Of a stretch of DNA of 64,000 bases, positions 1-64,000 are shown piece by piece. The stretch's first letter is position 1. Each line of letters starts with the position of its first letter. A program made the position numbers and the translations under genes. The notes under the pieces are model-generated. The model was not told the DNA's origin, did not search any database, and worked only from the letters and a program-made list of their open reading frames with translations. The stretch is from Owenia fusiformis (Eukaryota > Annelida > Polychaeta > Sabellida > Oweniidae): assembly GCA_903813345.2 (NCBI GenBank), contig CAIIXF020000004.1, forward strand, positions 27,405,985 through 27,469,984, read 5' to 3'.

Positions 1-3000
1 TTCTGTGGGAATCAGAGCCGCGTTTTTTCCAGAAAATAAATCTAATCTCGTCTCAGGGACGTAAATTACTTCTTGTATTAGAAAAATAATGGTGATATGA
101 CATTCCCTGGTTCATAAACTATCATATCGCCAAATATCAATGCATTTGAAACAGAGTATCTACTATTTTTTCGAAAATAATCAAAAAAAATATTGCGGTT
201 ATTTACAAAAATATATTATTTCAATTCGTATTCATTTCGTTTCTTAGTATTAATCGTTACAATATTATATATAGAGAGGTGGATATGTCTTGGATCAATG
301 TACCGAGTTTGAACATGTCAGGTGGCCAAGAAAGGGTATAATTTAAAGAAATAAACTCACCCCTGCTCTGCCATGTTTATTTTTAGGAAGATCGTTTTTT
401 CCTAAATCAGAGCCACTTGTTTTGACCTTATCACTTCGTCTTCGTCCAGGGTGTTATAGGACATACTAAGGTAAATCAGGCATTCTGATTGGTCGGCTTT
501 TCTGCAGTCTCAAGCCACTTCTTTCACCTGTTGTGTAGGCACTTTATTGTGAAGAACTCACAGACGTAACTTGCCTATGTTTTTTATTTTAATAATAATT
601 CTAAGTACATACCTTCATAACGCCTTCATTAGCGACGATCAGTCGCCGTAAACCTCTACAGCATTGGTCTCAACCCCGGGGTCTCAACTGGCTCATATAA
701 CACGCGTGAAAACACGCCCCTTCGCACTCATTATTGCACTCTTCCCGACATTGGGCATTGATTGTGTTGCCATTGGGCCAGTTGCACTCAGTTTTAAAAA
801 TTCTCGGGTGTTAAGATATCTCTTATCAAACATTTTACAATGACGAATTAACAATTCATAAATAAAAAATGTAAAAAAGGCAAAGAAAATATAACTAGGC
901 CTACACGAAGCTCATACGAAAGCGAAAGTGACAACAACTGAACTAGGACAAAAGTCGTGCCAATAAAAAGGATAATCTGAAACGTTTTACATATACGAGA
1001 ATATACAATTTTACGAAGTAATAAAACGAACAAAAGTCATTTTTGAATCTATTAAACATATGTACAGAGTATTATGTATTTACAAATATAAATAGTGCGA
1101 CGAGAAACATAATATTATTTTGAGCAACATTAAATGTGACGTGTCGGTAACCATGTACACAGTGATCAGGACTCAACTGGTGTTTATATCACATCATATT
1201 TTTCATATTACGCTGTAAATGTAGATTAAACAAACTCTGTGCTTTAGATTAGTTAGTTTTACTATATTTTGAAAGAATTATAATAATATGACAAGGAAAA
1301 TTCAATCATTCATCGCCATTTAGCTTCACGATGCTGCACGTAAAATTTGAGCGCCATTGTTTTCTCATGTCATAGAAACCATGACGTTACTAGCGCTCAA
1401 ATATTTCAAACGCAATACGCTATATCTCCCAACTATAAATGCCCGAAGATGCAAATATTTCTTCGTACGTGAATATTTAAATACATTGGTATTATTATTC
1501 CATCATAATTATTCGTATGGATGGGTGTCTTTGAGTTTGAAAAATTACATAGAATAATTAAGCAATAGTATTGTGCTGGGTATGCTGACGGACCGGGTCC
1601 CACCTTAAAAGATTATGGTACTAATATTCTTTGGTTTTTGGGCGCCATGCCTCGTCTTTACCTTCACCCTTGAAATTAGCTCCGCTCACTAAGCATAGGG
1701 TGGGTATGTCAGGAACGGGACAGCATCTTTTCCAATCAATCAAGGTTGGGCCATGCAGCCGAAGGTAAGCCATACAACCGAAGGTAAGCCATACAACCGA
1801 ATTTTGCCGATTCAATCTGACGGAGAATGCCGAGCCCCTATTTTTGACCAATTAGAGACGTCCTCTTCACATTCGTGGTACCCTCGGCCAACTTCGTTTG
1901 CAAAGAAAGGCTTCGGCAATCTTCGGCAATCTCCGGATTTTCTTGAGGTATCTTCGGTTGCTTGCCAAAAGTCGACACCCTGTCAGGATCCTAAGGCAGG
2001 ACAATTAAATTGAGAGGAGACGGTCATGCAAAATTTGTAAGCTTGCCTTTTATTGAAAGGAACAAAATCGGTAAAAACGTTGCTTACGATTGACATTCAA
2101 AATCGAATTATTAATATTTTAAGGCCACAAATATGGTCGGTCTTTTACATGATATGGTCGGTCTTTTACACATTTTCTTCAAACCCTGTTTTAAGGCTTC
2201 CAGTGGAAAACACCGTCCGGTCTGCGGTCGGTAGGGTCGGTATTTTTCGTAAACTCATGTAATCTATGGCATCCCATGGGGCCATCACGTCATGGGTGTA
2301 GATTTCGCCCAATGTAGACAATGCTACTTAACTAATTCTATCATGCAATGTCCAAACCGACAAAGTGTTGGGTGTTTATCAACACATGCTTTGTTCGTAG
2401 GAATATGCTAGTCCGTGGAGTTGCTTGTTTTCTAGTTAAGCTATAATAATGGCCATCAAAAAGCATAACATTGTAAAAAGCATAACTATTGTACTTGTCA
2501 ATATATATTATATATATTTATTGGTGTCTCCTTAACATATTTATGAGATGAACTTTTAAACCTCGGCCTGTAACACAAAATAATATATTTTAAAATTTAA
2601 AAACGGAACTATTAGGGGTGATGTTCCTCGAGCTACAATTATGGAATAAAAAGAAGTGACATTACACAAATACCGTCCTCTAACGCTCATTGTATTATGC
2701 ATCAAATAAAACTTTCTGTTCAAAATTCTGTGCGATATTGAATATGTCATATCTCAAATTACAAGATTTGATGTGTTCTTGTCTTCTTGTTTTCTATTTT
2801 TAATTGCATGTTATAGTTATATTCATCCTGTAGCAGTCACCAGCATGTATTAGATACTGTTAAGACAAACATAGCGCATTGACAAATCTTCGACTTCTAC
2901 ACAGGCAAATTACATCGGGCCCCGTACGAGCTCGTACGAGCCTCGAGAATAACGGGTCATTACGGGCAAAAAGGAGCACCATCCTCGCACGAAGCTCGTT

Positions 3001-4484
3001 TTAGAGGCCCGTGCGAGCTCGTACGATGCTCCTAATTGTTGTTTTCGAGGCCCATACGAGCATGTATGAGGCTCGTAATTTCGAGGACCGTAGGAGCTCG
3101 TACGAGACCCGTTATCGAACTCCGAAAAAAATTAATTGCTGTCATGGTTCATGATTCTGTGTCAGATCGGTGTTTTTTATTCAAACATTCGAAAACAATA
3201 AAATTTATTTACTAGCTTTTTTCTGTTTATCATGTTGATACAGACATTCGAATATTTTGAAATTATTGAAGACATACAATTCATAATAAGATATAATTTA
3301 AATGTCATTTCTCAAGTATGGTTTGTATTATTTCATCGATCAAAAAGTGTTAATTAAAATAAATGTTCCAAAACGGCCACGACTTTATGGCCAGTTTACA
3401 AAACAACCTCAAAATGCATGTCTCGTCTCTAGAGGGAAACTTGAAGATCTCATGTACAATTCTTTGAAAACACGCTCACAGATATCTTGTATAATGGCTC
3501 TTGTTTTACTTCTAATCTCTTATTTCAACTCTCTGATGCCTCAAGGGTTGTTAGAACAGACGTCGTTAATTTTGAAATAGACCCAAAGATAAAATCCCGG
3601 GGGTTCAAATTGGGTAATTTTGGCATGTTTCGGCATTTGGAACTCGTTTTGTAAAATGGATATCAAACTGTGACCATTGGAAATAAAGCAGTGAAACTTA
3701 CAAGAATCCCAAAACATTGAACAAGGTTTAAATGTGCCTTAAAACCATGCAAGGTATATGCCCGGGGTATATGAGCTAGTAACATTGTTTGTGTTACCTT
3801 TTTTGGCTCAATCAGTAGTTAGTTAGAAATTCGAAATATTTAAGACTTTCTCGGGAACACTATTGATTGATTATTGCCCCCCAAAACACACCTGGTGAAA
3901 GCCCTCGGGTAGACGAATCTAATGTAGATATAGAAAATTGACAAAAGCATGCTATACCCTTTGCATTCGTTTGACTTCACTTCTTAAAAGAGAGCTTCGT
4001 CTTCACTCTTTCAAACTAAAATAAACCGGTGAACTCACCGTGCCAATCAGTGTTCGTCGGCCAAATTTGACCGACGTTCTTTATATGGTCATTCCTTCTG
4101 ACGTCATCGTTGAGCCCGGAATTGACCAATGACATGCGCATATTCAATTAGAACGCATTTGGCGTATGTTTCTTCAAGCTCGCTTGATTGGTGGAAGAAA
4201 GGTCAGCACGTAGGTCAGAAGTGATTTACTACCCAAACTGTCACCGGTACCCGTCCTGGGGGCGGGGCTACTTAACTGTAATATGGTCTCTACTAGGCAG
4301 AGTGTAGTTTAACTAGACTCTGCACGCAGGGTAAGCATGCTACGGGCCTGTGAAACAAATGCTTCATTCGCTTTAGAGACTGCAACTTTAGTTACTGTAC
4401 TAATACCTGACTAAATGAAAACCTAACGTAAAAAGAGACGCTGCTGAAAATTGGTTATGACAGTCAAAGCTCTTGAAAACCATA
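1..4484. other. Intergenic, no recognisable gene
   Basis: No open reading frame here looks like a known protein; the longest are under 100 codons and have no domain signature. Visible structure is small: a 24-bp direct repeat near 1753-1800, a doubled motif around ATGGTCGGTCTTTTACA at 2134-2172, and a GC-rich cluster of palindromes at 2915-3112 (listed separately). A 22-bp near-palindrome, CGTCGGCCAAATTTGACCGA followed by CG, lies near 4055. I see no promoter or polyadenylation signal that can be tied to the receptor gene at 4485. Confidence 0.5.
2915..3112. repeat. Cluster of imperfect palindromes built on GAGCTCGTACGAG
   Basis: The motif GAGCTCGTACGAG and variants (GTGCGAGCTCGTACGATG, CATACGAGCATGTATGAGG, GGAGCTCGTACGAGAC) recurs about every 40-60 bases. 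Each copy is nearly self-complementary. Much higher GC than the surrounding AT-rich DNA. No coding frame runs through it. Confidence 0.7.
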
Positions 4485-6878
4485 TCAGTTGTCTTCGGTT
4501 TTCAATAATGGTGTTTCATCGTCATTTATACTTGGCTGTTGCCCATGAGCAAGAAAATGTTGAGCCAAGTTTTCATCTTCTATAGTCTGAGGAAATAATG
4601 GACTTTCATCTTGTTCATTGTGTTCCCCTCGTGGTAAAGGTTCACCAAGTAAATCACGGAGCTTCCTCCAAAACACATCTCTTCTGTCAGCATCATCGCT
4701 CCATTCCAAGTAAATTCTGGTGTCCAAAAGGGAACGCAGCGTATCGGTGATTAATTCTTCAGGCAGGGAAGTGAGCGGCTCCTTCAATATAAGCAAAATA
4801 CAATCTCGTCCCTTGCTGGCCAGCTCACCCGTTACAAGGTTTAGTTCATACGTGCACCATTTGCTACGGAGGAAATTCTGAGTTATGACAAGGATAACTT
4901 TATTGCTTTTAGCTATGGCCCGCGAGATTGCTGCTACGATTTCCGTTCCTGGTTTAAAATTTATGTCGTCAATACATATTTTGTAGTGAAATTTTGCCAC
5001 TAAGTTGACATAAAGTGTTTTCTTTCCCCAGGAAGTATCCAATGAACTGTAGCTAATAAATGCATCAAAATCAAAGTCCGCGTTTTCCTTCCCGTGGTGC
5101 CTACATGCAGCTCTTAACTGCAGGAAAATGTATTGTAATTTGTACCTTCGTCTGTAGCATACAATCGTTATGATGATTACAATAATCAGAAAACCACTGG
5201 GAATAGTACCTGCAAATATTAATCTCTGTACACATGTTATCCGTAGCATTGGGACGTTAATTGTACGCATTTGAATCACAGAATCATTGTAGTAGGTGCA
5301 TCGCAGCGTGTCCCATTGGTGTATGTCTTTGCTGTTGACTTGCATCCATTCTATAAAGTCAAAGGAATGGCAACTACATATAAGAGGATTATCAGTGACG
5401 TCCAGTTTAACACTAATATTATGATGTTGCTTGAGAAAAGTCAGGTCGTCTCGAATGCATTTCGGCACCATTTGGAACTTGTTATGTGAAATGTTAAAAG
5501 TTTCCAGAACTACAAGATTCTTGATGTCCATAATTATGTCGTTGAGATTGTTACCGCTTAGATTGAGGGTCCTAAGTCCAAAAGTGTCTTTAAAAGCAGA
5601 AGGAGGGATGGAGTTCATTCTATTATGCGACACATCCAAATATTGAAGTTTTGTGCAGTTTTCCAATATTTGAGTACCATTTTCTACATTAGACAAGTTT
5701 AAATAATTGTATGAAAGATCCAGAATTTGGATTGATTCAAATGCACCATTTCGACAAGAAAATGCAGATGGACTGATCTCACATCCGTTGTTTTGAAAGT
5801 GTATTTCCCTCAATTTAACAAAACCAAGCACCTCACCTCCTATGTTATGTACAAGTTTCATACCAGACATATCGACTTTTGTGAGCTGGTTATCACTTCG
5901 TACCCTAAAACCGTATGAGAACGAGTATGAGCCCAACGTCATGATTGATCCTGAGAAGTCGATCAACTGAATGCTTTTTGGAAACTGGTAAAAGGTCATC
6001 GCTTGCTCTTTTGTTAAGATCTCATCAACCACAGACCCATGCCTCATCACGTTATCCTTTATGATCACATCTGTTAGGTTTGTTAGCTTATATAGGTAAA
6101 TTATCATCTTGAAGTAGCTAAATGTCATTTCTAAGGTGTTCGTCGAAAGGTCGACAACCTCAAGATGGGGTAGATATTCCAAACAGTCAATATCAATATC
6201 AACCATCTCCATGTCATTGAAAATAAGATTCTTAACCGGGGAATTTTTCAAATATTTAAAGTATGATTTTTCCACTACTACGGGGTTTTTCGAGATGTGT
6301 TTGAATATAATTGTTTCAATTGTTGATTTTTCTAATCCGCTGAATGTATTCATCCAGTTCTTTGCTACTATACGGCCAGTTCCCCTTTTCATAGCATCGC
6401 CCCAACTGGTCACCTCGATGTGTCTGATGTTAGGTAACGAACTGAACATGTGCTTGTCCAATTCAGTTGCAGAATAAAAGTTATCTCCGATGTTCAAAAC
6501 GTGCAGATGTTTCAAGCCAGCGAATGTTGCATTATGTAAAACACTAATGTTATTTCCAGATATGTTCAATGTCTCCAATGTCTGATAGTGCTTCCCAAGG
6601 TCTCCATCGTTCAATTTAGACAGTCTGCAACCGACAAGACTTAGCCGAGTTGTGTTAGTTGGGCAATCCAATGGTAGCGAAGCTAGGTTCTTAACACCGT
6701 CACATAGAACATCAGTGTCTACGCATCTGCATTTTTCGCAACATGAAATATTTTTCAGACTTGATCTAATTGCCTCTTCGGTTGCATAAATACGATTGCA
6801 GTTTAACTTCGTAATAAATACCAGCATTAGTAGATGCAGGGGAAATATCCCAGAACGTCCCGTTTGCATGATTAACAA
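4485..6878 (-). CDS. Toll-like receptor, single exon, 797 residues
   Basis: Transmembrane pattern-recognition receptor that would signal through a cytoplasmic TIR domain. An N-terminal hydrophobic stretch (about residues 13-30) fits a signal peptide. A Cys-rich LRR N-cap (about 46-75) is followed by many degenerate leucine-rich repeats; the clearest read LQYLDVSHNRM and LRTLNLSGNNL. One LRR C-terminal cap contains DNPLICSC. The membrane helix spans about 553-575 and is followed by RRR. The TIR domain spans about 602-745: box 1 is FDFDAFISYSS, box 2 is NFKPG (the conserved Pro is near 643), and box 3 is FW in DVFWRKL. An acidic tail of about 50 residues follows. One C-cap makes it the single-cysteine-cluster (vertebrate-like) type. 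Methionines 1 and 4 both precede the signal peptide, so the start is uncertain by three codons. The gene is intronless, which is common for TLRs. Ligand unknown. Confidence 0.95.
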   Translation of the reverse strand: MLIMQTGRSGIFPLHLLMLVFITKLNCNRIYATEEAIRSSLKNISCCEKCRCVDTDVLCDGVKNLASLPLDCPTNTTRLSLVGCRLSKLNDGDLGKHYQTLETLNISGNNISVLHNATFAGLKHLHVLNIGDNFYSATELDKHMFSSLPNIRHIEVTSWGDAMKRGTGRIVAKNWMNTFSGLEKSTIETIIFKHISKNPVVVEKSYFKYLKNSPVKNLIFNDMEMVDIDIDCLEYLPHLEVVDLSTNTLEMTFSYFKMIIYLYKLTNLTDVIIKDNVMRHGSVVDEILTKEQAMTFYQFPKSIQLIDFSGSIMTLGSYSFSYGFRVRSDNQLTKVDMSGMKLVHNIGGEVLGFVKLREIHFQNNGCEISPSAFSCRNGAFESIQILDLSYNYLNLSNVENGTQILENCTKLQYLDVSHNRMNSIPPSAFKDTFGLRTLNLSGNNLNDIIMDIKNLVVLETFNISHNKFQMVPKCIRDDLTFLKQHHNISVKLDVTDNPLICSCHSFDFIEWMQVNSKDIHQWDTLRCTYYNDSVIQMRTINVPMLRITCVQRLIFAGTIPSGFLIIVIIITIVCYRRRYKLQYIFLQLRAACRHHGKENADFDFDAFISYSSLDTSWGKKTLYVNLVAKFHYKICIDDINFKPGTEIVAAISRAIAKSNKVILVITQNFLRSKWCTYELNLVTGELASKGRDCILLILKEPLTSLPEELITDTLRSLLDTRIYLEWSDDADRRDVFWRKLRDLLGEPLPRGEHNEQDESPLFPQTIEDENLAQHFLAHGQQPSINDDETPLLKTEDN

Positions 6879-7674
6879 TTATATTTCGTTTTTACTGATT
6901 TGCCGAGACTGTTTTCTTCTGAATTAAAAAATACAATAAAAATCCACTTGAATTTTGTAACATTAAACTTGACAAAAGTTATCAAATTAAAGTTAAAAGT
7001 ATGAACTATGTCATTTTTATCTCAAATTATAGATAAAGCTCTTAATCTACTGCTTACCTTTTAATTTAGCCTAATGCATACATGTAGATGCATGCAAGAA
7101 AGAGCATTCAGTCTTAAATAATTTGATAATAATATCCCAGTTTATGACCTAACGTATATACACTGATCTATACCCCCCTCCCCTTAAAATGAGACGACTG
7201 GTGAATAACTATCGCTATTGACCAGTCATGGGAATTTTCAAAAATATATTTTGCTCGGTGTACCACAGAGGGAGATTTAACCGATGTTGAAACATGTATA
7301 AATGTTATCACCAATATTTAAAAAACGAATTAGAACAGTGAGGATGCTGAGCCTCTCGTGCCTTGTGGAAAGATTTACAGAATAAATATGCGTATTGTAT
7401 TAAAGAGACAAAATATTCTTAAACTTTTTCTGGACATAGAAATCTTAAACAACATTTTATTTTTCATTATGTTTAACTTTTAATTTTGATTCGATGAAGT
7501 ATTACGTTCAAGCATCTCATCTTATCAGTTGCAAACTTCCTCAACATTTGTACGACGCCAAAGATAAGCCACCAACTTAATGTATTGATAAACGTGAACA
7601 TTTTAGTCATTAACTGTGTCGCTTACATAATGATTATCCCAATGAACTAAGTTCAGTAGGGATATAGTGAAGCC

Positions 7675-7713
7675 GTCAGTCGGTCAGTCGGTCGGTCGGT
7701 CAGTCAGTCAGTC
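7675..7713. repeat. GTCA/GTCG microsatellite
   Basis: Perfect to near-perfect tetranucleotide run of GTCA and GTCG units, immediately upstream of a degenerate AT-rich repeat. Confidence 0.9.
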
Positions 7714-8547
7714 CAGAAGATAACTCGAATACTAGTTGACAGATTTTCTTCATATTTGTTGGAAGGATATATTTTGGTGAATAGTTTTTCGCAAAAAAAG
7801 ATTTTTAAGATGGCCGCCGGTTTAAAAATGGCGGAAATCTTTTGCAAAAGTCTTATGTTTTTCATTTTAAACAACAATAATAAATATTATTATTTGAAAT
7901 TTTGGTAGTATATTTACGAGATTTATCTATTTCACCCTGTTTTTTAACCTGCCCCCCAGGTGCCGTGAATGGGGGGTTTGAAAAACAGGATTGCAAATAT
8001 TGTATCGTTTTTCTGATTCGGGCCTCGTTAAATTCAAAATGGCTGCCTAATGTTGGATTTTGCAATTATTTTTTGATCTCTTAAAGTATGGCTATATTAT
8101 ACTAAAATTGAAGAAATTTCAGAGTAGATCACAATTATGGTATTTTTCTGATTTGTACCTCAGAAAATTCAAAGTGTTATAGAGCAGGAATTCGCCATTA
8201 CTTAGAGTTATCTTGAAAGTATGGTAAAATGGGTAATATTGGGATACAATGATCTCAATATATTTATTGAAGGGAAGAGTAGATTGTAAATATTACATTG
8301 TGACTGTACAGATTCATGATTTATATAGTGTTCGTTGGGATTTGCTACTCCGTGGAGGTGCCGTTTTCTAGTTATTGTAGGCCCTGTTTCTTTTTCAATA
8401 ACCGCATTTCTTTTTAATGGTTTGGGAAGAAAGATCCAATGCTAGAAATGAGCGACTTTCCAACAAAAAATGTTTTACAATGTACAATCAATCGTAGTGT
8501 ATTACAAGTGAAAACTTCATTAAAAATGCTTTAAACAATGTTTTAGG

Positions 8548-8640
8548 CGCCAGCACGTTCAGGCTAGGTGATTTGGCGCCGTAACCACGAGGTTGCGAGT
8601 TCGAGACGCGGTGTGCTCCGTGCGTTTATTCTTTTATGTG
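8548..8640 (+). mobile_element. SINE with tRNA-like head, copy 1
   Basis: About 90 bases are shared with 49351-49440, including GGTTGCGAGTTCGAGAC, which resembles a tRNA B box (GTTCGA core). Upstream lies GGCTAGGTGATTTGG, a weak A-box-like segment. Both copies continue into TTTATTC then TTTAT, so homology extends past the tRNA-like part. The cloverleaf is too degenerate for a functional tRNA. A tRNA-derived SINE is the best reading. Confidence 0.5.
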
Positions 8641-8807
8641 TCTCTGTCTGAACATACGTGGTGATTATGAAGTAAGTTGAAAAGTGCTCTTACTTATATT
8701 ACACTAGACATCAACGAAACTGGCATTTTGTAGTATGCATACACAAATTAAATGTCAACATGTTACATTAAATATTTTGCATTCTGTGGTGCTTTCTTGT
8801 CATCTTA

Positions 8808-8940
8808 ACCCCAAGTCAACTCAACCCAGTAAAACTCAACCCCAAATCAACTCAGTCCGAAGTCAAGTCAACCCCTGTAAAACTCAACCCAAGTAAAACT
8901 CAACCCTGCAAAACTCAACCCCAGTAAAACTCAACCCCTA
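8808..8940. repeat. AAAACTCAACCCC minisatellite
   Basis: Imperfect tandem copies of a 17- to 20-base unit centred on GTAAAACTCAACCCC, with variants AAGTCAACTCAACCC. No coding frame. Confidence 0.8.
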
Positions 8941-9289
8941 TATTTTTATTTATTGATAAACTTATATTCCAAATGATATGAAAGTTTATTTCATAAAAAG
9001 TTTTTACAATTCTTAGACTTGCCCTGTATAGTTAATAATGAGTTTATCTCCAAAATGTGCAGGGTGCATGGTGCATGATGCAGGGTACTAATAGGATTAA
9101 AATATGGGTCATTTTATTAATCTTGCTAATACATTTGTTTTTTTTGTATTCCCTCTGAGGTTGACACGAGTGTACATTTGAAATACTGGAACATGAGAAT
9201 TGCTTTCAGACCATTAATTAGTAAATGTTAATGATTTCAATTATAAATAAAAAGTTTTATTCCATAATACTACTGTTTTCCCAGGTAAA

Positions 9290-9425
9290 TATGAAGGAAT
9301 AAAAATCGTATTGAATCGTATTACATAAAAAATCGTATTGTCCCCGGGAAAAAAATCGTATTAGAGCGTATTACATGAAAAAAATCGTATTGTCCCGGGG
9401 AAAAAATCGTATTGTAGCGTATTAA
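9290..9425. repeat. Tandem repeat rich in AAATCGTATT
   Basis: AAATCGTATT recurs about six times in a loosely 54-base unit. Two units carry CCCGGG-like centres (GTCCCCGGGAA and GTCCCGGGGAA). Confidence 0.75.
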
Positions 9426-9745
9426 CCTATTTTGGGTTTCCTGGTTATTTTTAACCTTGACTAATTGATAAAATGAATATGGGTTTTATTCCTAGGAAAA
9501 TATTAAATTGACATTGGGCAATATGATATTGACCGAGGGAGCGCAAACAATGTGCATTTATTAATATAATGTTTGCATTATCAAAATATAACATTTTAGA
9601 GGGATGTATTATGGAATAAATAGGTTATTTCTGGTCGGGATTTAATATGTGTTTTATTCCTCGGAAAATATGATATTGACCTTGGCCAATATCATATTGA
9701 CACTCGGATAAACCCATATTCAATCCCTCCCAGTAAATAACCTAT
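9419..9745. mobile_element. Foldback element
   Basis: The 9619-9745 part is a long inverted repeat: the arm starting AATAGGTTATTT is mirrored by one ending AAATAACCTAT, around a TTGGCCAA centre near 9685. A related half-arm lies at 9425-9530. No coding capacity; MITE or foldback-like. Confidence 0.65.
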
Positions 9746-10246
9746 ATATATTACATTGTTTATTATTTCTAAATTATCTAAAATTTCATTTCAAAAGATG
9801 TCTTAAATCAAATACATGTTTTAGTCACAACTTGATGACTTATCCTTGAGCTTATCTGTTTTTTGAATATTTTTACAACTTTCTATTCAAAGTATCGTGC
9901 AAAATGATAGATTTTCAGAAATGAATGACTTAAATTACTAACCGTAAAATCAAATTAGACATCAAATTAGACAAATGAATATAAGTGTGTGTAAAACAAG
10001 GCCATTTTAGAGCGATTTCATTTTATGACGTATTCTAATTAAAAATGATTGATATAAATTAATGTCCTATGTGTAATTAACAACAACAAATACTCAACAT
10101 TCATACTTGTTATCAGATCACTTTCATTTTCATTTTCTAAATAAATAACTGAACACTAAGAGAAACTAAGAATGCAAAATTACAGAATTTTTTACAACGT
10201 ATATTTGTATATGGTAAATAGATATTGCAATTACATTAAAGTTCAT

Positions 10247-13200
10247 TTATGTATAGTTTATAAAAATACAAAATAGATAAATTACAAAATGGTTACTAAA
10301 TATTATTGATTTATAAGAAACTGCACTATTATAACGCTCCCAGTTATTGTCACTTAAAGCATATTTTATCAAAACTTCTTCCCCGATTTGTTCGATTCCC
10401 GCCCAGATTTCTTCTCCAGTCGGAATGATTTGATCAGCAGGAAGTAGGAACCCGTGGCGCCCACTATCTCGTAGTTCAATACCAAAGCTATAGGTGGCTC
10501 CACCTTTTTCCTTCATCCAGTCCGGGGATCCTCCCGAGTATGCATCTGAAAATCAATCCACCCCTTTCGATATTATTCCCAAAATTGCACAATTTTATAC
10601 GCCCCTTTTCATAAGTTTGGGAATATTTAATTTCATAGGACAACATATCAAAGCATCTCAATCGTTGAGCCTTAAGTTTTTCTTGCTAACTATAATGAGA
10701 AGTATTTTGAAATAAATATCTATGATTTTTTTTAATCGTTAAACAAAAACAGGCTTTGACAATTGATTCAAAAGGGGCTTCAGGTTGCCAGACTTATGAA
10801 GGGGAGTGTACCATAACGACACGTTTGCCAAATTTATGATGGGGAGTGTACCATAACGACACTTTTTCCAAACTTATGAAGGGGAGTGTACGATTACATA
10901 TTATAATCTAATAAATGATATAAATAAGAATTAATTGAAGCAAAACTCTGATTTGTTGATTTGGGTGACAAAGCTTCAATAACCAAATGAAAGTGATAAC
11001 ATTATGACAAAATCATTCCAACAATACAATTATTAGCAAAAGTTGCACTTTCCAAAGGTTTTGTAACACCTTAATCCCCATTTGATAATGTGTAAACAAT
11101 TAATAATGATGTTTTCTCTTAAATTAGACAAGGACATAAAGCTTGTATTCGCAAATGCAACCAACGGCTAGTGGCTACCGGATTAGTCTACTATTCTATG
11201 ACCAACTCATTTGAATATGAATGGAATAATTCATATTCAAATGACTTGGCCGTAAAATAGTAGGTTATTCCGGTAGCCGACAGGCTTTATGGCTATTAAT
11301 TTTGGTCCAATAATAGAGCTGATATTACCAATGGAAGCGTAACTTAATCGTATTCCACTGTGATATTTTTATGGTAAAATCAACTAATATTCTAATTTAA
11401 ATCACACTCACATAAAACATCTGGAGCTATTCCTACAGAATACGAAGTACCATGGACTGCTTCAATTGCATCTGTTGCTATATATGCTATTCTCTCCTGA
11501 AATAGTGTGTGGAGTATGTCTTCATAAATTTGTATTTAGGTATTAAAACGTGGCCCAGAATGAACTCATTTGTTAACTTGTATTGAACATGATCTTCCAT
11601 CGTCAATATAATATATTATGAATCATTTTTTGTATAAAAGTATGGCAAACAGATATATGGAAGTCTCCATTATATCAGAGTGTAAAAGATGGGAAATTCG
11701 TCGACTTCTGGTTGAGAGACTTTTTGAGGGGGTTGTATATCCTAAGATTACATATATAATAGATATAACAACGCGTGCATACATATATTTTCAGTTTACT
11801 AAAACACTGAGGGATAAGTACTAGCAATGGTTCGCATAAAATTCACTAAAGCTACATCTACACTACCCAAAATAACACAATCACCTATTATTCCACGGAT
11901 AACACTTACCGATTCACTATGATCAGGGGCTGTTGTTTTCGAATGAGACCATCTCATTAGGAACTTCTGTGTGTATGAGTGTAAAGTGATGTAAACCTGA
12001 AACACGCAGTCGCCAGTGAGTACAACCCCATTCAAATGTTTGGAAAACAATCTCGCACTTTATAGTTGAGGTAATGCTTCGATATTTGAACTATATCAGG
12101 CTTATACAAGGGTCGAAAAAAGTTTCTTTCCATTGGCTCTAGATTTTATAATAAGAGGAGTTGGATGCTCAAACTTTAACACGAGACAGAGGGCCGTTCT
12201 AAACTGATACAGTTCCAAGCAAACTAACTGCCCTGTCTCATGTTAAAGTTTTATCATAAAATCATAAAATCTAGAGCCAATGGTAAGAAACTTTTTGATC
12301 GACCCTTGTACGACACGGACACTCTGGATAATGATAATTTGTTCATATGCCTACCGTGCGTAGGCACCACAGTTCAACGATATCTTCCACCGGAAGGAAA
12401 GGTAAGTGCGATTTTAGTTTTACAGCTCGATAAGATAACTGATATGCGGTGATGCGGTAATGTTATGAGAGTTTATAATGGAGAGCTAACAAGAAGATGT
12501 CCAGTTACCGCAAATTGGAAACTAATATGACCGTTACCATATCATAAACCAATTACGTTCCCTTAGTGTTGGGAGATATCGTTGAACTGTGGCGTCCGCG
12601 CATGGTATATGAACAAATTATCATACTCCATAGTTCCGATGTCATATAAGCCTGATTTGGTTTAAATATCAAAGCATAACGTTAACTATAGTGTAGTTTA
12701 ATTCAATGAAAACTAAAAATATCGAAATCGACAATTACCGTTCGCCATCTTAGATGCGAAGGTTACGGCCGTTACCTTCGCTTGATACTGACCAGTGATA
12801 TTCTAAATCACATGCTGTATGGCTTTCACTTATACACAAATGCACACGAACCTTTAATGATTCTTGTATATTTTGAATCACTCTCTGTATGGCTTTCACT
12901 TCCAATTCTGAATCAGCATAGGGCCCTCTATAGTTTAAATTACAAGGTTCGCCCGAAGATGCGATGTCGAGTTCTCCCCAATGTGAACCCCAGTTACGGT
13001 TTAAGTCTACACCTCTACAGTCACTTCCATTTATTGTGGCACGGTTTTTTCTCCATAGACGATCCTTAAATATAAATAAATCATTGGTTTTCGGCCGATA
13101 TAAAGATTGCAGCAACGTGAAGAATAATTCTCTCTCTCAAAAAATGGAGGGAAAACCCCATGTTTCAATTGATAACATACCATTTCCTCCTTCGCGCACC

Positions 13201-16200
13201 TCCCTTTGTCAAAAACTTACCCTCCATCTTGATTTTCAAAGTTTTCAAATTGACCTAGTTTTAAACCAATCAACGATCGACTCGCTAAACCAATCAGCGA
13301 CGATGTCATCTCAATACAGATTTACATGATAAGCGTATGCCATCTTTGAACCCTGGTGTTTATCCCCATCTTCTCTCAAAAGAAGCACAAATTGATTGCT
13401 CTGCCCTCTTTATTAGAAAAATATTTCTAATTTGAAAAATATCATGCGGTTAATGCTCTCATTTATATTATAAATCTCATTTATAAAAAAACAAGCTGTG
13501 ATTTCTAGAGAGTGATATTCATTGAATGATCCTCGTAGAAACGTGATTGACTTACTTGTTCGTGTGAGTATACATAGCCATCAGGGTTAGCAATAGGTAG
13601 GATATACCAGTCTATGTAGTCAATAAAGTCGGTGATGGCAAAATCAGAATTATAGCCTTTTAAAAGCTGAAAAATATAGTAGGATCATTCATGATTATTT
13701 TTATTGCATAACTTGCATATAAAAATATATTGAACATTACTATAGAGGCTCTTGAAGTTTTAGATAATTATCTATAGAATTTTAATCATTAAAATGTAGT
13801 CTGTAGAAATAAATATATGTTTTATTGTGAAAGTAATATGACAGGGAGCATTTGCTCATATTAAGTCTTCGACAAAAACAATGTACTATTATTTTAAAAT
13901 ATATAGTCATTTTGAAGAGGATGTTAATTCACATAAAATGCTGAAAAATTAAATGAAAGTGATATTGAGTTTTATTACAAATTATGAGATGCAAAAGGTA
14001 TTCAACTCCAAAACTGGAAAATAATCCAACCTTGTCAATGATATATGTGACTGTGGCGGGAGAAATCCACTCTCTTGCGTGGATGGCGCCATCTATCCAG
14101 ACGATTGGCTTGAAGAATGGCTGTGGTTTCCCGATCTAAATGAAATGGTTTTAATTCATTTGTGATTGTACCATCAACAAAAAGGTAAAATGTGCTATAT
14201 TTTTTTTCAATTCACTTTATTTCAAATGTTTCAAATACAGTGTTTTACATTGACATGAAAAGACACCCCGAGGGGTGAATAAGTTCCATGTTTAACATAC
14301 AATATAGCAATTATTAAATTAACAGTCAGGTTATATGGAAACAAAAAAAATGACAAAGCATAAGATGCATCACAATAAAATACAAAAATATATAAATTAA
14401 GAATATTTTTATTATTCTCTTTTGACTTCTCCATTTGCTCAAAAATGAATAGCCCGTTTCGCGGCGTCCATATTTCTGATTTAAACTTTACAATAGAACT
14501 ATAATATCTTTCATTTAAACTTTTTATACTTTGTATCGGTTTAACAATCAATTGCATCAATTGCAGTGCGTTTTTACCCTTTTATAAGTAATGGCTGGAC
14601 TTTAAAAAATGCAAAAACACAGCCTGAAATAAAAACAATGTACACAATAATATATATATAGAGAGAGAGGATTGTTCACCTTGATCAGGGTCACCTGTCG
14701 TCCCTCCTCAGTTGTTCCAATGTCCCCCACTTGAGTGATATTGGGGTATCTCTTACTTAGCTCCAGCATCCAGTGGAGAGTCTGAAAATCACAAAGCACA
14801 ACGTACACTCCTATTCAAAAGTTTGGAGAGTCTGAAAATAACAAAGCACAATGTACACTCCCATTCAAAAGTTTGGAGAGTCTGAAAATAACAAAGCACA
14901 ATGTACACTCCCATTCAAAAGTTTGGAGAGTCTGAAAATAACAAAGCACAATGTACACTCCATTCCAAACGTTTGGAGAGTCTGAAAATAACAAAGCACA
15001 ATGTACACTCCCATTCAAAAGTTTGGAGAGTCTGAAAGTCACAAAGCACAATGTACACTCCATTCCAAAAGTTTGGAGAGTCTGAAAATAACAAAGCACA
15101 ATGTAAACTCCATTCCAAAAGTTTGGAGGGTCTGAAAACCACAAAGCACAATGTACACTCCATTCCAAAAGTTTGGAGAGTCTGAAAGTCACAAAGCACA
15201 ATGTACACTCCCCTCCAAACGTTTAGAGAGTCTGAAAACATGTTTCAAATTCACCTGAACATTTTTGGTGACAACTTGAAAACTGTAGATTCAAAATAAA
15301 ATCGATAATTCATATTATATAATTAGTTTTGTTTATTATTGAACTATCTACGTCGGTATTTGAAAACCAGCCGGTGAAAATTTGAACAAACGAAGGTTGT
15401 AACCAAGAGACGTACATGTAGTTGTGCCTGTTATCTCTAAAGCCCAGGGGCTTTACCTCCTCTTAATTACGACGTAAGAAATCAAAGTCTAGGTAGGTGT
15501 TTCCGTAAAGGATTTGCAGTAATTTGTCAAGCTCAATCGAGATAAATATGATAAGTCGAATTCATTTGACACAAATCTGTGTTCATATCGAGATTTCCAA
15601 TCTAATCAATATAACCTGAATATCGACGCACCCCTTTCATATGTTTTGATGAGATTGCATACATTAACCCGGAATAGTCTGACAACGGTAAAGTCAGATA
15701 CCGTTGTCACAAATGGCGGACATAACCGTCTCTTCAACTCACTCTTTAATCACTTGGTCCTGATTTTATCGTCGCTAATTATGTGCATGTATTAAGCTCT
15801 TGTGATGATGTATCATATGAAATCCCGATTTTGATCAAATTGGGTCGTGTCAGAATCGCCACATTATAGCGTCTTAGATATCGTCAATGACAGCGGAATC
15901 TGATTTTGAAATAATTAACAAAGACAACGGCATATCGCCATATAGTGTCCGGTGTCCCGTATCTCATTTTGATCAGTTAAATTAAAGACTTTATTTCGAT
16001 ATTTACAATGAGTAGAAAGACACTTTGATTGATTGTTGTTCCGAAGGAATTTATTCTAGGTGCTCTATTAAACATACATTTCATAAAAATCTAATTGAAG
16101 CGACGGTCATGTCCGCCATTTTTGACAACGGTATCTGACGTTACCGTTGTCAAACAACTCTGGTGTGATACATGTCAGTTGCCAAAATGTCAACTCATCT

Positions 16201-19200
16201 CGAATCTACTATATATACTGTGTTCCATAAGTGAATTAATCAATTGACCTTTCGATCTTCATAAGAATAAAATATAATTGCGTCCTGTTATATTTTTTGA
16301 GAATCGGAAAATCATAATACACTGCCAGACAGTGAAACATCTCTCCTTTCACTTTCATCAATTTTGCATTAAAATAATATCATTTTTTTATACGGAAGGA
16401 TATCAAGCTGATTAGATGTATTGTATTAAATACTATATGGAATATCACTGCTATTTGTGATATCTATATATACTTTAAAACAGAACATAAAGGCCACTAG
16501 CAGAAAGATAAATCATTTTGAGGTGAACCTTTGCTCAGTTTCTATAGTGCTCAGCTTAAAGCACTTTTGTTCACAGAACATAATCGGTTCATGTCATAAA
16601 AATCGCTTGCTCACCTCTTTAAGAGTTACGTGAAGATTCATTTTATGTAAATCAGTCAAGTTCAGTAACTAAGTCAACATTCGAAAATTAAAATCTCAAA
16701 AATCGTACTTCTTTGATTTCCAAAATAATTTGTGAGGTGGTGATAAAAGTACGTTAAGATATGCCACTCCTTGGCAGATTCCTTTGGGAACAAGATATTG
16801 AATAAAAAGCATATTCTTCTTATTTACTCACTGATACATGCCAACGAATGTTACATGAGTAAATATCTCTGTTTTAAATAATATTGCAAACGTTGTTATC
16901 TACAGGTGCCATTTTTATAATTGAACAACAAAAACATTTTGCATTATATGATGATATATTTTTAAATCTAGAGAAGCTATAAACTCAAACAAAATCTACC
17001 CGCTATTACTTTGATTGCACAAGACGAAATCTCCATTCCCGGGGAGCACTTTGTTAACACTTTGAAGGATTCTTGAAAAATCGTTCGAATTTTCACAAGA
17101 AGTTTCATGCATTTCATTGCCTTGTTTGAGCCTCAACTAAAATCATATTCAAATCCGATACCAGCATAATTATAAATTAAAATGAAACATTACACGTTAG
17201 ATGATAAACCGTTTCGAGCATTGATGATTTGAGTTAAACTGTGGATATATATATATTATGTAATTCGGCATGTATTCGGCAGTTAATGCACATATATGAT
17301 GTATGCATCAACGTGTGACCTAAATATCAATTCGTGACCATCATATTTGGCTTCCGAAAATTAAGTTGGAAGTTACAGTGGTAGGAGATTACCAAAAATG
17401 TCAATCACATCCAAATATCCAAACGAAGTCAAGAATTAACAATACACTTTTCGCGCATCTCGAACAAGGCAAGGTTCTGTGATCCAGCAATGTGTATTTC
17501 GAATGAAAAACTTTGTAATATCAACAATTTTCATTGAGTAGGAGATTACATTCAAAATTGCAACTTTCAAAATATTCGCTTCAACCAAGAATTGTAAGAA
17601 TTTGAAACATGTTGCTAATTTTTCAACCGCTCTTTGAGAAGGATGGATCCATTTGAAAACATGGATTTTCTTGATTATTCTTCAAAACTACCTTTGAAAT
17701 ATAAGTGTGTATGGTATTACAGTGTAAATTGACACGCCTTTGTTCGCTCCATATATCATGAAAAAAATAAATGCAGTACCATCTGTCAATATTCGAAAAC
17801 AGAAAGTTCATTCTAAATGTAAACAAACAAAAAATATTTATGGTTGGTTCATGATAAAAATGACAAACAACATACATCTTTTGAAGTAGGGGTAAACAGG
17901 GACATAGAGGAAATTCAGAAATGTAGGCCGTATCTTCAAGATTGCTTCACCAATATGTAACAGAACATCACAATTATCAGTTACAGGTTTGCTGATAGGT
18001 ATATTGAAAATAATAAACCAGATATTAACTTCAATTGTGGCACCATTCTCAGTAAATATTGATGAACATACGAATTTCGAATGTTGACTTACTTACTGAA
18101 TCTGACTGTAATGATTAAGACCATAGCTTCATCATCTTAATTACTATAGTGGCCATAAAATGTTAAGTAGTAAAATAAAGTCTTGATAGTGTAAGGGATC
18201 AAAACTTTTTGAACGACCTTAAAAATTTATCACTTCAAGAAATTCATTTTTGATGATTTCTTGGCTAACGATAATTAGCTAGTTATCATTTTGTAATTAT
18301 TTCATTTCACTTGCTGGTAAGCTTAGAAAAAGATAAGGTCATTAAAACCTTTCCTATAAACCCAAATTAATTTCACAAATCTCCACAATTACACGATATA
18401 TTCAGTCTCGAGCTCGTGCCTAAAAATACTACAATATACGTTTCCATCAAAACCTGCTTTCTTTTGGTTATTCAAGAAGCTGTGATATACTACATAGACT
18501 AAATCGATGATGACGTCATTGGATGTATTTTTCAAAATTAGCAATAAGTTAATACAAGAGGCCTAATTTTATTATATTTTTCATTTGGGCATATTGCAAA
18601 CTACAACCAATGACATCATCAATCAAGCCAATATTTTAAAATTGTAGATATGAGACTGTACGTTATACGTGTTAATGTATAGATTTGAGAAATCAATTGA
18701 ATGAGCCCAAGATAAGGTCATATGAGAGTTTCCTGGATAGTATGAATAAAACCAAATGTTTTTTAAAACAAAAGTATTGATCAGCGTACGTAAAGATACA
18801 TACGGAAGATGTTTCAAAGTGATTAGGGAGGTTAGGATTAACGTAAAAATATACGTGTATCGATCCCTATCCGGATGCGGATGCGTATAGGTATAATGCG
18901 TATTGTAAAATGAGTTTCAGATTAACGTAAAAGGCTACGAAATCGTATGTTACAATTTATGATAAAAATGACATCCTAATTATAGAATGCGTTGGCTCAT
19001 ACGGCATTTACCAGTACGTGTGACCTCCAAGAACTGCTATATACACTTTGAGAGATAGCGTAATATAGCTACTGTAGTGGGGAGGGGGTGTTGCTTATGG
19101 GCCCGCTAATGGGCTAGTGTCTTAAGGCGAAATGTTAAATTTCTAGCATGATCCAGCAATGAGAGTGACCAAATAGTGAAATTAAACAATTAAAACCACG

Positions 19201-22200
19201 AAAAAATGGCTGATTTCATACATTTACAAGAAGCAAAACTGATGTGAAAATTCAACAATTTCATGCATCATCATCACATGGCATCGTTTATCGCATTAAT
19301 GAGTGTTCAACCACTTAATTTCTATGCAGATCGAATGAGAAATGTTTGTTGCTACTATTTTAAAGTTTAATGAATGATATTTTATCTACAAATGACATAA
19401 CTGTTGGATAAAAGCATACGTTTTCGAATTACCTATCTTCGACCATTTATAGGTAATTACGTATCGCAAACCCTGTAACCTAAATAAAATACCGCTTAAT
19501 GCAATAACAAACTACGTATAGGTATGGTAAATGGGTTATTTACGCTTATCTTAACCTCCCCAATGACAGCCTGTGATTTGAACTTTCTTGTCAAGTTACC
19601 ATAACCTGTAATACAATTCTTTTATCAGCTTTAATCAAAGTAGTTATTTCCACTGATTAAACCTCGTTTAAAGAACTTACATATGTGTTTTTAAAAGTGT
19701 TTCTTGAACGTTGTTCTTTCGATGATAACATAGATATATAAATATTTCGATCGTACAATCAATAGCATATTGCACTTTTAGTGCGATAATAAAAACTACC
19801 AACCTCTCTATAGGTGGCGTATTTGCCAACTATCGTTTCGTCATCACGTTTATGTAGATCTCTTCTCTGACGTGTTTTCGACTTTTCCTTGTCAATTTCT
19901 CTATAAATTGAAACAAATGTGGTCACTAGTTTAATAAACCACCCGTAAAAATAATGCCTCGTATGGTGACCTTATCAATATTATTATTAAGGTTTTGAAT
20001 ATTTATATTGAAATTTAATTCGGGAGATTTGAAAAGCATACATAAAACTCACTGGATTTTTTGCTTTTTTGCCATCTATTGACAGTCCTAGAGGCCAATG
20101 ACCCTAAATTGTCCCGATTTCAAAATTTACCTCTGAACATCATTTATCAGAATACTTGAATGTATTTTCCACTGTTCCAATGCTTCTTGTACATCGTGTA
20201 GATTATCCGAGCCTATGCACAGGTCAATGACAGAGATAGGATCCCCGATACTCGCCCATCTATCAAGCTGAAAGAGAAATATTTTATAAAATGAAAACAA
20301 GACAAGGTATGTTACTTGTACATTGTGTAGATTATCCAAGCCTATGCACATGTCAATGGCAGAGATAGGATCCCCGATACTCGCCCATCTATCAAGCTGA
20401 AAGAAGTATTTTATAAAATGAAAACAAGACAAGGTATGTTACTTGTACATTGTGTAGATTATCCAAGCCTATGCACATGTCAATGACAGAGATAGGATCC
20501 CCGATACTCGCCCATCTATCAAGCTGAAAGAGAAATATTTTATAAAATGAAAACAAGACAAGGTATGTTACTTGTACATTGTGTAGATTATCCAAGCCTA
20601 TGCACATGTCAATGGCAGAGATAGGATCCCCGATACTCGCCCATCTATCAAGCTGAAAGAAGTATTTTATAAAATGAAAACAAAACAATGTATGCTGCTT
20701 GTACATCGTGTAGATTATCCAAGCCTATGGCAAAACTGCCCTAATTCACGTCACCATACTAGTCAATGGGCAAAAGGGCAAACGCCTGACTTTTTATCTC
20801 GAGTTATGGATTTATGTGGCCTCGCTGGCCTATCTGAGGTTCTAAAGCTATGTCTAAGCTACATCTTGACACTAAACTCAATAGGGGCCAATCATCTACT
20901 TTTTGAAATAATTGGTCAATTGTGACACTACCCCCTCTCTCTGCAGACACAAATTGAAATTCACAAAAATGAAGGCAAAATTAATACGCCACTTGACTCG
21001 AAATTTTCCTTCAGATAACCCAAATAAACGCATTTTCAGAAGAAATGGCATGTTGCCATTGCAAAAAGATTACAACTGTGCCTACATACTAGCTTACTGA
21101 CTCGTCATGATCACAATTGTGTTGGGACTACATTTATTTTTGAATACTACTTTTTTCTATTCAGCGGAAGTGACGTATTAGGGCATTTTGGCCTAATAGC
21201 CACATGGTTGGATGATTTCTGGCTTTAAATTGCGTTTTTCCAATTTACTAGAGTTTTTCAAGTAGTTTTGTGCAGTTTAAGAATATTCTGACAGCAATTA
21301 TGAAAAATATGGCTACTTCATTACCTCTGGGGTCATTTTTCCAAGAACCCAATGGTTTTCCTTTAAATTTGACTAGTTTTTCATTTACATCATGAAATCC
21401 ACTGCCTGATGGTGACATTTTTCAGTATCGTGTCAAGAAATTGAGTATTTTATTGCATATTGCGATTTTTAGCCAAAATCACTAAACCATGAACCAGAAA
21501 ATTGGACAAATTTGGCCCACTTTTTGGCAAAATCTTACTAGAATCATCACTTTTTCATACTTTATTCCAGTCAACAGCCTCCTGATTTGAAAAATGATGA
21601 CAAATTTGATCAGTTTTGACTCTGGCCTAGAGAATTGGGACTTTTGAGATATTTTTTAGCTCGAATGTAGTCATTCAGAGTGAACAAATACATCAAAAAT
21701 TGACACTTAACTCGCCAATTTCTGACTGCACCCCCGATATGTACCTTCTTTCTATACTGGAAACCATAAGATGGAAAATTCAATCTTTATGATAAATAGC
21801 AACTCGTTGGCTTCCCCATTTACGACAACAAATGACATTTAGGGGTCACTAAGGACAAAATTGTAGCCAAATATCGTCAAAATCAGTGGTTTTTGGGGTA
21901 AAAAGCGAAAACTGCTGATTCAGCAAAAACATTAAATTTGTTCATGAAAATTCCCCTTTTTGCCGTCGTCCAAAATATGTTTCACACTAATAAACTTCAA
22001 TTCTGGGCGATTCTGAGTAGTTTTAAAAAAATTTGGTCACTTTTACATGTGACTAATAGGCAAAACTGCCCTAATTCACGTCACCATACTAGTCAATGGG
22101 CAAAAGGGCAAACGCCTGACTTTTTATCTCGAGTTATGGATTTATGTGGCCTCGCTGGCCTATCTGAGGTTCTAAAGCTATGTCTAAGCTACATCTTGAC

Positions 22201-25200
22201 ACTAAACTCAATAGGGGCCAATCATCTACTTTTTGAAATAATTGGTCAATTGTGACACTACCCCCTCTCTCTGCAGACACAAATTGAAATTCACAAAAAT
22301 GAAGGCAAAATTAATACGCCACTTGACTCGAAATTTTCCTTCAGATAACCCAAATAAACGCATTTTCAGAAGAAATGGCATGTTGCCATTGCAAAAAGAT
22401 TACAACTGTGCCTACATACTAGCTTACTGACTCGTCATGATCACAATTGTGTTGGGACTACATTTATTTTTGAATACTACTTTTTTCTATTCAGCGGAAG
22501 TGACGTATTAGGGCATTTTGGCCTAATAGCCACATGGTTGGATGATTTCTGGCTTTAAATTGCGTTTTTCCAATTTACTAGAGTTTTTCAAGTAGTTTTG
22601 TGCAGTTTAAGAATATTCTGACAGCAATTATGAAAAATATGGCTACTTCATTACCTCTGGGGTCATTTTTCCAAGAACCCAATGGTTTTCCTTTAAATTT
22701 GACTAGTTTTTCATTTACATCATGAAATCCACTGCCTGATGGTGACATTTTTCAGTATCGTGTCAAGAAATTGAGTATTTTATTGCATATTGCGATTTTT
22801 AGCCAAAATCACTAAACCATGAACCAGAAAATTGGACAAATTTGGCCCACTTTTTGGCAAAATCTTACTAGAATCATCACTTTTTCATACTTTATTCCAG
22901 TCAACAGCCTCCTGATTTGAAAAATGATGACAAATTTGATCAGTTTTGACTCTGGCCTAGAGAATTGGGACTTTTGAGATATTTTTTAGCTCGAATGTAG
23001 TCATTCAGAGTGAACAAATACATCAAAAATTGACACTTAACTCGCCAATTTCTGACTGCACCCCCGATATGTACCTTCTTTCTATACTGGAAACCATAAG
23101 ATGGAAAATTCAATCTTTATGATAAATAGCAACTCGTTGGCTTCCCCATTTACGACAACAAATGACATTTAGGGGTCACTAAGGACAAAATTGTAGCCAA
23201 ATATCGTCAAAATCAGTGGTTTTTGGGGTAAAAAGCGAAAACTGCTGATTCAGCAAAAACATTAAATTTGTTCATGAAAATTCCCCTTTTTGCCGTCGTC
23301 CAAAATATGTTTCACACTAATAAACTTCAATTCTGGGCGATTCTGAGTAGTTTTAAAAAAATTTGGTCACTTTTACATGTGACTAATAGGCAAAACTGCC
23401 CTAATTCACGTCACCATACTAGTCAATGGGCAAAAGGGCAAACGCCTGACTTTTTATCTCGAGTTATGGATTTATGTGGCCTCGCTGGCCTATCTGAGGT
23501 TCTAAAGCTATGTCTAAGCTACATCTTGACACTAAACTCAATAGGGGCCAATCATCTACTTTTTGAAATAATTGGTCAATTGTGACACTACCCCCTCTCT
23601 CTGCAGACACAAATTGAAATTCACAAAAATGAAGGCAAAATTAATACGCCACTTGACTCGAAATTTTCCTTCAGATAACCCAAATAAACGCATTTTCAGA
23701 AGAAATGGCATGTTGCCATTGCAAAAAGATTACAACTGTGCCTACATACTAGCTTACTGACTCGTCATGATCACAATTGTGTTGGGACTACATTTATTTT
23801 TGAATACTACTTTTTTCTATTCAGCGGAAGTGACGTATTAGGGCATTTTGGCCTAATAGCCACATGGTTGGATGATTTCTGGCTTTAAATTGCGTTTTTC
23901 CAATTTACTAGAGTTTTTCAAGTAGTTTTGTGCAGTTTAAGAATATTCTGACAGCAATTATGAAAAATATGGCTACTTCATTACCTCTGGGGTCATTTTT
24001 CCAAGAACCCAATGGTTTTCCTTTAAATTTGACTAGTTTTTCATTTACATCATGAAATCCACTGCCTGATGGTGACATTTTTCAGTATCGTGTCAAGAAA
24101 TTGAGTATTTTATTGCATATTGCGATTTTTAGCCAAAATCACTAAACCATGAACCAGAAAATTGGACAAATTTGGCCCACTTTTTGGCAAAATCTTACTA
24201 GAATCATCACTTTTTCATACTTTATTCCAGTCAACAGCCTCCTGATTTGAAAAATGATGACAAATTTGATCAGTTTTGACTCTGGCCTAGAGAATTGGGA
24301 CTTTTGAGATATTTTTTAGCTCGAATGTAGTCATTCAGAGTGAACAAATACATCAAAAATTGACACTTAACTCGCCAATTTCTGACTGCACCCCCGATAT
24401 GTACCTTCTTTCTATACTGGAAACCATAAGATGGAAAATTCAATCTTTATGATAAATAGCAACTCGTTGGCTTCCCCATTTACGACAACAAATGACATTT
24501 AGGGGTCACTAAGGACAAAATTGTAGCCAAATATCGTCAAAATCAGTGGTTTTTGGGGTAAAAAGCGAAAACTGCTGATTCAGCAAAAACATTAAATTTG
24601 TTCATGAAAATTCCCCTTTTTGCCGTCGTCCAAAATATGTTTCACACTAATAAACTTCAATTCTGGGCGATTCTGAGTAGTTTTAAAAAAATTTGGTCAC
24701 TTTTACATGTGACTAATAGGCAAAACTGCCCTAATTCACGTCACCATACTAGTCAATGGGCAAAAGGGCAAACGCCTGACTTTTTATCTCGAGTTATGGA
24801 TTTATGTGGCCTCGCTGGCCTATCTGAGGTTCTAAAGCTATGTCTAAGCTACATCTTGACACTAAACTCAATAGGGGCCAATCATCTACTTTTTGAAATA
24901 ATTGGTCAATTGTGACACTACCCCCTCTCTCTGCAGACACAAATTGAAATTCACAAAAATGAAGGCAAAATTAATACGCCACTTGACTCGAAATTTTCCT
25001 TCAGATAACCCAAATAAACGCATTTTCAGAAGAAATGGCATGTTGCCATTGCAAAAAGATTACAACTGTGCCTACATACTAGCTTACTGACTCGTCATGA
25101 TCACAATTGTGTTGGGACTACATTTATTTTTGAATACTACTTTTTTCTATTCAGCGGAAGTGACGTATTAGGGCATTTTGGCCTAATAGCCACATGGTTG

Positions 25201-28200
25201 GATGATTTCTGGCTTTAAATTGCGTTTTTTCCAATTTACTAGAGTTTTTCAAGTAGTTTTGTGCAGTTTAAGAATATTCTGACAGCAATTATGAAAAATA
25301 TGGCTACTTCATTACCTCTGGGGTCATTTTTCCAAGAACCCAATGGTTTTCCTTTAAATTTGACTAGTTTTTCATTTACATCATGAAATCCACTGCCTGA
25401 TGGTGACATTTTTCAGTATCGTGTCAAGAAATTGAGTATTTTATTGCATATTGCGATTTTTAGCCAAAATCACTAAACCATGAACCAGAAAATTGGACAA
25501 ATTTGGCCCACTTTTTGGCAAAATCTTACTAGAATCATCACTTTTTCATACTTTATTCCAGTCAACAGCCTCCTGATTTGAAAAATGATGACAAATTTGA
25601 TCAGTTTTGACTCTGGCCTAGAGAATTGGGACTTTTGAGATATTTTTTAGCTCGAATGTAGTCATTCAGAGTGAACAAATACATCAAAAATTGACACTTA
25701 ACTCGCCAATTTCTGACTGCACCCCCGATATGTACCTTCTTTCTATACTGGAAACCATAAGATGGAAAATTCAATCTTTATGATAAATAGCAACTCGTTG
25801 GCTTCCCCATTTACGACAACAAATGACATTTAGGGGTCACTAAGGACAAAATTGTAGCCAAATATCGTCAAAATCAGTGGTTTTTGGGGTAAAAAGCGAA
25901 AACTGCTGATTCAGCAAAAACATTAAATTTGTTCATGAAAATTCCCCTTTTTGCCGTCGTCCAAAATATGTTTCACACTAATAAACTTCAATTCTGGGCG
26001 ATTCTGAGTAGTTTTAAAAAAATTTGGTCACTTTTACATGTGACTAATAGGCAAAACTGCCCTAATTCACGTCACCATACTAGTCAATGGGCAAAAGGGC
26101 AAACGCCTGACTTTTTATCTCGAGTTATGGATTTATGTGGCCTCGCTGGCCTATCTGAGGTTCTAAAGCTATGTCTAAGCTACATCTTGACACTAAACTC
26201 AATAGGGGCCAATCATCTACTTTTTGAAATAATTGGTCAATTGTGACACTACCCCCTCTCTCTGCAGACACAAATTGAAATTCACAAAAATGAAGGCAAA
26301 ATTAATACGCCACTTGACTCGAAATTTTCCTTCAGATAACCCAAATAAACGCATTTTCAGAAGAAATGGCATGTTGCCATTGCAAAAAGATTACAACTGT
26401 GCCTACATACTAGCTTACTGACTCGTCATGATCACAATTGTGTTGGGACTACATTTATTTTTGAATACTACTTTTTTCTATTCAGCGGAAGTGACGTATT
26501 AGGGCATTTTGGCCTAATAGCCACATGGTTGGATGATTTCTGGCTTTAAATTGCGTTTTTTCCAATTTACTAGAGTTTTTCAAGTAGTTTTGTGCAGTTT
26601 AAGAATATTCTGACAGCAATTATGAAAAATATGGCTACTTCATTACCTCTGGGGTCATTTTTCCAAGAACCCAATGGTTTTCCTTTAAATTTGACTAGTT
26701 TTTCATTTACATCATGAAATCCACTGCCTGATGGTGACATTTTTCAGTATCGTGTCAAGAAATTGAGTATTTTATTGCATATTGCGATTTTTAGCCAAAA
26801 TCACTAAACCATGAACCAGAAAATTGGACAAATTTGGCCCACTTTTTGGCAAAATCTTACTAGAATCATCACTTTTTCATACTTTATTCCAGTCAACAGC
26901 CTCCTGATTTGAAAAATGATGACAAATTTGATCAGTTTTGACTCTGGCCTAGAGAATTGGGACTTTTGAGATATTTTTTAGCTCGAATGTAGTCATTCAG
27001 AGTGAACAAATACATCAAAAATTGACACTTAACTCGCCAATTTCTGACTGCACCCCCGATATGTACCTTCTTTCTATACTGGAAACCATAAGATGGAAAA
27101 TTCAATCTTTATGATAAATAGCAACTCGTTGGCTTCCCCATTTACGACAACAAATGACATTTAGGGGTCACTAAGGACAAAATTGTAGCCAAATATCGTC
27201 AAAATCAGTGGTTTTTGGGGTAAAAAGCGAAAACTGCTGATTCAGCAAAAACATTAAATTTGTTCATGAAAATTCCCCTTTTTGCCGTCGTCCAAAATAT
27301 GTTTCACACTAATAAACTTCAATTCTGGGCGATTCTGAGTAGTTTTAAAAAAATTTGGTCACTTTTACATGTGACTAATAGGCAAAACTGCCCTAATTCA
27401 CGTCACCATACTAGTCAATGGGCAAAAGGGCAAACGCCTGACTTTTTATCTCGAGTTATGGATTTATGTGGCCTCGCTGGCCTATCTGAGGTTCTAAAGC
27501 TATGTCTAAGCTACATCTTGACACTAAACTCAATAGGGGCCAATCATCTACTTTTTGAAATAATTGGTCAATTGTGACACTACCCCCTCTCTCTGCAGAC
27601 ACAAATTGAAATTCACAAAAATGAAGGCAAAATTAATACGCCACTTGACTCGAAATTTTCCTTCAGATAACCCAAATAAACGCATTTTCAGAAGAAATGG
27701 CATGTTGCCATTGCAAAAAGATTACAACTGTGCCTACATACTAGCTTACTGACTCGTCATGATCACAATTGTGTTGGGACTACATTTATTTTTGAATACT
27801 ACTTTTTTCTATTCAGCGGAAGTGACGTATTAGGGCATTTTGGCCTATGCACAGGTCTATGGCAGAGATAGGATCCCCGATACTTGCCCATCTATCAAGC
27901 TGTTATAAGATTAAGACTATTTTACAAATGAAAATGAGATATTTCAATGTTAAATGTAAGAAATTTCAAATAAGATGTGAAGACAATGAATGGAATGATA
28001 TTTTCACGTAGATTATGAGAATTTTTATTCGATAAATATCATGAGATATATGATAATTGTTTAAGATAGACAGACGCTTTACATGATATCAATGAAGAGT
28101 CCGTTGAGAATTGACTTAACTTATGATACGGGGGTGTTATTACCTGTTTATATTCTGGAGTTTGATAGACACCCTTTTAAATTCAATTTGACAGAACAAT

Positions 28201-31200
28201 TTTGCTGCTAGGCATTTTAATATACGTAAACAGCTATTTGGCCATATACTAATATGTAAAGTTCGTCAATTAAAATATTACATTTAGAATTGACAACCAA
28301 CATTTTTCAAATATTATTGTGAACATTTTCATGACTAGGGGGAACAATCAAATGTTGTGCGTTTATTGTGATTAAATGATCAACTTTAATTGTTAAACAT
28401 TTAATTTAACTCTTGAATGTTTTAAAGGTCATTTAAATTAATTTACCAATAACACTTTGTTGCCCGCTAAAATGAGTGAACACTGATACAAACACCCTGG
28501 ACCAGGGTGCACAATGACTAATGGCTTTATGACTTCAGCTATTGCTCTTAAGTCAATATAGTCAAATGTAGTTTTCTATAGTATTAATCCTCTGAGAATA
28601 GGCCTGACAAGGTGGTGATGATATTTATTTGTGTTTTGATCTTGATGAATGAAATGCAAAAGTTTCGAATTAGAATAATGAATCAGAAACATTTCCTGAT
28701 TGTCATTTAAAATGGGTTTCAATTTTTTAAACGCCAAAATGTCCATCGTCGGTCCTCACGCTCAATTACTACGTTCTATACGAACAGGTCCAAAGCTTGA
28801 TGAAGCAAGATGCAAATTTTACTTTTGTAGAATATGAATCATTCGCATGATTTTAGACAAGGCATCAACAGGCAAATTGTCACCACCTGCCATTTGTTAC
28901 AGGCGTCGTCCGCCGACTCCAACAACCGAACGTCGGTCATCGCCTACAAAAGGTTGGAGTCTACAACAATATGTCCCAATTTCCGATGGTGACATAAAAA
29001 AGTTCCACTACATAGTTTGAATTTCTGAATTAATGTTTCAAATATTTTTATATAGATATCTGAAAACGGAAACTAAAAATACTAATTTTCATTTACACAT
29101 TTACAAATAAGACTTCAGTTTTCAATTTCAAATAATGTGTAATCACAAGCTTATTATAATATACATTTCATACTTTTTAATCAAAGCCCAAATGACAATT
29201 AATAAATGCTTATCATTTCATCTCAGACATTATTAAAATTGCATACTAGACACCTGTTTTTTAAGAACCTGTGTTCAAGAATAGATTCAGATTAACTGTG
29301 ATTTACCTACACTGCCAATCTCAAACAGCACCGTGTAGCGCTGTTAATGAAACAGTGCTGTTTGGTGACAATGGGTATTTGGGGTGTAAGGCGTGAGGTC
29401 CTCAAATAGTGTTGCATTCTCCCCTCAAAAAGTGTGGTTCCAACTACCCTATTGAGCCTTGTGTTAAATCTTCTTCATAGTTAAATCATCAATTTTGTTG
29501 CCGACCAAGTGTAATTGAAGAAAAATTAATAATAATTTTATACATGCTATCGGGTGGAGAATTTGGGATGCCAAACTTTTGCAGGGGGTGTATCACGTAA
29601 GCAAAGATATGTGTTGAGTTCTAAGAATTTATACATCAAATGAAACATAAACTGTAGATACATACTTGGTATTTGTCTTCAATGTTTACTATGGCCTTTC
29701 TTTGTAACTCCGAAGTCAAGTTAACCCTTATTACTTTGTACCTATAATATAATACAATGCAACATAATGCAATGCGATACAATGCAATATAAGGCAATAC
29801 AATAGAACACAATGCAATATATTACACAATATAACACAATACAATGCAATACATTGCAATATGATACTATAGTGTTACACAACATGACGCAATATAATAA
29901 AATGCAAGTTTCTTTTTTTCAAGTTCGCTTTTATTTTATTCCTTTTTTCATTTTCCTGTTCCTGTTTTCGTCCTCCATTCATTTTCTTTGCTTTTCCATT
30001 TTCTTCACATATTCATTTTCTCTGCCATGTCAAATCAATTTAAGTGTAGACTTATGGATGCGAAAGAAGTGTATTGAAATTATTTTGTCAATCATATTTC
30101 GTAAAACTGAAAAACATTACCTTTTTTCAACATCTACATATATCTATTTATCCCATACTTGGACGTGTTACGGGTACATAAAGCCGGTTTGTAAAAACTT
30201 ATATTTTCATCAGCGGGCAGATATAGCTTTACGTCCCGCTCCGAGCGGGCAGATATAGTATATCTGCCCGCTACGTCATAATCGCCACTCGCATATTTGT
30301 TCATAATTTGTAACGTTCGCGTAATGACTGTAAACTACAATGGAGAAAACACAGACAATCAGGATCTGTCTGATGGTTTAAAAAAGGGAAAGAGCATCCA
30401 CTTAATCAATCAGAAATTCGAGAAAATAAATGTGGGAATATTTGAGAGAACAGGAAAATCCGCCCACGGCCAAGAAAACAAAACTGGACATGAATATTCT
30501 AAAATATTTCCACGATTGAAAAATGTGAACCAGATGACCAAGATTGGTATGGGATAAACATATTATCCTATAGTCGGTTCAGGATATTGGGATTATCCCT
30601 TGGCCAATATAATATATTTTCCCTCGGGACCTGCGGCCCTCGGGCAAATATATTATATTGGCCTCGGGATAATCCCAATATCCTGAACCTCATATAGGAT
30701 AATCTCTATTTATCTATATATATCTACATGTATGTATATTCTTCACTCATGGTATAATACATTTTCAAGACGTTATAATCTTTGACACGGCGACAGTACG
30801 GAGGCTTATTCGATGAATAAGATGCATTGCATAGTGCATGCTGTGAGACAATGGCATTGCTTTAGACAACGTGTATATTTCCTAAACTCAACTTAAGTAT
30901 ACCATTGTACAACGCTATTTGGGTCAAATGTTAATATTGTTTATCTAAACTGGAAACCTAAAACCTTAGAATGCTGGAGGTTGAGACAAAAGGTTGATGC
31001 CGACAGTTTTGTGAGTTTACAGTAAAGTGCGATTAAAAAAGAAGTAAATGCGTAGCTATATTTATAAATGTCTCAAAAATCCCTTTTCAATTTTTTTCTA
31101 CAGTTCATTTTCTTGCTTTATTTTGATTCCATATACCCTCTGTAAAGAAAAGGGTGCATTGTCCTTTACCCCGCCTTTACCAATCATATCTTTTTTTCGT

Positions 31201-31706
31201 TATTATCATACCAAACATTCAGAGGTATAATACTAGTATATATATTTAACTTTGACCAAATGAAGAAAATTTTAAAGAATTTCGTAAATGTGGTAAAAAG
31301 TTAGAAAGATACGCATGCTCCTCATAAACAATTTTACTGTAGTATTGTAAACAATGTTCAAATAACAAATAACATCACTGTTTATTGTATTCAGTTTTAC
31401 TGTTTTAATGATTTCGCTATTCTTTTTACATAACCTTATATTGCTAAATTATACCATTGTTAATTATACACCGTTTCATATAACAATACGCCAGTTATAA
31501 ACAGGTTGACTGTATTGTACTGTTCTTAAAATATGAGAAATTCTATACCCAGCAATGTGCTCAAGAAGGGGATCTTCTGAGACATGAAATTAAACTGCAA
31601 GTTTTACAAATATACATTATAGTACTCACCCTGCATAGTCCTTACTACATAGTATATATGCTGGCAATCTTAAAAATATAAATAACAGGTAAATATCAGG
31701 TCTCAT
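10247..31706 (-). CDS. Secreted M14A metallocarboxypeptidase precursor (A/B type), 11 coding exons
   Basis: Zinc exopeptidase zymogen. Coding exons, 5' to 3': 31630-31706, 29666-29741, 20131-20267, 19804-19900, 14680-14781, 14031-14135, 13556-13666, 12852-13064, 11910-11996, 11412-11496, 10247-10545. All phases agree, giving about 462 residues against roughly 420 in the family. It begins MRPDIYLLFIFLRLPAYILC (signal peptide). The propeptide runs YKVIRVN to ILINDVQ, then a basic segment (TRQRR, HKR) suits activation cleavage. Catalytic domain: zinc ligands in HAREW and the His of LHSYTQ; DRLWRKNR, GVDLNRNW (substrate-binding Asn-Arg), LYAYSGGS (Tyr248 equivalent) and IELRD (catalytic Glu270). 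The residue after SGGS, which sets specificity, is Pro rather than Ile (A type) or Asp (B type), so the substrate is unclear. The C-terminus runs about 40 residues past the usual end. Propeptide exon 3 has extra copies (separate entry). Confidence 0.92.
10597..10888. mobile_element. TIR element in the last carboxypeptidase intron
   Basis: The left end TACGCCCCTTTTCATAAGTT is the inverted complement of right-end copies such as AAACTTATGAAGGGGAGTGT. The right end is repeated about 2.5 times in tandem with a 57-base spacing (10780-10888). The same terminal motif forms a small inverted repeat at 38633-38700 and occurs once near 35150. No coding capacity. Confidence 0.6.
11173..11278. mobile_element. 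Foldback, GGCTACCGG arms
   Basis: Inverted repeat with arms of about 50 bases, from GGCTACCGGATTAGTCTACT to its mirror ending TTATTCCGGTAGCC, with a short AATAA loop. The inner core (TTCATATTCAAATGACTTGG, then CCGT, then an AATAGTAGGTT motif) recurs in the foldback at 49447-49607, whose outer arms differ. Confidence 0.8.
12061..12690. mobile_element. 630-bp TIR element with two internal hairpins, in a carboxypeptidase intron
   Basis: Outer inverted repeats of about 46 bases (TATAGTT, then ATGCTTCGATATTTGAAC and ATCAGGCTTATA) enclose two further long inverted repeats. One runs 12106-12310 (AAGGGTCGA, CCATTGGCTCTAGATTTTAT). The other runs about 12312-12645 (GATAATTTGTTCATATGCC, CACAGTTCAACGATATC). 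The whole can fold as a branched structure. No open frame of note. It lies between the exons at 11996 and 12852. Confidence 0.75.
14195..14600 (-). mobile_element. Retroelement 3' end, copy 1 (non-LTR-like)
   Basis: Read on the minus strand this ends AATAAAGTGAATTGAAAAAA, an A-rich tail typical of non-LTR retrotransposon 3' ends. About 190 bases are shared at roughly 85% by eye with 42160-42335 in the opposite orientation. Shared text includes CCATATAACCTGACTGTTAA and the segment around CACCCCTCGG. No intact reverse transcriptase. It lies between the carboxypeptidase exons at 14135 and 14680. Confidence 0.6.
14771..15239. repeat. 50-bp tandem repeat that copies a splice acceptor
   Basis: Nine to ten copies of an exact 50-base unit, containing TTTGGAGAGTCTGAAAATAA and CAAAGCACAATGTACACTC. 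The first copy overlaps the start of the carboxypeptidase exon at 14680-14781. Each unit, read on the minus strand, therefore carries the same polypyrimidine-AG and first exon bases (TTTTCAG then ACTCTCC). Minus-strand ORFs here (14815-15241) are artefacts of the repeat. Confidence 0.92.
15671..16162. mobile_element. MITE with about 58-bp TIRs in intron 4
   Basis: The left terminus TCTGACAACGGTAAAGTCAG, continuing through ATACCGTTGTCA and AAATGGCGGACAT, is mirrored at the right end (ATGTCCGCCATTTTTGACAA through AACGGTATCTGACGTTACCG). Each arm itself contains the short palindrome GACAACGGTA...TACCGTTGTC. Interior AT-rich, no coding frame. Confidence 0.8.
16163..18825. other. Intron 4 of the carboxypeptidase, AT-rich
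   Basis: No exon, RNA gene or strong repeat is visible. One short inverted pair, GATGACGTCATTGG and CCAATGACATCATCAATC, lies at 18507-18622. Short frames such as the one on the minus strand at 17623-17877 have no recognisable content. Confidence 0.5.
18826..19562. mobile_element. Probable MITE with GGGAGGTTA termini
   Basis: The left end GGGAGGTTAGGATTAACGTA is mirrored by a right end whose complement reads GGGAGGTTAAGATAAGCGTA. TATACG-like and CCTATAC-like motifs lie just inside both ends. I could not define a target duplication. Non-coding. Confidence 0.5.
20131..20728 (-). repeat. Tandem copies of carboxypeptidase propeptide exon 3
   Basis: The full exon is 20131-20267. Three further copies of its 5' part follow at 20316-20396, 20443-20523 and 20572-20652. 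Each is exactly 81 nt (27 codons), starts phase 0 after a TTCTTTCAG-like acceptor and ends phase 0 at CAA before GTAACA, a plausible donor. A fifth copy is split: donor-side part 20699-20728, remainder 27846-27899. Spacing alternates 129, 127, 129, 127 bases, so the array is a 256-bp dimer repeat. The variants S-V-I-D and S-A-I-D, and AGAGAAATA against AGAAGTA in the spacers, follow the dimer. The fifth copy has GC instead of GT at the donor. If spliced in, each copy adds LDRWASIG...NLHNVQ to the propeptide without a frameshift. Confidence 0.88.
20729..27845. mobile_element. 7.1-kb tandem array of TIR-bounded segments, (Y-X)5-Y
   Basis: Period 1330 bp, three units then two units of 1331 (one extra T in a T run). 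I see no other difference among copies. Y is 465 bp (20729-21193 and five more) and has terminal inverted repeats: the left GGCAAAACTGCCCTAATTCA continues to CGTCAC, and the right-end complement is GGCCAAAATGCCCTAATACG continuing to TCAC. X is 865 bp (21194-22058 and four more), with ends TAATAGCCACATGG and CATGTGACTAATA that are also inverted copies. The array begins and ends with Y. Host bases TAT flank both ends (20726-20728 and 27846-27848); overlap with the termini allows a duplication as long as CCTATG. The recurring 105- and 62-codon frames are not convincing genes. Confidence 0.85.
27846..27899 (-). pseudogene. Outer half of the split fifth exon-3 copy
   Basis: Same sequence as the start of the propeptide exon (LDRWASIGDPISAIDLCI-like), preceded on the minus strand by the acceptor CTTATAACAG. 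Its other half is at 20699-20728, on the far side of the 7.1-kb array. It cannot form a complete exon unless the array is removed. Confidence 0.85.
27900..29665. other. Carboxypeptidase intron 2
   Basis: AT-rich, no exon seen. Contains one member (about 28898-28995) of a dispersed repeat family with TTGTTACAGGCGTCGTCCGC-like text and an end reading GGTGACATAAAAAA. A short palindrome, CACCCTGGACCAGGGTG, lies near 28493. Confidence 0.5.
29747..29895. repeat. ACAATGCAAT / ATAC microsatellite
   Basis: Degenerate 5- and 10-base repeats (ACAATGCAAT, AATACAATGC) begin within about 10 bases of the acceptor of carboxypeptidase exon 2. Confidence 0.75.
30227..30262. repeat. Near-perfect GC-armed palindrome
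   Basis: AGCGGGCAGATATA is mirrored by TATATCTGCCCGCT around a central G. A further direct copy, CAGCGGGCAGATATAG, lies about 25 bases upstream. Confidence 0.85.
30562..30703. mobile_element. Foldback with 60-70 bp arms
   Basis: The arm TATTATCCTATAGTCGGTTC, continuing AGGATATTGGGATTATCCC and GGCCAATATAATATATTTT, is mirrored almost base for base about a short CCTGCGG centre. No coding content. Lies in carboxypeptidase intron 1. Confidence 0.85.
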
Positions 31707-32052
31707 GTTATTACTGTCCTTGTTAAGTGAGTAATTCATTAATGATTACACGATCGTGATATTGGAGTTTTATACTCGTACGATTACAGTCAAACTGTAT
31801 ATGATTGGGTATTGTAAATATGAAACGGTACATAATGAGCAGTGGTACAATTTTGCAGTAAAGCAATGTATAAGGCACAATACAGTACAGTCAAACTATG
31901 TATAACTGGGCATTGTTATACGAAACGGTGTATAATGAGCAGTGGAATAATTTAGCAGTAAAGCTATGTATAAAATAAAGTGAAATCATAATACTTAAAA
32001 TTGAATACAATAAACAGTGATGTTATTTGTTATTTGAACATTGGTAACAATA
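31346..32052. repeat. Long inverted repeat enclosing the first carboxypeptidase exon
   Basis: The left arm (about 31346-31535) contains CAATGTTCAAATAACAAATA, ACATCACTGTTTATTGTATT and ATTATACACCGTTTCATATA. The right arm (about 31865-32052) carries their complements. The signal-peptide exon (31630-31706) lies in the 330-bp loop. Confidence 0.85.
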
Positions 32053-32905
32053 GTACAGTAAAATGTGTGTGTAATGAGCATGCGTATTATCAATACAGTA
32101 AGGTGTAATCAGCATGCGTATTATTAATACAGTAAAATGTGTGTGTAATGAGCATGCGTATTATTAATACAGTAAAATGTGTGTGTAATGAGCATGCGTA
32201 TTGTCAATACAATAAAATGTGTGTGTAATGAGCATGCGTATTATCAATACAGTAAAATGTGTGTGTAATGAGCATGCGTTTTATCAATACAGTAAAATGT
32301 GTGTGTAATGAGCATGCGTATTATTAATAAAGTAAAATGTGTGTGTAATGAGCATGCGTATTATCAATACAGTAAAATGTGTGTGTAATGAGCATGCGAA
32401 TTATTAATACAGTAAAATGTGTGTGTAATGAGCATGCGTATTATCAATACAGTAAAATGTGTGTGTAATGAGCATGCGTATTATTAATACAGTAAAATGT
32501 GTGTGTGTGTAATGAGCATGCGTATTATTAATACAGTAAAATGTGTGTGTAATGAGCATGCATATTATTAATAAAGTAAAATGTGTGTGTAATGAGCATA
32601 CGTATTATTAATACAGTAAAATGTGTGTGTAATGAGCATGCGTATTATCAATACAGTAAAATGTGTGTGTAATGAGCATGCGTATTATCAATACAGTAAA
32701 ATGTGTATGTAATGATCATGCATATTATTAATACAGTAAAATGTGTGTGTAATGAGCATGCGTATTATTAATACAGTAAAATATGTGTGTAATGAGCATG
32801 CGTATTATCAATACAGTAAAATGTGTGTGTAATGAGCATGCGTATTATTAATACAGTAAAATGTGTGTGTGTAATGAGCATGCGTATTATTAATACAGTA
32901 AAACT
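32052..32905. repeat. 40-bp minisatellite, about 21 copies
   Basis: The unit contains TGTGTGTAATGAGCATGCGT and ATTATTAATACAGTAAAA. Copies differ by single bases or GT dinucleotides. The unit resembles a segment of the adjacent inverted-repeat arm (TATAATGAGCAGTGG, TTTAGCAGTAAAG), so it probably arose from it. It starts about 350 bases upstream of the carboxypeptidase start codon. Confidence 0.93.
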
Positions 32906-33059
32906 GTACAGTTATATGTATGATCAGCATTATAATTAAGCAGTAATACTGTGTATAATGAGCAATGGCATTAATAGTACAGGGTGTTTCATAATGACCA
33001 CCAATCTTACATAGAACGCCCCCAAATGTTAGATAGCCATGTGCCCTACAAACAGCAAT

Positions 33060-33155
33060 GATAAGAATCCCTCAATACCCTATAGAATACCCCTCAATAC
33101 CCTATAGAATATTCCTCAATACCCTATAGAATACCCCTCAATACCCTATAGAATT
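33060..33155. repeat. 23-bp tandem repeat, four copies
   Basis: Unit CCCTCAATACCCTATAGAAT plus two or three bases, repeated four times. Confidence 0.9.
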
Positions 33156-35349
33156 GTGCGACTTCTCACATTTGATAGATGCTGATGGTATATCTTAATG
33201 ATATTTGAAAAATAAAGTATTAAGCTCAAGTATTTCAAAGAAATGCCCAGAGAACAATGAGTATAGAGCGATATGCTTCTCTCTTTAAATCCCTTTAATG
33301 AAAAGTATGCACAAATCTTACAAATTGACGGTGTGAAAGAAATTATGGTCCCCGGGGATTATGGTCTCCTTTTTAACGGCCCTTACTGGCCCTGATTGTG
33401 TATAAGATAATAAGGGAAAGAGTTGTATTTGGGTCACCATATAAATCAATGGAGAGTAGGACCATAATTTGATAGGACCTTCTACCTTTTTACAACGGGA
33501 TAGTGACTTCAAAATATAAGTTTACAATATTATGTTACCAATGACCAGTCATGTTAATATTTGGCAAATGAGTCCAGAATTGAATAAGCTTAATTATGGT
33601 ATATAGATTATGGGGCCATGTGATCTAAGATTGACTGTGGATGGGGGACAGTAATCATGAAATACCATGTACAGTAAAACTGTGTATGAGGAGCAACGGC
33701 ACTTTGCTGTGATCAATGCGGTCCTATTATAAAATCAACTTGAGTTGTATTAATATTCTCTTGTAAAGGAAACGTAATATGCATGGTGTTAATAAAGTAT
33801 GGAACAAGCATATTGTTGAGAATTTGAGAATCTACATGAGGATGTCATCTGGTGGTCCTCTACACGGCAGTAAAGCAGACCCGATGATACAATGAGCTTG
33901 CTTGCCGGTATCATGGATGTGTCACGGGGCCTGATATATTAGCGAGCTAGGCGGTAGGTTCAAACAACGTGGATCCTCAAAGCATGTGCTCACAGTATCA
34001 TCGTGGCTTAACACCCGTCCTCAACTGAACACTAACTAGAGCCTTCAACTGAATCATTATAACAATATTTGCTTTCAGCTCGTCTTTATCCCCTCTTTTC
34101 CCTATTAATTATCGAATTGTGTTTTTCATAATTGTCTACTCTAGGGACAAAACAAGGCATTAACATGCAAAATGTCACTAACTGCCATTTATTAAAGACG
34201 CCGAACGCCGACACAAACCGCCGGACACGGTCCACAAAAAGGTTGGAGACAAGATAGCAGTACGAGAATTTAAAATATTTGCAACGCGCAAACGATCCAA
34301 TTTTCGCATCATGGGGAATCATGGCCTACTATTGGCTTCTTTCTAGTTGAAGACAGAAAAATACATATGTGTGATGTGTAGGAGAATCCCATTGCCCGTT
34401 TCATCAATCACACTGACCATAACCTTGGATGAATCCAAGCCATAACTCGACTATAATGTAACAATGGGACACATATTGTGTATGGCGTTATGGATCGGCG
34501 TCTGTAACAATTGTTATACTTTTGTCACGATTTGTAAGTGGTGACAATTTGTAATCTTATCGCTATTGGCTATTTATTTACTTTAAAATCCCAAAAATAG
34601 AAAATCCTTAAAGATGCAACAATTAGTGCAGAAACGATCATGGACCAGTGTCAAAATATATTTAAGTTTGGATATTTCATCCAGACTAACATATATCTTT
34701 ATGATCTACGAAAGAAACCCCAGTGATGAACATTATTTCAGCTGATATTCCACTTGAAACGTCGTGGATCTTAAAAATCTATAAGTGGGACTCCCTTTAT
34801 AGAAGCTTTGAACTGAATTTACACTTCTTAGTGCTAAAATTGATAGTTTAACGATACATTTTTAGAAAAATCGAAAAGGGCTTAACCAAGACGGTTTGTA
34901 TCGGCTAAACAAATATGTAACTTGTAGCGGCCTTATATGACTGTCCACTCAAGTGTCCTCGCACGCCCTTCCAATAGTTTACTAAGGAAATTTAATTCCT
35001 GTTTAATAGCGTGTAAAATATGTTCATTTGTTAATTCAAAAATGTTCTAAAATGTATTGGATCAGACAGTTCTGTTAGACTTGATAAATGGATTTGAATC
35101 ATCAAACATGAATATGCGCCAATAGTGATAAGTAGTCCAATAGGGAAGAGGGGAGTGTACTTTATGTTTTAAACAGTTCATGGCCGTCCGTGGTAGATAC
35201 TCTTGCATCAGAATAAAACAGTTTATGGTCGTTCGTCAGAAATATTCTTGCATCAGAATAACTGATAAAGGAGAGGAGTAAATATTTATCTTGGGATCGG
35301 ATAGTTGGACTGTAGTATTTAGTATACGAACACTTGGGCAAAAAGCAAG
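33156..35349. other. Intergenic between divergent genes
   Basis: No gene seen. Contains members of the dispersed TTGTTACAGACGCCGAACGC-type repeat at 34150-34260 and 34490-34545. A two-copy 45-bp direct repeat lies at 35170-35262 (GTTCATGGCCGTCCGT / GTTTATGGTCGTTCGT, each ending CTTGCATCAGAATAA). It sits about 90 bases before the next start codon and may belong to that promoter. Confidence 0.5.
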
Positions 35350-38019
35350 ATGTCTCGAGCTAAAATCAAAGAATGGGACTCTATGGATATAAATCAATTT
35401 AAGGATGATTTTGAATTTCTCAATATCCTCAAAGAAGTTATGCTACAAAATATTGCCGATCAGGGTACAACGCAGGACAGAAATTGCCCAAAAATTGACC
35501 CTAAACTTTCGAATGGCCGTAAAATACAAGTTGTTCAAAAGTTTTCTAAACAGCGGCCTGAGCAAATGCAAATGCCATTGAATTTCGTTGGATTTATTGG
35601 AACGGTTAAATCAAAAGTTACGGATGATATTAAAGAATCCATATGGAATGCCGATGACCTTTTGACACAGGAAATCAAAGAGGGAAACCCGAAAATATTG
35701 GCGTATGTATCGGGTGAACGAACGGTTGGTGGAGATTGGGGAAACTTGGTTATTTTTATGGATGGCGCGAAAGAAGAATTAGCGAAGTCAAAAGTACATA
35801 GTAGTGTTATCATGTAAGTTAACTAACCTTTGTAAAAATTCAAGTCTTAAATAGTGATATTTAAATGCCTTTCTGTATTGCTATTCGATGTAATACTTGT
35901 CGCTACTTAAAAGCATTTATTTTCAATTACTCAACAAAAATCAGTGTACAAGTATACAAATCTTTTTTTTGAAGTTGTACTTAACCCAATGTCAATGTCT
36001 TATTACCGTGTACTTAGTACAAATAACATTTGAATACAAAGCTTGTGTTATTGAATGCAATGTATAGAATGCATTTGGTGTTCATGAGCAACCCATTTGG
36101 CTTATTAGTTATGATTATGTTATTTGTTTTTATTTGTCTGTTCCTTATTAATGGTTTATCGGATGACGTTAGATGTTAATAAGGTATTTTCAAAAATATA
36201 CTAAACAATACAATTGAACAAATACAGTATCTTATGCATTTCTAGGGGTTAGGTATAGTAGAGTGTCATATGGCCATGGCAGTTTCGACGTACCGTGTGC
36301 CAAATTGTTCTGGAGCTAAATCTATAAGTTGTTGTTGCAAACTGCTACGAAAGCTGGACCAAAGTAGAACTATACATTAGTTTCTATTCGCACGCATTCC
36401 AATAAGAAAATAAATATTTTTAATCGCCCGAACTTCACAAAAAAAATTCTTGTGGAAATAACACTGCAAAAGTATTCATGACATACAAGGAATTGATTGA
36501 AATGCATTTGTTAGACTGTATAGTCTAACAAATTTATTTTCAAATTTGTTAGACTAAAGATGTTAACCGAATAATTATATTTTTGGCCTAACAGCATTAC
36601 ATTCAGTTTAAAAGGGTTTAATCCCCAAACAGTGGCAATGCGCTTAAATAGCGTTTCAGCTCGATTGATTCCACAAGTGGTATGACCCTTTGCAAAATTG
36701 ATAATAAAATACCTTTAGGTGCAGTAGTACTTCACAGGAAATGACAAAACAGGAAGTGACAAAAATGTGGCATTTTTAGACATTTTTTGAACAAAGATAA
36801 CAGAGTTCTGTTTTGACCTCCAGTCAATTCAAATAGTTCCACATATCATTTACAGGACCAGGATCACAATGTCGATGGTCAGAATGACCCTAAACATGAT
36901 GAAATAACTTTTTCAGCCCGCTGAAAATGTGACTGAACAATAGCTAAAAGTAGCCCCTCAGGAAAGCTCACTGAACAGAATCCTTTGAATTTTTCAGAAA
37001 ATGTACCCGAAATATTGTTCTATCTGATACAATCTTCGAAATTTTTGAAAATTGTCTGACACAAAAATTGCGGTCATAAAAAGGAAAATAGATCGCCTTT
37101 CAATTCAGTTTTTTTTTCATTTTTTCTTTCTCTACAAATGATATCAAATTTTCAAAGATTGTTTTATTTAGAGCAATATATTAGGCATATTTTCAGAAAA
37201 ATTCAAAAGATTCTGTTGAGTGACCTTTCCTAACCTTTTCTAGTTTTTAAAATGGAGACCAAGCCAACCAGAAACACGCAAATCACATTACAACTGTCAA
37301 TATGGCAAATACTTTAAGGTGCATTTGCACAGCCTTACACCAGACATTATAGTTCAGATTTTACAATCTTTGATAAGATTAAAAAGACAGAGTAAGCCCG
37401 GCGTCTGATCAATTTAAAAAAAGTTATCTCGATTAACTCGAAGAGATAATTTTGCACTACAAGAATATGAAGAATATCGCGACTATTAGCACGTAAAGCA
37501 GAAAATACAGGTCAAAAGAAATATTAAATACCTATGAATAAATACAGGTAACCTACGCGACTCAAACCTACCATCAAAACATAACAGGCCCGTAGCCAGG
37601 ATTTGCCAGGGGGGGTCACTATTTGAAAAGTTCTAGGGGGGGGGTCACTATTTGAAAAGTTCTAGGGGGGGGGGTCACTTTTGACAACTTTGGCCCAAAA
37701 ATTCCGTAAATCATTAAACAACTTAGGCTAGCATAGTCGTCGGGCTAAACCCTTCGTTTTCAACTGTAAACGGGAATCTCATGCAGTAAATCACATGTAC
37801 TTGTTATTTCTACATTTCAGGGATGTGTCTGAAAACTATTACAGCAAAGTGTATATCCACAATGGCCTCCTACCAGATGGTCTGCAATCCCCAAAGTATC
37901 AGCTTAGGAATACATTATGCATTCACTTTGGGGAAAATAGCACAGAGAGAAAAGTCCGCTACAGGAAGATTTGGTCCGCGAAACAGGACACAGGCAGTTC
38001 TAGATATGTTTATATTTAA
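35350..38019 (+). CDS. Two-exon gene of unknown function, about 220 residues
   Basis: Exon 1 is 35350-35813 (ATG in AAGATG context, donor AT then GTAAGT). Exon 2 is 37821-38019 (acceptor TACATTTCAG). The phase is consistent: AT joins G to give Met. I do not recognise the family. There is no signal peptide or membrane helix, so it is probably cytosolic. The middle and C-terminal part, AYVSGERTVGGDWGNLVIFM then SVIMDVSENYYSKVYIHNG, has a strand-helix-strand look like small alpha+beta barrel proteins; this is a weak guess. The AATAAA at 38019-38024 overlaps the stop codon by one base. A diverged second version of the last 26 codons lies at 38195-38288, beyond a foldback, so the true C-terminus may have been displaced or duplicated. 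Its 2-kb intron holds repeats. Confidence 0.7.
36065..36265. repeat. Direct repeat of about 195 bp, copy 1
   Basis: Shares about 85-90% by eye with 39765-39965: GTTCATGAGCAACCC, ATGATTATGTTATTTGTTTT, TTTCAAAAATATACTAAACA, and the end GTTAGGTATAGTAGAGTG. This copy is inside the intron of the unknown two-exon gene. Confidence 0.85.
36507..36557. repeat. TTTGTTAGACT hairpin cluster
   Basis: TTGTTAGACT, AGTCTAACAAATTT and AAATTTGTTAGACTA occur in alternating orientation within 50 bases, so several hairpins are possible. Confidence 0.75.
36958..37235. mobile_element. Foldback in the intron of the unknown gene
   Basis: The left arm GGAAAGCTCACTGAACAGAA, with TTTGAATTTTTCAGAAAAT, is mirrored by ATTTTCAGAAAAATTCAAAA, TTCTGTTGAGTGACCTTTCC. 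Interior AT-rich. Confidence 0.75.
37587..37680. repeat. G-rich tandem repeat
   Basis: Three copies of a unit of runs of 7-10 G followed by TCACTATTTGAAAAGTTCTA. It is preceded by AGGCCCGTAGCCAGGATTTG, text typical of dispersed repeats. The G runs could form quadruplexes on the plus strand. Confidence 0.8.
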
Positions 38020-38023
38020 ATAA

Positions 38024-38206
38024 AGATTATTATTCCATAATAACATGTTTTCCCTGGGAAATAAACTGGGAATAAAACTGATATTCAAAAGATCCCGTAT
38101 CATGGAATAGATTATTGATGGCCGTGGTGGAATATGAGTTTTTCCTCGAGAAAATATGATATTTTTCATCGAAATAAAATTCATATTCTATCCCTCCCAT
38201 AGTGGA
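38024..38206. mobile_element. Foldback pair between two versions of a C-terminal coding end
   Basis: Two inverted-repeat segments, about 38024-38120 (TTATTCCATAATAACATG, CATGGAATAGATTATT) and 38118-38206 (GGAATATGAGTTTTTCCTCG, AAATTCATATTCTATCCCTC). It shares style and the TTTTATTCC/CCTCG text with the foldback at 9419-9745. Confidence 0.65.
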
Positions 38207-38288
38207 GAAGAAAAATTCCGATACAAAGAGATTTGGTCCGCGTACCAGGAGTCCGGAAGTATTTATGTATATTATGCACATTATCTAT
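38195..38288 (+). pseudogene. Diverged second copy of the unknown gene's C-terminus
   Basis: Open in one frame to a TAA: FRYKEIWSAYQESGSIYVYY, compared with VRYRKIWSAKQDTGSSRYVY at the end of the upstream gene. About 65% identical residues by eye. No acceptor was tested further. It could be an alternative end, a remnant of the original end, or a duplicate. Confidence 0.6.
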
Positions 38289-39764
38289 AAATGGAATGCG
38301 AGTCATTCTAAAATAATTTCTAAGAACTCTTTAAAATGTTTGACAAATGATAAGTGGTGCTTTGCTATAATGTTAGACTCTTGTATTGACAGTACAATAC
38401 TCAATAAAATTAAATGTTTGTTTAGCGATCCCGACACGATTATAAATTCATAGACGGATAATGTTCTTGCCTTTTTATTTTTTGGAATGGATTTATAATT
38501 TTCTTTTTATCTGATTATTTTTGTACCATTTTAAAGCAGAGCGAAATATAAACGCCTGGTCGTATTCCAAAGCAATTTCTCTAAACCCACAGTAACAATA
38601 ATACATTTTGGACTCGAGTCAATATATGGGGCCCTACACTCCCCTTCATAGATTTAGCAAAAGGAGACGTCCGCTAGCCAAACTTATGGAGGGGAGTGTA
38701 TGCCATGATAAACTCCATGCTTAAATACACCCATATGCATCAGAGTTACAATACAATTTGATAAAAAACTAGTTCCAGTGAAAACAATTTAATAGAATAC
38801 AAAATTGGAAATAAGTTCTGTGCATAAACAATTTAATAGAATACAAAATTGGAAATCGAAAATAGAACAGACAATAATAGACCTTAATATTAATGATAGA
38901 TATTATGGAGGTTAAGTGTAAGTTAGCGAAACTCCCTGTTGAATACAGCGACATGGAACCACAAGGCAGCAACATGAAAAAATATCACAACCTTGTAGGT
39001 TATTGCATGTATTTTCTAACGTTTGAACAGTGCGAATCAGATCGAGGTCGTCAATTTGTTTGTGTGTCAGGTGATCACTGAAGCGTTTTCTGATTGGAGT
39101 ATGTGTGTACAATCAATTAGGTCACTTCTCTTCGGGGTCGCGCATAGCCATCGACATTGTAAGAAAATGTGTTGTGTTGAATTATGTTATAGTATGACCG
39201 CCTGAGAGCGGTGAATGTGCATTTAAAATTGTTACAGATGCTGAACGCCGACAGTTGAACGCCGTCACTGTGGTGACATAAAAGATAAAACGACAGTCAT
39301 ACTCCCTACAGCAGCTTTGCAGCTCCTTCTGAACCACTGTTATTGTCAATTTATGTTTGACGGATTTCATCAAGGTCTATTAAATTAAATACAACATGAT
39401 GAAATTGAGTATACCAGGGGTAATCAAAAAGTTTTCAAAAAAAACAAAACATCTCTCTTGTTTCTTTTTTTTCTATATATTCTGATGAAGTTGTCACAGA
39501 ATGTGCAGTAGCTTATAGATTGTTGTATTAATACAGTAGAAAATATTTAGTATTACAGACATATCATAAAAGAAATGGTTGCCATTGTAACAGGAAATCA
39601 AGGCACCCGGGGTAGAGATAATATTAGAACTTTATGATTACCCCTCGTATGTTCTCTAACAGATAAGGGAACCGCTGAAACTCGAGGTGAAGAGTATGAT
39701 GAAACATATTTAAATTGAACGTGATCAACATTGCATTTTCTTGAGTGAAGCAGAGCCATATAAT

Positions 39765-39965
39765 TGCATTGGGTGTTCATGAGCAACCCTTTTAGCTTAT
39801 CAGTAATGATTATGTTATTTGTTTTTATTTGTCTGTTCCTTGTTAAAGTTTTATCGGAAGACTGTTAGATGTTAGTAAGATACTTTCAAAAATATACTAA
39901 ACAATACAATTCAAGGACAAACAGAGCATCTTATGCATTTCTAGAGGTTAGGTATAGTAGAGTGA
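39765..39965. repeat. Direct repeat of about 195 bp, copy 2
   Basis: Partner of 36065-36265 in the same orientation, about 3.7 kb away. Confidence 0.85.
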
Positions 39966-40445
39966 AGACAGTTTTGTCAATGAGTTTTAGCGATTTTGCC
40001 CTATGAACGTTAATTTTGTATGTGCTCAAATGAAGCCTTTCGTAAGTGTGCAATATCGATTATATTAACCGATAACTACCCCCCCCCCCCATCACGCAGA
40101 AATGCCGTGTTTGTTTATTTACGGGCATTGACCGATCGCGCGATGATAACAATCATATCGTTATTATATGTTTTATGACACGTTCGGCTCATTGAGTTGT
40201 AGAATGATAAACATGTTTAATTTTACGTACACTTCCTTATATAAGTTTGGCAACCAAAAGTCATCTTTTGAGTTACTTGTCAAAGCCTGTTTGTTTTGTG
40301 ATTAAAAATCGTCGATTCGTCATAAAGGGGCACGTAAGTTATCGCAAACAATTCAGACGATTCTAACTTGAATTATGAATATTTTCTGATCATGAACACA
40401 GGTGTATCGTTTACACCCATTCATTATCTTCAAGAAAATTATATA

Positions 40446-41539
40446 CAGGGTGGTCCAAAAAAAATTGGAACATTTGTTAATTGAACACAAAACCTTTATT
40501 TTTCCTCTAAAATGCACCAAAACTTCACAGAGCATAGTTCAGTCACTTATCTCTCTGATGTAAAGTTTATAAGTGCAAACCACAAAGTTAATGCATTAAA
40601 CTAGTGAATGTTTGATATGACCCCCTTTTCTTAAATATACACTTGTCAATTTCGCAGCTACTTTTTCAAGTATTCTTTATTTCAAAGCTTTCTTGAACAT
40701 ATGTTGATTGCTATACACATTTATAAAATCATATTTAGTTGACATGAGGTATTAACATCTATGGTTTACTGGAAAACTATTGTGTTATTATCAACTTAAG
40801 AATACCCCAAATCATTATTTTTATTTAAGAGTAGGAAAGAAAGACCATGTCAGAGGTGAGTGATTGCATAACCCATACAGCTACTAAACTGACAAAATCA
40901 TTGTTTCCACTTTTCAGTAGAGGGGAAACTGACTAGTTATTTACAAGGCTTTATTAAAGACCACCTCTAAGCACATAATATATAATTTGTGTTCTGGGAA
41001 ACTCCTTTATGATATTGATATACATATATTGATGTATCCAATGAATATTATTCAAATTAGAACAAGAAAGGGGAGGGGGTTCATTTACCAGTCAAAACAG
41101 ACTGCCCTGGCCTCTTTCTGGAGAATATTCAATCAGTAATATATCCGACAATAGCCATCAAAATATGCTTGATACCCATCAATTTGGGTAAAAAAATGTT
41201 GAATATGTTCACATATTTGATCTTCCAAGGCAAACATATAAGTAGTTTGTTCAAGCTGAATTTTTAATCAAGATGGCTTGGACAAAATCAAACGAATAGC
41301 AAAGTGAATGAATCATTTCAAAACTGAGTCCCAGGCTTCAACTTGTAATTCAGGAGAAAAGGGGTCATATCACACATTCTCTGGTTTAATGAATTAACTT
41401 TGTTGTTTGCACCTATAAACTTTACATCAGATAAATAAGTGATTGAACAATACTCAGTAAAATTTTGGTGCATTTTAAAGAAAAAATAACGATTTTGAGT
41501 TCAATTATCAAATGTTCCAATTTTTTTTGGACCACCCTG
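40446..41539. mobile_element. Mariner-like non-autonomous transposon, 1.1 kb
   Basis: Ends CAGGGTGGTCCAAAAAAAAT and its inverted complement, flanked by TA on both sides (40444-40445 and 41540-41541), as expected for Tc1/mariner insertions. The TIRs are long, about 190 bp, including GTGCAAACCACAAAGTTAAT-like and GACCCCTTTTCTCC-like text. No transposase frame: the interior is AT-rich and stop-rich, so any mobility would need an enzyme from elsewhere. Confidence 0.88.
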
Positions 41540-41581
41540 TATAATGAGAATTAAGTTAATCAGACCTAAGTGATCTTAAAG

Positions 41582-41992
41582 TGGCAATGGACCAATCAAC
41601 ATACTTTTTCAAAAAAAGTTGACCTAATTTTCACCAAAAATGCAACATTTTATTATATTGTTGAATGCATAATTAAAACATGCCCTGATATGTTTCATTT
41701 CCTAAGAGGAAAAGTGAATTCCTCCAGGGACTTTTCTAAATTTGGATCCAAATAGAGCTGAAACCAATGGATATAGCATGATTTTTTCAAAGGGGAAATA
41801 ACACGGTGAACACTTATCTTAGATGAATTCAGTTTTCCTTTCAACACTGTGTTCAAGAACTATTTGATACATCAAAATAAAGAATATTAATACATTAAAC
41901 ATTGCAAAAATGATCAGCACTTTTGGTGACAATGTATGAGGTTAACATCTTCGAAAAAGTATGTTAATGTGTTGATTGCTAGCTAAATATTT
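41582..41992. mobile_element. MITE with about 45-bp TIRs
   Basis: Left AATCAACATACTTTTTCAAA then AAAGTTGACCT; the right end is its complement (AGGTTAACATCTTCGAAAAA, GTATGTTAATGTGTTGATT). Starts only about 40 bases after the mariner-like element. Confidence 0.7.
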
Positions 41993-42159
41993 CCGAGTCC
42001 AATTGACTTAATAATTATCGTGCTTAATTTTCTTTGAGATTATGAATGGATCTTAAAGATATACCTATCTTCATGGTCAGAAAATAATAATAAGCCAAGG
42101 GATAACCTTCTGAAATTGTTTGCGATAACCTACCTGAACATTTTCGAACTATTGTAATC

Positions 42160-42335
42160 AATTTATTATGATGCATTTTATGCTTTGTCATTATTTTTGT
42201 TTCCATATAACCTGACTGTTAATTTAATAAATGATACATTGCATGTTAAACATGGAACTTATACACCCCTCGGAATGTCTTTTCATGTCAATGTAAAATA
42301 TTATATCTGAAACATTTCAAATAAAGTGAAAAAAT
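42160..42335 (+). mobile_element. Retroelement 3' end, copy 2
   Basis: Inverted partner of the element at 14195-14600, ending CATTTCAAATAAAGTGAAAA. Only the 3' part is present. Confidence 0.6.
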
Positions 42336-42841
42336 GGACAAAATCAAGATTCAAACATTGACAGGCTTTCATATGCTATCAAATGAAAACTTCCAGTTGC
42401 AAAACTTATGAATGAAAGCATAAATGTAAGCATTATATTTCATATTCATTGATTAGAGTTTTCAAAGAGAACATTGGTACATGTATCACTCCTTCAAATA
42501 AACTCTCAAAACAAATGAACAAAAAAGTACTTACCGGTTAATAGGATAGGGAGTTTAAGCCTGCATATGAAATCGAAACGCCAACCTATACGTATCACCA
42601 ATTGCCCATACAGATGCATCACTTAAATATTTTCTGTTAACGTTTAGGTTGTGAAAAACATTGCAAGCTTAAACTCACTAATACATGCTGTACACCACGC
42701 GTAGCCTTGTTGCAGAGAGTTCATCTATCGTTGAAGGTCATATCTTAAATATTTACTCAGATTTGAACTTCTGAAAACTTGTAGATGGTTTTGAAAAAAA
42801 TTGAAGTCAGTCTAAACAGCATTTGTTAAGTTATTGGAAGT

Positions 42842-43085
42842 TGTAAGAATTTGTTACAGACGCCAACCGCCAACCACCGACAAAAACAGAGACTATAACA
42901 ATATTAATATGTCACCATTTTTTGGTGGTGACATAAAAATTCTGATTGTCCGCGGGAATATGCATATTGAAAGAGTCGCTACTGCCAGGACAAAGCACTA
43001 TGTCAAACTTTTTTGTGGACAATGTTCGGCGGTTGGTGTTCGGCGTCAGTAACAATTGCCATGTTGTGACATTTTGCATGTTAAT
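42842..43085. mobile_element. Foldback member of the GACGCC / GGTGACATAAAA family
   Basis: TTGTTACAGACGCCAACCGC is mirrored by GGCGGTTGGTGTTCGGCGTC and AGTAACAATTGCC. GGTGGTGACATAAAAAT lies in the middle. Related pieces occur at 28898-28995, 34150-34260, 34490-34545 and 39217-39290, and the ending GGGGACATAAAAA is also seen at 53658. Confidence 0.7.
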
Positions 43086-43195
43086 GTCTTGTTTAACATG
43101 GAATTCTATGAAAGATAACAAATGGAATCGAAAAAATGTTCATATGGAGGTTCTAATGAGAGGGTTGTTTGGATATATACATTGTAGGTTTTACT

Positions 43196-43434
43196 TAAGT
43201 GCTTACCATAAATAAACGACACCTGGATTTTCTATCACCATTTCCAGACCATGGTGATTTGAGACTTCATACTTTCCAATAATGTCTAGATACACATCCC
43301 TTAAGTTTTGTATATTTTTACATTTTGTATAATCCACTGATGTATAGCCTCTTGAAAATTCTCTTCTTTTTAACATGGGAAATCCTCACTTCAGCAAATC
43401 CAGGTGTCATTTATTTATGGTGGGCACTGTAAAT
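43196..43434. mobile_element. Short MITE, about 240 bp
   Basis: TIRs AGTGCTTACCATAAATAAAC then GACACCTGGATTT, mirrored by AAATCCAGGTGTCATTTATT then TATGGTGGGCACT. Confidence 0.8.
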
Positions 43435-43507
43435 ATATTTACATTAAACGGCATGTAATTCTCTTCTTAATCACCTTAAAGTGCTTTTAATTCATACTTA
43501 TGATATG

Positions 43508-43650
43508 TGACTTAAGACTCCGTCACATTTGCTCTACGATGGCCGTAGCTTAAAAATTGATATAGCAAATCTACACTGCGCTATTTATTTGTTCTCTTGA
43601 TTGTGGGAAGCTACGGCCGCCGTACTGCCGTAGATGAAATGTGACCGATG
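43508..43650. mobile_element. Small inverted-repeat element
   Basis: CCGTCACATTTGCTCTACGA then TGGCCGTAGCTT, mirrored by AAGCTACGGCCGCC then CCGTAGATGAAATGTGACCG. Confidence 0.75.
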
Positions 43651-44487
43651 CATTTTGATGTTATTTATAAATTCACATAACCCTTTTCTGTAATAGCTAC
43701 TTGAAACAAGTTCATGTATGAAGTGACTAATGACTGGATCACTTTAGCTCGGATTCATAAGCCGGCGGCCGGCCGATTCAGTATTTCGTTAAATGAATAC
43801 AATTTTTCAATAAAATACTCAATCGGCCTAGTAGTAAGCAATCTTTCCGAATTGAAGACGCCACTTAATCCCTTTTCAGTTTCAAATGGCTCATGCATAA
43901 TTTCGGAATAAAGTATACATTATATAGATTTGCTTTAATTCACAAAAATATTTATTAATTTCAATAAAGTATTCTCCACTGGAGAAAGTAAAAGTACAAT
44001 ACAGATGTAGTCACACCAAATGTCATGATGACACATGATGTCAGCATGAGATACTAATACATATCAGATGTCAGTATGACATACCATTAGTAATACACAG
44101 ATAAACTAAGACAAACCATATGTCAGCATTACATAGAAGATGTCAGCATGACATATTGTAAAATAATTAAGGTCAAGGTCGTTAAACAACCAGTCTAATC
44201 CTTTATATACAAGCTCCCGTGCTTTGATTATTAAAAAGTTCTCAGCAAGTTCGGTTTTGTACACAATGATAAGAAGGTAATGATAGCTGCAATATAAATT
44301 TACACGAACATTTACACTAACATACAAGTTTTCCCGGGGACTGTTTCCTCTATGCGTGCCACTTACATGTACTGTTTTGATTGAAAATAAATGTATAAAG
44401 GTGAGTAATTGATGGGTCATAATATATCAGGGTCTCTCAAATTTATGTGTAACTTAACCGCTTCATATGTTTCAGTGAAATTCCCTC

Positions 44488-47400
44488 TCAATTAGTTTTT
44501 TTCTCCTGCTTTCCTTTTTTAACTTCTTTCAAAGATTTCAGAAATGATTCCATTTCATTGAGAATTGTTTCCTTTTGTGGGGAAAGCCTTTTCGGTGGCT
44601 CATTAGCGATAGTACGCTTCGGAATCCCTGTGCTATCAAATCGCGATTTTCGCTTTTTTCTAGATGATTCCGAATCGGAATCAGAATCGTTCCATTTTCC
44701 ATAAATTTCTTTTTCGGAAACTTTCGCAACTTTTATTACAGGGGGATCGTAGTCGCTTGATTTTCGGGATCTCTTTTCTATTGGGAAGGTATATTTTGTC
44801 GATTTTTCCCCAAGTGAACGCCTATCACGACTTCCTGATCTTTGGTCTGATCTTGCACTTGATGACCTTGGGCTAGATTTGATAATTCTCCTCTCAGATG
44901 ATCTGCGTCGATCACTTGATTTTGATCTTGATTGACGAGATCGATCCCCTGATCTATGCCGATCCCTCGATTTTGATCTCGATCTTGACTGACGTCCACG
45001 ATCACCTGATTTGGATCTTTGTTTATCTCCACTAATTATTCTCCTCGTTACTTCAGGAGATTTAGATCGAGATCGTAAAGATCGTTTATCATGGGGCGGG
45101 ATTCTTGTGGCGACACCTACTGGCTTTTGTACGTCTGTGCTTTCCTTCTTCTGCAGAGTTTCAGATTTTAACACAATTTTCCCTCCAAATCGGTTTTGAA
45201 GGATTTTCTTTTTCTGAACTGATGTCGGGATCATGATAACTCTTTGTTCTTTGCTTTGTTCAGAGACAATAATTTTTCGCTCATCTTGGATTATTTTCCG
45301 TTCATCCTGAATATTCTTCTCTTGAGCGATGACTTTCCGTTCATCTTTTGCTATGACTCTTCGTTCATCTTGAGTCATAATGTTCCGTTTGTCTTCTTGT
45401 TTTTTGGCTTTTTTGTCATCACTGAAAATGTCGTACGATGGCTCATCAGAATCAAATGGATCGTACATATCCTTTTTTGTCTTTTTCTTCTCTGTCGACT
45501 TCTCAATGTCCTTTTCATAATCTAATTTGTATTTGTCCGACTTCTTTGAAGTCCGTTGGTATTCTTCATCTGAGGAGAAAGTATATTTCTTGGAAGATCT
45601 TTTAGGGGAGCTTTCTTCAAATCTCTTGGTGCTTTTATCTTTGCCTTTTCTATCACTATATTTTCGAGATTTTTTGTAGTCATCATCATCATCGTCACTC
45701 GAGTCGCTATATTTTGAACGTTCTGATTTTTTACTTTCTGTTTTCTTAGCAGATTTTTCATATTTTTTACTGTATCTTTCATCTTTGTCATCCTCATCGG
45801 TATAGTGTTTAGATCTCTTCTTGGCTGGTTTTGAATATTTTTCTTCGTCTTCTTCATCACGGTTGTACTTTGACTTCTTGTCTGATTTTGAATATTTATC
45901 GTACTTGTATTTATCTGGTGTCTCATATTTTTCTGATCTTTGTTTTTCACTTTTACTAATTGAATCATACCGCTTCTTTTTACCATCACTTTTATTTTTG
46001 TCACAATCATCATCATCAGAATATTTTGATGACTTTTTGTCTTTATGTTTCTTTTCATAATCATCGCCTTCACTGTCTGAATATTTTGATGATTTTTTAT
46101 CTTTTTTGTACTTAGATTTTTCCTCATATTTCTTTTCATATTCATCTTCATCATCGGAATATTTTGATGATTTTCTATCTTTACTATAATTGGATTTTTC
46201 TTCATATTTCTTTCTGTCATCATATTTGTACTCATCCTTTGTTGCCCTCTTGCGCTCTTTTGACACACTTTTCCTATTTCCACCATCTGAATGACTTTCA
46301 AGTGATTCCCTTTCCTGATCCCTTGATTTCTTTTTTGACCCACTTCTCTCGACTGAATCTTGACTCCTTGGCGATTGATCTTTATGTGACCTTGACCTCC
46401 TTGGAGTTTCACCGCTTGGAGATCTCTGCTTCCATGATTTTGATTGCTCTTCTGAAATAATACTCATACTTTCATCCGTTTTGTTAGACTCTGGTACAAC
46501 TTCATTAGATGGCGCTGCTGCAGTTTTCAGTGGAGCATAGGTTTGCTGCTGTACCATTGCAGGATTCTGGAACTTCGTTTGTTGGAGGTAGTTATCGAAA
46601 AATCCAACATCATAGAATTGTGATGCGTAAGCTTGCATCTGTGGGTGAGCCTGCTGAGCATGGGGATACGCGGAAAAACCAAGGCCAGGAATCTGTTGAA
46701 CTGGGGCTGTGGGCATAACATGTGTTTCTTGGACTTGATGTCTTTCGGGAGGTTGATGTGTCTTTGAGGGTTGATGTGTCTCAGAGGTTTGACCTCCAGA
46801 CACTGATCTGTAATCAAAATCTCCATACATGTTTGTCAACCCTAAACCAAAAGGATCAGCGGCAGCGGATTGGCTAGGTTTTGTTTTTTCAGCTTCCTGT
46901 TTTTGTTTTCGGTCTCCACTTCTATCTCTCGATGACTCACTAGAACTTGAACTACCTGAGCTACTACTTGATGATGAGCTTACTGACCTCTTTGATCTCT
47001 TTGACCTTGGTGACCTAGATGACCTTTTAGGTGATCTTGACCTTTTAGCTGAACTTGTCCTTCTAGCTGCCCTTTTCTTTTCTAATGCTTTATCAATTTC
47101 AGCAAGTAATGCTTTCCGTTCAGCTATATCACTTGACCTTGACCTTTTGACCTCAACTGGTGACTTTGACCTTTTATATTTACTTGCAGATTTATCATAT
47201 AAGTCTCTTTGAGATTGGTCAATATTGTCCTTATTGTCTCGTTTTGAAGACCCACGTTTAAGTGACTCATCGTGGCTTCCATCTCTGGTTGGTTCACGAT
47301 CTTTCACATGTCTTTCACGACTCTCAAGCCTATCAAAGCTGTCACGACTTTCCCGTTCTGAGCTTTTCAGCTGCCCTTTCAAACTACTGAAAAATCAATA

Positions 47401-50400
47401 TTAAGATTTAAGATCAAGGAATAGTCAATTGAATAATGGTATACTTTTATAGTATTATTGTTTTGTATTACATTATGGTATTGTAGAATATACTGTTATC
47501 TAGATAGGAGTATTGAATTGAAAATTTCTTGGAAAGATATCACATTGTTTCTCAAGATTTATAGGAACATTTAAATTCACGCTTGGATTTATTTTCGAAA
47601 GTTTGAAAGATTTAAAACTTATCACCATTTACTATAAAACTTATTACTAAAATTTTTGATACCTTGGCTTTAGCTTTTCTGATTCTTTCTTGTATGTGTG
47701 GGTTAGCTGTATAACATGGGAGTCCATATCCTCCTTTATTTCTCTGTCCTCATGGGATTCTATGCCCTCTCTTTTTCTTCTGTCCACATGGGAGTCTGAG
47801 TCCTTCTTTGCGTGTTTAGCATCCCTGGAAATTCGGGAATCATCCTCTGTCTGGCGCATATTATGTTTTGGCTCGAGGGATTTCCGTTTGCTATCTTGTG
47901 ATGATTCATTGATAATAGCGTCTAATGGGTGCTGGTGTTTTGACTGAACCAACTCTGGTTTCCCACGAGAGAGCTGTTCAATAAACATTTGCGTTGTGTT
48001 CATAAATTCTTGCGTGTTCCTATCATACGGCAAGCTTCTAGAGGGATCTACTGGATCACGAATTTCATATTTCCCTCTAGTATCATGGCTGTCAATTTTG
48101 AAGTCCCGCCCACTTCTTGAGAGATTTCTATCACGACTACTAGAGCTGCTCCTCCGTTGATTTTTTGAGTAGCTTTTATCTTGACTTTGTGACTTACTTC
48201 TTCCCCTTTCGCGACTGTTTGAACGACTTTTTCGTAAGTCCCTCCTACTCTTAGACCGACGTCTGTCATCACTTCTATCTCGATTCTTCCGATATTCTGT
48301 TCTATCACGACTTCTTGATCGATCTCTTCGTGATGTTTTTCCATCTCTTGAATATCGCCTGTCACGACTTCGGGATCTTGAACGACTTCTTCCTCGGGAC
48401 AAACTCCTTGAACGACTTCTCCGAAATGTTTTTGATTTATCTCTGGAGTGAGATCTCTTATCTGGTGGTTCATGATTATCAGAAGTTGGTGCGTCACTAT
48501 TATGAAAAGCTTCAATATCTGCTTCATACTGATCAAAATCATCAATCACTTTCTCTTTTGCCTCTTTTTGAGTTTCGCCAGATTTCCGACGATCAAAATT
48601 ATGAAAGTCATCATCATCACCATGGCGACGTTTCTCATAATGCTCATCAGGGGAAATTTCCCTGTACCGTGAATCCTGGGATTGTTTAGAGGATTCTGGG
48701 AAATCTTCCTCCTCCCATTCCTCCATAGTTGTCCCTTGCTAAAAAAATATAAAAAAACACACTTAAACATCAAAAGGTTCATAAAATTTGAGATAATTGT
48801 ATCTTATACAGATATTTTACCTTTAGCCTGAGTATGCACTCAGTAAATTCTAGCACTCAGTATTCAATCCAGAGAAGAAATGAACTTAATTCAAAGATAA
48901 TTTTGTTTCAATATTGAATCAATTTTGAATTTGAACGAGTAAATGTAACATTCAAGCTTGATTTATTCAAAGTTGTCTCAAGACTGCATATTTTCTAAGG
49001 ATTAGAATTCCAAGTTTGATAATTCCAGATGACAACATTAAAACATTTCTGATCATCCTGGCCATACCGATGACTACATAAAGTTTTTAATCACGCCTAT
49101 CATGTGGTTCTCTACAAACATTTGAATGCCTATCATGTGGTTCTCTACAAACATTAGAATACCTATCATGTGGTTCTCTACAAACATTTGAATGCCTATC
49201 ATGTGGTTCTCTACAAACATTTGAATGAACTGAATGTAGTATGTACTTTCAGTACAGTCAACACTGACTACAAACTATTTTTAGAAAAAACTTCATCCTT
49301 GCATATTCATTTCCCCATGATAGATTCCAAGTACTATATATTGAGCTTGAGAGCTGGCACGTTCGGGCTAGATGACTGGGCGCCGTAACCACGAGGTTGC
49401 GAGTTCGAGACACATGTGCTCCTTGTGTTTATTCATTTATCTAGAAGGTAGCATTCGTGAATTCAACTACTGGCTGACAGCTGATGGATTAACCTAATTT
49501 TATGGCCAACATGAATGTAATAGTGGCAGGTACTATTCATATTTAAATGAGTTGGCCATAATAGTAGGTTCATCCGCCAGCTGTCAGTTGAATTCGCGAA
49601 TGCTACCTCAGATTGCTGCTTTGACAATGTTTGAATGTTTGACATGAGAAACGTACCATTTCAAAATGTCGATTCTTGACTCGATCTCGTAGAATTATGG
49701 CCTCTTTAGATCCGGGGTCATATCGAAGCACCTTGTTGTAATATCTGACAGCATCATCGACCCTGCCTTGCTCGTGTAAACTGAAAAAGAAAGATGATAA
49801 AAGGATGACAGATTGCTTTTTCTGACACATTGTGCTGTGTTTGATTGTGCTCTGGTATTAAATGTTTTTTTGCTACTTTATGTCATGACACACCACATGT
49901 ATTATTCATGTATATTATTGGGTCCGTATAATAGAATCAAGATGTAAGATTAAATTCTGTTTTGTATTGTTGAAATCCGACGACATCAGCTATAAAGACT
50001 CACAATATTTTGTGAGAAAGTCCATTTTCAAGGAACAGTTTGTGTTGCTATTACATGTGTATGACTATGAAAGAATTAAAATACATTTTCCATTAAATAT
50101 TCAAACGTTAAACTTAACCTACTATCAGATTGATAATTGGGACATTGAGAGGAAGCCAAAATGGGTTTTTATTGAAATGGGTGACTTCTCAAAATGTTGG
50201 AGATTACTTTATGTATGTTTCTGTAATTTTAGTTGTTTTGTCATGCAATACCACGCTTTCCATTTTAATATCAGCAATGCTTTCCCTTCATCTTGAGCCA
50301 TTTTGTGAGAAAGTCCATTTAATTATGATCTTCCAGAATCTAAGTGTAAGAATATAGTAGCCTCTCAACCTTTTTGCCCCAAAATTTCACGAATTCTCCA

Positions 50401-53400
50401 AAACTCACCAAAAGTGCGAAATATAGAAGCACACGAAAATTACTGGGAGTACAGTATTTGAGTCCATTCCCAGATATTCAGATGAAATATTTGTATTACC
50501 TTTTTGCATATACCATAGATGTCTCAATGACATATTTGAGCGCATTTCTGTGTTTGCCGTTGATCTCTAAAGCTGCCTCGAAGTCTTCAATTGCCTTCAC
50601 ATAACTCTCGTTATTAGCAAATCTGAAAAAACAAGAAATATTCTCTCCAGTCATGTCTATTTTACACCATAACTCTCTAAAATCTGATTTTCTTGAATTT
50701 CTATACATTTTAAGTATCAGCTACACCTCTGTTTACTTTATTCCTTGCTAATTCCACCTTACTTCACTATAGAATCTGAGTATTTAATTTTCTGACATTT
50801 CAATACAATTTAGACTACATGCCTGATTACTTTAATTTTTGCTAATTTCACTCTTTTCCAATCTATTTTGCATTTTAAAATCTAAGTGAATATTCAATTT
50901 TTTCGCCAATTCTGTACAGTTTCACTAACACGCCTGTTAAACAATTTTTTTGTCCATTGATCTTCCTGACCTCACTCCCCGCTAGCAGCAGGCTATTGGA
51001 CCCCTTCTCATAATGAAAAACAGACCCCTTAGAACAGTATACACTTACAATGCGCCTCTTGCTACCAAGGCTTCAACATTCTTGCTATCAATTTGCAAAG
51101 CTTTGTTAATATGCTGAACCGCCTCAATATACTTTCCCTCTTTGAAGTATTTCACTCCCTCAATCACACTGGAATATAAGGCAACATGAATTAATTCTTT
51201 TTTTTACATTTTCTGACCTGAAAATGTCTTGATATTTATAATCAAACACATCAGTTTTTATTACATATCATATAAGACATTCATATTCTCATATTTTTCC
51301 TCATAAGATTTTAATGCGATTGTTTTAATGTTAAAATTTGAAATTTTTCAAAGTTAAATGTTTTCATTTTTCAATGTTAAATGTTTTAATTTTTCAATGT
51401 TAAATGTCTTCATTTTTCAATGTTAAATGTTTCACGTAGCACCATTCATTTTGCCGATTGTTGGGATTTCAAGAGGCAATTTTTCCATTGCTGTTGTGAG
51501 AAATTCTAGCAGAACCCCCCCCCCCCGCCAAGAGGTGATGTACCTTTTCATGGAGCACTTGTACGACTGCTCCTTCCTCAGACTCTCAGCATATTCTGTA
51601 TCAGGAATCACAAGACTGGAAAATAGAGAATGTGACTAAACAAGTAGACAAGGTAAATACCTTATATATATATTTCATTTATAGAACTACTCTTCTTCAT
51701 CCTCCGATCACAGGGCGTTTTCTTTCTTTTTACCCCCTGCGATAAGCAGTTACCATTTCCCTGATTAAGAACTCGCAATCTGATTGGCTGTCGCAATACT
51801 GCGACAGAAATGATGTATAAGTCATTGCGCATAATTAGATCACGTGATTCAGTTAAATCGGGCGTGTCCAAATTGGTTATAGCAGGGGGAAGAAGAAGGT
51901 ATGGATTCTGGACACCTGCTTAGTAGGATGACTATTCTTAGGCTCTCGGCATATTCTGTATCAGGTACAATATGTGTACAAATATATGACAAGAACACAA
52001 ATGTGTACAAAATGTCCCCACCAATGGGTGATCCCATCAAATGGTTATCCTGAAAATGAGTAGACAAGACTTTACCAACACAATTTGAGGACGGAAAATC
52101 CAAAATGGCCACCTTAAAATTTACCCAGAATGCCAAAAATTTAGTCAGTTCTAGATTTTCAAACTAAGAACCACCCCTGAAAATTTTTAATTAATCCATC
52201 ACACAGTTAACTAGAAAACATGTAAACAAAACTTTACAGACAAGATTTTAGGATGGAAAATCCAAAATGGCTGCCTTGACATTTACCCAGAATGTCAAAA
52301 AACTAATCTGTTCGTAGATTTTCATACTGAGAATCATCCCTGAAAATATGACATTGATCTACCAAACGGTTCACCTGAAAACGCGTAGACAAGACTTTAC
52401 AGACAAGATTTTAGGACAGAAAATCCAAAATGGTTGCCATGACATTTACACAGAATGCCAAAAAACTAATCAGATGTAGATTTTCACACTAAGAATCATC
52501 CCTGAAAATTTGAAATTGATCTACCAAACGGTTCACCTAAAAACGCGTAGACAAGACTTTACAGGCAAGATTTTAAGAGGGAAAATCCAAAATGGCTGCC
52601 AATTGACATTTATCCAGAATGCCAAAAAACTAATCAGATCTACATTTTCATACTAAGAATCATCCCTAAAAATTTGAAATTGATCTACAGAACGGTTCAC
52701 CTGGAAATGCATAGACAAGACTTTACAGACAAGATTTTAGGACGGAAAATCCAAAATGGCTGCCTTGACATTTACCCAGAATGCCAAAAAACTAATCAGT
52801 TCTACATTTTCATACTAAGCATCATTTCTGAAAATTTGAAATTGATCTACCAAACGGTTCACCTGAAAATGCGTAGACAAGACTTTACAGACAAGATTTT
52901 AGGACGGAAAATCCAAAATGGCTGCCTTGACATTTACCCAGAATGCCAAAAAAACAAATCAGATCTAGATTTTTATACTAAGAATCATCCCTGAAAATTT
53001 GAAATTGATCCACCAAACGGTTCACCTGAAAACACGTAGACAAGACTTCACAGACAAGATTTTAGGACGGAAAAATCCAAAATGGCCAACAATAAAAAAG
53101 TGATTATGTGTTTTTGCTGATTTCTTCTTACAAAATTATCACATATAACTACTGTTAACAATAAAATAGGCTTTTACAACAAAGTACATCTGAAATTATT
53201 TATAAAGCTACTAAATAGTTAAAGTATGAAAACTCAAAAACACCATTCAATATGATACAAAGTATTATCGTGCGCTAACTTTTCTTAAGACATTCAAAAT
53301 GGCTGACATGACTGAGCTAACAGGTCCAAAACCTAATCAGATCTAGAATGAAGTGAGCTGAACAAGATGTTAAAGTTTTAAAAGCAATTGTGAAGCCGTT

Positions 53401-54031
53401 TTTTTAAAGTTTGCAGACAAGGATTTTAGCATTTGACTTTAAAATGGCCGACAGGAAGTAGGTATCGAGTTAAAAATTTTTCATCCACATCTGTATGCAC
53501 TCATAAGTTATCCCTGAAAATTTGAAGGTGATATCTGTAGCGGTTTTGGAGAAAACTCCCGGACGTACGGACAGACGGACGGACAGACGGACGGACGTAC
53601 GGACGGACAGACAGACGGACGCGCCTAGGCCGACAATATGGCCCCACACTATGTGGTGGGGACATAAAAACTATAAATAGCTTCTAAGTCTGATCTGGGC
53701 CTGCTGTTCCCAGTACCTTTGTTTTTGTATTTAACAGGGTTTTCATTAGAAGCTCAATGAAAAGTCTATGCCATCAATTCCTTACAGCCTGTCATTCTCT
53801 ACCAAATATGGCGAGAACCCTGCATTATAAAATACTTCACTGTTGTCATGACATCTATTGACCAATTTTAAACCTAAAACTTACTTTGCGAGCCCAGACA
53901 TGAGAGTGGGGGAAGACATATCAGCCATCTTGAATTTATTGCAGAGGAACTTGATATTTGCAGGATTGTTGAACTCTAGTAGCTTTTCCATGACATCACT
54001 GTACTCCTTGCCACTTGCGGAAAGTGCTCGT
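44488..54031 (-). CDS. TTC14: TTC14-like TPR protein with a long SR-rich tail (5' end not in view)
   Basis: Seven exons with matching phases: 53885-54031, 51544-51615, 51049-51168, 50500-50622, 49657-49780, 47663-48738, 44488-47386, giving about 1,519 residues. The first visible exon ([21 protein letters not shown]) matches the segment before the TPRs in TTC14. Then come three TPRs, one per exon: [20 protein letters not shown] and [31 protein letters not shown], and [18 protein letters not shown]14 is a nuclear TPR protein of poorly known role with an N-terminal S1 RNA-binding domain; that part is not seen here. The last two exons encode about 1,320 disordered residues: RS dipeptides ([20 protein letters not shown]), a Gln/Pro-rich patch, and [14 protein letters not shown] repeats. 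Human TTC14 is about 770 residues, so the tail is greatly extended. SR character suggests a link with RNA processing (inference). Confidence 0.88.
49096..49228. repeat. 33-bp tandem repeat, four copies
   Basis: Unit CCTATCATGTGGTTCTCTAC continuing AAACATTTGAATG, in a TTC14 intron. Confidence 0.92.
49351..49440 (+). mobile_element. SINE with tRNA-like head, copy 2
   Basis: Partner of 8548-8640: shares CGCCGTAACCACGAGGTTGC and GAGTTCGAGAC. It abuts the foldback at 49447. Confidence 0.5.
49447..49607. mobile_element. Foldback, GGTAGCATTCG arms
   Basis: The arm GGTAGCATTCGTGAATTCAA, then TGGCTGACAGCTGATGGATT, is mirrored by CATCCGCCAGCTGTCAGTTG and AATTCGCGAATGCTACC. The core TTCATATTTAAATGAGTTGG, CCATAATAGTAGGTT matches the core of 11173-11278. 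Ends about 50 bases from a TTC14 exon. Confidence 0.85.
51925..51968 (-). pseudogene. Partial duplicate of a TTC14 exon
   Basis: On the minus strand reads CCTGATACAGAATATGCCGA then GAGCCTAAG, nearly the same as the interior of the exon at 51544-51615 ([10 protein letters not shown]). It lacks an AG acceptor at the matching place and ends in unrelated sequence. Probably a dead fragment in the intron. Confidence 0.7.
52040..53095. repeat. 163-bp tandem repeat, about 6.5 copies, TTC14 intron
   Basis: The unit includes ATTTTAGGACGGAAAATCCA, AAATGGCTGCCTTGACATTT, ACCCAGAATGCCAAAAAACT and ATCATCCCTGAAAATTTGAA. Copies start near 52090, 52252, 52415, 52577, 52739, 52901 and 53068. Open frames inside it come from the repeat. 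Confidence 0.9.
53561..53622. repeat. GGAC/AGAC microsatellite
   Basis: Runs of GGAC, AGAC and GTAC units, following text (CCTGAAAATTTGAAGGTGAT) that resembles the end of the 163-bp unit. It is followed by GTGGTGGGGACATAAAAA, a dispersed-repeat terminus. Confidence 0.9.
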
Positions 54032-54089
54032 CTGGAAATAGAAATATGAAAATGTAAATACTTTATGTAAAATATAGATGCTTTAAGTG

Positions 54090-54220
54090 ATACACTTTAT
54101 TCATAAAACACTTTATTCACACTTTATTTATAATACTCATTATTTATAATACTCATTATTCATAATACACTTTCTTTATTCATAATACGCTTTATTCATA
54201 ATACACTTTATACACATTTT
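54090..54220. repeat. ATTCATAATACACTTT minisatellite
   Basis: Loose 15-19 base repeats of TTATTCATAATACACTTTAT and shorter variants. Confidence 0.75.
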
Positions 54221-54449
54221 AGGCCCTGAATGGGCTTAAATCATGAAACAAAATACACATTCCATAGAGACTACTAGGTTTAGGTATCACTAGAGAATAT
54301 TATTATCTTTTAAAAAATCTTAAAATTTCAGATAAATCAAATTATCAAATTAAGGATTTTAGAGACTTTTATCATAATCTTAACAGTATTGACTTTTTAT
54401 TTTGTGATAGTGCTTTGATTTTGATTTAAGGTTATTTGGCATACGAGTA

Positions 54450-54885
54450 CACTTAAACCTGTCAAGTGGTACACCTCTTAAGTGGAACACTTCAAAAGTG
54501 GAACACCACTGAAGTGTAACACCTAAGTGGAACAACTCCTCAGTGTAACATCTTAAATGTGGAACACCTCCTAAGTGAAACAATCGAAAGAGGAATTCCT
54601 CCATATGGAACTCCTCCATATGTGGAACACCAACTAAGTGGATCACATCAAAAGTGGAACACTTCCTAGTTGAAACACCTTAAAAGTGAAACTCCTCCAT
54701 AAGTGGAACACCAACTAAGTGGAACACATCAAAAGTGGAACACCTCCTAAGTGAAACACCTTAAAAGTGAAACTCCTCCATGAGTGGAACACCAACTAAG
54801 TGGAACACATCAAAAGTGGAACACCAACTAAGTGGAACACATCAAAAGTAGAACATCTCCATAAGTGGAACACCAGAACCTGTAT
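54450..54885. repeat. GTGGAACACC minisatellite
   Basis: About 20 copies of AAGTGGAACACC joined to AACT, TCAAA, TCCTA or TTAAA linkers. A 38-base higher unit (AACTAAGTGGAACACATCAA plus AAGTGGAACACC) is clear in the second half. Confidence 0.9.
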
Positions 54886-55048
54886 GTATTATAATGTGTC
54901 AAATACAATTACTAATGGCATTGATTTTATTTAAGTTTCCAAATGGGTTGTTGATAGTATAAGATAAACATTTGTTAAACTTCAACAGTTTTAATAGCTT
55001 TAATTCTCATCATAAGTAACCAATACATATTTCAGAGTGATAATGTTA

Positions 55049-55500
55049 TACAGGGTGTCCATAGTCCTTTACACTTCACACAAACTTCGTATTCACAAAA
55101 ATATTTTTTCTTCTTTTCACAACCTTTATTTTACTAAACAGGACGTTTCAGATCCTGTCTGGATCCTTTTTCATCTGTATAAAAACTGAACTGAAGCGCT
55201 ACAAAACAATTAAATAAAAACAATATTATGTCATATTAATTCACCAAAAATTCATTCCAAATTCCCGCCAATTTATAGTTCCCCTGATCCCTGTTTATAT
55301 TACTATCCTTTTTCTTTATAAAAATAGATTCTTTAATCCATCTTTCAAGTCTCTTATTGTCATTGTCCCAAACCGTAGTATTGTTCCAGTCCATTACACA
55401 ATTATTCTGAAGGACGTGGTCCGTAATGGCTAATTTATTCATCACCCCTCTCATATTTTCTTTTGCTTGGCACGTGTAACGTGAATTGTTACTTTGTATT
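55049..55500 (-). mobile_element. 3' fragment of a Penelope-like retroelement
   Basis: The minus-strand frame 55236-55454 and its extension upstream (SRYTCQAKEN) contain AITDHVLQNNCVMDWNNTTV and RLERWIKESIFI. This H-x-I-x-W and E-x-x-x-I pattern is familiar from the C-terminal end of Penelope-like element ORFs, after the GIY-YIG domain. The 3' untranslated text GATGAAAAAGGATCCAGACA then GGATCTGAAACGTCCTG also fits. Reverse transcriptase and most of GIY-YIG are missing. It stops at a TATACAGGGTGTCC motif that looks like a mariner end. Confidence 0.6.
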
Positions 55501-56107
55501 GTTATTGTAAAGATATTTTATGGACAAATTGGACATGTTTACTGCAGTGCAGACTCATACAATCATATTATCAATCTAACAATTATATAACTTTGTAACT
55601 AGACAAGACTTTCAATGCACTTAACTACTAATGTACCATGATGCTGACTTAAACACTTACTTAAGCAAGTTATTGATTTGATTTTAATGTTTCCATATGG
55701 ATTGTTTAATTCTTGTTAATGGGTATTGGTTTATTTTTCCATAACTGGATTTCTCTACCTAACAATATTCATACTTTTTCGCTCTAAAATTTGAATAGAT
55801 TATCTGATTTTCTTGCATTTCATTTTTAGAGTACTGACTACATGCCCGATTACTTTATTTCTTGCGGATTCCACTCTGTTCAAATCTATTTCCATATATA
55901 AAACAAATTATCATGACATTTTTTCCATGGACACATCATATCCCTGTGCTCTTAAATTTCAAATAGAGATTAAATATCAATACTAATATCATATTTCTAA
56001 ATTAGATTTTGAAATGAAGAAAGCGGATAGTGCAAACTAACAGCATAAAGTTTGATGATTGTGACATAACAAACATCAAATAAAACTTGGCTACAGACAA
56101 TACAGAA

Positions 56108-56145
56108 TATAAAACTGAGTGAGCATGGATCTATTTGAGATGTAA
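56108..56145 (+). promoter_or_regulatory. TATA-like box and 6-codon upstream ORF of the channel gene
   Basis: TATAAAA at 56108-56114 lies 60 bases before the channel ATG. A start around 56138 would fit it. ATG GAT CTA TTT GAG ATG TAA at 56125-56145 is a short upstream ORF; it is in the mRNA only if transcription starts further upstream. Both are unchanged in the second gene copy (62173 and 62190). Confidence 0.45.
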
Positions 56146-56167
56146 ACCGACTAATCAAAATAATAAA

Positions 56168-57802
56168 ATGGATGGTGGAAATATGATTGTAACAATCAAA
56201 GAATTTACTGAAAATACTTCAGCACATGGATGTGGTCAAATTCCAACTTCAAGATTTAAAATTACAAAATTTCTGTGGGGACTCATATTTGTGGGTTTCT
56301 TCATGTTCGCGACACAAAGTTCTGTGCATTTAATAATAAGATACTTCACATTTCCAACAAAAGACGTCGTTTCCGTCAATTTCGAGGATATTGAGTTCCC
56401 TGCCGTGACATTCTGTACTCAGCAGGCTGTTACGACAACAAGTCTCATTGACTTCCTAGATAACCCAGAACACCGTAATGATGCTATTGAAAGATTAGTT
56501 TTAATCGTTACATTGTTCCAAAATAAGCTAGTTCAGCAAAACATTGTTGGATTGAGTAATTGGTATTCAAAATACAATTACAGATTCCTGTCAAACCAGT
56601 TTCTCTATGAGAATCTTGACAAAAAAGATCTCAAAACAGTTCAACATGATCTCCAAAGCTTAAAGATCAGTTGTACATTCAAAGGTCAGCCCTGTGAAGA
56701 CTCCGCCTTTGTTGTACACCAGGATAGAGGATTTCAGCACTGTTTTACGTTTAATGGTGCAGGAGCGGAATTAAATGATACGAAAGTCATAAAAGCTAAC
56801 CCAACATCAGGTCTCAGTTTGATCCTTTTCGTTGATGCGTATACTACAAAGAGGGACTTGTCGAACCACCTTCCATACAACCGGTTTGATCCGACAAGTG
56901 GACAATCTGGAATCAGGGCCGTTATTCACAGTCCAAAAATCAGACCTATGCCATTTGAAAAAGGCTTTGATATCCCAACTGGGTTTTCTACATCAGTCGC
57001 TCTCAAAGAAACCAAGCGGAAGTTGATGACTGAACCGCATGGTAACTGTACAACGGCTGAATTCAATGAAGGTACAAATTATGCATACTCAGAGGACACG
57101 TGCCTGGAACAGTGTAAACAGGACATTCTCATGGATGACTGCGGGTGTATGAGTTCTATGTTGCCAACGCCATACAGTGAATTGAAGCCTCAATACTGTG
57201 GAAAAGTAAACATCACAAATATGTATCTAATGATGTTTCATAAAGATGATGAAACTACACTGGCGATTGCTGAAAAGGAGCTTGAGACACTTGATTGCGA
57301 AGCTAAGGTGATGGAGTCACTTGGTGACCCCGAGGTCCTGAACAAATGTAAATGCAAAGAACCATGTGTGAATACCAACTATGTGAAGACAATTTCCCAA
57401 GCAGTTTGGCCTAGCGACTATAACCAAAAGAGATTCTTCATTGAGTCCATAAACATGAGTGATCCTACACATCGAGCAACAAAACTATTTGAAGGACTTG
57501 GGTTAGATAATATCACAGAGGGGGAAAAAGAGATGATACAGAAAAATTTTCTAAGGTTCAATGTGTACTTTGAGAGTCTTCAAGTTGAAACAACGTCCCA
57601 AGTCGAAGATTACCCAGCTTCGACATTAATATCGGAAATCGGAGGAAATATGGGCTTCTTTGTTGGGATTTCAATTATAACATTAATGGAGATGTTGACC
57701 CTGACTGGTGCCATCATTCTTTATTGTTTTAAGGATTTAATTATTAAATGTGGACAAAGCAATAAAACAAAAGTATCTGATGTTAATAATAAACAAGTCT
57801 AG
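56168..57802 (+). CDS. DEG/ENaC-family sodium channel subunit, 544 residues
   Basis: Cation channel subunit of the amiloride-sensitive/degenerin family, which works as a trimer in the plasma membrane. Intronless. I chose ATG 56168 (MDGGNMIVTIKEF); the frame is open further 5' but without another ATG. Cytoplasmic N-terminus with the gating motif His-Gly at residues 20-21 (SAHGC). First membrane helix about 35-58. FPAVTFC motif just outside the membrane, as usual in the family. A large Cys-rich extracellular loop includes CLEQCKQDILMDDCGCMSS and CKCKEPC. The second helix follows GGNMGFFVG; the Gly-Ile-Ser at 500-502 is the selectivity-filter position (G-x-S). C-terminal tail about 23 residues. 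N-glycosylation sites NCT, NIT and NMS are present. AATAAA at 58662 is a candidate polyadenylation signal. Gating stimulus unknown: it could be peptide-, acid- or mechanically gated. Confidence 0.93.
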   Translation: MDGGNMIVTIKEFTENTSAHGCGQIPTSRFKITKFLWGLIFVGFFMFATQSSVHLIIRYFTFPTKDVVSVNFEDIEFPAVTFCTQQAVTTTSLIDFLDNPEHRNDAIERLVLIVTLFQNKLVQQNIVGLSNWYSKYNYRFLSNQFLYENLDKKDLKTVQHDLQSLKISCTFKGQPCEDSAFVVHQDRGFQHCFTFNGAGAELNDTKVIKANPTSGLSLILFVDAYTTKRDLSNHLPYNRFDPTSGQSGIRAVIHSPKIRPMPFEKGFDIPTGFSTSVALKETKRKLMTEPHGNCTTAEFNEGTNYAYSEDTCLEQCKQDILMDDCGCMSSMLPTPYSELKPQYCGKVNITNMYLMMFHKDDETTLAIAEKELETLDCEAKVMESLGDPEVLNKCKCKEPCVNTNYVKTISQAVWPSDYNQKRFFIESINMSDPTHRATKLFEGLGLDNITEGEKEMIQKNFLRFNVYFESLQVETTSQVEDYPASTLISEIGGNMGFFVGISIITLMEMLTLTGAIILYCFKDLIIKCGQSNKTKVSDVNNKQV

Positions 57803-57839
57803 TCTGAAGATTATTATATGGATGAAGATAAGGAAATAT

Positions 57840-58331
57840 AAAGACAATTTCCCATGCAGTTTTGCCAAGCGACTATAACCAGAAGAAATTCTTCACTGAG
57901 ACCATTAACATGAGTGATCTCAAATATAGAACAACGATGTTATTCAAAGGACTTGAAGTGGGTCAGATCACAAAGAATGAAAGAGAGATGAAACAAAAAC
58001 ATTTTCTCGGGTTCAATGTGTACTTTGAGAGTATTCAAGTCGAAACAACCTCTCAAGCTGAGGATTACCCAGTTTTGACATAATATCCGAAATTGGGAGA
58101 AATATGGGCTTCTTTGTTGGGATATCAATTATAACACTAATGGAGATGTTGACCCTGACTGGTGCCATCATTCGTTTCTATTTTAAGGATTTGATTATAA
58201 AATGTGGACTAAGCAATGTAAAACTAAATTATCAGATGTTAATATTAAACAAGTCAAGTCTTACAATAATCATAAGGATGAAGATATGTATGAAAAATGT
58301 TAATGTGGAAATTCATTGTAAAAGCAATTAG
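57840..58331 (+). pseudogene. 3' fragment of a DEG/ENaC gene
   Basis: Starts 40 bases after the stop of the intact gene and matches its last third: VLPSDYNQKKFFTETINMSD, FNVYFESIQVETTSQAEDYP, then MGFFVGISIITLMEMLTLTG. One missing T, compared with the intact gene, breaks the frame between VEDYP and the pore helix. The 5' end is cut. About 75-80% residue identity, so older than the whole-gene duplication. It would lie in the 3' UTR of the intact gene if the 58662 signal is used. Confidence 0.88.
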
Positions 58332-60039
58332 CCCCAAGATTGTAGATGATTTAAGCCATTATGCCTTGCATGAAGACTTAAATTGAGAAATAGGATACAA
58401 GACATGAGTGCTTTAAAATATCTTCAATTCATTGAGCCATGTGCTTCAATTCTTGTCACACATTACAAAAGATTTTGTGAAGTATTTGGGGCATTAGACA
58501 CTGTTTCTTTTCAGTTCTTCAATTCATTGAGCCATGTGCTAAAATTCTTGTCACACATTACAAAAGATTTTGTGAAGTATTTGGAGTATTAGACACTGTT
58601 TCTTTTCATGTTGGATTATGATTTTGGATAGTTGTTGTTTTTTTCCTTAGACTGGTGAACTAATAAATGTTTTCTTTTACTTGCTGTGTTCTATAACATT
58701 TTTTGGTATTTCACCTTTACCACATGCACATACAAACTTTAAAGGGGTAATAAGCTCACAAAATAAGTATAATTCATTAAAATATTAAGTATATTATTAA
58801 AAAAGTTGGTTGGGTTACATATGTCTTCGATAGATGCATAAATAAACATATTCATTTCAATTTGGAGACCTCCACTCTGGCTCAGAATTGTGTAAGTTGC
58901 CATATTGCCTTCTTTATTGAACTGCGCATATATGCATAATTAATGAGTGACATCACATCGACAGAGATCGGGGTTCAAGTTTGGCTATGAGAAAAAAGAA
59001 AACTGGTAAAATAAAATTAAAGATCCAAACATAACAGCACAAAAATCATGTCAATGATCACTATTTTACATCAAATCAATGTAGGATGTAAGGTTTAACA
59101 TTTCCATGTTATTTGATACTTACATAAACATAGCTTGTAAAGAAACCAGGTTTTGAACTCGGATTTTGACTTGACAAAAAAAGAAGTACTGATGATCTCC
59201 CCATGAAAAAAAAATTTGTTCATCTGATTTTTCAAAATGGGTATACTGCTTTTATTATTACATTTATATGCACACTAGTATCTTGTTGACCTGTATTGAT
59301 GTATGGGCCACGTATTAGGGTCATAATTCAATCATGAAGTGAAGAGGCATAGATTCCAAAAAATATAAGACTCATGCAACCTTTGACATTTTAAAAGCAC
59401 ATAATATGTTCATCATTTTGGGAGAAATAAGCATGGAAACATTTCATAAAACTTATCACATCTCATCAATCACAACAGTGGACGCTTTATTGCCATCACT
59501 GGTCATCAACGGACATGTTTAACACTCAGAGTAATACATGCTGTTGTTCTCAACTTTTTTATGTCTGCTGGTTTTTTTAACTGCTCATTGTTTTTAGAAT
59601 TCATTAAGAAGCATTTCCAGTATTTTTAATTGGGTGTAATAGTTGTACATATATATCTCTTAGTTTGTTTATTACAAATGACGTGGTAACTTGTTGATGG
59701 CAAAATAGAGCCAAATTGGCCAGACCAACCCATTCCACCTGATGATCTCATAGACATATAGTCACATAAAGATTGCAACGGATGCTTTGACAGAAGTAGA
59801 CATTGAAAGATCTATGAATGAGGATTTTGATGCAAATGATATAAAAGATGATTAAGTGAGATCAGCTCATAATTTACTATGTCCCTACGCATAATGTGAC
59901 AGCCGCATTCTGCATAGTTTTATTATCATAAGCAAATACAATACATCAAATGGCCCAGATGAAATATCCATTGATTAAATATTACCAGACATACTCAAAA
60001 TAGGTTTTTAAAATGTTTTCATGCTAAGTCCTCCCAATT

Positions 60040-61870
60040 CGATGAAGATTTTCAATGTCTTAGGGTGTGTCTTAACATTTTACGAAATGTGTACTTTTTT
60101 AACAAATAGATTTTTCCCCACATTTGACCCACATTGATGAAACTTGTCATCATGGTAGGACATGATAAGTAGAAGATTGTCTGTAAATATCATAATGATT
60201 GTTTTGATACAGGGTGTTCAAAAGAATGCAACCCAAAGAAATCGCTATATCTTGGAAAATACTTATCCAATTGCACTCATTTTTTCAGGAAAGAAAGAAG
60301 AGACTGTGTATGTAGAGATCCTGTAGTTATTTAGTTGTAAAGCATGAAGCCTTGGACACCTGCTCAAAAGACATTAGTATTAGAAAGATACGAAAAACGC
60401 AGTCAAAGGTGACTGCCACAGCAATAAAACTTAATAACTTTCTAACCATAGTGTTTTGGCACTTCAGATTTGGCACAAATTATCCTCATTCAATGTACTG
60501 TGTGGTGAATTTGTGGAGTTTCATCAAAATCACTCCAGGGACTTTACAGTCATGGTCAAAATACCTTCTTAAGTCTGCCTGAACCAGGGCGTTTGACTGC
60601 GTTTTGAACGCATTTCGACCATAACTGTTAAGTCCCTAGAGTGATTTTGAATTTAATCTACAGATTTACCATACTTTGAATGAAGATGATTTGTGCCAAA
60701 TTTGAAGAGCTAAAATACTATAATTAGAAAGTTATTTGGTCTTATTGCTGTGGCAGTCACCCTTGACTGCGTTTTTCGTATCTTTCTAATAATAATGTCT
60801 TTTGAGCAGGTGTCTAAGGCATCATGTTGTATAACTAACCAACTACAGGAGCTATACATACACAGTCTCTTCTTTCTTTCCTGAAAAAATGAACATAATT
60901 GCATTAGTATTTTCCAATATATAGCGATTTCTTTGGGTTGCGTTTTTTTTAACACCCTGTATTTAAGGAATTATAAATGGCTTTCATAGTACGCCCTAAT
61001 GTGTACTTTTTAACAAATGATTTATGTTACTATAGCAACTATTTGCCCCACATTTATGAACTTTGTCATAGTGGAAGAACATGGTGAGTAGAAAACTATC
61101 TGTCAATAACAAGATGATTGGTTAAATATTCTAGGAATTATATATGGCTTTAATAGTACATCCCTTAATGTGTACTTTTGAAAAAAATGATTTATGTTTC
61201 CATAGCAACCAATTGATACACATTGATGAAATTGTCATGGTTGTAAGACATGATATGTAGACGATTACCTGTAAATATCAATATGAATGGCTGTATATTC
61301 TAGGAATTATAGATGGCTTTCATTGCACCCCCATTAAAAATCATGCCAAGGGATATAAATCTGCATACTATAGTAACCAGTAAACCAACACTGATGAAAC
61401 TTTCCATGATAGTCAAACATAATGATGTGAATAATATCTGTAAATAACAGGACAATTTGTTATTTATTTTCTTCAAAGATTTTGACACAAGTTAAGAATT
61501 CTTTGGAAAAGTGCCACGTCCCCTTTCTAAATTAATTTGCATTGCCATATAATCATGAGCAATAGATTTCACTGTGTGGATAAGATAAAACAGCAGTTGA
61601 TTTAATATTATCAAACATACTCTGAATAAGTTTTCTAAAATGTTTTTGTGGTGTTTCTTCCTAATTTCATTAAAATAACATGTGTTTTGTCTCATGGGGT
61701 GTCTTACATTTTGACGAAATTGTGTACTTTTTGACATATGATCTCTGTTTCCATAGCAACCAGTTGACTAACTTTGATGAAACTCATTACTTTTGTAGGA
61801 CATGATAAGTATATGATTACCTGTAAATATCAAAATGATTGGTTGTAAATTCTAGGAATTTTACATGGCC
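60040..61870. repeat. Degenerate 165-bp repeat series
   Basis: Five or so diverged copies in the same orientation, interrupted by the palindromic MITE. Key text: GTGTACTTTTTAACAAATGA, CATAGCAACCA, TGATGAAACTT, CTGTAAATATCA, GATTGGTTG, TTCTAGGAATT. Confidence 0.75.
60210..60959. mobile_element. Mariner-like palindromic MITE, 750 bp
   Basis: CAGGGTGTTCAAAAGAATGC and its complement at the ends, TA on both flanks (60208-60209, 60960-60961). Nearly the whole element is an inverted repeat with arms of about 350 bases (for example ATACGAAAAACGCAGTCAAA mirrored by TTGACTGCGTTTTTCGTATC). No transposase frame. Confidence 0.88.
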
Positions 61871-62172
61871 TTCCTAGTACCCCCCTCAAAATCAAACAAG
61901 GGGGGTATAAATCTGAATATTTCCAAAACGCTGAAAAACTAGACACCAGTATTTTCAGAATCAATGTAGAATCATAAACCACAAATTACCTACATAAAGA
62001 GAAATTTGCTATTTTTCAAAACCACTTTTACACCACGCTCATCCAGTATAATATCATATTTCTAAATTAGATTTAGAAATGAAGAAAGCGGATAGTGCAA
62101 ACTAACAGCATAAAGTTTGATGATTGTGACATAACAAACATCAAATAAAACTTGACTACAGACAATACAGAA

Positions 62173-62210
62173 TATAAAACTGAGTGAGCATGGATCTATT
62201 TGAGATGTAA
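62173..62210 (+). promoter_or_regulatory. TATA-like box and upstream ORF of the second channel copy
   Basis: Same TATAAAA and MDLFEM upstream ORF as at 56108-56145, at the same distance from the ATG. Confidence 0.4.
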
Positions 62211-62232
62211 ACCGACTCATCAAAATAATAAA

Positions 62233-63835
62233 ATGGATGGTGAAAATATGATTGTAACAATCAAGGAATTTACTGAAAATACTTCAGCACATGGATGTGG
62301 TCAAATTCCAACTTCAAGATTTAAAATTACAAAATTTCTGTGGGGACTCATATTTGTGGGTTTCTTCATGTTCGCGACACAAAGTTCTGTGCATTTAATA
62401 ATAAGATACTTCACATTTCCAACAAAAGACGTCGTTTCCGTCAATTTCGAGGATATTGAGTTCCCTGCCGTGACATTCTGTACTCAGCAGGCTGTTACGA
62501 CAACAAGTCTCATTGACTTCCTAGATAACCCAGAACACCTTAATGATGCTATTGAAAGATTAGTTTTAATTGTTACGTTGTTCCAAATAAAGCTAGTTCA
62601 GCAAAACATTGTTGGATTGAGTAATTGGTATTCAAAATACAATTACAGATTCCTGTCAAACCAGTTTCTCTATGAGAATCTTGACAAAAAAGATCTCAAA
62701 ACAGTTCAACATGATCTCCAAAGCTTAAAGATCAGTTGTACATTCAAAGGTCAGCCCTGCGAAGACTCCGCCTTTGTTGTACACCAGGATAGAGGATTTC
62801 AGCACTGTTTTACATTTAATGGTGCAGGAGCGGAATTAAATGATACGAAAGTCATAAAAGCTAACCCAACATCAGGTCTCAGTTTGATCCTTTTCGTTGA
62901 TGCGTATACTACAAAGAGGGACTTGTCGAACCACCTTCCATACAACCGGTTTGATCCGACAAGTGGACAATCTGGAATCAGGGCCATTTGAAAAAGGCTT
63001 TGATATCCCAACTGGGTTTTCTACATCAGTCGCTCTCAAAGAAACCAAGCGGAAGTTGATGACTGAACCGCATGGTAACTGTACAACGGCTGAATTCAAT
63101 GAAGGTACAAATTATGCATACTCAGAGGACACATGCCTGGAACAGTGTAAACAGGACATTCTCATGGAAGACTGCGGGTGTATGAGCTCTATGTTGCCAA
63201 CGCCATCCGGTGAATTGAAGCCTCAATACTGTGGAAAAGTAAACATCACAAATATGTATCTAATGATGTTTCATAAAAATGATGAAACTACACTGGCGAT
63301 TGCTGAAAAGGAGCTTGAGACACTTGATTGCGAAGCTAAGGTGATGGAGTCACTTGGCGATCCTGAGGTTCTTAACAAATGCAAATGCAAAGAACCATGT
63401 GTGAATACCAACTATGTGAAGACAATTTCCCAAACAGTTTGGCCTAGCGACTATAACCAAAAGAGATTCTTCATTGAGTCCATTAACATGAGTGATCCTA
63501 CACATCGAGCAACAAAACTATTTGAAGGACTTGGATTAGATAACATCACAGAGGGGGAAAAAGAGATGATACAGAAAAATTTTCTAAGGTTCAATGTGTA
63601 CTTTGAGAGTCTTCAAGTTGAAACAACGTCCCAAGTCGAAGATTACCCAGCTTCGACATTTATATCGGAAATCGGAGGAAATATGGGCTTCTTTGTTGGG
63701 ATTTCAATTATAACATTAATGGAGATGTTGACCCTGACTGGTGCCATCATTCTTTATTGTTTTAAGGATTTAATTATTAAATGTGGACAAAGCAATAAAA
63801 CATCTGATGTTAATATTAAACGAGTCGAATCTTAA
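62233..63835 (+). pseudogene. Second DEG/ENaC copy, broken by a 32-bp deletion
   Basis: Near-identical to the gene at 56168, shifted 6,065 bp. Against that copy it lacks 32 bases between 62985 and 62986; the deletion ends share GCC. The frame then meets TGA at 62989-62991, after about 252 residues. The product would keep the N-terminus, HG motif and first membrane helix but lose the Cys-rich knuckle, second helix and pore. The remaining frame (62986-63835) is open to its normal end, so the break is recent. Other differences are few (K to R and Y to G types) plus a slightly changed tail. A truncated product or a polymorphic allele are alternatives. Confidence 0.87.
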
Positions 63836-63869
63836 GATTATCATATGGATGAAGATAGAGAAAAATTGA

Positions 63870-64000
63870 CCAACGATGCTATTCAAAGGACTTGAAGTGG
63901 GTCAGATCACAAAGAATGAAAGAGAGATGAAACAAAAACATTTTCTCGGGTTCAATGTGTACTTTGAGAGTATTCAAGTCGAAACAACCTCTCAAGCTGA
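63870..64000 (+). pseudogene. 3' DEG/ENaC fragment, second copy, cut by the window end
   Basis: Matches 57936-58066 (TTCAAAGGACTTGAAGTGGG, CAAGCTGA) after a deletion of about 85 bases at its 5' side. It shows that the duplicated unit includes the fragment and continues past the window. Confidence 0.85.

Follow-up and report, generated by a model that had tools for sequence, protein, structure and literature searches.

In bacterial IS-flanked composite transposons, mobile ends in direct repeat carry along the DNA enclosed between them. For macrotransposons of maize, the 2008 work of Huang and Dooner is reportedly a further reference. In the maize Ac/fAc and Ds macrotransposons, copies of a transposon flank other DNA, as set out in the available part of the source (PMC9910405). 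According to the available portions of the respective reports, Xstir and miDNA4 are MITE-derived satellites of Xenopus (PMC9659126, PMC12628747), Cassandra TRIMs form tandem arrays in plants (PMC7215508), and Drosophila virilis carries the Tetris foldback element and the TIR-220 satellite (PMC4079207). Here, we analysed a stretch of 64,000 nt from contig CAIIXF020000004.1 of Owenia fusiformis (the window; the coordinates listed below are positions in it), in which two segments, Y and X, alternate. Judging from the sequences compared, Y-X-Y is very probably a mobile composite that moves by its outer Y ends and that, at some landing sites, has grown into (Y-X)n-Y satellites.

The window array is exactly (Y-X)5-Y, with six Ys and five Xs between 20729 and 27845. 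Y is 465 bp long (GGCAAAACTGCCCTAAT...ATTAGGGCATTTTGGCC) with 0 differences among its six window copies, while X measures 865 bp in three copies and 866 bp in two, the sole difference being an extra T in a T-run. The start-to-start distances were 1330, 1330, 1330, 1331 and 1331, and the two T-length types of X were clustered, not alternating. Y starts with GG and finishes with CC, and its terminal inverted repeats (TIRs) are imperfect and about 26 bp long by eye (GGCAAAACTGCCCTAATTCACGTCAC vs GGCCAAAATGCCCTAATACGTCAC). These measurements bear out the initial annotation, which had described an alternation of Y and X with TIRs of about 26 bp, copies differing by one T only, and Y ends at both borders of the array. 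The Y termini are of the GGCAAAACTGCCC type. No ORF of at least 130 aa overlapped the window array, and an Rfam search of the window gave no match. The features are as follows.

20180-20728, no strand: host 129-bp tandem repeat, left side, receiving the composite (joined flanks vs intact units 92-94.5%, gap-free)
20726-20728, no strand: left 3-bp target-site duplication (TSD), TAT
20729-21193, plus strand: Y1, MITE-like, left outer end
21194-22058, plus strand: X1, 865 bp
22059-22523, plus strand: Y2
22524-23388, plus strand: X2, 865 bp
23389-23853, plus strand: Y3
23854-24718, plus strand: X3, 865 bp
24719-25183, plus strand: Y4
25184-26049, plus strand: X4, 866 bp, extra T
26050-26514, plus strand: Y5
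26515-27380, plus strand: X5, 866 bp, extra T
27381-27845, plus strand: Y6, right outer end
27846-27848, no strand: right 3-bp TSD, TAT
27849-27902, no strand: rest of the 129-bp host repeat unit that the array interrupts (repeat family D11)

When the window array and one TAT were deleted, the 129-bp host repeat became whole and gap-free; TAT is therefore a 3-bp TSD. The intact host repeat units adjoining the array served as the empty site, and the duplication that was to be looked for at such a site was found. Genome-wide, an exact 3-bp TSD was present in 44 of the 47 loci counted, while 20,000 shuffles of the flanks gave a mean of 3.1 such loci and a maximum of 11. By class, it flanked 22/24 Y-X-Y loci (5/24 with an internal insertion or deletion), 14/15 solo Ys, 3/3 Y-X-Y-X-Y loci and 1/1 each of a four-Y composite, the window array and the C9 (24 kb), C8 (113 kb) and C1 (113 kb) arrays; L033, L006 (a 4-bp match) and L011 lacked it. 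The 22 loci and the empty site in the window substantiate the earlier proposal that Y-X-Y inserted as one unit. The flanks matched over 3 bp in 44 loci, over 4 bp in one and over 5-8 bp in none. Consequently, of the two flank matches suggested earlier, TAT stood and CCTATG was rejected as a 6-bp TSD; the latter match consists of the preferred Y target, C-NNN-G, plus the GG...CC termini of Y itself. The inner joints of Y-X-Y showed no TSD and carried a nearly constant TAATA. The 104 flanks compared were mostly unrelated, which indicates that the insertions were largely independent.

The count of 47 was drawn from 72 left ends and 74 right ends listed, only part of which were read on both sides. 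Outside it were L021, L022/L051, L023 and L026/L027, in which the left Y is missing, both Ys of L049, each with matching flanks (AAT/AAT and TAT/TAT), and the outer Y adjoining the C9 array (L042), whose flanks are mismatched (GAT vs GAA). For the C8 array, the left end counted was that read in L048, and its pairing with 34790197 was dropped (an internal Y before an X minus one base). The mismatch beside the C9 array and the lack of any TSD fit in L021 count against the composite model, as do L033, L006 and L011 among the counted loci and the imperfect fit of L022 and L023.

Y left ends with at most two mismatches occurred 683 times in the genome and the reversed control pattern 0 times, far above chance. 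The forms found were solo Ys, Y-X-Y (19 intact loci among those fetched), composites with more units, and arrays measuring 24, 113 and 113 kb. Searched with three separate patterns, 470 of 600 X tails led into Y and 128 into X, leaving approximately 2/600 without either neighbour. With about 598/600 X tails followed by Y or X, arrays end on the right at Y termini, and X was not seen moving alone. No solo X was found genome-wide; of the single Y, single X and Y-X-Y loci that were to be sought, the first and third were thus recovered with 3-bp TSDs and the second was not. X as an independent mobile element was rejected at this level of similarity. The X ends form an imperfect inverted repeat by eye (TAATAGCCACATG / TATTAGTCACATG).

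On the left, four loci start with X. Thirteen X heads were listed that lack the customary Y or X in front, and seven of them were read: five (four loci, one duplicated) had X at the host border and Y at the far end, and the remaining two were variant X-X joints. The four loci look as if the left Y had been lost by excision. In L026, host CTT directly adjoins X, with the left Y exactly missing, and a second CTT stands after the right Y end; this is the only clean TSD among the X-starting loci. In L022 and L023 a TSD fits only given one lost base, and in L021 none fits.

Y has the features of a MITE, being short and non-coding with TIRs and a constant 3-bp TSD at solo loci, and Y-X-Y those of a composite, with Ys flanking unrelated X (19 loci) inside one outer TSD. 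In the model that we favour, Y is a non-autonomous, MITE-like DNA transposon that inserts with a 3-bp duplication, by preference at C-NNN-G, and two Ys in the same orientation flank X and by their outer ends move Y-X-Y as a unit, as its many TSD-flanked insertions at different sites show. The cutting and joining would be done in trans by the transposase of another element. The direct Y repeats could then lead, by mispairing of sister chromatids or by a re-copied circle, to (Y-X)n-Y that retains the original TSD, a step for which one locus, L028, is a witness. Excision of single Ys from a composite may leave X at a host border or X-X joints, as the border structures suggest, and the window array would be one landing site with n = 5. 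Elements of the Zator superfamily have a 3-bp TSD, as does Y, which is not assigned there. A profile search of the genome for a transposase with PF07592, the one family tried, which we take as a stand-in for the Zator transposase, gave no match, and neither did its controls. No transposase with the ends of Y was recovered, a point against the model.

The C1 and C8 arrays (112,864 and 112,865 bp) are satellites in structure, each a long head-to-tail array of one Y-X unit, whereas the C9 array is X-rich with Ys at its ends and a TSD of AAA. In L028, a 4-bp deletion is common to Y1 and Y2 and absent from Y3, and both Xs carry one set of private changes, the pattern to be expected from unequal exchange between the outer Ys. 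Growth in place by unequal exchange, the route proposed in the initial annotation, is thus supported at this one locus; the other arrays may have grown likewise, or some may have inserted as concatemers. In the C1 array, sampling at the two ends and in the middle gave 10 Ys and 10 Xs with 0 substitutions and small length differences only, a uniformity not expected from slow stepwise exchange.

Y1 and Y2 differed by 0.10% within a Y-X-Y locus and by 1.03% between loci, and 100,000 permutations of partners never reached the observed total of 9 (mean 86.7, minimum 47). Furthermore, 16 locus-private Y changes were carried by both Ys and 9 by one. Separate 5' and 3' lineages of Y were rejected, as the mean distances were 4.74 (5'-5'), 4.84 (3'-3') and 4.79 (5'-3'). 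This likeness of the pair resembles LTR behaviour and is unexpected for a cut-and-paste composite; it points either to birth of each element from one template or to strong homogenisation across the locus.

The first alternative, for which we see a little less than an even chance, is that birth was ordinary and that the likeness of Y pairs is due solely to gene conversion, or to unequal exchange recurring locus by locus, since an old burst. It requires no lost donors and fits both the star-like X divergence, centred on one haplotype, and the larger mean number of private X changes in the 5 composites with Y1-Y2 differences than in the 14 without (6.8 vs 3.7). However, unbiased conversion leaves the substitution rate unslowed, yet private changes amounted to about 0.23% in Y and 0.52% in X, in sets that differ (102 Ys vs 60 Xs) with a bias towards fewer private Y changes. 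X diverges at about twice the rate of Y, which counts against the composite model as well.

We lean against a second possibility, that arrays were already arrays on arrival: circles or concatemers of Y-X would be amplified, within the chromosome or apart from it, by rolling circle or break-induced copying, and the transposase would cut at any two Y ends and insert (Y-X)n-Y with n = 0, 1, 2 and so on. One template per element would make Ys and Xs identical at birth, in agreement with the Y1-Y2 distances and permutations, the changes shared by both Ys and the substitution-free units sampled from C1; in addition, 3 of the 75 X units read from C8 were identical to the X consensus of 26 dispersed loci. 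Against it, the duplication in L028 came after insertion, and cut-and-paste of 113 kb is improbable on general grounds. Moreover, the X haplotypes of the dispersed composites themselves were in no sampled array, C8 included, whose nearest X units were 4-12 substitutions from the 26 dispersed loci and 30 from L014. It seems rather unlikely that the composite has a life cycle like that of an LTR element, in which Y-X circles or concatemers replicate, transposase cuts any pair of Y ends and arrays are themselves a mobile stage; such cutting would yield a solo Y, a Y-X-Y or a finished array, each copied from one template and hence with identical Ys from the start.

We consider it improbable that X was an older satellite invaded by Y, the Y-X arrays being ordinary satellites hit by a MITE. 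Joints without Y (GTGAC-TAATA-GCCAC), 128 X-X joints in all, the TAATA copy on either side of Y, which looks like the trace of an insertion there, and the C9 array, mainly X with Y at its ends, would suit this reading. However, Y duplicates 3 bp rather than 5 bp, no X array without Y borders was found among the X tails surveyed, and the X-rich C9 array itself is bounded by Y and its AAA duplication. LTR retrotransposons have TG...CA ends and a TSD of about 4-6 bp. That Y is an LTR, Y-X-Y a TRIM-type retrotransposon and solo Y a solo LTR is very improbable; the two Ys are alike as LTRs are and array units share one end repeat, but the inverted ends are GG...CC, the duplication spans 3 bp, by eye no primer-binding site or polypurine tract could be made out clearly next to X, and L049 holds a 75-bp mini-Y (both ends joined) with its own TSD. 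That the assembly created the array, or miscounted its units, is the least credible reading, for although the C1 and C8 lengths are oddly close, the TSD brackets the entire window unit, the T-length types are clustered and the same structure recurs at many loci in different sites.

Taken together, one genome holds all stages of the proposed route to satellites, from solo element, captured cargo and dispersed composite to short array and 113-kb array, and the Y pairs and X changes of each stage allow them to be compared. The history of Y-X-Y would be one way for new satellite DNA to arise, and the LTR-like Y identity opens a direct test between two origins of satellite uniformity, seeding by copies of a single template and homogenisation in place.

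Like a bacterial composite transposon, Y-X-Y has directly repeated ends and an end element that also moves alone; unlike it, Y-X-Y is eukaryotic, its ends lack a transposase gene and are alike within each locus, and its cargo has no recognised gene. Like Xstir and miDNA4, the tandem Y-X arrays appear to stem from a MITE; in the accessible text on those satellites the repeated unit is an internal part of a single MITE, whereas here it is a MITE plus captured DNA and the arrays keep the TSD (PMC9659126, PMC12628747). Cassandra arrays, in the available part of their description, share with Y-X the end-internal-end order and one end repeat between neighbours, but Cassandra is a retroelement, and the inverted ends and 3-bp TSD of Y are of the kind found in DNA transposons (PMC7215508). 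Y resembles Tetris as a non-autonomous DNA element that seems to feed satellite growth, the autonomous partner not being known in either case; the portion of the Tetris report available places its repeats within its long inverted ends and gives a TSD of 8-10 bp (PMC4079207). Finally, as in the Ac/fAc and Ds macrotransposons, the outer ends move the whole piece and excision would leave a TSD footprint; compared with what the available part of that source describes, the ends of Y-X-Y are short and non-coding, its TSD has 3 bp instead of 8, and its dispersed copies form a family that always carries the one cargo, X, and appears to become satellites (PMC9910405).

We re-measured the array in the window, which bore out the structure claimed in the initial annotation: copies of Y, a MITE-like element, alternate with X on contig C4. 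This is one of 12 contigs (C1-C12; 32-62 Mb apiece, ~477 Mb in total) in a genome of 498 Mb. The six Ys are identical, and the sole difference among the five Xs lies in one T-run. The features of the window are as follows.

20729, 22059, 23389, 24719, 26050, 27381: starts of the six Ys, 465 bp each
Between these Ys: five Xs of 865, 865, 865, 866 and 866 bp, in order
4485-6878, minus strand: 797-aa ORF of Toll-like receptor type, encoding leucine-rich repeats and a TIR domain (Pfam)
32054-32903: tandem array, 40-bp unit, 21 copies, high GC skew
44488-47382, minus strand: 964-aa ORF within strongly AT-skewed sequence, no Pfam match at E 0.001
52038-53086: tandem array, 162-bp unit, 6 copies
56135-57802, plus strand: amiloride-sensitive sodium channel (ASC) gene (ORF and Pfam)
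62200-63835, plus strand: ASC gene, split over two overlapping ORFs

The leucine-rich-repeat/TIR-domain ORF and the ASC genes point to an animal origin. The window array interrupts a 129-bp host tandem repeat, whose intact units represent the empty site. When the flanks were joined minus one TAT, they aligned gap-free to four intact host units: three gave 92-93% over 114 bases and one gave 94.5% over 91 bases. Therefore, the insertion created a target-site duplication (TSD), and the duplication suspected initially is 3 bp (TAT).

Genome-wide, 683 Y left ends were found (<=2 mismatches), and the reversed control pattern gave 0. Exact patterns, which capture a subset, gave 72 left ends without X before them and 74 right ends without X after them; 37 end pairs were made, and 60 loci plus nine stretches of the C8 array were fetched. 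TSDs were counted in 47 loci whose left and right flanks had both been read, comprising 36 of these pairs and 11 others. An exact 3-bp TSD was present in 44, whereas shuffled flanks matched in 3.1 loci on average and in at most 11 (20,000 trials). The solo Y and Y-X-Y loci that the initial annotation proposed to look for were both present, with the TSD in 14/15 and 22/24, respectively; it also occurred in 3/3 Y-X-Y-X-Y loci and in the single four-Y composite, window array, C9 array, C8 array and C1 array. The base 5' of the TSD was C in 25/44 and the base 3' of it was G in 27/44. Among the three exceptions, the flanks of L033 (solo Y) resemble each other, and L006 (Y-X-Y) has a 4-bp flank match instead. 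In L011 (Y-X-Y), TTA then TAATA precede Y on the left and the right flank starts with TTA, a mismatch that a TAATA spacer left behind would explain. Most of the 104 flanks compared had no mutual similarity; L007, L012 and L019 lie in the same host repeat, L015 and L023 are 82% similar, and L026 and L027, one locus in two copies by this comparison, are ~75% similar to L033. Taken together, these results show that insertion of Y, and of Y-X-Y, duplicates 3 bp of the target and that arrays counted at both ends retain such a duplication. A transposase would act in trans on the Y ends.

We then compared Ys in 19 intact Y-X-Y loci, leaving out five with insertions or deletions. The two Ys of one locus were 0.47 substitutions apart on average, and Ys of separate loci 4.7-4.8 regardless of which ends were compared; of the locus-private Y changes, 16 were shared by the two Ys and 9 occurred in a single Y. 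With permuted partners (100,000 permutations), the observed Y-pair total was never reached. Thus, there are no distinct left-end and right-end Y lineages, which are the expectation for a plain cut-and-paste composite. Between these loci X diverged by 1.9% and Y by 1.03%, about twofold, and the type of change was not markedly different.

Among 600 X tails genome-wide, 470 lead into Y and 128 into X (<=3 mismatches each); since each count used its own pattern, the remainder of 2 is approximate. The solo X loci also proposed for searching were not seen, as ~598 of these tails adjoin Y or X. In the first 60 loci, inner joints were X-TAATA-Y in 57/59 and Y-TAATA-X in 45/46 matched joints, and X-X joints carried TAATA in 7/9, the others being one TAATAATA and one TTTTTTAATA; in the C8 stretch, TAATA was found in 17/17 matched X-X joints. 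On the simplest reading, a Y would have been lost between two TAATA copies via excision and end joining, and single Ys would be excised from composites. Thirteen X heads lacked the usual upstream Y or X, and seven of these were read. Two (L024, L025) are the variant X-X joints, and five represent four loci that start with X next to host DNA and end with Y (L021, L022 with L051, L023, and L026 with its duplicate L027). In L026, which also carries a large internal deletion, host CTT lies immediately 5' of X and again 3' of the right Y end. For L022 and L023, a 3-bp duplication requires the loss of one base, and L021 is incompatible with one.

Expansion by unequal recombination, as proposed initially, found support at L028 (Y-X-Y-X-Y), where Y1 and Y2 carry a common 4-bp deletion near the right end that Y3 lacks and both Xs have the same private changes. 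This is the product expected if the outer Ys of a Y-X-Y had exchanged after its insertion. Unequal exchange would be the usual route of array growth. Ten Ys and 10 Xs from both ends and the middle of the C1 array had 0 substitutions and small length differences only, which counts against slow growth; some arrays may arrive whole rather than grow in place. Variation is greater in the C8 array, with 33 X haplotypes among 75 units. Three of its X units (C8:34768936, 34774249, 34778236) are identical to the consensus sequence of 26 dispersed loci, which themselves lie 4-12 substitutions from it; the C8 array may be the source or the best-preserved relic.

The C1 (15304881-15417744; 112,864 bp) and C8 (34691466-34804330; 112,865 bp) arrays lie on different chromosomes. 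Each has ~74 Ys and ~91 Xs by arithmetic, and their X-X joint order differs; the near-equal lengths might be coincidental or reflect a size limit or an assembly effect. At L048 267-1204 (C8:34804330/34804339), two arrays stand head to head with 8 bp between inverted Y right ends, and the first has TSD AAT. The C9 array (L041/L042; C9:15168637-15192392) is old, mostly X-X with X ~7% diverged, Y-bounded with TSD AAA, and broken by ~6.5 kb of other DNA. Two loci, L049 (C4:23703462-23704009) and L042 (8394-8411), show insertion of a Y close to another Y (8 and 18 bp away), and L049 also contains a 75-bp mini-Y that consists of the two ends and is flanked by a TSD of its own, AAT.

In the open-access literature, mainly at abstract level, no description of a composite of two MITEs turning into a satellite was found. 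Related systems described there are MITE-derived satellites (PMC9659126; PMC12628747), maize macrotransposons (PMC9910405), TRIM arrays (PMC7215508) and foldback-element satellites (PMC4079207).
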